From the NCBI GenBank assembly GCA_020849655.1, contig JADLFU010000230.1, positions 1-43,947 of the forward strand: a DNA stretch of 43,947 bases, written 5' to 3'. The translations under genes were made by a program, and so were the position numbers. Positions 1-43,947 of the stretch are shown one piece after another. Every line of letters begins with the position of its first letter. Within the stretch, counting starts at the first letter, position 1. The DNA is from Polyangiaceae bacterium (lineage in GTDB: Bacteria; Myxococcota_A; Polyangia; Polyangiales; Polyangiaceae). A model generated the notes under the pieces. That model searched no databases. It saw nothing but the letters and a program-made list of their open reading frames with translations, and had not been told where the DNA came from.

Positions 1-1020
<1,020 letters not shown>

Positions 1021-1118
1021 CTCTAAGGCAACATGCGAGCTCGTGCTCAGGATTGGAGCAACGAGCCTCGATGGCTACGAACCCCTTCGGCCTACGTCGA
1101 AGGTGGGCGCTCCCTGTC

Positions 1119-1236
1119 TTCCGGTGGTGATATCGAAGAGGCCACACCCGATCCCATCTCGAACTCGGAAGTTAAGCTCTTCGGAGCCGATGGTACTGCA
1201 CGGGCAGCCGTGTGGGAGAGTAGGACGCCGCCGGGA
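1119..1236 (+). rRNA. rrf: 5S ribosomal RNA
   Basis: A complete 5S rRNA of about 118 nt lies about 100 nt after the 23S end. It begins ttccggtggtgat and carries the conserved core cacacccgatcccatctcga and the 3' part gtgggagagtaggacgccgc. It is in the same orientation as the 23S gene, as in a standard rrn operon, and is followed at once by a strong intrinsic terminator. The 23S-5S spacer (1021-1118) shows no tRNA gene. The ends are estimated by similarity and may be off by a few bases. Confidence 0.95.
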
Positions 1237-1247
1237 TTATTCATGAG

Positions 1248-1286
1248 AGCCCCAAGACCCCACGGTCTTGGGGCTTTCGCTTTTTG
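1248..1286 (+). terminator. Intrinsic terminator of the rRNA operon
   Basis: A perfect 12-bp stem (agccccaagacc at 1248-1259 with ggtcttggggct at 1264-1275) closes a four-base loop, ccac. It is followed by ttcgcttttt. It starts 12 nt after the 5S rRNA and is the clearest Rho-independent terminator in the window. Confidence 0.93.
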
Positions 1287-1355
1287 TCTCGCGCGCGCGG
1301 GCGCCTCTCCTGGACCTGACAGCCCGGCGGCGCCGCCGAGAACGCCCGCATCGGC

Positions 1356-1727
1356 TCAGCGGCGACCGACGAGCTCGACGCTGACGGCGTCGACGCTGGT
1401 GGTCGTCGGCGGTCGGAGCTTCGTGATCGACACGGCCACGCGGGTCGCCGGCGTCGCCTCGAGCACGCGCTCGATGACGCGCGCGCCGAGGACCTCGAGC
1501 AGACGGAACGCCTGGCTCGTCCCCACCTCCACGATCAAGGACGCGAAGCGGTCGTAGTCGAAGACCTCCCTCAGGTGGTCGCTCGTCGGCAGCGCCTCGA
1601 CGGGGAGGGTGATCTCGACGTCGGCGAGGAAGTCCTGGAGGAGATCGCGCTCGGAGTCGCTGACGCCGTGCCTCGCGCGGAACCGGACGCCGGTCAGGCG
1701 GATCTTGTACTCGGCGCAGTCGATCAT
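1356..1727 (-). CDS. folB: Dihydroneopterin aldolase (FolB-like)
   Basis: A 123-residue protein of FolB size. FolB enzymes convert 7,8-dihydroneopterin to 6-hydroxymethyl-dihydropterin and glycolaldehyde in folate synthesis. The family pattern is visible: an N-terminal strand with VRFRARHGVSDSERDLLQDF (residues 14-33), a central FDYDRFASLIVEV (56-68) resembling the usual 'vdYa.v...v' segment, a 'FRLLEVLGARVIERVL' helix, and a C-terminal VAVSITKLRPP strand typical of the T-fold. The ATG at 1727 shares one base with the TGA of the upstream gene (TGATG) and has a GAGGG ribosome site about 7 nt before it. It is therefore probably translationally coupled to the sugar dehydrogenase gene, although the two have no obvious functional link. 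A related T-fold enzyme cannot be excluded. Confidence 0.82.
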   Translation of the reverse strand: MIDCAEYKIRLTGVRFRARHGVSDSERDLLQDFLADVEITLPVEALPTSDHLREVFDYDRFASLIVEVGTSQAFRLLEVLGARVIERVLEATPATRVAVSITKLRPPTTTSVDAVSVELVGRR

Positions 1728-3139
1728 CACCAGCCCTCGGGGGTCTTCAGATCCATCGGGGCGATCCAGAGTATCAGCCCGCTCGTGTCGTCGATGAGGA
1801 ACAGGCGCCCGTCGGGGTGGAAGGCGACGTCGGCGGGGCGACCGTTGATCGTCCCCTCGCCTCGCCCGAAGCCTCGTGTGAACGGGGTCTCCGGGCCCTT
1901 CGGCGCTCCGCTCGCCGGATCGGTCGGCACGGCGACCACGTCGGCGTTCTCCCACGCGCCGTTGGTGCCGTGCTTGGCGACGAAGATCGCGCCGGCGAAG
2001 GGCGCAGGCCAGGTCGACGGCGCGAAGTCGAGGCCGAACGGCGTGTCTCCGAGGGGGAACGAGAGGAGCTCGGCGTCGACCTTCGAGCAGTCGCCGCCAG
2101 CGTAGGCGACCACGTTCGGGCCGACGCAGCAGGGGTAGCCGTAGTGACCCGGCGTGGGGTTGTTGACGCGGACGAGCTTCTCGCGCCCGCCGATGCTCTG
2201 CCAGCTGTCGCCGGTGAGCTCGTTCGCGTAGCAGGCGTCGTGCGCGTCGCAGCGGACGTACATCGGGTTGCGGAAGCCGTCGGCGACCACCGTCGTCGCG
2301 GCGGGCAGCGGGCCGGCGACGGAGAACCCGAGGACCGCGCCCTTGGTCAGCTCGTCGAGCTTGCAGCTGAACGTGTCGAAGCGCCCGCGCGTGGCGAACA
2401 TCTGGCCGCTCTTCGTGACGTCGATCGTGTGCGTGTAGCGGTAGCCGGCCTGCTCCGCCGCCGTCATCGGCATGCCGAGGTTCGCGACGAGCTCGCTCGC
2501 GCCCTTCGCCTTGCGCTCGCCGGGCGCCCTCGTGAAGCGACGGACGTCGTTCCACCGCGTGAAGTAGACGTGGCCACCGTGGAGCGCGAGGCCGTGGATG
2601 CACGCGAGGTCGGTCGGATCCGCGTCGTGGGCGAAGCAGTCGGAGCCGTCGAACGGCTCGCCGCCCGCGAAGACGAACTGCGAGTCGGCGCGTCCGTCGT
2701 GGTCGTCGTCCGGGAACACCAGGATCGCGCCCTTGCCGCCTTGCGCGCCGCCCGCGGTCGCCTTGGCGGGCGCGGTGATGAAGACGTCGCCGTCGTCGGC
2801 GATGCGGATCACGCGCGGCACGAACGGCGTCGTCTCGAGGGTCGCGCTGTACTGCCGTACGCAGAACCCCTCGGGGACCGCGATCAGCGCGGGAGCGGGC
2901 GCCGCCGTCGTCAGCCCGCAGAACGTACCAGGCACGCCGATCGCGCCCGCCGCGCCGTTGCCTGCGCTGGCCGCCGCCCCCGCCGCGCCTCCGCCCGCGC
3001 CACCTCCGCCCTGCGACGCGCCCGCCGCGCCAGGGTTCGATCCGGGAGGGGCGCTGTCGTCGCTCCCGCAGGCGGCGACCATCGCCGCGAGCGTCAGGGG
3101 GAGCAGAGCGGCGAGGAGGGCATGAGGGGAAGCGCGCAT
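1727..3139 (-). CDS. PQQ-type sugar dehydrogenase (glucose/sorbosone dehydrogenase family) lipoprotein
   Basis: A 470-residue exported protein. The chosen ATG gives a classic lipoprotein leader (MRASPHALLAALLPLTLAA, then a VAAC lipobox); longer in-frame starts add unrelated sequence. A Gly/Ala/Ser-rich linker of about 50 residues follows the Cys. The rest resembles six-bladed beta-propeller soluble sugar dehydrogenases: an N-terminal 'VPEGFCVRQYSATLETPRVIR'-type segment, repeated blades, and a C-terminal 'GAIFVAKHGTNGAWE...ADVAFHPDGRLFLIDDTSGLI' block typical of the family. These enzymes oxidise sugars or related alcohols outside the cytoplasm with PQQ; the substrate cannot be read here. It lies head-to-head with the kinase gene across 61 nt and runs directly into folB. 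Confidence 0.82.
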   Translation of the reverse strand: MRASPHALLAALLPLTLAAMVAACGSDDSAPPGSNPGAAGASQGGGGAGGGAAGAAASAGNGAAGAIGVPGTFCGLTTAAPAPALIAVPEGFCVRQYSATLETTPFVPRVIRIADDGDVFITAPAKATAGGAQGGKGAILVFPDDDHDGRADSQFVFAGGEPFDGSDCFAHDADPTDLACIHGLALHGGHVYFTRWNDVRRFTRAPGERKAKGASELVANLGMPMTAAEQAGYRYTHTIDVTKSGQMFATRGRFDTFSCKLDELTKGAVLGFSVAGPLPAATTVVADGFRNPMYVRCDAHDACYANELTGDSWQSIGGREKLVRVNNPTPGHYGYPCCVGPNVVAYAGGDCSKVDAELLSFPLGDTPFGLDFAPSTWPAPFAGAIFVAKHGTNGAWENADVVAVPTDPASGAPKGPETPFTRGFGRGEGTINGRPADVAFHPDGRLFLIDDTSGLILWIAPMDLKTPEGW

Positions 3140-3200
3140 CGAGGCCACCAGTCTTGAACGATCACCGCGCGCGGGTCCATCTGATAACTTTGCGGGTTCG

Positions 3201-4274
3201 ATGTCCTCGTCCCACTCCCGCGTGCAGTGCCCGACGTGCCTGCAGGAGTTCCCGGCCTCGCTCGGCGTGTGTCCGATCCACGGCCTCGCGCTCGTCTCGA
3301 GGACGTCCATCCGGCCCGTCGGGCCCGCCTCGCAGCAGCGCGTCGTCATCGCCGGTCGCTACGCCGTGAAGGCGCTCATCGGCGAGGGCGGGATGGCGCG
3401 CGTGTTCGCCGCGCACGACGAGCAGAGCGGCGCGCGCGTCGCCGTGAAGGTGCTCTCGCGGCTGTACGCGGGCGATCCGCGCGAGCGGGAGCGGTTCGCG
3501 CGAGAGGCGAAGACGATCGCGCGGATCTCGCACCCGTCGGTCGTGCGGCTGATCGACTCGGGCCAGCAGGACGACGGGCGCCCGGACCTCGTGATGGAGC
3601 TGCTCGAGGGCGAGTCGCTCTCCGAGCGCCTGAAGCGCGACGGGCGGATCGACGTGGCGCACGCGCTCGCGATCGGCGCCGACGTCGCGCGGGGCCTGCA
3701 CGCGGCGCACATGGCGGGCGTCGTGCATCGCGACGTCAAGCCCGGCAACATCTTCCTCACGCGCGACGGCCACACGAAGCTCGTCGATTTCGGGCTCTCG
3801 AAGACCTACGCGGCGACGGCGCTGACGGAGGCGGACGTCTCGGTCGGCACGGCGAGCTACATGGCGCCCGAGCAGCTGCTCGCCGACGGCGTCGACGATC
3901 GCACGGACGGGTTCGCGCTCGGCGTGACGCTGTACCGCGCGGTGACGGGCGCGATGCCGTACGACGTGAAGGGCAAGACGGAGCTCCTGTTTCGCCAGAT
4001 CGTCGAGCCCGCGCCGCTCGCGTCGACGCGGCGGCCGGACGTGGGCCCCGCGGTCGACGCCATCCTCGCCGCGGCGCTGCGCAAGAACCCGGCCGCGCGC
4101 TTCTCGCACCTGGAGGCCCTCGCGCAGGCGCTCCTCGCCGCGCGACTCGCGCCGGAGGTCGTGCCGGAGCTGCCGGCGGACGTCCCTCCGTCGTACTACG
4201 TGCCGCGGTCGGAGATGGCCGTCCGCGTCGCGCGCTCGCTGTGGGCGATGAAGGGCCTCGACGCGCCGTTCTAG
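3201..4274 (+). CDS. Eukaryote-like serine/threonine protein kinase with N-terminal zinc-ribbon-like segment
   Basis: A 357-residue cytoplasmic kinase. Residues 10-28 hold CPTC...CPIH, a small zinc-ribbon-like module. The kinase domain (about 53-315) has the Gly loop GEGGMARVF (61-69), the ATP-anchoring Lys in VAVKVL (K83), the catalytic loop VHRDVKPGN (D178), DFG (196-198) and APE (222-224), so it looks active. No transmembrane segment or sensory domain follows the kinase, unlike PknB-type kinases; the tail after about 320 is short and contains a PPSYYVPRSE segment. Myxobacteria encode many such kinases in development and signalling. The target is unknown; the SUMF1-like lipoprotein gene downstream is the nearest same-strand gene. 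Confidence 0.93.
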   Translation: MSSSHSRVQCPTCLQEFPASLGVCPIHGLALVSRTSIRPVGPASQQRVVIAGRYAVKALIGEGGMARVFAAHDEQSGARVAVKVLSRLYAGDPRERERFAREAKTIARISHPSVVRLIDSGQQDDGRPDLVMELLEGESLSERLKRDGRIDVAHALAIGADVARGLHAAHMAGVVHRDVKPGNIFLTRDGHTKLVDFGLSKTYAATALTEADVSVGTASYMAPEQLLADGVDDRTDGFALGVTLYRAVTGAMPYDVKGKTELLFRQIVEPAPLASTRRPDVGPAVDAILAAALRKNPAARFSHLEALAQALLAARLAPEVVPELPADVPPSYYVPRSEMAVRVARSLWAMKGLDAPF

Positions 4275-4325
4275 GCGAACCCCGCGAATTTCACGGCGGC
4301 GAGCCGCGTTCGGTACGATCGCGCG

Positions 4326-5270
4326 GTGCGCCCGATCTGGATCTCGTGCCTCCTCGTCGTGGGCTGTCGCCCCGCGGTCACCGACGATCGCCCGCCTCCC
4401 GCGGCGAGCGGCGGCGTCACCGCGGCGCCGCCTTCCGCCGCGCCTCCCGCCGCCTCGCCGTCCGCCGCGAGCCCGGACAGCGAGGCGGGAGGCGCGTCGT
4501 GCCCGCCAGGGATGGTCGCGATCCCGCCGACGGGGCCGGGGGGGTTCGAGATGGGCGCGGGGCTCCGTGGTGAGTCGGATAAACCTCACAGAGTGGTGTT
4601 GACGCGAGGGTACTGCCTCGACGCGACGGAGGTCACGGTCGCGGCGTACCGGGCGTGCGTGGAGGCGAGTGTTTGTAAGCTGCCCTACCTGGAGGACAGG
4701 TTCGCGACGTACCCGAGGCTGCCCGATCACCCAGTGAACATGGTGAACTGGGAGAAGGCGCGCGCCTACTGCGCCTGGGCCGACAAGCGCCTGCCCACCG
4801 AGGCCGAGTGGGAGTGGGCGGCCGCTGGCCCGGAGGGCTCGCGCTGGCCGTGGGGCGACAGACCGGATCCGGCGTGCGGCGAGAACGCGGACTTCACGCC
4901 GCTCGGCGCGCCGAAATCCAACCCGGGCGGCGACGTGGGCTGCCTCGGCGGCGGCACCTCCCCGGTAGGCGCGACGCCGCGCGGTGATCGCGGATGGCCC
5001 GGTGGCAGACTGCACGATCTCGCGGGCAACGTCTGGGAGTGGACGGAGGACTCGTACGCGCCGTACGGCGCCGAGGCCGTCACCGACCCGCTCGTCCGCC
5101 TCGAGAGCGCGAACCACGCGATCCGCGGCGGCGGCTGGAACCGCCCTCCGCGCGCGCTCCAGACGAAATTTCGGGGCGCGGCCGTGTACACCTACCAGGT
5201 GCCGGCGCTCGGGTTCCGCTGCGCGAAGGGCGCTCCCCACGCGACGCCGAGGCCCCGCGCGAAGCGCTGA
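4326..5270 (+). CDS. Formylglycine-generating-enzyme-like (SUMF1/EgtB fold) lipoprotein, probably non-catalytic
   Basis: A 314-residue protein starting at GTG, with a short lipoprotein leader ending LVVGC. A Pro/Ala/Ser linker follows, then an FGE-sulfatase fold (about residues 58-305). Its hallmarks are CPPGMVAIPP, GYCLDATEVTVAAYRACV, HPVNMVNWEKARAYCAW, KRLPTEAEWEWAA, LAGNVWEWTED, IRGGGWN and LGFRCAKG. The cysteine pair that makes true formylglycine-generating enzymes active, normally soon after the RGG(S/G)W motif, is absent (RPPRALQTKFRGA follows). It is therefore more likely a binding or structural member of the family than a sulfatase activator. It follows the kinase gene by 51 nt. Its TGA abuts the stop of the convergent acyltransferase gene with no spacer. 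Confidence 0.86.
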   Translation: MRPIWISCLLVVGCRPAVTDDRPPPAASGGVTAAPPSAAPPAASPSAASPDSEAGGASCPPGMVAIPPTGPGGFEMGAGLRGESDKPHRVVLTRGYCLDATEVTVAAYRACVEASVCKLPYLEDRFATYPRLPDHPVNMVNWEKARAYCAWADKRLPTEAEWEWAAAGPEGSRWPWGDRPDPACGENADFTPLGAPKSNPGGDVGCLGGGTSPVGATPRGDRGWPGGRLHDLAGNVWEWTEDSYAPYGAEAVTDPLVRLESANHAIRGGGWNRPPRALQTKFRGAAVYTYQVPALGFRCAKGAPHATPRPRAKR

Positions 5271-5849
5271 TCAGGCTCGCCGCGGGCTCTCTTCGTCGCG
5301 CAGCCTGACGGGGCCGAAGTCCTCCGGGTAGAGCGCGTGCGCGTCGGCGTAGAAGGCGCGGATCTTGTCCATGTCCGCCTTCACGTCGCCGGTCGTCTCG
5401 ATCTGCGCGCCGAACCCGCTCTGCTTCTTCGCGTAGTCGAGGCGCGCGCAGACGATCGGCACGCGCGCCTCGTGGGCGATCCAGTAGAACCCGCTCTTCC
5501 AGTGCTCGGTGCGGCCTCGCGTGCCCTCGGCGGGGATCATCAGCGCGAGCGAGTCGGCGTCGCGGAGCAGCGCCGCGCAGTGCTGCACCATGTCGTGGCG
5601 GCCGTCGCGGTCGACCGCGATGCCGCCGATGCGCTTGAGCAGCCAGCCGAGCGGGGGATCGAAGAGCGACTTCTTGCCGAGCCAGGAGACCTCGACCTCG
5701 AAGTACGACGCGATGAGCAGCGCGATGGGCAGATCCCAGTTCGACGTGTGCGGCGCGGCGATGAGCACGTACTTCTTCGCCGTGGGGCGCTCGCCGCAGG
5801 GCTCCCAGCCGATCAGATCGAGGAGGCGCTTCGCGTCTCGTTTTCGCAT
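5271..5849 (-). CDS. 1-acyl-sn-glycerol-3-phosphate acyltransferase family protein
   Basis: With the ATG at 5849 the protein has 192 residues. It carries the PlsC acyltransferase signatures APHTSNWD (H34-x4-D39) and PAEGTRGRTEHWKSGFYWIA, and GGIAVDRDGRHDM between them. This short class of the family transfers acyl groups to lysophosphatidate or similar acceptors; the acceptor cannot be determined here. An ATG at 5900 would add 17 residues and neither start has a good ribosome site, so the start is uncertain. Further upstream extension only overlaps the divergent gene. It ends back-to-back with the SUMF1-like gene. A second, unrelated PlsC-type gene lies at 8685. Confidence 0.85.
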   Translation of the reverse strand: MRKRDAKRLLDLIGWEPCGERPTAKKYVLIAAPHTSNWDLPIALLIASYFEVEVSWLGKKSLFDPPLGWLLKRIGGIAVDRDGRHDMVQHCAALLRDADSLALMIPAEGTRGRTEHWKSGFYWIAHEARVPIVCARLDYAKKQSGFGAQIETTGDVKADMDKIRAFYADAHALYPEDFGPVRLRDEESPRRA

Positions 5850-5994
5850 CGCGCGCAGCCCAGCAGAGGTGCTCGCCAGGCACAATTGCCGACGGCTCAT
5901 GGGGGCGCGTTGTGACCGGATCCTGACGCACGGCGCGCCGTCCTTCGCGCTGCCGCGTTTGTGCGGTAAGGGGGCGACCTCCATCGGCCTCGCC

Positions 5995-7554
5995 ATGCAC
6001 TCGCTCTCGCCCTCCGCGCAGCCCTCCTCCCCTTGTCGAGGCGCGCTCGCGCTCGCGCCGCTCGTCGAGCGGTTCTGCGAAGGGCGCCGGGTCGCGGTGC
6101 TCGGCGTCGCGACCTCCGGGCTCGCGCTCGAGCTGTCTCGGCGCGGCGCCCGCCTGGTCCACGCGTATGATCCCGAGCCCGCGCGCGTCGCCGAGGCGCT
6201 GATCACGCAGGCGGGGCGCGGCGTGTCGTACGCGACGCTCACCGATGGGGATCTCGGCGTCCGCGACGGCGCGTTCGACGTGACGGTCGTCTGCGCGCTC
6301 ACCGATCTGGGCGATGCGTCCGCGGCGATCTCGCGGGCGAGGCGGCTGACCTCCGCGTCGGGCGTCGTCGTCGTCGCGGGGGGCGAGGGGGAGGGCGCGC
6401 TCGGGTACTACGAGCTCTACGACACCCTGTCGCTGCAGCTCCCGGACGTGCGCATGCTCGGCGTCGTCGACTTCTCCGGCGTGTCGCTCGTGGATCTCGC
6501 GTCGGGCGGGGAGGGCGAGGTGTCGATCGACACGTCGCTCGCGCCCGCGGGCCGCGAGCCGAGCGCGTTCGTCGCGGTCGCGAGCGCGCGCCCGCTCTCG
6601 CTCGACGCGCTGACGCTGGTCGAGCTGCCCGCGACGTCCGCCGCGCCGGCCCCGGCCGAGGATGGGGTCGAGGTGATCGAGCTGCGGGCGCAGCTCGCCG
6701 CGTCCGCGGGCGAGGTCGAGCGGCTGCGCGAGGACCGCGCCGAGCTCGTCGCCAGGGTCGCGGAGGCAGACCGCCGCACCGGGGCCGCCGTCTCGGCGCT
6801 CGCGGACGCAGAGGCGGTGGCGCGGGCGTCGGAGGCGCGCCTCGTCGAGGCCGCCCGCGCGAGGGAGCTCGTCGCGGCCGAGCTCGCGAAGCAGAAGCAG
6901 GAGGCAGCTCGCCAGCGCCCCGCAGACCCACGCCCGCTTGCGGACGCGCAGGCCGCGCTGTCACGCGCGGAGGCGAGGGAGCGCGCGCTCGCGGCGAGGG
7001 TCGTCGATCTCGAGGGGAAGCTCGCGTCCTCCGCGCCCTCGGGAGAAGACCGCGCGGCGCTCGCCGCCGCGAAGTCCGCCGTCACCTCGCTCGAGGCCGC
7101 GCTCGCGGACGTGCGTGGAGCGGCGGCGAAGCAGGAGCGCGAGCTGTCCGCCGCGCGCGACGAGGCCTCGAGGCACGCGCGCGCGCTCGCTGACGCGACG
7201 CGAGCCGCCGCCGCACAGGGCTCCCGCGCCGACTCGGCGGACCGCGACGCGATGAAGGCGGAGCGTGACGCGATGAAGGCCGAGCGTGACGCGGCGCTGG
7301 CAGACGTCACGAAGCTCGAGGCGGCGATCGTCAGGCTCGAAGCGCGCCTCGCTGCCCTGCACGCCGCCGACGCGCGCGCCGCCGACGGGGGCGCGTCCGA
7401 TCTGGCCGCCGCCGAGGCGACGCTGCGCGACCGGGCGCGCGAGATCGCGGCGCTCGAGCGCGAGGTCGAGAACCGCGGCGACATGGTGCGCGCGCTCGTC
7501 TCGCAGCTCTCCCGCCTCACCGGCGCCGACACGCCGAGCGCGCGAGGCGGTTGA
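5995..7554 (+). CDS. Methyltransferase-like domain fused to a long coiled coil
   Basis: A 519-residue protein. Residues about 20-150 look like a Rossmann class I methyltransferase fold: VERFCEGRRVAVLGVATSGLALELSRRGARLVHAYDPEP is a motif I and II pattern, and GAFDVTVVCALTDLG corresponds to motif IV. The SAM-binding glycine pattern is degenerate (GVATSGLA), so catalysis is unproven. From about residue 225 to the end the protein is Ala/Glu/Arg-rich with heptad-like spacing, predicted coiled coil, including a tandem RDAMKAE repeat. A scaffold or cell-organisation role is possible but unproven. The start is the ATG just before MHSLSPSAQ; longer in-frame versions overlap the divergent acyltransferase gene. 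Confidence 0.72.
   Translation: MHSLSPSAQPSSPCRGALALAPLVERFCEGRRVAVLGVATSGLALELSRRGARLVHAYDPEPARVAEALITQAGRGVSYATLTDGDLGVRDGAFDVTVVCALTDLGDASAAISRARRLTSASGVVVVAGGEGEGALGYYELYDTLSLQLPDVRMLGVVDFSGVSLVDLASGGEGEVSIDTSLAPAGREPSAFVAVASARPLSLDALTLVELPATSAAPAPAEDGVEVIELRAQLAASAGEVERLREDRAELVARVAEADRRTGAAVSALADAEAVARASEARLVEAARARELVAAELAKQKQEAARQRPADPRPLADAQAALSRAEARERALAARVVDLEGKLASSAPSGEDRAALAAAKSAVTSLEAALADVRGAAAKQERELSAARDEASRHARALADATRAAAAQGSRADSADRDAMKAERDAMKAERDAALADVTKLEAAIVRLEARLAALHAADARAADGGASDLAAAEATLRDRAREIAALEREVENRGDMVRALVSQLSRLTGADTPSARGG
7243..7284 (+). repeat. Two tandem copies of a 21-bp unit inside the coiled-coil gene
   Basis: Units at 7243-7263 and 7264-7284 differ at two third-codon positions only. 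Each encodes RDAMKAE, and a partial third copy (RDA) follows. The repeat adds exactly one heptad, as expected for coiled-coil lengthening by duplication. Confidence 0.85.
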
Positions 7555-7578
7555 CACCGAGAGCGCCCCGCTTAGCTT
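7551..7578 (+). promoter_or_regulatory. Probable sigma-70-type promoter of dnaJ
   Basis: A perfect -35 box TTGACA (7551-7556) is followed after 16 nt by TAGCTT (7573-7578) as a -10-like element. The dnaJ ATG is 27 nt downstream. The -35 overlaps the stop codon of the preceding gene, so dnaJ can be transcribed independently. No CIRCE-type inverted repeat is visible. Confidence 0.55.
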
Positions 7579-7605
7579 GCGCGCGGGCCGCGGACTCACC
7601 TGACA

Positions 7606-8688
7606 ATGGCGGAGAAAAGGGACTACTACGAGGTGCTGGGGCTCGCCGAGGGCGCGTCGTCCGAGGAGATCCGCAAGGCGTACAAGCAGCTCGCGCTGAA
7701 GTACCACCCCGATCGCAACCAGGGCGACGCCGACGCGGAGGCGAGGTTCAAGGAGGCGACCGAGGCGTACCAGGTGCTCTCCGACGACGAGAAGCGCGCG
7801 CGGTACGACCAGTTCGGACACGACGGCGTCGACGGCTCGCTCGGCGGGCACAGCGCGGCCGACATCTTCTCGCACTTCCAGGATCTGTTCGGCGAGCTGT
7901 TCGGCGGATTCGCGGGCGGGCGATCGCAGCGCGGCCCGCGGCGCGGCGCGGACGTGCGCGTCCAGGAGCGGCTCACGCTGAAGGAGGCGGTCAACGGCAC
8001 GAAGCGCGAGGTCGTCGTGCGCGCGCCCGCGCCGTGCGACGCGTGCGCGGGGTCGGGCGCCGAGAAGGGCACCTCCCGCAAGCAGTGCGGCACCTGCGGC
8101 GGCGCGGGGCAGGTGTCGACCTCGCGCGGCTTCGTGATGTTCACCCAGCCCTGTCCTCGCTGTCGCGGCGTGGGCACCGTCGTCGAGACCCCGTGCGCCA
8201 CGTGCCGCGGGGCGGGTGAGACGGACAAGACGAAGCGCGTGATCGTCTCGTTCCCCGCCGGGATCGACGGCAACCAGCGGCTGCGCGTGCCCGGCCAGGG
8301 CATCGCGGGCCCGGGCGGCGCGCCAGCGGGTGATCTGTACGTCGACGTCGAGCTCGAGCCCGATCCGCGCTGGCAGCGCGATCAGCTCGATCTCATCACG
8401 CACGTCGGCGTGTCGTACTCGGCCGCGGCGCTCGGCGTGGAGCTGGAGCTCGAGCTGCTCGACGGATCGACGTTCGAGGTCGACGTCCCCGCGGGGACGC
8501 AGCCCGGCGCCGTGCTCTCGTTCAAGGGTAAGGGCGCGCCGCGGGTCGACGGCCGGGGGCGCGGTCAGCTGCACGTCGTCATCGACGTCAGGGTGCCGAA
8601 GAAGCTCTCCGCCCGCGCGAAGCAGCTGCTCGCGGAGCTCGACGCCGAGCTCGCCGACGCCCCGGCGGGGAAGCGGGCCGCGCCGTGA
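7606..8688 (+). CDS. dnaJ: Chaperone protein DnaJ (type I Hsp40)
   Basis: A 360-residue full-length DnaJ. The J domain (about 5-72) carries the HPD motif at 34-36 that stimulates the ATPase of DnaK. A Gly-rich segment with repeated GELFGGF/GG follows. The zinc-binding domain (about 145-207) has four repeats, [24 protein letters not shown] and CATCRGAG. The C-terminal substrate-binding domains end with [18 protein letters not shown]. It acts in the cytoplasm with DnaK and GrpE, neither of which is encoded nearby. Its TGA overlaps the GTG of the next acyltransferase gene (GTGA), so the two are probably translationally coupled. Confidence 0.96.
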
Positions 8689-9425
8689 GCGAGCGCTCGG
8701 GGTGGGCCGCGCTCGAGGTCATCTGGCCGATGGCGACCATCACGGCCGGCACGATCGCGGACGCCGCGCGCGGGACGCTGACGATCGAGGCGACCAACCG
8801 GCGGCTGACGTGGTGGGGCGCCGAGACGCTGCGCCGCACGGGGATCGAGCTGCGCCTGCGCGGCACCGGCCACCTCGCGGGCGGGCCTTTTCTCGTGATG
8901 AGCAACCATCTCAGCCACTTCGACGTGCCGCTCCTGTTCGCGGGGGTCGGCGGCAACCTGCGGATGGTCACGAAGACCGAGCTGTTTCGCATCCCCGTCT
9001 GGGGCCCGGCGATGCGCAAGTCCGGCTTCATCGAGATCGACCGGAAGAACCGCGAGCGCGCGCGCCAGAGCCTCGAGCGCGCGAAGGACACCCTGCGCGG
9101 CGGCGTCAACGTGTGGATCGCGCCCGAGGGCACGCGCTCGCGCGACGGCGAGCTGCAGGCCTTCAAGAAGGGCGGCTTCATCCTCGCGAGCGAGATGGGC
9201 GTCCCCATCCTGCCGGTCGCGATCGCCGGCACACACGAGATCCTCCCGCCGACGACGCTGAAGGCGCTGTCGGGCGGCACCGTCGCCATCGTGATTGGCG
9301 CGCCGATCGCGAGCGAGGGGCGCGACAAGGAGACCCTGCTCGCCGAGACGCGCGCCGCCATCGCCGGGCTGTGCGCCGAGGCGCGCGCGCTCCGCGCCGG
9401 TCAGCCGCCGAGCTCGAGCGAGTAG
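8685..9425 (+). CDS. plsC: 1-acyl-sn-glycerol-3-phosphate acyltransferase (PlsC family)
   Basis: A 246-residue protein from a GTG that overlaps the dnaJ stop. The four acyltransferase blocks are present: NHLSHFD (H75-x4-D80), a [24 protein letters not shown] segment for acceptor binding, [10 protein letters not shown] (147-151 core), and [17 protein letters not shown]. The N-terminal region [20 protein letters not shown] could form a weak membrane-associated helix. The expected role is acylation of lysophosphatidate to phosphatidate in membrane lipid synthesis. It differs clearly in sequence from the shorter family member at 5271. Its last 25 nt overlap the end of the convergent lipoprotein gene. 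Confidence 0.9.
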
Positions 9426-10000
9426 CTCACCTTCGTCAGGCCGGTGCGGGGGCGCTTGAAGTCGATGCCCTCGAACGCCTTCAACATGCAGTCCTTGAAG
9501 GGCGCGCCCTTCAGGGACGTGCGCACGCGATCGATCGATTTCAGCTTCCCACCCTCGCGCGGGATCAGGAGATCGACGCCGAAGGTGCCCTTCGCCTTCG
9601 GGTCACCGAGCAGCGCCCAGCAGCGCCGGAACTCGTCGAAGTGCGGGGCGACCGACTCGCGGATGGGAGCCTTGTTCGCGTCCTGGTTCGCGTCGGGGCC
9701 TCCGCCGATGTGCATCCCGATGTTCGCGACGCGCACTTTCGGAGGGGGCGAGGCGTCCGCGGGCGGCGCGCTCGTGGCCGGGTCGGGCGCCGCGACGTGG
9801 ACGGGGGCCGAGGCCGTCGACGCCGGCTCCTGTGGCGGCGGCGCGGGCGCGGGGGCGGCCTGAGCCGCGGACGTCGAGGCGGGCGGCGCGGGGAAGGCGA
9901 TCGCGCTCGGCGCGGGCTCGCGGCTCGCGTCCTTCGACGGGGGGCTCTGGGCGCAGCCGGCGACGAGCAACGAGAGGGCGACCAGCGGCGAGGGGCGCAT
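9401..10000 (-). CDS. Lipoprotein with AgmX/TonB-like C-terminal domain
   Basis: A 199-residue protein with a clear lipoprotein leader ending LLVAGC, then about 85 residues of Pro/Ala/Ser-rich linker. The C-terminal region, about 105 residues, reads IRESVAPHFDEFRRCWALLGDP, GTFGVDLLIPREGGKLKSIDRVRTSLKGAPFKDCMLKAFEGIDFKRP. It resembles the AgmX/PglI C-terminal (TonB-C-like) domain common in myxobacteria, including the paired cysteines. Such proteins sit in the envelope, but the function here is unknown. It is divergent from the dynamin-like GTPase gene (87 nt apart), and its 3' end overlaps plsC by 25 nt. Confidence 0.75.
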   Translation of the reverse strand: MRPSPLVALSLLVAGCAQSPPSKDASREPAPSAIAFPAPPASTSAAQAAPAPAPPPQEPASTASAPVHVAAPDPATSAPPADASPPPKVRVANIGMHIGGGPDANQDANKAPIRESVAPHFDEFRRCWALLGDPKAKGTFGVDLLIPREGGKLKSIDRVRTSLKGAPFKDCMLKAFEGIDFKRPRTGLTKVSYSLELGG

Positions 10001-10087
10001 CGGGCGCGTCGGTAGCCGAACCTCGAGCCTGCGGGAAGCGCGCCCCACGCGCCCCGCGCGGCGCTCGGGTGCTAACCTCGCCGCCCC

Positions 10088-12598
10088 ATGTGGAGCCCCG
10101 AAGGCCGACAAGAGACCGCCCGTGACCTCGCGAAGATCGAGGCGAAGCTCGCGCGCTACCGCCAGCTCATCCAGCGCTTCTCCGGCTACTTTCCCGGCGA
10201 GAGCGACGCGGGCCGGCTGCTGCGCGAGCTCGACAAGAAGCTCGCGGATCTGCGCGACCGCGCGGCCGATCGCCACAAGCGGCTCGCGAAGGGCGTCGTG
10301 AAGATCGGCGTCGTCGGGCTCGAGAAGCAGGGCAAGAGCGCGTTCCTCTCGGCCTGGCTGAAGAGCGAGCGACTGCTGCCGAGCGAGGCCGAGCGCTGCA
10401 CCTGGAGCACGACGCTCATCGAGCCCGGGCCGCCGGGGCGCTGCTCCGCGACGGTCACGTACTACACCGCGGACGAGCTCGAGGCGCGCATCGCGAGCTA
10501 CTTCGAGGTGCTCGAGGCGGGCTCCAGCAAGCGCTGGCAGGGGCTCGACCGCGCGGAGCTGTCGCGGCTGCGCGCGGCGTTCAAGGAGCGCGAGGGGTAC
10601 GACGTCGACGATCCCGATCGCGCCGGGCGGCGCGAGCAGATGGCGTTCGTCGAGCTCTCCGAGATCGCGGCGGATCTCTCGAATATCAAGGCGCGCCTCG
10701 GGCGCCCCGCCGAGACGCTGTCGGCGGCGAGCACCGACGAGCTCGCGGAGCTCATCCGGCCCTTCATCGCGCTGAAGGACACGCGCAGCGGCAACCGCCC
10801 GTACGCCGGCGTGCGCGCCGTCCGCGAGGTGACGGTGACCATCCCCGTCGAGGGCGCGACGCGCGGGGTCGTGCTCGTCGATCTTCCCGGCATCGACGCG
10901 CCGAGCGACAAGGCGCGCCGCGACACCGAGGACGCGCTCGCGAACGAGGTCGACGTCACGCTGTTCGTGAAGGACGTCACGCGCCCCTCGCTCGTGCGCG
11001 CGGAGCTCGATCTGTTGCGCTCGGCGCAGTCGGCCGACCGCAGCATCTCGCTGAAGGATCGCATGTTCGTCGTGCTGACGAAGATCGATCTCTTCGACCG
11101 CCCCGACGAAAATGGCCATTTTCACTGGGCGCTCGCGGCGCGGAACATCAAGGAGCAGGGCGTCGATCGGGTGTTCCCCTACTCGAAGGTCTGGGCGCAC
11201 CAGGGCGCGGACGAGCGCCACCCGGTCGCGCGACAGATCATGGACTTCTACGGCGTCGCGCGGCCGACCTCCGGCCTCGACGAGCTGAAGCGCGCCGTGC
11301 TCTCGTACCTCGAGACGGAGGTCGAGGGGCTCGATCGGCGCGTGATGACCGGCCTCGCGACCGAGCTCGCCGAGGCCGAGACGCAGCTGCGCGGCGCGCT
11401 CGTGTCCGTCAAGGACGCGCTCAGCGATCGCGAGTTCGAGCGCCGCGGCGAGCAGGTGTTCGACGAATTGTTCGAGAACGTGCGCGCCGGCGAGGATCCG
11501 ACGGGCCTCTTGCCCGAGATCAGGACGCGCCTGTCGGGGTTCATGGACCACGAGGTGAGCGAGGCGGAGCGCGTGCGCCGCGCGGGCCGGGCCGATCAGC
11601 GCATCAAGCAGATCAAGGCCGATCTGCTCGCGCGCCTCACGCCCGAGGAGGCCGAGGCGAAGCGCCGGCAGATGCCGAGCCCCGGCCTGATGAACGAGAC
11701 CGCCGTCGAGATCGAGGTGCGCAAGCAGATGCGCGAGCGCGTCGCGGCGAAGATCTCCGGGCTCGGCGAGGATTTTCGCTCGACCGCGCGCGACAGCGTC
11801 GAGCGCATGCTGACCGAGATGTTCGTGAAGGCGAGCTACGACGGCGGCCGCCTCGAGATCCTGCTCCCGCCGGGGCCGAGCGTCGTCGGTCGCATCGACT
11901 CGCTCGGGCGCTCGGGCCACGTCTCCGAGAGCGTCGTGCGGTACCAGAACCACGAGATGGCGAAGGCCGACGTCGCGTTCGAGGTGCTCTCGCGCTATTT
12001 CGCGCGGCAGATCATCGACATCCTCGACGCGACCGATCCCGGCGACCGCGAGGTGCGCGAACGGGAGATGCGCGGGCTCGAGCAGTTCTTCGGGATGGGC
12101 ATCGCCGACAAGGCGCAGACGCCCGGGATCGTCGAGCGCGTGAAGCAGAAGATCTCGGGTGACAGCGGCGACGAGAGGCCCGCGGACAAGCCGGGGTTTC
12201 CGTCGGTGCAGGGCGCGTTCCCGCAGGTCGGCGCGCCCGTCGCCGTGAAGCCCGCCGACCGCGAGGCGGGCGCGAAGCCCGAGGTCCCTCACGCCGCCGC
12301 GGGCGCGCGGGACTGGTCGAGGATGATCGCGCGCGTGCGGGCGGACGTGGAGCGCATCTGCAACTTCCTCGAGGCGCTCGCGAAGCACCCGCGCGGCCTG
12401 CAAAAATACCACGAGGAGGCCGTGCGCACCGTGCACGACTCGTGGATCGATCGCGAGGGCGAGCAGTCGCTGCGCCGCTGGGTGCGCTCGGAGTGCGCGC
12501 GCCTGTGGCCGCACCGGTTCGCCGCGCTCGAGGCCGAGAAGGAGCGCGCGCGCGCCGACATCCTCGCGCTCGAGGAGCTGTTCGGGAGGGGGGCCTGA
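10088..12598 (+). CDS. Dynamin-like GTPase
   Basis: An 836-residue large GTPase. A helical N-terminus (1-70) precedes the G domain. P-loop GLEKQGKS is at 77-84, G3 is VDLPGID at about 264-270, and G4 TKID is at about 331-334. The insert between P-loop and G3 includes CTWSTTLIEPG (a plausible G2 Thr). The remaining 450 residues are mostly helical with no obvious transmembrane segment, as in bacterial dynamin-family proteins that use amphipathic or paddle contacts for membranes. A Pro-rich break near 700-725 precedes a C-terminal helical bundle. A coiled-coil gene follows after 2 nt, so they form a two-gene unit. Membrane remodelling or another scaffold function is inference. Confidence 0.85.
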   Translation: MWSPEGRQETARDLAKIEAKLARYRQLIQRFSGYFPGESDAGRLLRELDKKLADLRDRAADRHKRLAKGVVKIGVVGLEKQGKSAFLSAWLKSERLLPSEAERCTWSTTLIEPGPPGRCSATVTYYTADELEARIASYFEVLEAGSSKRWQGLDRAELSRLRAAFKEREGYDVDDPDRAGRREQMAFVELSEIAADLSNIKARLGRPAETLSAASTDELAELIRPFIALKDTRSGNRPYAGVRAVREVTVTIPVEGATRGVVLVDLPGIDAPSDKARRDTEDALANEVDVTLFVKDVTRPSLVRAELDLLRSAQSADRSISLKDRMFVVLTKIDLFDRPDENGHFHWALAARNIKEQGVDRVFPYSKVWAHQGADERHPVARQIMDFYGVARPTSGLDELKRAVLSYLETEVEGLDRRVMTGLATELAEAETQLRGALVSVKDALSDREFERRGEQVFDELFENVRAGEDPTGLLPEIRTRLSGFMDHEVSEAERVRRAGRADQRIKQIKADLLARLTPEEAEAKRRQMPSPGLMNETAVEIEVRKQMRERVAAKISGLGEDFRSTARDSVERMLTEMFVKASYDGGRLEILLPPGPSVVGRIDSLGRSGHVSESVVRYQNHEMAKADVAFEVLSRYFARQIIDILDATDPGDREVREREMRGLEQFFGMGIADKAQTPGIVERVKQKISGDSGDERPADKPGFPSVQGAFPQVGAPVAVKPADREAGAKPEVPHAAAGARDWSRMIARVRADVERICNFLEALAKHPRGLQKYHEEAVRTVHDSWIDREGEQSLRRWVRSECARLWPHRFAALEAEKERARADILALEELFGRGA

Positions 12599-12600
12599 CC

Positions 12601-14577
12601 GTGGCCGCGCGCGATCTCGGGGCGCTCGCGAGCTACGTGAAGTTCTACGTGACGGTCGTCGCGCAGCTCGAGGTCACGCTCCGCGACCTCGACGCGGTGT
12701 GCGGCGACGCGCGGTCCGCGCTCGCGCCGCTCGTGGAGCCGCTCGCGCCCGTCGAGCACGAGTCCTTGCGCGCGCTCGCGGGGCCGTCCCCCGTCGATCC
12801 CTCCGCGGCCGCGTCGCTCTTCCGGCCCTCCGATCCCGAGCATCTCTCGGGCATCGGCGACGTCTACGAGGTCGTCGGCCGCTTCACGTTCGAGGGAGAC
12901 GACGGCGAGAACCTCGATCGCCTCGCGGCGCTCGTGCGCGACGCGCGCAGGGAGGTGAGCGCCCTCGGCCGGCGGCTCGCCGATCTCGCGCGCCTCCCCG
13001 ACGCCGCGCGCCTCGCGTCGCTGCGCCTGCGGGACGAGGAGGACGCGGCGGCGGTCGCCCAGGCAGCGGCGACGCGCGCCGAATTCGTGCCGCTCGCCGA
13101 CCAGCTGGTGGCGCGCGCGGAGCAGACGCTGTCGGCCGTGCGCGCGGTGCCGCGCCCGGACGTCCTTCACGTCGACGGCGCGGAGGCGAGGTACGCGGAG
13201 TACCTCGCGAAGGTCGGCCAGGTGTGGTCGACGTGCCTGCCCTTCCTCGAGCGCGCGCTCGAGGCGGTGTACGCGTTCGCCGGCGCGGCGGACGTGCCCG
13301 CGGGGTTTCCGGCGGAGCTCCCGCTCGCGCCCGCGCTCCCTGCGGATCTGCTGCTGGTGCCGCCGCAGGGATCGCCCGAGCTCGCGGCCGCGGAGGCGCT
13401 CGCGCGCGAGCTCGACGCCGAGGAGAAGGCGCTGCGGGACGCGGGCGTCGAGCTGGTCGCCGAGCTCGCGCGCCTGGACGCGGAGCTCCTCGCGGAGAAC
13501 ACGCGCGAGGCCGCGTCGCGCGTCGACGTCGCGACGATGACGAAGCTCGTCGACCACGCGAGCGCTGCGGACACGTGCGATCGCGAGGCGCGCGCCATCG
13601 CTGGGTTCGAGCACCAGAAGGCCGAGCGCCTGGTGAACGCGGGCAACCTGGAGGCGCGCCAGCGCCAGATCGAGGCCGCGATCGCCGCGCTCGGCGAGGA
13701 GCTCGCGAACCGCGAGAGCGAGATCCACCTGCAGGCCGAGGCGCTCGACGCCCTCCGCGCCAAGGAGCCGCTGATGTTCGGCAAGGACGAGTGGCGCGCG
13801 CGCGTCGCCGCCACCGAGGAGGACGTCGACGGCCTGCGCGCGACCTACAACCAGCGGCTCGGCGCGATGAACCAGCTGAAGATCGATCTGTCCGCGATCG
13901 GCGTCTCGGTGCAGACGGAGCAGGGGCAGGGCGCGCTCGTCGACCGCTGGATCTCGGACGCGAAGGCGCGGCACCTGCGCGCGGAGGAGCAGGTGAAGCA
14001 GCTCGGCGTCGAGCTCGGGCCCGCGCGGCCGCCGCGCCCGCTCCCGCTCGCCGACGCGGAGCACGCGCTGGTCAACGTGAAGGCGCAGCGCGCGGAGGTG
14101 GTCGACCGCGTCGAGCGCCTGCTCGGCCGGGTGCGGCGCGCGAAGGAGGAGCAGGTGCGCGCCGCCGCCCGCCTCCGGCAGATCGACGGAGAGCGCCAGC
14201 GCGCCCGCGCCGTCATCGACAGCGCCGCGGTGGCCGCGACCCAGGGCTGGGAGGTCGCCGTGCGGCGCATCGCAGAGCAGCGCGCGCACGCCGTCGAGCA
14301 GCACCTCGACGAGGTGCTCGACGGGCTCGCGCGCTCGCTCGGCAACGTCACCTCGATCTTCCTCGAGCCCGCGCTCCTCGCCGCGATCAAGGCGCACGCG
14401 GTGGAGCGCCCGCCGTCGGTGATCGTCGCGGAGGGCGCCGCGGCCGCGGAGCCGGTGGTGACGAGCCTCGCGCCGGAGCTCGAGCCGCGGCTGCTCGCGC
14501 TCGACGCGTCGCTCGGCCAGATCGAGCGGGAGTTCTGCTCGCGCGCGCGGGAGGCCTGCGCGGCCGCGTGGGCCTGA
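12601..14577 (+). CDS. Large coiled-coil protein, partner of the dynamin-like GTPase (function unknown)
   Basis: The GTG at 12601, 2 nt after the GTPase stop, gives 658 residues starting VAARDLGALASYVKFYVTVVAQLEVTLRDLDAV. A longer in-frame start inside the GTPase gene would add unrelated Arg-rich sequence and was rejected. I recognise no catalytic motif. The N-terminal 200 residues look globular-helical; residues 255-530 have long Ala/Glu/Leu heptad patterns, with one GKDEWRARVAATEEDVDGL segment between two coils; a further helical region ends at about 600. No signal peptide or transmembrane segment is seen. Spacing and size suggest it works with the upstream GTPase, perhaps as a scaffold. 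Confidence 0.75.
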   Translation: MAARDLGALASYVKFYVTVVAQLEVTLRDLDAVCGDARSALAPLVEPLAPVEHESLRALAGPSPVDPSAAASLFRPSDPEHLSGIGDVYEVVGRFTFEGDDGENLDRLAALVRDARREVSALGRRLADLARLPDAARLASLRLRDEEDAAAVAQAAATRAEFVPLADQLVARAEQTLSAVRAVPRPDVLHVDGAEARYAEYLAKVGQVWSTCLPFLERALEAVYAFAGAADVPAGFPAELPLAPALPADLLLVPPQGSPELAAAEALARELDAEEKALRDAGVELVAELARLDAELLAENTREAASRVDVATMTKLVDHASAADTCDREARAIAGFEHQKAERLVNAGNLEARQRQIEAAIAALGEELANRESEIHLQAEALDALRAKEPLMFGKDEWRARVAATEEDVDGLRATYNQRLGAMNQLKIDLSAIGVSVQTEQGQGALVDRWISDAKARHLRAEEQVKQLGVELGPARPPRPLPLADAEHALVNVKAQRAEVVDRVERLLGRVRRAKEEQVRAAARLRQIDGERQRARAVIDSAAVAATQGWEVAVRRIAEQRAHAVEQHLDEVLDGLARSLGNVTSIFLEPALLAAIKAHAVERPPSVIVAEGAAAAEPVVTSLAPELEPRLLALDASLGQIEREFCSRAREACAAAWA

Positions 14578-14586
14578 CACCTGGCG

Positions 14587-14615
14587 TTGCTCGCGCGGCG
14601 GATCCTGGATAGAAC
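14587..14615 (+). promoter_or_regulatory. Putative promoter of the KshB-like gene, overlapping the operator
   Basis: TTGCTC (14587-14592) and TAGAAC (14610-14615) are separated by 17 nt and match -35 and -10 boxes at 3/6 and 4/6. The -10 lies inside the 14-bp palindrome, so a bound repressor would block polymerase. Transcription would start only a few bases before the ATG at 14627. Confidence 0.5.
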
Positions 14616-14623
14616 ATGTTTCA
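14610..14623. promoter_or_regulatory. KstR-like operator in front of the KshB-like gene
   Basis: TAGAACATGTTTCA fits TNNAACNNGTTNNA, the 14-bp motif reported for the mycobacterial cholesterol-catabolism repressor KstR. It is identical base for base to the site at 41860-41873 upstream of kshA. It ends 3 nt before the ATG. The regulator itself is not encoded in this window. Confidence 0.8.
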
Positions 14624-14626
14624 CTC

Positions 14627-15652
14627 ATGACGACCGAGCCCCGAGGCACCGTGATGTTGCGCGTCGCGCGCGTCGTCGAGGAGACCCGCGACGCGCGCTC
14701 GATCGTCCTCGAGGTGCCGCCGGCGCTCGTCGAGCGGTTCCGGTACCGCGCCGGGCAGTTCCTCACGCTGTTCGTGGAGGTCGACGGCGCGAAGCTGAAG
14801 CGCTGCTACTCGCTCGCGAGCGCCCCGGGCGTCGACGCCGAGCACAAGGTCACCGTGAAGCGTGTCGACGGCGGGCGCGTCTCGACGCGGCTCGTGAGCT
14901 CGCTGCGCGCGGGGGAGCTGCTCGAGGTCGAGCCCCCGGCGGGCCGCTTCGTGCTGCCCGCCGACGCGCGCGCCATCGCGCTCTACGGCGGCGGCAGCGG
15001 CATCACGCCGCTCATTTCCATCCTGAAGACGGCCCTCGCCGGGGGCGCCGCGCAGGTGACGCTGCTCTACGCCAACCGCGACGAGGGCTCGGTGATCTTT
15101 CGCGACGAGCTCGACGCCCTCTCGAGGCGCTACGGCGCGCGCCTGTCGGTGCGCCACTGGCTCGATGACCGCGACGGGCGCGTGTCGCCCGGCGACGTCG
15201 CTCGCGGACCCGAGGGGGCGCACCACTTCCTGTGCGGGCCCGAGCCCTTCATGGCGCTGGTGGAGGCGAGGCTCGTCGCGCTCGGCGTCCCGTCGAGCCA
15301 TCTCCACGTCGAGCGCTTCGTCTCGCCGGCTGATCCCGCGCCCGCCCCGGCGCCGACCGTGGGGGGAGACGTGCCCGAGCGCGTCGGGATCGAGCACGAG
15401 GCCATCGCGCGTGACGTGCCCTACGTCGCCGGTCAGACGCTGCTCGAGGCCGCGCTCGCCGACGGCATCGACGCGCCCTACTCGTGCCGCGACGGGTTCT
15501 GCGGCTGCTGCGCCGCGCTCTTGCTCGAGGGCCAGGTGACGATGGCGGCCGACGACGCGCTCACGCCCGACGCGAAGAAGAAGGGCCTCATCCTCGCGTG
15601 CCAGGCGCGGCCCACCACGAAGCGGTGCAAAATTAGATTTGTCGAATACTAG
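14627..15652 (+). CDS. kshB: 3-ketosteroid 9-alpha-hydroxylase reductase component (KshB-like)
   Basis: A 341-residue reductase. An N-terminal FAD domain has YRAGQFLTLFVEV and RCYSLAS; an NAD domain has GGGSGITPLISILKTAL and the terminal FLCGPEPFM. The C-terminal plant-type [2Fe-2S] ferredoxin has Cys at 287, 292, 295 and 325 (CRDGFCGCC ... LACQARP). This order (FNR then ferredoxin) matches KshB, and the blocks VTVKR.DGG, LLYANRD..SVIF and GLILACQ.RP agree with my recollection of mycobacterial KshB. KshB passes electrons from NADH to the Rieske oxygenase KshA, whose gene is 27 kb away; the operators in front of both genes are identical. Related phenylacetate- or toluene-type reductases have the same layout, so the operator is what fixes the assignment. 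An ATG at 14654 is an alternative start. Confidence 0.82.
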   Translation: MTTEPRGTVMLRVARVVEETRDARSIVLEVPPALVERFRYRAGQFLTLFVEVDGAKLKRCYSLASAPGVDAEHKVTVKRVDGGRVSTRLVSSLRAGELLEVEPPAGRFVLPADARAIALYGGGSGITPLISILKTALAGGAAQVTLLYANRDEGSVIFRDELDALSRRYGARLSVRHWLDDRDGRVSPGDVARGPEGAHHFLCGPEPFMALVEARLVALGVPSSHLHVERFVSPADPAPAPAPTVGGDVPERVGIEHEAIARDVPYVAGQTLLEAALADGIDAPYSCRDGFCGCCAALLLEGQVTMAADDALTPDAKKKGLILACQARPTTKRCKIRFVEY

Positions 15653-15688
15653 ACGCCGAGGGGCGCGAGCGTGGGCGGCGGGTTCCTG

Positions 15689-15694
15689 TTGACA
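15689..15694 (+). promoter_or_regulatory. Possible -35 box upstream of the GH15-like gene
   Basis: A perfect TTGACA lies in the 196-nt gap between the KshB-like gene and the glycosidase gene. No convincing -10 is seen 16-18 nt downstream. Nothing else was recognised in this gap except the ribosome site at 15833-15840. Confidence 0.3.
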
Positions 15695-15832
15695 CCGGCG
15701 AGGGGCGCTGGCGGGATCCGAGGAGTGTCAGCGTTCGAAGGTGGCGCGGGCGTCGGGGCGGCCTGGATCACGCTGCATCCTTCGTCGCCCGCGCAGCTCC
15801 CACGCGACATACCCCGCGGCCACCGTCGCGTG

Positions 15833-15840
15833 GGAGGAGG
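15833..15840 (+). promoter_or_regulatory. Strong Shine-Dalgarno that fixes a GTG start
   Basis: GGAGGAGG ends 8 nt before the GTG at 15849. It supports that start over upstream in-frame starts, and the resulting protein begins directly with a signal peptide. Confidence 0.8.
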
Positions 15841-15848
15841 CTGAGGTC

Positions 15849-18500
15849 GTGCGATCGACGCCGCGGCGCGCGCGGACGGGGGTCGTGGCCGCCGCGCTCG
15901 GGCTGGTCTGGACGACCGCCCACGCGGAGGCGCCGGTCACCCGCTCCGTCGACAAGCTGCCCGTGTCGAACGGCCACGGCGCGGCGATGCTCGATCTCGC
16001 GTCGGCGCGCGTGACGCACTTCCGTGAGCACCTGTTCGCGACGGAGGAGCCGCTCCTCGACGCCTCGGGAGCGGAGCAGTGGTCGGGCTTCACGCCGCTC
16101 GCCGTGCCGACGCGGGATCTGCTGTTCGACGCCTACTTCGGGCTGCGCGTCGGCGGCGCGCAGGCGTGGAACACCTCGCTCCCGGTCGACCGTGACGCCT
16201 CCGGGTACGCCGCGCCGGGCGCGGGCGTCGCCACGCTCCGGCAGCGCCGCGGCGATCTGTCGCTGACGACCTACGTGTTCGCCCCACGCGCGCTCCCGCA
16301 CGCGTCGTTCGCGATGGTGCTCGGCGTGAAGAACGACGGCGCGACGACCTCGGGCGGCGTGACCGCGTTCTCCCTCCAGAACCTCCACCTCGGGTTCGGG
16401 CGGCCCGGCGTGATGGCGGATCTCGGGGAGAACGGCGAGACGATCCGCCACGACGCGGCGTCGGGGGATCTCGCCGAACGAGCGTTCGCCGGGGTCGTCG
16501 TCGCGCGGCCGCTCGGAGAGGTCGCGCGCCACGCGGCCTTCCGCGCGTCGTCTCCCGCGAGCGAGAACGCCTTCCAGATCGTCGCGAGCGGCGCGGGCGA
16601 TCTCCCGAACCTCGACGGCGAGGCCCCCACCGGCGACGGCTCCGTCTCGGCGTTCCAGTTCACGGTGGGAGACCTCGCGCCGGGGGCCGAGGCGTTCGTC
16701 GGCGTCCTCTTCGCGCACCACGGCGATCCGGGCGCCGAGGCGACCGTGCGCGGGTGGCTCGACGCGGTCGCGCCGAAGGGCACGTCCGCGAAGGCGCTGC
16801 TCGACGCGGAGCTGTCCGCGTGGAGCGCGTCCTCCGCGGCGCTCACGCTGCCCGCGTCGCTGTCGGCCGACGAGGCCGCGCTCGCGCGCCAGTCGGCGGC
16901 GATGCTCGAGATGGCGCAGGTGCGGGAGTCCGAGGCGTTCCTGCGCGAGCACCTCTCGAAGGACGGCGAGCCGCGCGCGTCCCGCTTCGGCAAGCTCCCA
17001 GGCGTCGTGCAGCACCGCGGGCGCGGCGCCATCCTCGCCTCCCTGCCGCCGGGCGAGTGGACGGTCACGTGGAGCCGCGACACCGCGTACGCGATCGCCG
17101 CGCTCGCGCAGATCGGCAAGCACGACGCCGCGCGCTCGGCGCTCCAGTTCTACCTGGGCGCGGAGGCCGGGAGGTTCCAGGCGTGGAGCGAGCTGTCGCC
17201 CTACGCGATGCCGCCGTACCAGATCAGCCTCGTCCGCTACCACGGGTTCGGGGTCGAGGAGACCGACTTCAACGACTTCGGGCCGAACCTCGAGTTCGAC
17301 GGGTTCGGGCTCTACCTGTGGGCGCTCGGGCGCTACGAGCGGGCGAGCGGTGACACGAGCCTCGCGGACGCCGCGTACCCGGTGATCACCGAGAGGGTCG
17401 GCGACGCGCTCGTGAAGCTCATCGACCCCGTGCACGGCCTCGTGCGCGCGGACTCGTCGATCTGGGAGACGCACTGGAAGGGGCGCGAGCGCCACGCCGC
17501 CTACACGTCGATCACCGCCGCGCGCGGCCTGTGCGATCTCGCCGGCATCGCCGCCCGCCGCGGCGACGGCGCGCGCGCGGCGGACTACCGCGCCGCCGCC
17601 GACGGGCTGCGCGCCGCGCTCGTCTCGAAGCTCCGCGCGCCCTCCGGCGGGCTCACGTCGAACCTGGAGGAGCGGGCGAGCGGCGAGGGGTACTGGGACG
17701 CCGCGGTGTGGGACGCGTTCGCGATGGAATTGTTCGATCCCAGGGGCGCGCTCGCGCAGGCCACGCTGGCGTCGCTCGACGCGGCGCTGCGGTCGCCGGC
17801 CGGCGTGGGCTGGTCGCGCAACGACGATCGCGCGGACCACGCCGGCAAGGCCGATCTGTCGCCGTGGGGCGGGGAGTACGACAGCGCCGAGTGGGTCTTC
17901 ACGAACCTCCGCGGCGCCGTCGCCTTGCAGCTCGCGGGCGACGGCGCGCGCGCGCAGGCGCTGGTCGACTGGACGACGCGCCAGTCGAAGGCGAACTACC
18001 TCGCCGTCGCCGAGACCTACGACGAGCAGACGGGAGCCTACAAATTCAACTATCCGATGATGGGCTTCGGCGCCGGCGCGTACCTGCTCGCCCTCGGCGC
18101 GCGCGGAGCGGCCCCCGATCCGGCCTGCGGCGCCTACGCGCCCGAGGGCGGCGCGGCGGGCTCGGGGGGAGCTGCGGGCGCGGGCGCGGCTGGCGCGGCT
18201 GGAGCCGCGGGCTCGGCAGGCGCAGGCGCGGCCGGAGCAGGCGCGCCTGGCGAGGGCGGCAAGCCGTCGGTGGGAGGCGCGGCCGGTCACGCGGGCGCCG
18301 TGGCCCCAGGCGGGCGAGAGGGAGGCCTCGTCGGGGGCGGCGGTTCGACGGTCGTCTCTCCCGCCGCGCCGCCCGCCGAGCCGCCTACCAACGAGGCGCC
18401 CGGGTGCTCCTGCGAGCTGCCAGGTGACAGAGGCCCGGCGCTGGGGCTCCTCGTCGTCGCGGCCGCGGCGGCCGCGCGCCGCCGCCGGACGGTCGGTTAG
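15849..18500 (+). CDS. Secreted GH15-like (glucoamylase-type) glycoside hydrolase with MYXO-CTERM-type C-terminus
   Basis: An 883-residue protein. A signal peptide (VRSTPRRARTGVVAAALGLVWTTAHA) is followed by an N-terminal beta-rich region, then an (alpha/alpha)6-barrel-like region from about residue 350. Barrel features include GEWTVTWSRDTAYAIAAL, a DFNDFGPNLEFDGFGLYLWAL segment, and SSIWETHWKGRERHAAYTSITAARGLCDLA, all typical of GH15-like hydrolases. A Gly/Ala/Ser-rich linker of about 110 residues leads to GCSCELPGD, a hydrophobic stretch and RRRRTVG. That is a MYXO-CTERM-type sorting tail, which implies anchoring or processing at the cell surface. Substrate is not readable, but alpha-glucans are typical. 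Its TAG overlaps the TAA of the convergent gene (TTAG). Confidence 0.82.
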   Translation: MRSTPRRARTGVVAAALGLVWTTAHAEAPVTRSVDKLPVSNGHGAAMLDLASARVTHFREHLFATEEPLLDASGAEQWSGFTPLAVPTRDLLFDAYFGLRVGGAQAWNTSLPVDRDASGYAAPGAGVATLRQRRGDLSLTTYVFAPRALPHASFAMVLGVKNDGATTSGGVTAFSLQNLHLGFGRPGVMADLGENGETIRHDAASGDLAERAFAGVVVARPLGEVARHAAFRASSPASENAFQIVASGAGDLPNLDGEAPTGDGSVSAFQFTVGDLAPGAEAFVGVLFAHHGDPGAEATVRGWLDAVAPKGTSAKALLDAELSAWSASSAALTLPASLSADEAALARQSAAMLEMAQVRESEAFLREHLSKDGEPRASRFGKLPGVVQHRGRGAILASLPPGEWTVTWSRDTAYAIAALAQIGKHDAARSALQFYLGAEAGRFQAWSELSPYAMPPYQISLVRYHGFGVEETDFNDFGPNLEFDGFGLYLWALGRYERASGDTSLADAAYPVITERVGDALVKLIDPVHGLVRADSSIWETHWKGRERHAAYTSITAARGLCDLAGIAARRGDGARAADYRAAADGLRAALVSKLRAPSGGLTSNLEERASGEGYWDAAVWDAFAMELFDPRGALAQATLASLDAALRSPAGVGWSRNDDRADHAGKADLSPWGGEYDSAEWVFTNLRGAVALQLAGDGARAQALVDWTTRQSKANYLAVAETYDEQTGAYKFNYPMMGFGAGAYLLALGARGAAPDPACGAYAPEGGAAGSGGAAGAGAAGAAGAAGSAGAGAAGAGAPGEGGKPSVGGAAGHAGAVAPGGREGGLVGGGGSTVVSPAAPPAEPPTNEAPGCSCELPGDRGPALGLLVVAAAAAARRRRTVG
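18150..18345 (+). repeat. Gly/Ala-rich low-complexity linker
   Basis: Short degenerate units of the type ggcgcggct/ggagcc encode GAAG-like repeats between the glycosidase domain and the MYXO-CTERM tail. The same style of linker is seen at 2930-3030 (minus strand) and 26620-26945. Confidence 0.75.
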
Positions 18501-19831
18501 CCGAGCGGGACGGCGATGTCGCCGCCCGCGACGGGGAACCGCTTGTCGACGTCGCCGCCGCCCATCCCGAGCCTGTCGCGGAGCGCGCGGTGGATGTGCC
18601 TGGGCTCGAGGTGGCGCCCGTTGTCGACCGGGTTGAGCCCCTGATCGTAGGACAACAAACCGAACCCCGGCGTCGTCTGGCCGAGCACCCGGTTGCCCGC
18701 GATGCCAGGGCCCGAGAGCATCATGCTCGTGACGTTCCAGTGATCCTTGCCGTTGGCGGTGTTGTACTTGGGCGTGCGGCCGAAGTCTGACCCCACCATC
18801 ACGTAGAGGTTCCCGCCGATGCCCGCGGCGTCCGCGGTCGAGTAGAGGTAGGCGAGCCCTCGCAGCAGCTGCATCAGCTGCCGCCCCTGATCGTCGTCGT
18901 GGTTGGAGTGGGTGTCGAACCCGCCGATGGTGAGGTTCGCGCTGACGGCGACCCCGGCGGTGAACGCCGACACCGCCAGCTGGGCCTGCTGCATCAGGCT
19001 CTGCAGCGCGCCGAGGCCGCCGATGTCCTTCAGGTCGGGGAAATCCTCGACCTTCACCTGCTTCTGCCCGGCGAGCACGTTCGCCAGCAGATCGAGGCCG
19101 TCGTTGCTCTGGCGCGCGAGGTAGAGCGCGCTCATCGCCTCCGCCTGGACGGGCAGCCGCGCGGCGTCGCGCATCGAGGTCAGGCGCGCCGCCTGCGCAT
19201 CCGCGATGCGACGCTGCGTGTCGGGCGTGACGAACGTGCTGATGGGCTTGTCGCTCCCGACGTCGCCCACGTTGGCGACGTTGGGGTAGGCGATGCGCCG
19301 GAGCGCGTCGATGCTGCCCGAGCGCGTCAGCTGCACCACCCCCTCGGTCGCGTCGAAGCCGCCGTTCGACAGGAACGCCATCGGGATGGGGGCGTCCTTC
19401 GTCTGCTGCGCGGCGAACATCGCGGCGAGCGCCGGCTGCCCCTCGGTGCTCGCGCCGCTCCAGGTGATGCGCGTCCCGGTGTCATGGTTGTTGGTGGTCG
19501 TGTCGATGCCGTTGAGGACGAGCAGCCTGTCCTTGTAGGCGTCGAAGAACGCCTTCGCGCTGTAGGCCACCTTGCCGGTGTCGTCGTCCTTGTAGTCGAT
19601 GGGCGCGTAGGTGAGGTTGCCCGCGGTGGCGCCGGCGGTGAACGTCTTGTTGATGGTGCCGCCCTTCGGATCGGTGAGCATCGTCGGGTCCCAGCCGCCG
19701 CCCGCGTGCAGCGCGACGAAGTAGGGGCCGGCGTACTTGCTGGCGGCTCGCGCCCGCCGCTGGATGGTCAGAGGCGCCAGCACGGCCAGCCCGGCGAGGC
19801 CCGCGATCTGGAGGAGATCCCTGCGTTTCAT
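18497..19831 (-). CDS. DUF1501 family protein with twin-arginine-like signal
   Basis: A 444-residue protein with an RR-containing leader (MKRRDLLQIAGLAGLAVLAPL), suggesting export by Tat. The body has DUF1501 features: an early YFVALHAGGGWDPTML block, LNGIDTTTNNHDTG, the GGFDTHSNHDDDQG metal-ligand-like block, a LYVMVGSDFGRTP block and DHWNVTSMMLSGPGI. DUF1501 proteins are relatives of the alkaline phosphatase/sulfatase fold and are usually encoded beside a cytochrome-containing partner, as here (gap of 23 nt after the upstream gene). Biochemical role unknown. Its stop codon overlaps the stop of the convergent glycosidase gene. Confidence 0.85.
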   Translation of the reverse strand: MKRRDLLQIAGLAGLAVLAPLTIQRRARAASKYAGPYFVALHAGGGWDPTMLTDPKGGTINKTFTAGATAGNLTYAPIDYKDDDTGKVAYSAKAFFDAYKDRLLVLNGIDTTTNNHDTGTRITWSGASTEGQPALAAMFAAQQTKDAPIPMAFLSNGGFDATEGVVQLTRSGSIDALRRIAYPNVANVGDVGSDKPISTFVTPDTQRRIADAQAARLTSMRDAARLPVQAEAMSALYLARQSNDGLDLLANVLAGQKQVKVEDFPDLKDIGGLGALQSLMQQAQLAVSAFTAGVAVSANLTIGGFDTHSNHDDDQGRQLMQLLRGLAYLYSTADAAGIGGNLYVMVGSDFGRTPKYNTANGKDHWNVTSMMLSGPGIAGNRVLGQTTPGFGLLSYDQGLNPVDNGRHLEPRHIHRALRDRLGMGGGDVDKRFPVAGGDIAVPLG

Positions 19832-19854
19832 GTGCGTGTCTTTCTCGGGCTGGA

Positions 19855-22194
19855 TCAGTGGTAGAGGAACTTGTAGTCGAGCAACAGGTACGTGACGACG
19901 GCCTGCCACGCGCGGATGGTGCGGTCCTTGTCCTTCGTGACCTTCTGGGCGTCGGGCAGCTCCTTGCCCGTCTGCGGGTCGATGCGGCCCTGGCACTCCC
20001 AGTAGAGATCGTCCTTCGCGCCCGCGTCGGTCAGCTCCTTCCACGTGCCGTAGAACACCTGGTACGTGCGCTCGATCTCGGGGTCGGAGGCGGCGAGCTT
20101 CTCGCCGAGGACGAGGTCGTGCAGCTTCACGATGTTGGCCTTGATCGCCGCGACGCCGCCGTCGACGGTGTGCCCCGCGGCCTCCGGCACCTCGGCGGGC
20201 TCGATCTCGGTGAACAGCGCGCGCTCCGCCTTCGGCCTCGTGAAGTCCCACGCCGTCAGGTGGCAGGCGGTCTCGGTCGCCATGCGCCAGCCGATGCTCG
20301 ACGCGATGCCGTTCGGCGAGACCAGCCGCGAGGTGACGTTGTCGGAGTCGATGCCGCCGTAGAGGAGCTCGAAGTCCTCCTGCAGCCATGAGTGGCTCTT
20401 CTCGAACTCGTACTGCTTGATCCACGGCACGCCGAAGACGGCCTTGATCTTGCGGTCGAGGGCCTCGGGGCCCAGCAGCTTGGCCGTGCCCACGTCGCGC
20501 AAGCGGGACGCGCTGCCGCCGCCGGCGGGCGCGACGCCGCGGTAGTACGGGCTCTTGATGACCGCCTTCACCACCGCCTTCAGGTTGGTGTTGGCGGCCT
20601 TGAACGCCTCGGAGGTCTTCGCGAAGAACCGGTCCTGCGCCTCCCAGGCGGCCGTGGCGTCGGCGAAGTCGGGCGCCTGGCTGTCGCTCGGGAACCTCAG
20701 CGGCTCGTGCCCCGTCAGGCCTTTGTAGACGATCTGGATGGCCGAGATGTAGAAGCGCGGGTCCTTCGCGATCTCGGGCCCGAGCCACTTGACGCCGGCC
20801 CCGTACTGGTCGGGCGGGAGCTTGTCGCCGCCGAACCCGGGCTCGAACATCTCGTCGTGCCACTTGGCGTCGGGCGTGAACTTCTCGTAGTCGTTGTCAT
20901 CCCAGCCGCGGAACGCCCCGGCCACCGGGTCGAGCGTCTTGTGGCAGACGTTGCAGTACACGGAGTTGCGCGTCGGGTTGTCGCCCTCGGTGACCTTCGT
21001 GGCGTCGATGGGGCGCTCCGCGATCTTCAGCACGTCGGTCGCGAGGAAGAACGAGTACACCCGGCGGCTGCGCGCGCGGTTGCGGTTGGTGGGCGTGGTC
21101 TGCCAGCGGTTGAGGAAGGACGGCGTCGAGAGGATGCCCGCGTGCGGCACCGCCACGCCGCTCCCGAGCGTCACCTGCACCTCGCGAAACTCCTCGTAGT
21201 CGGTGGGGTTCGAGAACTGCACGTTGGCCCCGTACGCGATCGCCGTGTACGGGTTCACGATGGCGTAGGGCGCCGTCACGATCTCGGTGAACGGGCGGTC
21301 GTTGCGCACCACGTACGCGACGAGATCGACGGGCTCGCGCGCGATGGCGGCGTTGATCATCCGCCGCTTGGCGGTGTCCATGTACTCCGGGGTCTTCGAG
21401 TCCTTGTAAGGCTTGAGGCCTGGGTAGCTGCTCTCGTTCATCAGGTCGACGGCCATGCCGCCGTACGAGAGCAGCTTGTCCGTCAGGTAGACGTCGTTGA
21501 ACATCTCGCGGACGCGCGTGAGGAACATCGGCTCCTTCATCAGGCCGTCGAGCACCGCGTCGAGATCGGCGTCGTTGTTGGTGGCGCCCTTCGCGAGCTC
21601 GTCCGCGGTCGGCAGGCGGCCCGCGAGGTCGAGCGCTGCCTTGCGGACGAGCGTGGCGCCGTCCAGGTTCGTCACGCCCGCCATCGCGGCCGTCCCGTCG
21701 TCGCCGCAGCCGCCGCCGTCCCTGCCAGTGTTGAGGCGGTCGACCAGCTCCGTCAGCGCCTTCATCTCGGGCGAGCCCTCGGTGAGCACCACCTTGCCGC
21801 CGTGATCGAGCTTGCCGAGCGGCTTCTGGAGGAGCAGCGGCACGCCGTTCTGGGAGTACGTCGACATCTCCTTCAGCGTGGCCAGGTTCGCGTCGAGGAA
21901 CCCAGGGTAGCTCGGCGGCTGCAGCACGAACCTCGCGGGCTTCTGGTTCGGGTCCTCCGGCGAGACGGCGACGCCGTCCGGGGTGTGGCACTTGGTGCAA
22001 GTGCCGCCCATGAAGGCGCTCCAGACCTCCTTCTGAAAGTATCGCTTGGTGGTCAGGCAGGCGGCCGCGGCGTCTGCGTCGCTCTCGCCCTCGTCGCCGC
22101 CGCCGCACCCGGCGGCCACGGGGCCGAGGCTGGCTGCGAGGAGCGCGGCGGGGAGGAGCAGGGAGATCCGGGGCCCGAGGAGTGGTCGTCGCAT
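19855..22194 (-). CDS. Exported cytochrome c-containing protein of DUF1549/DUF1592/DUF1588 type
   Basis: The ATG at 22194 gives 779 residues with an N-terminal hydrophobic leader (LGPRISLLLPAALLAASLGP) ending at a weak lipobox (AAGC). Two heme c motifs are visible: CTKCH at 66-70 and CNVCH at 414-418. Between and after them are blocks like those of planctomycete-type exported proteins: DLAGRLPTADELAKG, a PVDLVAYVVRNDRPFTEIVTAPYAIVNPYTA block, and AGILSTPSFLNRW, with HKTLDPVAGAFRGWDD after the second heme. A substrate cannot be named. It is co-transcribed with the DUF1501 gene; the order and pairing match the pattern known in Planctomycetes and myxobacteria. Upstream is a 128-nt divergent region shared with the next gene. 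Confidence 0.82.
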   Translation of the reverse strand: MRRPLLGPRISLLLPAALLAASLGPVAAGCGGGDEGESDADAAAACLTTKRYFQKEVWSAFMGGTCTKCHTPDGVAVSPEDPNQKPARFVLQPPSYPGFLDANLATLKEMSTYSQNGVPLLLQKPLGKLDHGGKVVLTEGSPEMKALTELVDRLNTGRDGGGCGDDGTAAMAGVTNLDGATLVRKAALDLAGRLPTADELAKGATNNDADLDAVLDGLMKEPMFLTRVREMFNDVYLTDKLLSYGGMAVDLMNESSYPGLKPYKDSKTPEYMDTAKRRMINAAIAREPVDLVAYVVRNDRPFTEIVTAPYAIVNPYTAIAYGANVQFSNPTDYEEFREVQVTLGSGVAVPHAGILSTPSFLNRWQTTPTNRNRARSRRVYSFFLATDVLKIAERPIDATKVTEGDNPTRNSVYCNVCHKTLDPVAGAFRGWDDNDYEKFTPDAKWHDEMFEPGFGGDKLPPDQYGAGVKWLGPEIAKDPRFYISAIQIVYKGLTGHEPLRFPSDSQAPDFADATAAWEAQDRFFAKTSEAFKAANTNLKAVVKAVIKSPYYRGVAPAGGGSASRLRDVGTAKLLGPEALDRKIKAVFGVPWIKQYEFEKSHSWLQEDFELLYGGIDSDNVTSRLVSPNGIASSIGWRMATETACHLTAWDFTRPKAERALFTEIEPAEVPEAAGHTVDGGVAAIKANIVKLHDLVLGEKLAASDPEIERTYQVFYGTWKELTDAGAKDDLYWECQGRIDPQTGKELPDAQKVTKDKDRTIRAWQAVVTYLLLDYKFLYH

Positions 22195-22322
22195 GGGGAA
22201 GCTCGCTGGGGGTGGCGCGGGTTGCGCCGCACGCGCAGTTTGACGGAAATTCTTGCGCGCTGTCGAGGGGGTCGTCGCACAATCACCTTTCAGTACGCGC
22301 ACCTACAGGGTAGAAACCCCGC

Positions 22323-24410
22323 GTGCGCCGGGCGATCCGAGCCACCTCCGCGGCCCTCGCCGCGCTCGTCGTCTCCTCGCCGCTGGCGGCGCGGGAGCGC
22401 TCCGCGTTCGTCGACGGGCGGCGCCTCGCGGCCGCGGCGAGAGAGCGGTTCCCTGGCCCACGTCCCGTGATCAACGTCGCGGTGCAGGACGCGACCACGC
22501 TCGCGCCCGTCGGCGAGGGCGAGCCCGGGCTCGCGTTCGACGGCGACGACTCGAGCGCGTGGCGAGGCGAGGCGGGCGCGCGCGAGTGGACGCTGGGGCT
22601 GCCGTTTCGTCGGCCGGTCCGCGTGGGGTGGGTGCGCCTGCTGCTCGGTGACGACGCCGCGCGCGGGGTGCCGGCCGAGTACCGCGTGGAGGTGCAGGGG
22701 CCCGTCGACGGCGTGTGCCAGGACTGGGCGCTCTGGACGGTGCCGCCCCACGCGCGGCACCACGATCGCGACGGCAACGAGTTCGCGTACGGCCCCGCGG
22801 ATCTGCACGCGCAGCGCCAGGTGCTGTTCACCGACGTCGACGCGTGCGCGCTGCGCCTCGTCATGCACGCGGCGTCGAGCGGGCCTCCGGTCGTGCGCGA
22901 GGTGAGGGTGTACGAGGGCGCGGCGCCGATCCCGCTGGGGCAGGCCGCGGTCGGCGACGGTCGCTACGCGACCGCGTGGCGAGGCGCGGGGGCGGGGCCG
23001 TGGACGCTCTCGGTGACGCTGCGAGAGCGCGCGTGGATCGACCGCCTGCGCCTCGTGCTCGGCGCCGACTCGGTCACGGTGCCGCGCGTGGGCGAGCCGG
23101 GGCGCACGCTGTCCGCCAAGGCGATGCCGCTCGGCTACAGGGTGGAGACGCGCGGAGACGACGGCGCGTGGGTGCCGCTCCCGGAGGCAGATCCGCCCAC
23201 GATGCGGGGGCGCGCGGTCACCGACGAGCTGCCGGTCCGCAGGAGGCTCGTGAGGTTCGCGCCGCGCCCGGTGCGCGAGCTGCGGGTCGTCATCCCGCGC
23301 GCGACGGGCGAGGACGGCCGCCCCTCCGGCTCCGCGACGCCGGTCGTGCGGGAGCTCGCGGTCTACGCGGCGGACGATCGGCGGCCGGTGCTGCCCGAGC
23401 CGCTGTTCGTCAGCGTCAACGCGAACCCCGCGCTCGCCGCGGCGGAGGCGAAGGGCGGCGAGGCCGCCGCGTCGGGGCAGTTCGCGCGGGACGTCCACCA
23501 CCGCCTGCGGCGCATCGTGCTCGGGTTCTCTTCCGACACGCGCTGGCCCGCGGACGCCGCGATCCCGGCCGACGCCGGGGCGGGGAGGTTCCTCGAGGTG
23601 GTCGACGGCGACGATCCGTCGCTCGACGGCGAGCTGCTCGCCGCGCAGTCGCCCCCGCCGCTGTTGTTCTTGTCAGGATCACTCGACTGGGAGTTCGACC
23701 GCCGCACGGCGCGCTCGAGGCTGCGGACCGGGCACGTGCGGTGGAACGTCACCGCGGACGCGTCATCTCAGGATCGGGGCATGGGGCAGCTCGAGGACGT
23801 CGTGCGGCGCCGCCTCGCGCCGATGGTGGGGTTCTGCGGGGGCGCCCAGATCCTCGCGCTCCTCGAGGCCGGCGGAGACCTCGACGGCGTGATCTTCCGC
23901 AACGACAACTCGCTGGTGCGGGCGGTGATCGAGCGCACCGGCGTGTTCGAGCGCGCGTGGTGGAGCGATCCGCCCGAGAGCGACGCCTCGCGGCCCACGT
24001 TCGTGTTCGACGCCCACGATCCGCTGTTCCGCTTCTCGAGCGAGGGGCCCGCGCGCACGACGACGCGCGCCTGGCCGAGCTCCCACGGCGACGCCGTCCG
24101 GCACAGCGCGATCGCCCGCCTGCCGCTGCGCGAGCTCGCGTACACCGAGCTCTGCGCGCCGTGGGTGCGCGACGACGGCCCGGAGCCCACGTTCGCGCGC
24201 GGCAGAGACCGCTGCGTCCACCTGCCGCAGGCGTTCCGCGCGCTGGGGGGGCCGTTCCCGGTCGTGGGGTTCCAGTTCCACCCCGAGCAGCGAGACCTCC
24301 GGCGCGTCGCGCCGCAGGATCCCGACGTCGCGCGCGGAGACGCGCTGCAGCTGATGGCCAACGTCGTCGACGGCGTGGTCGTCGCCTGGCTCGCGTCGCT
24401 GGCGCGGTGA
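22323..24410 (+). CDS. Exported protein: galactose-binding-like domains plus class I glutamine-amidotransferase-like domain
   Basis: A 695-residue protein from GTG, with a signal-like N-terminus (RRAIRATSAALAALVVSSPLAA). Two similar beta-rich segments (about 40-205 and 205-360), each with 'AFDGDDSSAWRGE...WTLGLPF' or 'ATAWRGAGAGPWTLSVTL', look like discoidin (F5/8 type C) carbohydrate-binding modules. The C-terminal 300 residues carry the class I amidotransferase triad in the right order: nucleophile elbow GFCGGAQ (C505) and VGFQFHPEQ (H653, E655). Such domains are normally cytoplasmic, so an exported one is unusual. It could hydrolyse a gamma-glutamyl or amide bond, or bind only. Confidence in the catalytic motifs is high, in the role low. 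Confidence 0.72.
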   Translation: MRRAIRATSAALAALVVSSPLAARERSAFVDGRRLAAAARERFPGPRPVINVAVQDATTLAPVGEGEPGLAFDGDDSSAWRGEAGAREWTLGLPFRRPVRVGWVRLLLGDDAARGVPAEYRVEVQGPVDGVCQDWALWTVPPHARHHDRDGNEFAYGPADLHAQRQVLFTDVDACALRLVMHAASSGPPVVREVRVYEGAAPIPLGQAAVGDGRYATAWRGAGAGPWTLSVTLRERAWIDRLRLVLGADSVTVPRVGEPGRTLSAKAMPLGYRVETRGDDGAWVPLPEADPPTMRGRAVTDELPVRRRLVRFAPRPVRELRVVIPRATGEDGRPSGSATPVVRELAVYAADDRRPVLPEPLFVSVNANPALAAAEAKGGEAAASGQFARDVHHRLRRIVLGFSSDTRWPADAAIPADAGAGRFLEVVDGDDPSLDGELLAAQSPPPLLFLSGSLDWEFDRRTARSRLRTGHVRWNVTADASSQDRGMGQLEDVVRRRLAPMVGFCGGAQILALLEAGGDLDGVIFRNDNSLVRAVIERTGVFERAWWSDPPESDASRPTFVFDAHDPLFRFSSEGPARTTTRAWPSSHGDAVRHSAIARLPLRELAYTELCAPWVRDDGPEPTFARGRDRCVHLPQAFRALGGPFPVVGFQFHPEQRDLRRVAPQDPDVARGDALQLMANVVDGVVVAWLASLAR

Positions 24411-24441
24411 GCCGCGAGGAGCCTGCACGACGAACACGAAC

Positions 24442-24470
24442 GGCGGAGCGAGCCGTGAGGCTCCTCCGCC
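24442..24470. terminator. Hairpin between the convergent amidotransferase-like gene and rpmB
   Basis: The left arm (24442-24454, ggcggagcgagcc) pairs with the right arm (24459-24470, ggctcctccgcc) over 12 bp, with one bulged C and a gtga loop. It lies between two converging genes. The U-tract is poor on both strands, with only gttcgtgttcgt on the minus side. Its position fits a bidirectional terminator. Confidence 0.55.
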
Positions 24471-24495
24471 GCGAGGAACGAGCGCGCCTTGCGCG

Positions 24496-24729
24496 CGCCG
24501 CTAACGCGATCAGCAGGCCGTGCTGCTTTGCGTACGCGACGATGCCGATCTTGTCGATCGTGCGCAGGTCGCGCGTCGTCACGTTGAGGCGGATGAAGCG
24601 GCCCAGCTCCGCGACCCACAGCCTGCGGCTCTGGACGTTGACGTGCTGCCAGCGCTTCGTCTTGATGTTCGAGTGCGAGACGTTCTGCGCGAGGAGCTTG
24701 CGCTTGCCTGTGATGTCGCTCTTGGCCAT
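24496..24729 (-). CDS. rpmB: 50S ribosomal protein L28 (bL28); no in-frame stop where the protein should end
   Basis: The first 75-78 residues are clearly bL28: [20 protein letters not shown], then [38 protein letters not shown]. The usual bacterial L28 is 60-80 residues, but this frame has no stop there. It continues to 23749, through the hairpin at 24442-24470 and antisense into the neighbouring gene, for a 326-residue Arg-rich product with no resemblance to L28. In the +1 frame stops occur at 24512 and 24503. I therefore annotate only the conserved core and suspect a one-base indel (sequencing error or true frameshift) just before the end. A real long fusion is possible but unlikely. Confidence 0.85.
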
Positions 24730-24774
24730 GTGGAGACCCGCCGTCGGCCCCTGGGGGGCGAAAATGGGAGGCGG

Positions 24775-24803
24775 AACCTGAAGGAATCGCCCGCGCTTGT
24801 CAA
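24775..24803 (-). promoter_or_regulatory. Probable promoter of rpmB
   Basis: On the minus strand TTGACA (24803-24798) and CAGGTT (24780-24775) are separated by 17 nt. The rpmB ATG is 46 nt further on. The -35 is perfect and the -10 weak, the same style as upstream of dnaJ. Confidence 0.5.
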
Positions 24804-24912
24804 ACGAATTCGGCCGCCGGCGGGGACGTCGGAGCGGGGAAGGGAGGGACACGCGGCGCGGATCCCGCGTAGGCTCCGCGGCCCGAAGCTCACCCACGAG
24901 AGGGAACGATCC

Positions 24913-26502
24913 ATGACCCACCCCGACACCTGGGACCATTTCGTCAGCTCGTACGTCGTCGCCGACGACGCCGAGGTCGCGCTCGACACGAGCCGCGTCG
25001 CCTTCCCCGCGGGGTTCATCGACGCGCGAGGCGGCGAGGTGCAGGCGGCGATGGACGCGATGGAGCAGCTCGAACGCGGCGCGATCGCGAACCCCGACGA
25101 GCAGCGGATGGTGGGGCACTACTGGCTGCGCGACGCCTCGCTCGCCCCGACGCCCGAGCTGGCGCGGGCCATCTCGGAGACGGTCGACCGCGTCGTCGCG
25201 TTCGCCGGGCGCGTGCGAGACGGCAGCGTCGCGTCGGCGTCCGGGCGGCGCTTCACCGACGCGCTCGTGATCGGCATCGGCGGCTCGGCGCTCGGCCCGC
25301 AGCTCGCGGCGAGCGCGCTCGGCCACGCGGGCGACGAGCTCGCGCTCTCGTTCTTCGACAACACCGATCCCGACGGCTTCGACCGCGTGCTCGCGCGCCT
25401 CGGAGATCGGCTCGCGACGACGCTCGTCATCGTCACGAGCAAGTCGGGCGGCACGAAGGAGACCCGCAACGGCATGCTCGAGGCGAAGGCCGCCCTCGAG
25501 CGGCGCGGCCTCGTGTTCGGCAGGCACGCGGTCGCGATCACCGGGGAGGGCAGCGCGCTCGATCGGTTCGCGGTCGCGGAAGGGTTCCTCGAGCGGTTCC
25601 CGATGTGGGACTGGGTCGGCGGCAGGACGTCGGAGCTGAGCGCGGTCGGCCTGTTGCCGGCGTCGCTCGCGGGCGTCGACGTGCGCGCGATGCTCGACGG
25701 CGCGCGCGCGATGGACGTCGCGACCCGCGCGCGCGATCCCCGCCAGAACCCGGCGGCGATGCTCGCGCTCGCGTGGCTGCACGAGACGGGCGGCCGCGGC
25801 CAGAAGGACATGGTGATCCTGCCGTACAAGGACCGCCTCGAGCTGACGAGCCGCTACCTGCAGCAGCTGGTGATGGAGTCGCTCGGCAAGGAGCGCGATC
25901 TGCGCGGCCAGATCGTGAACCAGGGCATCGCCGTGTACGGCAACAAGGGCTCGACCGACCAGCACGCGTATGTCCAGCAGCTCCGCGACGGCGTGAACAA
26001 CTTCTTCGCCGTCTTCATCGAGGTGCGGCGCGATCGCGCGGGCGCCTCGATGGAGGTCGAGCCGGGGGTGACCAGCGGCGACTACCTGACGGGGTTCCTG
26101 CTCGGCACGCGGCGCGCGCTCCACGAGAACGGGCGCGGCTCGATCACGATCACGCTCGACCAGGTGACGCCGCGCTCGCTCGGCGCCCTCATCGCGCTGT
26201 TCGAGCGCGCGGTCGGGCTGTACGCGTCGCTGGTCGGCGTCAACGCGTACCACCAGCCGGGCGTCGAGGCGGGCAAGAAGGCCGCGGCGGACGTGCTCGC
26301 GCTGCAGCACCTCGTCGTCGCGGCGCTCACCGCCGAGCCGCAGTCGGCCCGCGAGCTCGCTCGTGCGGCCGGCGCACCCGCAGAGGGGGAGACGGCGTTC
26401 TATGTGCTGTCGCACCTCGCCGACAACGCGCGCGGCGTCGCGCGCACCGGCGGCCGCCACCCGTCCCAGGCGAGGTTCCACCTCGCGCGGTCCGCGAGCT
26501 GA
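24913..26502 (+). CDS. pgi: Glucose-6-phosphate isomerase
   Basis: A 529-residue enzyme interconverting glucose-6-phosphate and fructose-6-phosphate in glycolysis and gluconeogenesis. Phosphate-binding and catalytic blocks are visible: [39 protein letters not shown], a [18 protein letters not shown] block, the active-site Glu segment, [18 protein letters not shown], and the terminal [17 protein letters not shown]-terminal extension (about 460-529) resembling a small winged helix matches the cyanobacterial-type variant of about 530 residues, so it is not a fusion artefact. The ATG at 24913 has a GAGAGGGAA ribosome site about 6 nt before it. No regulatory signal seen. Confidence 0.95.
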
Positions 26503-26538
26503 CGGGAACCACCGCGGGCGCGCGCTCGTAGCGGTCCG

Positions 26539-28575
26539 GTGCGCCCGTCCTCCGCCTCCTGCTCCCTCGCCGCGCTGATGCTCCTCGGACTCGCCGCTTG
26601 CGGAGGCGGCGCGGAGCCCGCTGCCGGCGGGGCGAGCGCGGGGGCGAGCGCGACGGGCCAGGCCGGGCGCGCTGGGACCGCAGGGATCGCAGGGACCAGC
26701 GCAGCGACCGGCGGCGCGGGAGCAGGCGCCGCGGGCGCGGGCGGCGCCGGCCAGCCGGCGGGCGCCGCGGGGATGAGCGCGGGCGCGGGCGGGATGAGCG
26801 CGGGCGCCGCTGGCAAGGCAGCGGGCGCCGGGGGAGCGAGCGCGGGGACAGGCGGGACGAGCGCGGGCGCGGCCGGGACGAGCGGCGCGAGCGCCGGAGG
26901 GGGAGGGGGCGCTGGCGGGAAGGCGGGATCCGCGGGAGCGCCCGGGGGCTGCGCCGTGGACGCAGACTGCGCCGCTCCGCTCGCTTCACCCCCGGGCTGC
27001 GCGCTCGCACTGTGTGATCCGGCGGCCAAGGTGTGCCGGTACCCCGCGCGTGACGCCGACGGAGACGGCCACGCGACCAACAAGTGCAAGTCGCTCGACC
27101 CGGGCTTCGTCGTCGAGGTCGGGGATGACTGTGATGACGCCGACAAGGCGACGTACCCGGGCGCCTGGGACGGCCCACAAGGTGAGGGACACCCGTCGCG
27201 CTGCGGCGACGGGATCGACCAGGACTGCGACGGCGCGGTGGACGACGACAGGCTCTCCTCCGGCGCCACGTGCACGTGCGCGCCTGGGGACGTCGCCGCG
27301 TGCAGCGAGGACGCGAGCGGCAAGCCCATCTACTGGCCCGCGGGCGCGCCCGCTGGCATCTGCAAGACAGGCTCGAAGACCTGCCTGCCCGCTGGTGTGT
27401 ACGGTCCCTGCACCGGCGCCGTGCCGCCCGGGACGGAGAGCTGCAACGGGCTCGACGATGACTGTGACGGCGCCGTCGACGACGGCCCGCCGGCCGACGC
27501 GCCCTACTTTCGCTACGACGGCGACGATGACCTGCACGCGAAGGCGGGCTTCGACTACGTGAAGCAGTGCGACCCGCCGCTCGTGCCGCCCGCGGAGTGC
27601 CCCTCCTGCCCGGCGACGACGCCGAGCGGCCAGAGCCACTGGAAGACCAACGTCCCCGCGGACGACTGCGACGATCAGAAGCCGCAGATCAACCCCAGCG
27701 CCGTCGACAAGTGTGATCTCGTCGACAACAACTGCGACGGCACCGTCGACGAGGGGTGCAGCTGCACGGACGGCGCGACGCGCGCGTGCGGCGCGGCCTC
27801 CACCTGCAACGTGGGCTCGCAGGTGTGCGCCGCGGGGCTGTGGGGCGCGTGCGACGGGGGCCCGAGCGTGCAGCAGGCGCGCTTCTGCCTCGACGGCGAC
27901 TCTGACAAGTACTGCAAGCTCGACGCCTCCTGCCAGCTCGCGTGCCCCGGCGCGCTCGGGCCCGAGTGGCGCAAGGAGACCGACTGCACGGGCTTCAGCG
28001 ACGGCGTGAGCGACTGCGACGACGCGAGCGGCGCGGTCCACCCGTCCGCCGTCGAGCTGTGCGGCGACGGGGTCGACAGCGACTGCGGCGGGGGCGACTC
28101 CAACGGCTACTCCATCGGGGCCCCCTGCGACGCGCTTGGCAAGTCGGACGGGGCCTGCCACGACGGCGGCACCTTCACGTGCTCCGGGAGCCTCGCGACC
28201 AGCTGCCCGCCGAGCGATCCCGACATCGGCAAGCCCATCCCCCACGACGCCGCGGCGCCGAACACCTCGTGGGACTGGGACTGCTCGGGCGCCGTCGATC
28301 GCCCCGCGCCCATCGACGGCGTGACGGCGACCACGGGCACCGGGACCTGCGGCGCGATGGTCACCCGGGCGTGCCCGACCGACGTCGACGCCTGCTACGG
28401 GACGCCGCCCGTGTACCTCTACTCGTCGCCGAAGAACGCGCCCGGGTGCGCGGCGGTGAAGGCGTTCCCCTGCGGCGCGACAGTGTGGGAGGTGAAGTGT
28501 GCGGTGCGCAACGTCTTCGGCAACCCGTACTGCTCGGCGGCGATCACGGCGGTCGGCGTGCAGAAGTGTTACTGA
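26539..28575 (+). CDS. MopE-like lipoprotein with DCDD metal-binding-type repeats
   Basis: A 678-residue protein from GTG with a lipoprotein leader (LAALMLLGLAAC). It has a Gly/Ala/Ser-rich linker of about 110 residues, then a cysteine-rich region. The 'putative metal-binding motif' (DDCDD...NP.A.E.CDG.DNDCDG-type) appears in about four variants: VGDDCDDADKATYPGA with DQDCDGAVDDD, SCNGLDDDCDGAVDDG, PADDCDDQKPQINPSAVDKC with DNNCDGTVDEGC, and VSDCDDASGAVHPSAVELCGDG. These resemble MopE and other surface proteins that may bind calcium or copper. The C-terminus is Cys-rich without a known domain. It follows pgi by 36 nt and precedes an enoyl-CoA hydratase by 6 nt; operon membership is unclear. 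Confidence 0.85.
   Translation: MRPSSASCSLAALMLLGLAACGGGAEPAAGGASAGASATGQAGRAGTAGIAGTSAATGGAGAGAAGAGGAGQPAGAAGMSAGAGGMSAGAAGKAAGAGGASAGTGGTSAGAAGTSGASAGGGGGAGGKAGSAGAPGGCAVDADCAAPLASPPGCALALCDPAAKVCRYPARDADGDGHATNKCKSLDPGFVVEVGDDCDDADKATYPGAWDGPQGEGHPSRCGDGIDQDCDGAVDDDRLSSGATCTCAPGDVAACSEDASGKPIYWPAGAPAGICKTGSKTCLPAGVYGPCTGAVPPGTESCNGLDDDCDGAVDDGPPADAPYFRYDGDDDLHAKAGFDYVKQCDPPLVPPAECPSCPATTPSGQSHWKTNVPADDCDDQKPQINPSAVDKCDLVDNNCDGTVDEGCSCTDGATRACGAASTCNVGSQVCAAGLWGACDGGPSVQQARFCLDGDSDKYCKLDASCQLACPGALGPEWRKETDCTGFSDGVSDCDDASGAVHPSAVELCGDGVDSDCGGGDSNGYSIGAPCDALGKSDGACHDGGTFTCSGSLATSCPPSDPDIGKPIPHDAAAPNTSWDWDCSGAVDRPAPIDGVTATTGTGTCGAMVTRACPTDVDACYGTPPVYLYSSPKNAPGCAAVKAFPCGATVWEVKCAVRNVFGNPYCSAAITAVGVQKCY
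26620..26945 (+). repeat. Gly/Ala/Ser-rich degenerate repeat in the MopE-like gene
   Basis: Degenerate short units (ggcgcgggcgggatgagcgc and variants, encoding GAGGMSAGAG/GGTSAGAAG-type repeats) run between the lipoprotein leader and the first Cys-rich repeat. Such tracts commonly expand and contract and may spoil assembly. Confidence 0.8.
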
Positions 28576-28581
28576 CGGCGG

Positions 28582-29283
28582 ATGGTCGAGCTCGTCCTCT
28601 CAGGCACCCCGAAGAACGCCCTCTCACGCGCGCTGATGGAGCGCGTCACCGCCGAGATCAAGGCCGCGAAGGGCCAGCCGGTGCTCGTGCGTGGCGACGG
28701 CGACACCTTCAGCGCGGGCCTGCACCTGAAGGAGCTCGCGGCGCTCGACGCCGCGGCGATGGCGGGGTTCCTCGGGGCGCTCGAGGACATGGTCGACGCG
28801 CTCTTCTCCCACGACGCGCCGCTCGTCGCGGCGATCGGCGGGCACGCGATCGCGGGCGGGTGTGTCATCGCGCTCGCGTGCGACGCGCGCGTCGCGACGA
28901 GCTCGCAGCGGGCCAGGATCGGGCTGAACGAGGTCGCGATCGGCCTGATGTTCCCGCCGAAGACGTGGCGCCTCGTGCGGCACGCCGTGCCGCCCGCGTC
29001 GGCGTCCCGCGTGCTGCTCGGCGGCGAGCTGTTCTCGCCCGAGCAGGCGCGCGCGCTCGGCCTCGTCGACGAGCTCGCGGACGATCCCTCTGCGCGCGCG
29101 GCCGAGCGCCTCGCGGAGCTCGCGGCGCACCCGGCCGCGGCCTACGCGGAGATCAAGCGCGCGATGCGCGCGGGCGCGCTCGACGTCTCGCCGGGCGATC
29201 GAGCGCGGTACCACGACGTCGTGTTGCCGATGTGGTGCGGTGACGAGCTCCGCCAGCGGCTGCTCGCCGTGTTGAAGAGGTGA
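28582..29283 (+). CDS. Enoyl-CoA hydratase/isomerase family protein
   Basis: A 233-residue crotonase-fold protein, shorter than usual at the N-terminus (MVELVLSGTPKNALSRALMERV). The oxyanion-hole blocks are VRGDGDTFSAGLHLKEL and AAIGGHAIAGGCVIALACDARVA, then GLNEVAIGLMFPP. The usual catalytic Glu of hydratases in the 'GG..E' position is replaced (GGCVIAL), while E in NEVAIG is present, so an isomerase or other acyl-CoA chemistry is possible. It starts 6 nt after the MopE-like gene. There is no KstR-like operator here, so it is probably not part of the steroid regulon. Confidence 0.78.
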   Translation: MVELVLSGTPKNALSRALMERVTAEIKAAKGQPVLVRGDGDTFSAGLHLKELAALDAAAMAGFLGALEDMVDALFSHDAPLVAAIGGHAIAGGCVIALACDARVATSSQRARIGLNEVAIGLMFPPKTWRLVRHAVPPASASRVLLGGELFSPEQARALGLVDELADDPSARAAERLAELAAHPAAAYAEIKRAMRAGALDVSPGDRARYHDVVLPMWCGDELRQRLLAVLKR

Positions 29284-29316
29284 TCTTCGCGCGCGCCGCT
29301 TCGGCTAGGCTGCGGC

Positions 29317-30612
29317 ATGATGAGCGACGACGGCCCCGAGAGCCTTTCGAACCGTGAGACGCCCGCGGAGCTCGTGCGCATCGACGACGCGGGCGTCGTC
29401 TCTCCCGTCGGCGTCGTCGCGGGGCAGCGGCTCCGCGCGCGCGAGGGCTCGTACCGCATCCTGCCTGCGCCCGGGCACGTCGTGTTCCTGCGCCTCACCG
29501 GCGAAGATGGGAGGCGCGACCAGGAGGACGGCGCGGTCGTCCGCATGGCGGGCGAGATCACCGCGCCCGGCACCCTGTGCGACGTCATCGCGCTCATAGG
29601 ACAGGCGGGGTGGAGGGGCGAGCTGGTCGTCCTCGACGGCCAGAGCTCGCGCTCCATCTTCTTCGAGCAGGGCAACCTCGTCGGCGCGCAGACCTCGGTC
29701 GACGACGAGCGCATCGGGATGATCCTCTGGCGGTACGGCGTCATCGACGAGGCGCAGCACGGGCAGATCATGGAGAAGGTCGCCGGCGGGCAGCGCTTCG
29801 GCGAGGCGGGCGTGGGGCTCGGGTTCTTCTCGCGCGAGCGGCTCTTCGAGTTCATCACGAGGCAGCTCGAGGAGATCGTGTTCCCGACCTTCGCGATCGC
29901 CGACGGCACGTTCTTCTTCCTCGACGGGTTCGACGACGCGCGGCTCGTGGCGCGGCACACGATAGGCGCGACGTCGCTGCTGATGGACGGGGTCACGAGG
30001 CTCGACGAGCTCAGGTACTTTCGACAGAAGATCCCGAGCGCGGAGTTCGTCCCCGCGCGCACCGAGAAGGGCGAGCCGTCGTCCGACGAGCTGAAGGCGA
30101 CGTGGGCCGCCATCGACGGCGAGCTGTCGATCGACGAGATCGGCCGCGCCACCGGCCGCGGCGAGTTCGAGACCACGAAGGACGTCTACCAGCTCCTCCA
30201 GACCAAGTACGTCGCGCTGCACCCGCCGCGGCTCGCGGGCGGGGCGGCGGCGGTGGTCGCCCGCGCGAACGCGGCGCTCGTGCTGCTCCACCAGCGCGCC
30301 GACGCGGCGGGCAAGGGGACGCTCCTGCGCGACAGCCTGCGCGACTACCTCGAGAAGCACGAGGAGCCGCGCGCGCTGCTCGCGGGCGCAGGCCCCGACG
30401 AGCGCGGCAACTTCTACGTCGACGTCGTCGCCGCGCGCGCGGCCGAGGCGGCCGGAGGGGCCGGCGACGCGGAGAACCTCGTGAAGAGGCGGCTGCACGA
30501 GCTCGTTGGGTTCGTGTTGTTCTCCGCGGGGGGCCTGCTCGGCGCCGACAAGGAGGCCGAGCTCGGCGCGGAGGTGCGGCCGATGCTGCAAGAGATCCTG
30601 CCGGCCGGCTGA
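29317..30612 (+). CDS. DUF4388-type (PATAN-like) protein
   Basis: A 431-residue soluble protein of a type common in myxobacteria. Residues about 75-200 have the features of DUF4388: ITAPGTLCDVIALIGQAGWRGELVVLDGQSSRSIFFEQGNLVGAQTS, DERIGMILWRYGVIDEAQ, then VFPTFAIADGTFFFLDG. A second region (from about 230) has a winged-helix-like GELSIDEIGRATGRGEFETTKDVYQLL. Such proteins are found in signalling and polarity networks; the exact role is unknown. Either of two adjacent ATGs (29317, 29320) could be the start. A small roadblock-like gene follows after 60 nt. Confidence 0.78.
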   Translation: MMSDDGPESLSNRETPAELVRIDDAGVVSPVGVVAGQRLRAREGSYRILPAPGHVVFLRLTGEDGRRDQEDGAVVRMAGEITAPGTLCDVIALIGQAGWRGELVVLDGQSSRSIFFEQGNLVGAQTSVDDERIGMILWRYGVIDEAQHGQIMEKVAGGQRFGEAGVGLGFFSRERLFEFITRQLEEIVFPTFAIADGTFFFLDGFDDARLVARHTIGATSLLMDGVTRLDELRYFRQKIPSAEFVPARTEKGEPSSDELKATWAAIDGELSIDEIGRATGRGEFETTKDVYQLLQTKYVALHPPRLAGGAAAVVARANAALVLLHQRADAAGKGTLLRDSLRDYLEKHEEPRALLAGAGPDERGNFYVDVVAARAAEAAGGAGDAENLVKRRLHELVGFVLFSAGGLLGADKEAELGAEVRPMLQEILPAG

Positions 30613-30672
30613 CGAGGGCTGTCGGCGCGAAGTTGGCCAGCGGTGTCCGCGCGGTGCCACGATCTGTTCGCG

Positions 30673-31065
30673 ATGAACGATCTCGACGACGACCGGCGGA
30701 CGAAGCGGAGCGACGACCCCATCACGGCCTTGCACTACCAGCTGGCCCACGCGCGCAGCCACGCGCAGCTCGACGCGATGGTGCTCGTCGACGGCTCCGG
30801 CGCGCTCGTGGCCGGCGCGGGCGCGTGGCCCGTGTGCGAGGAGCTCGCGGCGTACGCGCCCCTGCTCGCGCACCGGAGCGCGGGCGAGTCAGCGTTTCTG
30901 TGCAGCCACCTCGATCGCCTCCGCGAGACGGTGTCGCTGCGCTCCATGATGTTCGACGGCTTCGAGGTCGTCCTCGCCGCGCGCGGCCCCGTGGGCGCGT
31001 CGACCGAGGCGAGCCTGGTGCGCGCCGCGGCCGGCTGCAGGCGCATCCTCGGCGCGGAGGCGTAA
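30673..31065 (+). CDS. Small roadblock/LC7-like protein (tentative)
   Basis: From the ATG at 30673 the protein has 130 residues. The pattern DAMVLVDGSGALVAGAGAWPVCEELAAYAPLLA and later MMFDGFEVVLAARGPV is reminiscent of roadblock/LC7 (MglB-type) folds, which bind small Ras-like GTPases or form regulatory dimers. The resemblance is by pattern only. It follows the DUF4388 gene on the same strand, which fits a shared signalling role. Its last 177 nt are antisense to the 3' end of the CPBP protease frame. One of the two ends may be over-long. Confidence 0.6.
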   Translation: MNDLDDDRRTKRSDDPITALHYQLAHARSHAQLDAMVLVDGSGALVAGAGAWPVCEELAAYAPLLAHRSAGESAFLCSHLDRLRETVSLRSMMFDGFEVVLAARGPVGASTEASLVRAAAGCRRILGAEA

Positions 31066-32007
31066 CGACGGCGACTCCCCGCCGTCGGGCGCGGCGTCGG
31101 CTCCCGACGGCGCGGCGCCGCGGCGGAGGAGCAACCAGGCGCCGATCGCCCCCGCGACGAGCCCCGCTCCCACGACGACGTCGGGGACGCCGAGCGTCGC
31201 CCCGCCGAGCCCCCGGAAGCCCCCGCGCAGCATCGCGAGGGAGGTGGCGTTGTGAAGCATGTGCACAGTCATCGAGCACCAGATGACGCCCGTTCCCACG
31301 CGGATGCCTCCGAGCGCGAGGCCGAGCGCCGTCGTCGACGCCACGCGCACGAGGCCGACGCCGCCTGGCACGTCGGCGTGCGACAGCCCGAAGGCCACCG
31401 CCGACGCGACGATCGGGACGAGCCAGGCCGCGAGGCGCGCCCCGCGCCCGTCGCCGAGCCGGGCGAGCGCCTGCCGCACCGTCTCGAGCAGGCCCCCTCG
31501 GAACATGAGCTCCTCGGAGATCGCCGGGAGCACGACCGCGGACAGCACGAGCCACGCGATCGAGGACTGACCCAGCTCGCGGCCGAGCGCGCCCGCGTTG
31601 CGCTGGCTCGCGCCGAGGCCGCGGAGCGCGAGCTCTTCCATCAACACGGGCATCGCGAGCCCTACCCCGATCCACGTCGCCAGGGTGGTGGTGAGCGGCT
31701 GCAGCAGCGCGGCGCCGGCGAGCCTGCGCGGCGTGGGGCGCGAGAGGCCGAGGGGGGAGAGCGATCCGGCGAGCAGCCTCACGAGGCCGAGGCCGACGGC
31801 GATCGTGAGCAGCTGGGAGAGGGCACGAAACGTCGTGAACGACACCGCGCGCTGCAGGGAGATGGGCGCGTGACGAGCGAGCGCGTCGACGCCCTTCGTG
31901 GCGAACAGGAGCCATCCGGCGGTCGCGGCGGCCAGCCCGGCGAGGCGAGGCGGCGAGAGGGCGGTCACGACGGGCACGAGCGTGAGCATAGGCGCGGCGT
32001 GCCGCAA
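30889..32007 (-). CDS. CPBP family glutamic-type intramembrane protease
   Basis: With the TTG at 32007 the protein has 372 residues. A GGAGG ribosome site (minus strand, + coordinates 32015-32019) lies 7 nt before the TTG, which decides this start over the ATG at 31989. At least seven hydrophobic segments are seen. CPBP motifs are present: SEELMFRGGLLETV (EExxxR, motif 1), GLSHADV (motif 2) and VHMLHNATS (motif 3). These proteases cleave within membranes, for instance CAAX proteins or signal peptides. After about residue 312 the frame becomes low-complexity and reads antisense to the roadblock-like gene for 177 nt, so the true C-terminus may differ. Confidence 0.8.
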   Translation of the reverse strand: MRHAAPMLTLVPVVTALSPPRLAGLAAATAGWLLFATKGVDALARHAPISLQRAVSFTTFRALSQLLTIAVGLGLVRLLAGSLSPLGLSRPTPRRLAGAALLQPLTTTLATWIGVGLAMPVLMEELALRGLGASQRNAGALGRELGQSSIAWLVLSAVVLPAISEELMFRGGLLETVRQALARLGDGRGARLAAWLVPIVASAVAFGLSHADVPGGVGLVRVASTTALGLALGGIRVGTGVIWCSMTVHMLHNATSLAMLRGGFRGLGGATLGVPDVVVGAGLVAGAIGAWLLLRRGAAPSGADAAPDGGESPSLRLRAEDAPAAGRGAHQARLGRRAHGAARGEDDLEAVEHHGAQRHRLAEAIEVAAQKR

Positions 32008-32086
32008 GCGTGATCCTCCGCGCGTGCCTATTCGCGAACATTCGTCACATCAGCGCCGCCGGGGCCCGCGCGAGGCCTCGGGCGCG

Positions 32087-32995
32087 TCAGGTGGCGCCGT
32101 ACGCCTTGGTGGGCGGAGGGGTCTGCGCGACGAGCTCGGCCACGATCTCCCCGAGCTCGGCCGGCTCCCAGCGGGCGCCCTTGTCGCGCCGCGCACCCCG
32201 CTTGTAGCCCTCGCCGAGCGTGATGCGCCCGGCCTCCGCCTCGAAGACCCGCCCCGTGATCCCGCGTGACTCCTTGCTGCCGAGCCACACGACCAGCGGC
32301 GCGACGTTCTCGGGCGCCATCTCGTCGAAGCCCTCGTCGGGGCGCTTCATCATGTCTGCGAACACGGCCTCTGTCATCCGCGTCCTCGCGGCGGGCGCGA
32401 TCGCGTTCGCCGTCACGCCGTAGCGGGCGAGCTCGGCGGCCTGGACCAGCGTGAGGCCGATGATGCCAGCCTTCGCGGTCGAGTACGCGGACTGCCCCAC
32501 GCTGCCGAACAGCCCCGCGCCGGACGTCGTGTTGATGATGCGCGCGTCGAGCTTCTCCCCGGCCTTCGCGCGGTCACGAAAGTACGCGACCGCGCGCTGG
32601 GCGGGGCAGAAGTGACCGCGCAGGTGCACCCGCAGCACCGCGTCCCACTCCTCCTCGGTCGCGCTGACGAACATGCGATCGCGCACGAAGCCCGCGTTGT
32701 TGACGAGCACGTCGAGCCTCCCCCAGGCGTCGAGCGCCGCGCCCACGAGGCGCCCAGCACCCTCGGTGGTCGTCACGTCGTCGCCGTTCGCGATCGCCCG
32801 GCCGCCGCCGGCGCGGAGGGCGGACGCCACCTCCTCGGCGACCTCTGACGCGGCGCCCCGCCCGTCGCCCGTCGTGCCGAGATCGTTCACGACGACGCGC
32901 GCGCCCTCGCGGGCGAACAGCTCCGCGTACGCGCGCCCGAGCCCGCGCCCCGCCCCCGTCACGATCACCACACGCCCGTCGCAGATGCCAGTCAT
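32087..32995 (-). CDS. Short-chain dehydrogenase, Hsd4A-like (steroid/beta-hydroxyacyl-CoA dehydrogenase)
   Basis: A 302-residue classical SDR. The NAD(P)-binding TGAGRGLG, NNAG, catalytic Ser in NTTSGAG, and YSTAK are all present. A C-terminal extension (GRVFEAEAGRITLGEGYKRG...KGARWEPAELGEIV) is characteristic of HSD17B4-like members. It matches, from memory, the SDR of the mycobacterial KstR regulon that oxidises 17-beta-hydroxysteroid or side-chain beta-hydroxyacyl-CoA intermediates. Other SDRs act in steroid ring C/D degradation, so the substrate is not certain. GGAGGAGAAGAGAG before the ATG is a strong ribosome site. It is the last gene of the steroid operon; the next minus-strand gene is a protease. 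Confidence 0.8.
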   Translation of the reverse strand: MTGICDGRVVIVTGAGRGLGRAYAELFAREGARVVVNDLGTTGDGRGAASEVAEEVASALRAGGGRAIANGDDVTTTEGAGRLVGAALDAWGRLDVLVNNAGFVRDRMFVSATEEEWDAVLRVHLRGHFCPAQRAVAYFRDRAKAGEKLDARIINTTSGAGLFGSVGQSAYSTAKAGIIGLTLVQAAELARYGVTANAIAPAARTRMTEAVFADMMKRPDEGFDEMAPENVAPLVVWLGSKESRGITGRVFEAEAGRITLGEGYKRGARRDKGARWEPAELGEIVAELVAQTPPPTKAYGAT

Positions 32996-33013
32996 CTCTC
33001 TCTTCTCCTCCGG

Positions 33014-34120
33014 TCAGTACCCCAGCAGCCTCGCGTACCTGTCGCGATGAAACGCCGCGTCTCCCATGAGCTGCTCGGTCACGCGCGCGCGCTTCATGAA
33101 GAACCCGAGGTCGAGCTCGTCCGTCACGCCGACGCCGCCGTGCAGCTGCACCGCCTCGTTGGTGACGTGCACGTAGGTGTCCGAGAGCCGCGCCTTCGCG
33201 GCCGACGCGAGCTCCGCGAGCGAGCCTTGCGCTCCGTCGGCGACCGACAGCCCCTCTCGCACGACGGCGCGCGACAGCTCGAGGTCACAGTACATCGACG
33301 CCGCCCGGTGCTTCAGCGCCTGGAACGATCCGATCGGGACGCCGAACTGCCGCCGCTGCTTCAGGTACTCCACCGTCCGCCTGAAGGCCTCCCACGCGCC
33401 GCCGAGCATCTCCGCGGTCAAGAGGAGCGTGGCCTCGTCGAGCGCGCGCCCGAGCTCGGCCTCTGCGTCGGTCGTCAGCACGGCGTCCGCCGCCACCTCG
33501 AGCCCGCGAAACCGCGCGCGCGCCGCGCCGTGGGAGTCGATGGTGCACAGTGACATGATCTCCGCGCGCGCGAGCTCGACCAGCACGAGCGCCGCCCCGC
33601 CCTCGTGCGCCGCTGACACGACGAGCCAGTCTGCCGCGCCGCCGAACGGGACGAAGGACTTGTCACCGTCGAGCGCGTACCCGCTCCCGCGCCGCGACAG
33701 CGTCACCGCGCGCGGCCGCGCCTCGTGCCTCACGCCCTCCTCGTGCGCCAGGGTGGCGAGCCGCGATCCGTCGCACAGCGAGGGCGTGAGCTCGCGCGCG
33801 AGCGACGAGCCCGCTCTGCGCGCGACGAGGCGCGCCGCGACCGTGTGGGCGCCGAGCGGCGCGGGCGACAGCGTGCGCCCCAGCTCCTCCGCGACGAGCC
33901 CGACCTCCTTCAGCCCGAGCCCAGCGCCGCCCTCGGCCTCCGGGAGCGCGAGCCCGACGAGCCCGAGCGCTCGCAGCGCGCCCCACAGCTCGCCCGCGAT
34001 CCCGAGCGGATCGCGCTCGTCGCGCAGGCGCCGGAGCACGGCGGGGCCGCCGTGCGCGTCGACGACCCGCCGGGCGGTGGCCTGGATGCTCAGCTCTTCT
34101 TCGGAGAGGACGAAGCCCAT
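33014..34120 (-). CDS. Acyl-CoA dehydrogenase, second (partner) subunit
   Basis: A 368-residue acyl-CoA dehydrogenase-fold protein. It has FVLSEEELSIQATARRVVD at the N-terminus, DGDKSFVPFGGAADWLVVSA, FGVPIGSFQALKHRAASMYCDLE and the LHGGVGVTDELDLGFFMKRARV end. Its FAD- and substrate-binding blocks are less conserved than those of the upstream gene. In steroid degradation, adjacent dehydrogenase genes such as fadE26/27 or fadE28/29 encode alpha2-beta2 heteromers in which only one subunit supplies the catalytic Glu. This gene is 6 nt after the stop of its partner. I infer a heteromeric pair acting on a steroid-CoA substrate. Confidence 0.85.
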   Translation of the reverse strand: MGFVLSEEELSIQATARRVVDAHGGPAVLRRLRDERDPLGIAGELWGALRALGLVGLALPEAEGGAGLGLKEVGLVAEELGRTLSPAPLGAHTVAARLVARRAGSSLARELTPSLCDGSRLATLAHEEGVRHEARPRAVTLSRRGSGYALDGDKSFVPFGGAADWLVVSAAHEGGAALVLVELARAEIMSLCTIDSHGAARARFRGLEVAADAVLTTDAEAELGRALDEATLLLTAEMLGGAWEAFRRTVEYLKQRRQFGVPIGSFQALKHRAASMYCDLELSRAVVREGLSVADGAQGSLAELASAAKARLSDTYVHVTNEAVQLHGGVGVTDELDLGFFMKRARVTEQLMGDAAFHRDRYARLLGY

Positions 34121-34126
34121 CTGTGT

Positions 34127-35317
34127 CTAGTCCGGCAGCCCGAGCACGCGCTTCGCGAGGATGTTCAGCTGGACCTCGCTCGAGCCGCCCTCGATGGAGT
34201 TGGCGCGGGAGCGGAGCCACTCGCGCGTCGTCGTGAGCTCGTCGTCCAGGTAGCCCTCCCCCTCCCAGCCGAGGCCGGCGAACCCTCGCAGCGCCACCTT
34301 GAGCTCGCGGCGCCGCTTGTTGACCTCGGTGCCGACGAGCTTGAACATCGAGGCCTCGCTGCCCGCGGGCCTGCCCGCCGCGGCCTCCTCCGCCGCGCGG
34401 CGGAGCGCGAGCTTGTTGCACAGGAAGTCGAGGTCGACCTGCGTGATGCGATCGCGGAGCGAGGCGTCCCGGAGGGGCTCTCCCGGGGCGCCGCCCTCGT
34501 ACCTCCGCGCCTGCGCGGCGAGCGGCTCCTCGACGCTGCTCTGCGCGTCGCGCGACAAGGAGATGTTGGAGCGCTCGTGGGACAGCAGGTACTTCCCGAT
34601 CTCCCAGCCCGCGTCCTCGTCGCCGACGCGCTGGTCGACCGGCACCCGCACACCCTCGAAGAACGTCTCGCAGAAGGGAGAGGCGCCGCTGATGAGCTGG
34701 ATCGGGCGCACAGTGATGCCGGGGGACGCCATGTCGATCAAAACAAAACTGATCCCCTGGTGCTTCGGCGCGGAGGGGTTGGTGCGGACGAGGCAGAACA
34801 TCCAGTCGGCCTTGTCGGCGTGCGACGTCCACGTCTTCTGGCCGTCCACCACGTAGTGATCGCCGTCGCGCACGGCGCGCGTGGAGAGCGACGCGAGGTC
34901 GGAGCCGGCGCCCGGCTCGCTGTAGCCCTGGCACCAGCGGGTCTCGCCGCGGATGATGCCTGGCAGGAACGCGCGCCGCTGCGCCTCGGTGCCGTACCGG
35001 AGCAGCACCGGGCCGAGCATCCAGATCCCCAGGCTGCGCAGCGGCGGCCGGCACCCGAGCGCGCGCAGCTCCTCGGCGAGCACCGCGGCCTGCTCCCGCG
35101 ACATCCCTCCGCCGCCGTACTCGGTCGGCCAGGTGGGCGCCGTCAGGCCGCGGGTGTTGGCGGCGAGGAGCCAGCGCCGCGCGTCCTCGCTCGGGAACAC
35201 ACAGCGCCGCCCGCCCCACACCTCCTCCCCGTCACCGGGCGGCGTGCGCATCGACGGCGGACAGTGGGAGAGGAGCCACGCCCGCAGCTCCGCGCGAAAG
35301 TCGTCGAGCTCGCTCAC
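34127..35317 (-). CDS. Acyl-CoA dehydrogenase (FadE-type), first subunit
   Basis: A 396-residue acyl-CoA dehydrogenase from GTG. The blocks [71 protein letters not shown] and [23 protein letters not shown] are typical of the steroid-catabolic FadE group. It oxidises a CoA thioester to the enoyl-CoA with FAD. The GTG overlaps the TGA of hsaF. Together with the next gene it probably forms a heterotetramer for side-chain or ring C/D degradation; which cannot be decided from sequence alone. Confidence 0.87.
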
Positions 35318-36345
35318 TCGCCCCGCGCCCGCCGCGCGAGATCGAGCGCGGCGTCCTCGATCATGTCCTCCTGGCCGCCGACCGTCTTGCGGCGCCCCAT
35401 CTCGACGAGGATGTCGCGCGACGAGACGCCGTAGCGCTCGCCCGCTCGCTTCGCGAACAGCAAGAACGACGAGTAGACCCCGGCGTAGCCGAGCACGAGC
35501 GCGTCGCGATCGATCCGCACGGGGTGGTCCATCATCGGGACGACGAGGTCCTCCGCGACGTCCATCACCTTGTAGAGATCGACGCCGTGCAGGGCGCCCA
35601 TGCGCGACAGCACCGCGACCAGCACCTCGAGCGGGGTGTTGCCGGCGCCCGCGCCGAGCCCCGCGGCCGAGGCGTCGACCCGCGAGGCGCCGCGCTCGAT
35701 CGCCGCGAGCGTGTTGGCGACGCCCATCGAGAGGTTGTGGTGTCCATGAAACCCGATCTCCGTCTCGGGGCGCAGCGCGGCGCGGAGGGCGTCGATGCGC
35801 GCCGTCACGTCGTCGGGCAGCATGTAGCCCGCGGAGTCGGTGACGTAGACGCAGTTGGCGCCGTACGACTCCATCAGCTTGCCCTGCGCGGCCAGCGCCT
35901 CGGGCGGCGTCATGTGGGCCATCATGAGGAACCCGACGGTGTCGAGGCCGCGCTTCCTGGCGGCGACGAGGTGCTGCTCCGAGACGTCGGCCTCGGTGCA
36001 GTGGGTCGCGACGCGGATGGTGGTGACCCCGCAGTCGACCGCGAGCGCGAGATCGTCGACGGTGCCTATCCCCGGCAGCAGCAGCGCCGAGACCTTCGAG
36101 CGCTTGAGCCGCGGGACGACCGCGCGCAGGTACTCCTCGTCGGTGTGCAGCGGGAACCCGTAGTTGACGGACGCGCCGCCCATCCCGTCGCCGTGCGTCA
36201 CCTCGATGAGCGGCACGCCGGCGTCGTCGAGCCCGGTCGCGACCGAGATCATCTGCTCGAGCGTCATCTGGTGGCGCTTCGGGTGCATCCCGTCGCGCAG
36301 GGTCATGTCGTGCAGGACGACCCGCCTGCCCGTGAGCGCGCTCAC
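35314..36345 (-). CDS. hsaF: 4-hydroxy-2-oxovalerate-type aldolase (HsaF-like)
   Basis: A 343-residue HMGL-like aldolase of the DmpG/BphI/HsaF group. The catalytic and metal residues are visible: RDGMH (R17, D18, H21) and HGHH (H199, H201). The C-terminal half has a [42 protein letters not shown] pattern typical of the family. It cleaves the 4-hydroxy-2-oxo acid from ring A into pyruvate and an aldehyde (propanal in the steroid route) and channels the aldehyde to HsaG. Its GTG overlaps the stop of hsaG, which suits the stoichiometric complex these two proteins form. The steroid assignment rests on the operon, since aromatic pathways use the same pair. Confidence 0.92.
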
Positions 36346-37235
36346 GACCGCCCCTCCTTCACCATGCGCTCGGCGAACATCTCGGCCGTGCGGAGCGCCG
36401 CCGCCGTCATGATGTCGAGGGTCCCTGCGTACTTGGGCAGGTAGTCGCCGAGCCCCTCGACCTCGACGAAGGTGGTCACGCGCCGCCCGTCGAACACCGG
36501 GCCGTTCTTCAGGGTGTAGCCCGGCACGTAGCGCTGCACCTCCTTGATCATCTGGCGCACCGACTCCTCGATCGCGGCCTGCCTCGGCGCGTCGACCGTG
36601 CGGCAGTGGATGGTGTCGCGCATGATGAGCGGCGGCTCGGCCGGGTTGATGATGATGATGGCCTTGCCTCGCGCGGCGCCGCCCACCTTCTCGACGGCCG
36701 CCGCGGTCGTCCGCGTGAACTCGTCGATGTTCTTGCGCGTGCCGGGGCCGACCGAGCGCGACGAGACCGTGGCCACGATCTCGCCGTACTCCACGGGCTG
36801 CACGCGGCTGACGGCGTAGACCATCGGCACGGTCGCCTGGCCGCCGCAGCTCACCATGTTGAGGTTCATCTCCTGCGAGTCGTAGTGCGCCTGCAGGTTG
36901 ACGGGGGGGATGCAGTACGGGCCGATGGCGGCCGGCGTCAGATCGATCATCCGCACGCCCCTCTCCTGCAGCTTGCGCGCGTTCTCCCGGTGCACGTACG
37001 CGCTCGTCGCGTCGAACGCGATGCGCACCTCGTCTCCGTCCACGTGGGGCAACAAGCCGTCGACGCCCTCGTGGGTGACCTTGACGCCCAGCTGCCGCGC
37101 GCGCGCGAGGCCGTCGGACGCGGCGTCGATGCCGACCACCCACACCGGATCGATCCACTCGCTCCGCCGCGCCTTGAACAACAAGTCCGTGCCGATGTTG
37201 CCCGAGCCGATGATGGCCGCCTTGACCTTCTTCAC
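36342..37235 (-). CDS. hsaG: Acylating aldehyde dehydrogenase (acetaldehyde/propionaldehyde; HsaG-like)
   Basis: A 297-residue enzyme starting at GTG ([10 protein letters not shown]; longer starts overlap hsaE). It has the NAD-binding GSGNIG at 10-15, the catalytic Cys in VSCGGQAT (C130), a '[17 protein letters not shown]' block and the C-terminal aldolase-interaction region. It oxidises the aldehyde released by HsaF to the acyl-CoA, propionyl-CoA in steroid degradation. The operon order aldehyde dehydrogenase then aldolase is the same as in meta-cleavage operons. Overlap with both neighbours is 4 nt. Confidence 0.93.
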
Positions 37236-38008
37236 GTGAACCTCACTGACAGTGATCCCCCGCCCGCGAGCGTGACCTTCATGTGATCCCCGGCCGTGAC
37301 CTTCTCCAGCGGGACGAGCGAGCCCGAGAGCACGATCTCGCCCGCGCGGAGCGGCACGCCGTACGCGCCGAGCGTGTTGGCGAGCCACGCCACGCAGGTG
37401 AGCGGCGAGCCGAGCGCCGCGGCGCCGGCGCCCGTCGAGAGGATGGCGCCGTTCTTCTCGACCACCATGCCGCAGGAGAAGAAGTCGAACCCGCTGGGGG
37501 AGATCTTCTGCTGCCCCACGACGAACAGCCCGGACGACGCGTTGTCGGCGACGGTGTCCTCGATCTTGATCTTCCAGTCGGCGATGCGCGAGTCGACGAT
37601 CTCGAAGCACACGAGCGCGTGGTCGGTGGCGCGGAGGACGTCCGCGGGCGTCACGCCCGGCCCCACCAGATCACGCGAGAGCACGAACGCGATCTCGCCC
37701 TCGGCGCGCGGCTGGATCAGCGTCGTCGACACTGGCACCTCGTCGCCGCGCACCCACATGGCCGAGGTGAGGTAGCCGAAGTCGGGCTGGTACACGCCCA
37801 GCATCGACTGCACCGCGAGGCTCGTGACGCCGATCTTCTTGCCCACGAGCGTCTCGCCCTCGGCGAGCCGCCGCGAGAGGATGCGCGAGGACGCGCGGTA
37901 GGCGTCGTCGATGGTGATGCCGGGCACCCGCCCCGTCAGCGGCGCGACGACGCGGCGCGCCCGCAGCGCGGAGAACAGCTCGTCGCCGAGCGCGTCGTGA
38001 TCGATCAC
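37232..38008 (-). CDS. hsaE: 2-hydroxypentadienoate-type hydratase (HsaE-like)
   Basis: A 258-residue 2-keto-4-pentenoate hydratase family protein starting at GTG. Blocks seen are [65 protein letters not shown], an '[17 protein letters not shown]' segment and [22 protein letters not shown], which give the acidic metal ligands and active site of the family. It hydrates the dienoic acid released from ring A by HsaD. Its GTG overlaps the TGA of hsaD and its TGA overlaps hsaG. Confidence 0.92.
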
Positions 38009-38838
38009 GCGCGGGCGCCCTCGAGGAAATCGAGCGTCATGCGGTTGAAGTACGCCTCGTGCTCGACCATGACCCAGTGACCGCAGCGAGAGAGGAGGTG
38101 CACCTTCGCGTCCGGGCAGCGCGACGCGATGGCCACCGCGCCCGTCGGCGGGCAGAACTTGTCATCCATCCCCCAGAACCCGAGCACGGGGCACGTGAGC
38201 TCCCCGAGCCGCGGCGCGAGGTGGGGCACCACCATGCTGGTCAGCACGCGCTTCGGCTGCAGCTGCGAGATCTGGTACCGCTCCTCGATGATCTCGTCGG
38301 TGATCTGCGCCGGATCGTAGAGCTGCAAGCCGAACACGCGGCGCATCGACTCGCGCGTGATGCCGTCCTTCGCGAGGAAGACCTTCATCATCGTGACGAT
38401 GCCTTCCATCTTCATGTACGTCTCGCGCTCCTCGAGGCCGCCGGGCGCCATCAAGACGAGGCGCTCGACGAGCGCGGGGCGGGCGAGCGTGAGGCCGATG
38501 CCGAGCGCGCCGCCGTGCGAGTTGCCGATGACCGCGGCCCGGGTGACGCCGAGCGCGTCGAGGAACACGCCCAGCTTCTCGACGAGGAAGTCGAGGTGGT
38601 AGTCGCGGTCGTCGGGCTTCGACGAGTAGCCGTAGCCGAGCGTGTCGGGGAGGATGGTGCGGTACCCGCGCTCGGCGAGGAACGGATAGTTGCGCCGGAA
38701 GTTCGACCAGCCGCTCGCGCCGGGCCCGCTGCCGTGGAGGAAGAGCACGACAGGCCCCTCGCCCGCCTCGTGGTAGTGGATCTTCAGCCCGTCGCCGACG
38801 TCGACGTACTTGCCCTCGGGCACCGCGCGCGCTGTCAT
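38005..38838 (-). CDS. hsaD: Meta-cleavage product hydrolase (HsaD-like)
   Basis: A 277-residue alpha/beta hydrolase. The oxyanion-hole block HGSGPGASGWSNFRRNYPFLAE, nucleophile elbow GNSHGG (S107), acid (GMDDKF, D225/226) and GHW His (H254) are all visible and fit the C-C bond hydrolases of meta-cleavage pathways (BphD/HsaD). HsaD cleaves the product of HsaC into the C5 dienoate and 9,17-dioxo-1,2,3,4,10,19-hexanorandrostan-5-oate. The ATG has a GGAGGAG ribosome site 6 nt upstream and overlaps the stop of hsaC. The substrate is inferred from the operon. Confidence 0.92.
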   Translation of the reverse strand: MTARAVPEGKYVDVGDGLKIHYHEAGEGPVVLFLHGSGPGASGWSNFRRNYPFLAERGYRTILPDTLGYGYSSKPDDRDYHLDFLVEKLGVFLDALGVTRAAVIGNSHGGALGIGLTLARPALVERLVLMAPGGLEERETYMKMEGIVTMMKVFLAKDGITRESMRRVFGLQLYDPAQITDEIIEERYQISQLQPKRVLTSMVVPHLAPRLGELTCPVLGFWGMDDKFCPPTGAVAIASRCPDAKVHLLSRCGHWVMVEHEAYFNRMTLDFLEGARA

Positions 38839-39743
38839 CGGCGCTCCTCCTTCCTGGGTGGGTTGACGAATTCGGGCGGGTGGTGCCCCCACTCGCTGAT
38901 CTGGTCGTACGTCACGGACGCGTCGTGCGTCGCGTCGTCGACGACGCGGCCGCCCCACCCGAACTCGAACTGGAACCCCGACGGCGTCTTCGCGTAGAAC
39001 GACAGCATCCTGTCGTTGGGGTGGCGACCGAGCGTCTGCATGATGCGGAGGCCGGCCGCGCGCGTCCGGTCCATCGCCAGCCCGACGTCGTCGATCGAGC
39101 GCGCCTCGAGCATGAAGTGGTGCAGGCGCTTCTTCTGCTGATCGCCGAACGCGACCGAGTGGTGACGGCCGTTGGTGTGCATGAACACGATGTCCACGTG
39201 GAACCCGTACACCTCTGTGACGATGCGGTCGGACAGCCGGAATGACAGCAAGTCCTCGTAGAATGCGCGGCTCTCGGCCTGGCTGCGCGTGGAGAGGACG
39301 AGGTGCCCGAGGCCGGCGTCGTCGGCCACGAAGCCGCCGCGCACGACCTCCGAGCGAAACGGCTCGACCGCGGGCGCCGGGTCGACGAACAGCTCGGTCG
39401 GGTTGCCGGCCGGATCCGTGAAGCACAGAAGGCGCCTGACGGCGCGGGCCTCGGAGAGGGCGGCGTCGCCCTCCGTCACCGCGACGCCCCTGTCGCGCAG
39501 GCGCGCCGCGAGCGCGTCGAGCTCGGCGTCGCCGGCCACCTGCCATCCGACGAAGGCGAGATCGTCGGCCGGCCCCTCGGTGACGAAGAGGCGGTGGGCG
39601 TGGCCGTCGAGCCGGAGCGCGAGGCCGCGCGCATCCCGGCGCGAGACGGAGAGGCCGAGGACGCCGACCGCGAAGCGCTCCCACGCGGCGAGATCCTTCA
39701 CCTCGAAGCCGAGGTACCCGAGCTGCTGGACGGCGGCGCTCAC
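38835..39743 (-). CDS. hsaC: Extradiol dioxygenase (HsaC-like; 3,4-DHSA dioxygenase)
   Basis: A 302-residue type I extradiol dioxygenase with two beta-alpha-beta-beta-beta modules. The iron ligands of the C-terminal module are in place: H147 (GLGHLVL), H209 (LHHFMLE) and E260 (FQFEFGW). HsaC opens the catechol ring A of 3,4-dihydroxy-9,10-secoandrostatriene-9,17-dione between C4 and C5. Biphenyl-type dioxygenases (BphC) share this pattern, so sequence alone does not fix the substrate, but position between hsaA and hsaD does. Start is GTG, overlapping the TGA of hsaA. Confidence 0.92.
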   Translation of the reverse strand: MSAAVQQLGYLGFEVKDLAAWERFAVGVLGLSVSRRDARGLALRLDGHAHRLFVTEGPADDLAFVGWQVAGDAELDALAARLRDRGVAVTEGDAALSEARAVRRLLCFTDPAGNPTELFVDPAPAVEPFRSEVVRGGFVADDAGLGHLVLSTRSQAESRAFYEDLLSFRLSDRIVTEVYGFHVDIVFMHTNGRHHSVAFGDQQKKRLHHFMLEARSIDDVGLAMDRTRAAGLRIMQTLGRHPNDRMLSFYAKTPSGFQFEFGWGGRVVDDATHDASVTYDQISEWGHHPPEFVNPPRKEERR

Positions 39744-40906
39744 AGGAAGAAATCCGTGTTCTTCTGCGACAACAGCACCCCGCCCAGGTTGCGACCGGGC
39801 TTGTCGGGGTTGTTGGCGTAGTGCGCGCGCGCCGCGTGCACGTCGAGGAAGTACCGCAGGAGCGGGCTGTCGAGGAAGATGGCGCGCCCGCCGCTCGCGG
39901 TGAACAGCCCGTCGACGGCCTGCACGCAGCGCGTGACGACCCGCCCCGAGTCGTAGCGGAGCTTCACGCGGCGCTCGACCGGCAGGTCCTCACCGGCGCG
40001 CACGCGGGCCATCAGCTCGTCGAAGTCGCGCAGCAGGATGGTCTTGCACTCGTCGATGGCGGCCTCCGCCTCGGCGGCGACGAGCTGCGCGGTCGGGTCC
40101 TCGGCGACCTTCTGGCCGTCGCCGGCGGCCACGCGCTTCCGGGCGATCTCGCGGTAGGCGGCGAGCGCTCCCTCGGCGATGCCGATGGCGGTGGTCGAGA
40201 CGGACCTCACGAACACGAGGCCGAAGGGCAGCCTGTACAGCGGCGCGGGGTTGTGGGCGTTGCCAGGGCTCTCGCGGCGGAACCCGTCGATGAGCTTGTG
40301 GGTGCGGTGCTCGGGCACGAACGCGCCGTCGACGACGATGTCCTTCGAGCCGGTGCCGCAGAGGCCCATCGTGTGCCAGTTGTCATCGATGCGGTAGTCG
40401 CGCCTCGGCAGGAGGAACGTGCGCATGTCGGGGCGCTCGCCCGCGGCCGTCGGCGCGAAGCCGCCCAGGAACACCCACTGACAGTGATCGCAGCCGCTCG
40501 AGAAGCTCCACCGGCCGCTCACCCGGTAGCCGCCGTCCACGCGCTCGATCTTGCCCGTCGGCGCGTACGACGACGACACCAGCGTCGAGCGGTCCTGTCC
40601 CCACACCTCCTCCTGGGCCTCCAGGGGAAAGACGGCGACCTGCCAGGCGTGCACGCCGACCACGCCGAGCACCCACGCGCTCGACGGGCAGGCCTCCGCG
40701 ATCGTCCACTGCACCTGGAAGAACACCTGCGGATCGACCTCGAGGCCGCCCCAGCGCGCGGGCTGGAACATGCGGAAGAAGCCCGCGTCCTGGAAGTCTC
40801 GGATGGTCTCCTCGGGCACCTTGCGCTCCTCCTGGGTGCGCGCCGCGCGCTCGCGCAGCGTGGGCAAGAGGGCGCGCGCTCGCTCGATCAGCTCTTTCGG
40901 GGTCAT
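39740..40906 (-). CDS. hsaA: 3-HSA hydroxylase oxygenase (HsaA-like flavin monooxygenase)
   Basis: A 388-residue group D flavin monooxygenase of the acyl-CoA dehydrogenase-like fold. Conserved blocks include GFFRMFQPARWGGLEVDPQVFF, SSAWVLGVVGVHAWQVAVFP, an SSSYAPTGKIERVDGGYRVSGRWSFSSGCDH region, and the LGGVLLSQKN C-terminus. From memory these align closely with mycobacterial HsaA, for example the WSSGCDH and SSSYAP blocks. HsaA 4-hydroxylates 3-HSA to the catechol with reduced flavin supplied by HsaB. No HsaB-type flavin reductase is in this window. The ATG overlaps the kshA stop and has an AAGGAG ribosome site 7 nt before it. Confidence 0.9.
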   Translation of the reverse strand: MTPKELIERARALLPTLRERAARTQEERKVPEETIRDFQDAGFFRMFQPARWGGLEVDPQVFFQVQWTIAEACPSSAWVLGVVGVHAWQVAVFPLEAQEEVWGQDRSTLVSSSYAPTGKIERVDGGYRVSGRWSFSSGCDHCQWVFLGGFAPTAAGERPDMRTFLLPRRDYRIDDNWHTMGLCGTGSKDIVVDGAFVPEHRTHKLIDGFRRESPGNAHNPAPLYRLPFGLVFVRSVSTTAIGIAEGALAAYREIARKRVAAGDGQKVAEDPTAQLVAAEAEAAIDECKTILLRDFDELMARVRAGEDLPVERRVKLRYDSGRVVTRCVQAVDGLFTASGGRAIFLDSPLLRYFLDVHAARAHYANNPDKPGRNLGGVLLSQKNTDFFL

Positions 40907-41850
40907 GTCGAGGCTCCTTCGGTGGGGCGGAGGTAGAACTGCTTGTACCAGCGGCGCAGGTGCCCGATGGGGCCGTCGCCCTCGCAGAGCAACGGCGGAT
41001 CGCGGTAGATCTTCTTCTCCCAGATCTTCATGTCGTCCTCGAAGCCCTTCTTCAGGTTGTCGAGGTACAGGGAGACGTAGCCCTCCGTCTGCGCCTGGGA
41101 GCCGACGATCTTCAGCATCACGCCCATCCGCAAGTGAAGGAGGTTCTCCCCGACGGGGGTGTGCGCGAGCAGCATGTAGTTCGACAGCACGCCGTCCATG
41201 CGCATCAGGAGGTAGCCGGGGCCGGGGTAGGTCGTCCGCGACGCGAAATTGTCGACCCCGCCGTTGGCGAGCGCCGCGCGGCCCTTCACGCGCTGGGTCG
41301 CGCGCACGCCGTCGACCTCGAACCCGAACTCGTCGATCTCCGTCTTGTGCACGCGGGGGAAGTGCGCCTTGTCGGCGAGGTTGTCGACGATCTCGCGCGG
41401 GTGGGTCTTGATGGTGTACTGGCTCACCTGCCACGGCAGCCACTCGGCGCTGCCGACCTCGGGGATGTCGGGGATCTCGAAGTCGGGCGCCCGGCCGAGC
41501 TCGTCGTGCCACACGAGGACGACGCCGTTCCTCTCGACGACCGTGAACGCCCGCTGGCGCGCGCGCGGCGGGATCTTCGGCGAGTAGGGGATGTGCACGC
41601 ACTCGCCCGAGCCGCAGAACCTCCACGCGTGGAACGGACACTCGATGTCGTCGCCGATGACCTTGCCCTGCGAGAGGCTCGCGCCCATGTGCGCGCAGTA
41701 CCCCTCGAGCACGCGCGCCGTGCCGTCCTGGCCGCGGAACGCGACGAGGTGCTGCCCGAAGTACTCGAGCGACAGGACGCCCTCTCGGGGGAGATCCGAC
41801 GAGAAGCAGACGACGAACCAGCCGCGCGGGTAGGTGGTCAGGCCATCCAT
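40903..41850 (-). CDS. kshA: 3-ketosteroid 9-alpha-hydroxylase oxygenase (KshA-like Rieske protein)
   Basis: With the ATG at 41850 the protein has 315 residues and starts MDGLTTYPRGWFVV. The Rieske cluster has C52-x-H54 (GYCAHMG) and C71-x-x-H74 (ECPFHAWRF). The mononuclear iron site shows D160, H163 and H168 in DNLADKAHFPRVH. The DGPIGHLRRWYKQFY C-terminus matches KshA, not most aromatic-ring dioxygenases. KshA hydroxylates C9 of 3-ketosteroids; with a delta-1 bond this opens ring B. A TTG at 41886 would put the operator inside the gene and was rejected. The first gene of the ten-gene operon, directly behind the operator. Confidence 0.92.
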   Translation of the reverse strand: MDGLTTYPRGWFVVCFSSDLPREGVLSLEYFGQHLVAFRGQDGTARVLEGYCAHMGASLSQGKVIGDDIECPFHAWRFCGSGECVHIPYSPKIPPRARQRAFTVVERNGVVLVWHDELGRAPDFEIPDIPEVGSAEWLPWQVSQYTIKTHPREIVDNLADKAHFPRVHKTEIDEFGFEVDGVRATQRVKGRAALANGGVDNFASRTTYPGPGYLLMRMDGVLSNYMLLAHTPVGENLLHLRMGVMLKIVGSQAQTEGYVSLYLDNLKKGFEDDMKIWEKKIYRDPPLLCEGDGPIGHLRRWYKQFYLRPTEGAST

Positions 41851-41857
41851 GCGGGCG

Positions 41858-41886
41858 ACTAGAACATGTTTCAAATCGACCCGCAA
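41858..41886 (-). promoter_or_regulatory. Putative promoter of the ksh/hsa operon
   Basis: On the minus strand TTGCGG (41886-41881) and TCTAGT (41863-41858) are separated by 17 nt and match -35/-10 consensus at 3/6 and 4/6. The -10 overlaps the operator 41860-41873. A start 7 nt after the -10 would fall at the kshA ATG itself, so the mRNA could be leaderless or nearly so. Confidence 0.5.
41860..41873. promoter_or_regulatory. KstR-like operator, proximal to kshA
   Basis: TAGAACATGTTTCA fits TNNAACNNGTTNNA and is identical to the site in front of the KshB-like gene at 14610. The reverse complement, TGAAACATGTTCTA, differs by one base from the neighbouring site at 41906-41919, so the two sites in this divergent promoter are mirror images 46 nt apart centre to centre. 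Confidence 0.82.
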
Positions 41887-41905
41887 GCGGCCTTGCGACG
41901 ATCGG

Positions 41906-41919
41906 TGAAACGTGTTCTA
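41906..41919. promoter_or_regulatory. KstR-like operator, proximal to the EchA19-like gene
   Basis: TGAAACGTGTTCTA fits TNNAACNNGTTNNA. It lies 28 nt before the GTG of the divergent enoyl-CoA hydratase gene. A loose -10 (TTCTAT) overlaps its right half. One site therefore appears to serve each direction. Confidence 0.8.
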
Positions 41920-41947
41920 TCGGTCGCAGAAGGAGCCAGGAATTCAA

Positions 41948-42739
41948 GTGTCGGAGCCCCACGTCCTCGTCGACAAGCGCGGTCACGTCGTCACGGTCAC
42001 GCTCAACCGCCCGCAGGCCCGCAACGCGTTCGGCAACCAGATGCTCGCGCTCCTCGCGGACGCGTGGGATCTCGTCGACGGCGATCCGGAGGTGCGCGTC
42101 GCGATCCTCACCGGCGCGGGCGGACACTTCTGCGCCGGCGCCGATCTGAAGGAGATGCACGCGCCGCCCGACGACGAGTTCACGCGGCGCCTGCGCGCCG
42201 ACAACGGGATCGCGTGGAAGGCGCTCTTGCGCGGCCACCGGCTGAAGAAGCCGCTCATCGCCGCCGTCGAGGGCACCGCGGTCGCGGGCGGGACCGAGAT
42301 CCTCCAGACGACCGACATCCGCATCGCGGGTCGGAGCGCGAAGCTCGGCGTCGCCGAGGCGCGGCGCGGGCTCTTCCCGCTCGGGGGCTCGACCGTGCGG
42401 CTGCGTCGGCAGATCCCGTACACGATCGCGATGGATCTGCTGCTGACGGGGCGGCACATCACCGCGGACGAGGCGCTCTCGTACGGGCTCATCGGGCGCG
42501 TCGTCGACGACGGCCAGGCGCTCGCCGAGGCGCTGAAGGTCGCCGAGCAGATCGCCGAGAACGGTCCGCTCGCGGTGCAGGCGATCAAGCGCAGCGTCCA
42601 GGAGACCGAGGGGCTGCCGGAGGACGCCGCGCTCGCCTTGGAGCTCGAGATCGGCTGGCCCATCCTCGCGACGGAGGACGCGAAGGAGGGGCCGCGCGCG
42701 TTCGCCGAGAAGCGCAAGGCGGCGTTCAAGGGCCGCTGA
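41948..42739 (+). CDS. Enoyl-CoA hydratase, EchA19-like (steroid side-chain)
   Basis: A 263-residue crotonase from a GTG with AAGGAG 12 nt (and AGGA 6 nt) upstream. Blocks [73 protein letters not shown] and [23 protein letters not shown] run through the fold, and it ends [15 protein letters not shown]. From memory the run around [24 protein letters not shown] and [13 protein letters not shown] is nearly that of mycobacterial EchA19, which hydrates the C22 enoyl-CoA in the cholesterol side chain. It diverges from kshA over 97 nt with a KstR-like site. mutY follows 15 nt after its stop, so read-through is possible. Confidence 0.85.
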
Positions 42740-42754
42740 TTTGGGGTTGCCGAG

Positions 42755-43816
42755 GTGGCGGCGCGAGACGACGCTCGCCGACGAGTGAGCCCGTCGATCG
42801 CCGAGCGCCTCGCGCCGTGGTTCGCAGCCCGCGCGCGCGATCTCCCGTTCCGCAGGGCGCGCACGCCGTACCGCGTCTGGGTGAGCGAGGTGATGCTCCA
42901 GCAGACCCGCGTCGCGACCGTCGTCGAGTACTTCCCGCGGTTCATCGCGCGGTTCCCTGACGTGGCGTCGCTCGCGCAGGCGGAGCAGGCTGACGTGCTC
43001 GCCGCGTGGAGCGGCCTCGGGTACTACCGGCGCGCGCGCGCGCTGCACGAGGGCGCCCGCTTCGTCGTCGCGCACCTCGGCGGTCGGCTGCCCCGGCGAC
43101 CCGAGGAGCTCGCGCGGATCCCGGGCATCGGGCCGTACACGGCGGGCGCCATCGCGAGCGTCGCGTTCGGCGTCCAGGCGCCGCTCGTCGACGGGAACGT
43201 CGCGCGCGTGCTGTCGCGGCTGTTCGCGCTCGACGCCGATCCGTCCCGCGGCGCAGGCCAGCGCGCCGTCTGGGCGCTCGCGGCGTCGCTCGTGCCCGCG
43301 CGCGCGCCCGGCGTCTTCAACGAGGCGCTGATGGAGCTCGGCGCGACGGTGTGCACGCCGACGAGCCCGCGGTGTGGAGAGTGCCCGCTCGCGGTCGAGT
43401 GCGAGGCGCTCCGGCGTGGTGAGCCGGAGACCCTGCCGCGGCTGGGGCCGCGCCGCGCGCCCGTGACGGTCTACGCCGGCGCGATCGTCGTGCGAGAGCG
43501 CGACCGGGTGCTGCTCGGCCGGCGCCGCCCGGACGCCCTCTACGGCGGGATGTGGGAGCCCCCGCACGTCGAGGCGCGCGACGCAGAGGAGGCGCGCAGG
43601 CTCGCGCGCGCGCTGGTCACCCGCCCGCACGGGGAGTTCGAGCTCACGCACGCGCTCACGCACCGGACGCTGCGCGTGACGGTCACCAGAGGCGGCAGGC
43701 GCGCGCGCGCGGCGTACCCCGACGTGTACGAGGAGGTGAGGCTCGTCGGGGAGCGCGACCTCGCGAGCTACGGCGTCAGCGCCCTCGCGAAGAAGGTGCT
43801 CCGGGGGCCCGCGTGA
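42755..43816 (+). CDS. mutY: A/G-specific adenine DNA glycosylase MutY
   Basis: A 353-residue glycosylase starting at GTG (an in-frame GTG at 42785 is an alternative). The helix-hairpin-helix IPGIGPYTAGAIASVAF, catalytic Glu in VSEVMLQQTRV, catalytic Asp in LVDGNVARVLSRLF, and iron-sulfur ligands C-x6-C-x2-C-x5-C (CTPTSPRCGECPLAVEC) are all visible. The C-terminal 110 residues (VYAGAIVVRERDRVLLGRRRPD onward) resemble the Nudix-like domain that recognises 8-oxoG. It removes A mispaired with 8-oxoguanine. Its TGA overlaps the GTG of the next gene. Confidence 0.94.
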   Translation: MAARDDARRRVSPSIAERLAPWFAARARDLPFRRARTPYRVWVSEVMLQQTRVATVVEYFPRFIARFPDVASLAQAEQADVLAAWSGLGYYRRARALHEGARFVVAHLGGRLPRRPEELARIPGIGPYTAGAIASVAFGVQAPLVDGNVARVLSRLFALDADPSRGAGQRAVWALAASLVPARAPGVFNEALMELGATVCTPTSPRCGECPLAVECEALRRGEPETLPRLGPRRAPVTVYAGAIVVRERDRVLLGRRRPDALYGGMWEPPHVEARDAEEARRLARALVTRPHGEFELTHALTHRTLRVTVTRGGRRARAAYPDVYEEVRLVGERDLASYGVSALAKKVLRGPA

Positions 43817-43947
43817 GCGCGCGCGCCGCCGTCGCGCTGTCGCTGCTCTCCTCCGTCGCGTCGGCCGAGGCGACGACGCGCGGCGCGCACCTGCACACCG
43901 TCTCGACGGCCGCGATCGGGCAGGCCGTGAGATTCAATAATCCTTAC
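43813..43947 (+). CDS. Secreted protein, N-terminal fragment (3' end outside window)
   Basis: A GTG overlapping the mutY stop opens a frame that runs to the window edge (45 codons). It begins VSARAAVALSLLSSVASAEA, a signal peptide with AxA-type cleavage, followed by TTRGAHLHTVSTAAIGQAVRFNNPY. Too little is present to assign a family; an outer-membrane beta-barrel or periplasmic protein would fit. Operon coupling to mutY is suggested by the 4-nt overlap. Confidence 0.6.
   Translation, partial: MSARAAVALSLLSSVASAEATTRGAHLHTVSTAAIGQAVRFNNPY

Follow-up and report, generated by a model that had tools for sequence, protein, structure and literature searches.

A dynamin-like GTPase, a large coiled-coil protein and an Hsp70-like ATPase make up a probable functional unit in part of the Polyangiales

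Introduction

In most cases, a bacterial dynamin is accompanied by a second one (PMC6104087). An example is the two-gene operon of Cj-DLP1 and Cj-DLP2, soluble dynamin-like GTPases for which heterotypic assembly is expected (PMC6104087). In LeoABC, a system located on a pathogenicity island, a dynamin (LeoA) is encoded in an operon with partner genes, and a further dynamin is split between LeoB and LeoC (PMC4159319). In the dynamin-like proteins SynDLP (Synechocystis) and BDLP1 (Nostoc), a G domain with motifs G1 to G4 is combined with a helical neck and trunk. An operon of another kind, srfABC, combines an Hsp70-like ATPase of about 940 aa with a P-loop GTPase of about 850 aa. In Xenorhabdus, SrfA, SrfB and SrfC assemble into a heteromeric complex (PMC6950479), so that binding among parts of this kind has a known example; no account of the molecular function of SrfABC-type operons was found in the literature searched.

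Here we describe a locus of a Polyangiaceae bacterium found in a stretch of 43,947 nt (henceforth, the window; contig JADLFU010000230.1). Its GTPase resembles SynDLP and BDLP1 in G domain, neck and trunk, and has them as top fold matches, with 13% identity over the structural alignment. Unlike in those two proteins, a long disordered linker precedes its near-invariant C-terminal domain, and its companions are a large coiled-coil protein and an Hsp70-like ATPase. Like Cj-DLP1 and Cj-DLP2, the GTPase is soluble and encoded in a two-gene operon; however, the second gene encodes a dynamin in Campylobacter and a coiled-coil protein here. The analogy with paired bacterial dynamins made in the initial annotation is not supported: the partner contains neither Dynamin_N nor any other GTPase family, and its model is made of long helices. 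We therefore discarded the partner as a second dynamin. The resemblance to LeoABC lies in the association of a dynamin with partner genes in an operon, and the GTPase fold matches LeoA (4aur), but the present set is core chromosomal.

The set links a dynamin, in two families of bacteria, with a scaffold that is not a dynamin and with an ATPase of the Hsp70 type, in contrast with the usual view of dynamin pairs. This defines a machine of three parts, and may help to find out what SrfABC-type operons do in the cell.

Results and Discussion

The locus

The two open reading frames initially annotated are present, separated by 2 nt:

10001..10087: divergent intergenic region of 87 nt, between a lipoprotein-like gene on the opposite strand (9401-10000) and the GTPase gene.
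10088..12598, + strand: dynamin-superfamily GTPase, 836 aa, ATG start, TGA stop (Dynamin_N, E 1.2e-9; BDLP similarity by sequence; fold matches; 25 homologous loci).
12601..14577, + strand: large coiled-coil partner, 658 aa, GTG start (no family; helical model; co-occurrence in 33/33 genomes).

The promoter of the pair should sit in the intergenic region. A longer version of the partner, starting at 12442 (711 aa), was rejected because homologues align from 12601. The ferredoxin reductase gene at 14627 was likewise rejected as a conserved third gene downstream, as it is common only to one close relative. Other genes beside the pair are also of the housekeeping type (DnaJ, an acyltransferase and a glycoside hydrolase 15). 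Both genes show native codon bias (GC3 of 0.95 for the GTPase and 0.97 for the partner, similar to neighbouring genes), and an origin as recent foreign DNA was rejected on this ground. Each is present in one copy in the genome of the window, and the location is chromosomal. Transmembrane helices are absent from both products, as had been claimed: the maximum Kyte-Doolittle mean over 19 residues is 1.22 in the GTPase and 1.42 in the partner.

The GTPase

The following elements were recognized in the GTPase:

10316..10339, + strand: G1 / P-loop GLEKQGKS, aa 77-84; 30/30 homologues.
10397..10414, + strand: G2 region CTWSTT, aa 104-109; 30/30 homologues.
10469..10777, + strand: mostly helical stretch between G2 and G3, about aa 128-230 (AlphaFold2 model).
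10880..10891, + strand: G3 DLPG, aa 265-268; 30/30 homologues.
11078..11089, + strand: G4 TKID, aa 331-334; TKxD in 30/30 homologues.
11813..11923, + strand: candidate trunk-tip (paddle-like) segment TEMFVKASYDGGRLEILLPPGPSVVGRIDSLGRSGHV, aa 576-612; conserved, largely non-helical.
12101..12304, + strand: disordered variable linker, aa 672-739; pLDDT under 50 and the lowest conservation in the protein.
12305..12595, + strand: C-terminal helical domain with near-invariant HPRGLQKYHEEAVRTVHDSWIDREGEQSLRRW, aa 740-836 (alignment and AlphaFold2), including a C-terminal helix that bears HPRGLQKYHEEAV.

G1, G3 and G4, initially annotated as intact, are so in every homologue aligned, and the same is true of G2, which had not been listed. 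The Pfam model Dynamin_N matches the GTPase with 38.9 bits (curated cut-off, 27) and was matched in 20/20 aligned members. Similarity to BDLP is also detectable by sequence around G1-G2. An AlphaFold2 model built with 20 relatives is of moderate confidence (pLDDT 72, pTM 0.43). In this model the G domain is flanked by a helical neck and trunk like those of dynamin-like proteins (predicted helices 396-667 and 744-832), with the linker and the C-terminal helical domain following. Foldseek gave SynDLP (4.8e-12), BDLP (3.1e-9), Cj-DLP1/2, IniA and mitofusins as top folds, and VIA-align superimposed the model on mitofusin 1 (Z 17.6, 330 residues, rmsd 4.9) and on SynDLP MGD (Z 14.8, 402 residues, rmsd 6.6). 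Altogether, Dynamin_N, the four G motifs and the neck and trunk place the GTPase in the dynamin superfamily. Given this predicted fold, a membrane or scaffold role is plausible; as a dynamin, the GTPase would be expected to bind membranes and to hydrolyse GTP faster upon assembly.

The segment at aa 576-612 is a conserved break between two long trunk helices of the model. By analogy with BDLP, it would occupy the place of the lipid-binding paddle, which makes it a candidate for a membrane role. Charged residues are present in this segment, and it is not strikingly hydrophobic.

The coiled-coil partner

The initial description of the partner as a coiled-coil protein without recognizable family proved correct on both counts. 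No family was found in Pfam, NCBIfam or PADLOC (the latter gave weak coiled-coil matches only), and the AlphaFold2 model is almost wholly helical (mean pLDDT 87), with helices of 80-129 residues. Three conserved elements stand out:

12601..12915, + strand: N-terminal segment with a conserved YEVVGRFxFxG core, aa 1-105 (alignment).
13765..13797, + strand: conserved turn EPLMFGKDEWR (EPxxFGKDEWR), aa 389-399, between helices H259-387 and H395-475.
14014..14040, + strand: second conserved turn LGPARPPRP (core LGxxRP, 472-477), aa 472-480, between helices H395-475 and H483-581.

Among 16 aligned sequences, P390, G394 and W398 are invariant in the first turn, and L472, G473 and R476 in the second. 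We read the model as long helices that would fold back on each other, antiparallel, at the two conserved turns. The nearest structural neighbours are the arms of SMC, Rad50 and MukB and generic long coiled coils, a comparison limited by the fact that long coiled coils match one another non-specifically; Foldseek searches with the partner model gave no match below E 1e-3. In one genome of the Polyangium group (G339, L104 10240 onwards), the coiled-coil gene is split in two overlapping frames, probably by a sequencing frameshift.

Co-occurrence and inheritance of the pair

A scan of the genome collection yielded 25 loci, with full-length identities of 61-93% for the GTPase and, where the contig continues and the genes are linked, of 30-75% for the partner. 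Flanking genes are common only to the window and its nearest relative, and hence the conserved unit is the pair itself. Genome surveys used the GTPase, the partner and the ATPase (see below) as single-protein queries; beyond the Myxococcota, the scope was that of plasmid, phage and viral collections plus the genome-collection scan. Relevant results for the pair are as follows:

(i). In the phylum survey, both genes were found in the same 13 of 377 genomes. In the Polyangiales survey (183 genomes), 33 carry the GTPase and 34 the partner, the only partner-only genome being a 64%-complete MAG.

(ii). Independent occurrence of the two genes was looked for and not found: all 33 genomes with the GTPase carry the partner. 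Among 111 high-quality Polyangiales genomes, 24 have both, 87 have neither and none has one alone. The nominal Fisher P for joint presence (7e-25) treats relatives as independent and is overstated, since related genomes are not. Carriers are clustered phylogenetically in two families and 17 of 83 genera, and this clustered co-occurrence may reflect few events of gain or loss.

(iii). GTPase and partner genes are adjacent, with fewer than 110 nt between them, in 26 of 33 genomes, a recurrence that lies far above chance. They are 99 kb apart in genome G159, and on separate contigs in G434 and in four genomes of genus g29.

(iv). The GTPase and partner trees contain the same main groups and agree in their main forks, and inheritance of the set is vertical. 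Since the trees separate two main unlinked groups, linkage has been lost at least twice with both genes kept.

Strict co-occurrence and retention after unlinking support the initial proposal that the pair acts as one functional unit.

An Hsp70-like ATPase as third member

Clustering of neighbouring genes uncovered an ATPase gene (about 930 aa) that ends a few tens of nt upstream of the GTPase gene in many relatives. This ATPase is found in the same 33 Polyangiales genomes as the GTPase, less than 250 nt from it in nine; beyond these there are just two matches, a fragment from a 76%-complete MAG and a weak one of 27%. In the complete chromosome of Minicystis rosea (G451), 838 kb separate ATPase and GTPase. 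In the genome of the window (G000), the ATPase gene (about 904 aa) is on a contig other than that of the pair (C135:21258-24011; loci L144 and L160). A reading of this gene as broken was discarded, as the reported TGA sits upstream of the GTG start and the frame is intact. The ATPase is the third obligate member of the set, overlooked in the initial annotation: with only its two genes in view, the window does not reveal an obligate component whose gene lies at another genomic site. Unit membership of GTPase, coiled-coil protein and ATPase is well supported, and the three very probably make one functional unit.

The motifs GIDFGTT, FDFGGGTLD and LLAGNSSRS are conserved in the ATPase alignment (A3); we take them to be the phosphate-1, phosphate-2 and adenosine motifs of the Hsp70/actin fold. 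Weak matches to HscA/DnaK models lie over FDFGGGTLD. The N-terminal 300 residues or so belong to no known family, and the ATPase as a whole is not covered by any family of Pfam, NCBIfam or PADLOC. Judging from its motifs, the ATPase would belong to the Hsp70/actin superfamily, its core being weakly recognized by sequence.

A small coiled-coil protein (about 250-290 aa) is a frequent fourth member, present in 16 of the set-bearing genomes; it was not found in the genome of the window. The four-gene order ATPase - small coiled coil - GTPase - coiled coil is seen in two genera (L018 and L026). Genes for Ser/Thr kinases also lie near the set in several genera (L011 8059-9675; L164 10841-12406; L165 6462-8015; L170 5573-6835; L006 12613-16659), once between the GTPase and coiled-coil genes. 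They were discarded as parts because they are of several kinds, lie in differing places and are common in these genomes.

Membrane remodelling or scaffold

Our tentative reading, which we hold at somewhat less than even probability, is that the set is a chromosomal, vertically inherited three-part machine of part of the Polyangiales, in which a scaffold and an ATPase factor would assist membrane remodelling. Its components deserve separate judgement. GTPase-driven membrane remodelling with a scaffold, as suggested by the models, comes near to an even call. In such a scheme the soluble GTPase would assemble on or between membranes in a GTP-dependent manner, through the trunk tip, and the coiled-coil protein would serve it as a rigid scaffold, tether or spacer that touches partners at the conserved N-terminal segment and the two helix-turn tips. 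A role of the ATPase as assembly or disassembly factor is more doubtful; if so, it might load or take apart the GTPase/coiled-coil assembly. From these models we infer that the task may concern the cell envelope or an internal membrane rather than defence.

The main rival is a cytoskeletal or nucleoid scaffold. The GTPase would then be a dynamin-fold switch acting on a structure built from a coiled coil akin to an SMC arm, polymerized or loaded by the ATPase. The lack of transmembrane or clearly hydrophobic segments in any part speaks for this explanation, as do the SMC, Rad50 and MukB arms found nearest to the coiled-coil protein and the actin/Hsp70-type motifs of the ATPase. However, those structural matches are non-specific, none falling below 1e-3, and most solved bacterial dynamins have no transmembrane segments either. 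We consider a non-membrane scaffold rather unlikely.

Comparison with SrfABC

SrfABC is the nearest known arrangement, and we weighed the possibility that the set is a diverged SrfABC, with a SrfB-like ATPase, a SrfC-like GTPase and coiled-coil proteins in place of SrfA, so that its role would be the cellular function of this operon type. The Pfam model PF07520 finds true SrfB in six other Myxococcota genomes, all devoid of the present set. Where the contig continues, SrfB is followed by a protein of about 400 aa with a probable membrane segment and then by a PF10139-type SrfC GTPase. The combination and order are therefore the same, with the ATPase upstream of a large P-loop GTPase. Comparison of the ATPase with myxobacterial SrfB by hhalign gave 71% (E 3.7e-5) over 226 columns of the NTPase core, and the complex formed in Xenorhabdus (PMC6950479) also favours kinship.

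Membership fails, however, on several grounds. PF07520 gave no match in 11 ATPase members (E up to 10), and PF10139 was absent among the matches in 20 GTPase members (E up to 1). GTPase and SrfC share a P-loop match only (hhalign, 0.4%), and hhalign of the coiled-coil proteins against the third srf protein gave nothing; the latter has a probable membrane segment, whereas the present set has two coiled-coil proteins. Hence, a diverged SrfABC-type complex seems improbable to us.

Operons of the type SrfB - 400-aa protein - SrfC lie at L185, L183, L186, L187 and L184, and were not seen alongside the present set. Genome G066, which has the set, also contains a group of genes (L188 1534-10421) for a weakly SrfB-like ATPase of 945 aa, an 832-aa protein of no recognized kind, a 268-aa protein and a VWA protein; it is perhaps another ATPase system.

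A plasmid-borne relative and a wider class

Plasmid pYH12207-1 of Acinetobacter piscicola (L192 5169-13351) carries two tandem homologues of the ATPase, one of which aligned with it by hhalign at 99.9% (E 2e-34). Like the present set, this locus contains a coiled-coil gene (about 290 aa) and a fragment of a dynamin-type GTPase. It differs in being plasmid-borne, in having a HEPN gene and an integrase, and in the truncation of the GTPase; no counterpart of the 658-aa coiled-coil protein was found there. It is possibly a mobile relative of the present set, and is a single independent case of ATPase-dynamin association. A Nonomuraea match was set aside: by our own reading of the translations, its GTPase lies beside CHAT/TPR-like genes and is not the present set.

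In eukaryotes, dynamin acts with the clathrin-uncoating Hsc70. By analogy, the set might be a module similar to those of membrane trafficking, in which a dynamin-type GTPase, a coiled-coil coat or tether and a dedicated Hsp70-type ATPase go through a cycle together, with SrfABC and the Acinetobacter locus in the same class. We find this quite improbable; if true, there would be one wider class of ATPase-dynamin systems.

Phage defence

Defence against phage had been raised as a possibility in the initial annotation. In a scheme of this kind, which might extend to other mobile elements, the dynamin would act at the membrane during infection, with its partners as sensors. Two observations lend it some appeal: dynamin-mediated phage tolerance is reported for Bacillus DynA (PMC8844932), and the ATPase relative on the Acinetobacter plasmid has a HEPN gene, an integrase and a dynamin fragment as neighbours. 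The set itself, however, is vertically inherited with congruent trees, single-copy, kept through whole genera and flanked by ordinary housekeeping genes, unlike the mobile, patchy distribution of defence islands. No relative of the GTPase was found in the phage or viral collections searched, and PADLOC gave no model match for GTPase or ATPase and just weak coiled-coil matches for the large and the small coiled-coil protein. For these reasons defence is very unlikely, and a phage or viral origin of the set was discarded, as it has no relatives in phages or viral contigs.

Last, adjacent bacterial genes are often just loosely related in function, and the two genes of the window might have separate functions and be held together by operon convenience; this is extremely improbable given that neither gene stands alone in any high-quality genome and that separate lineages have kept both after unlinking.
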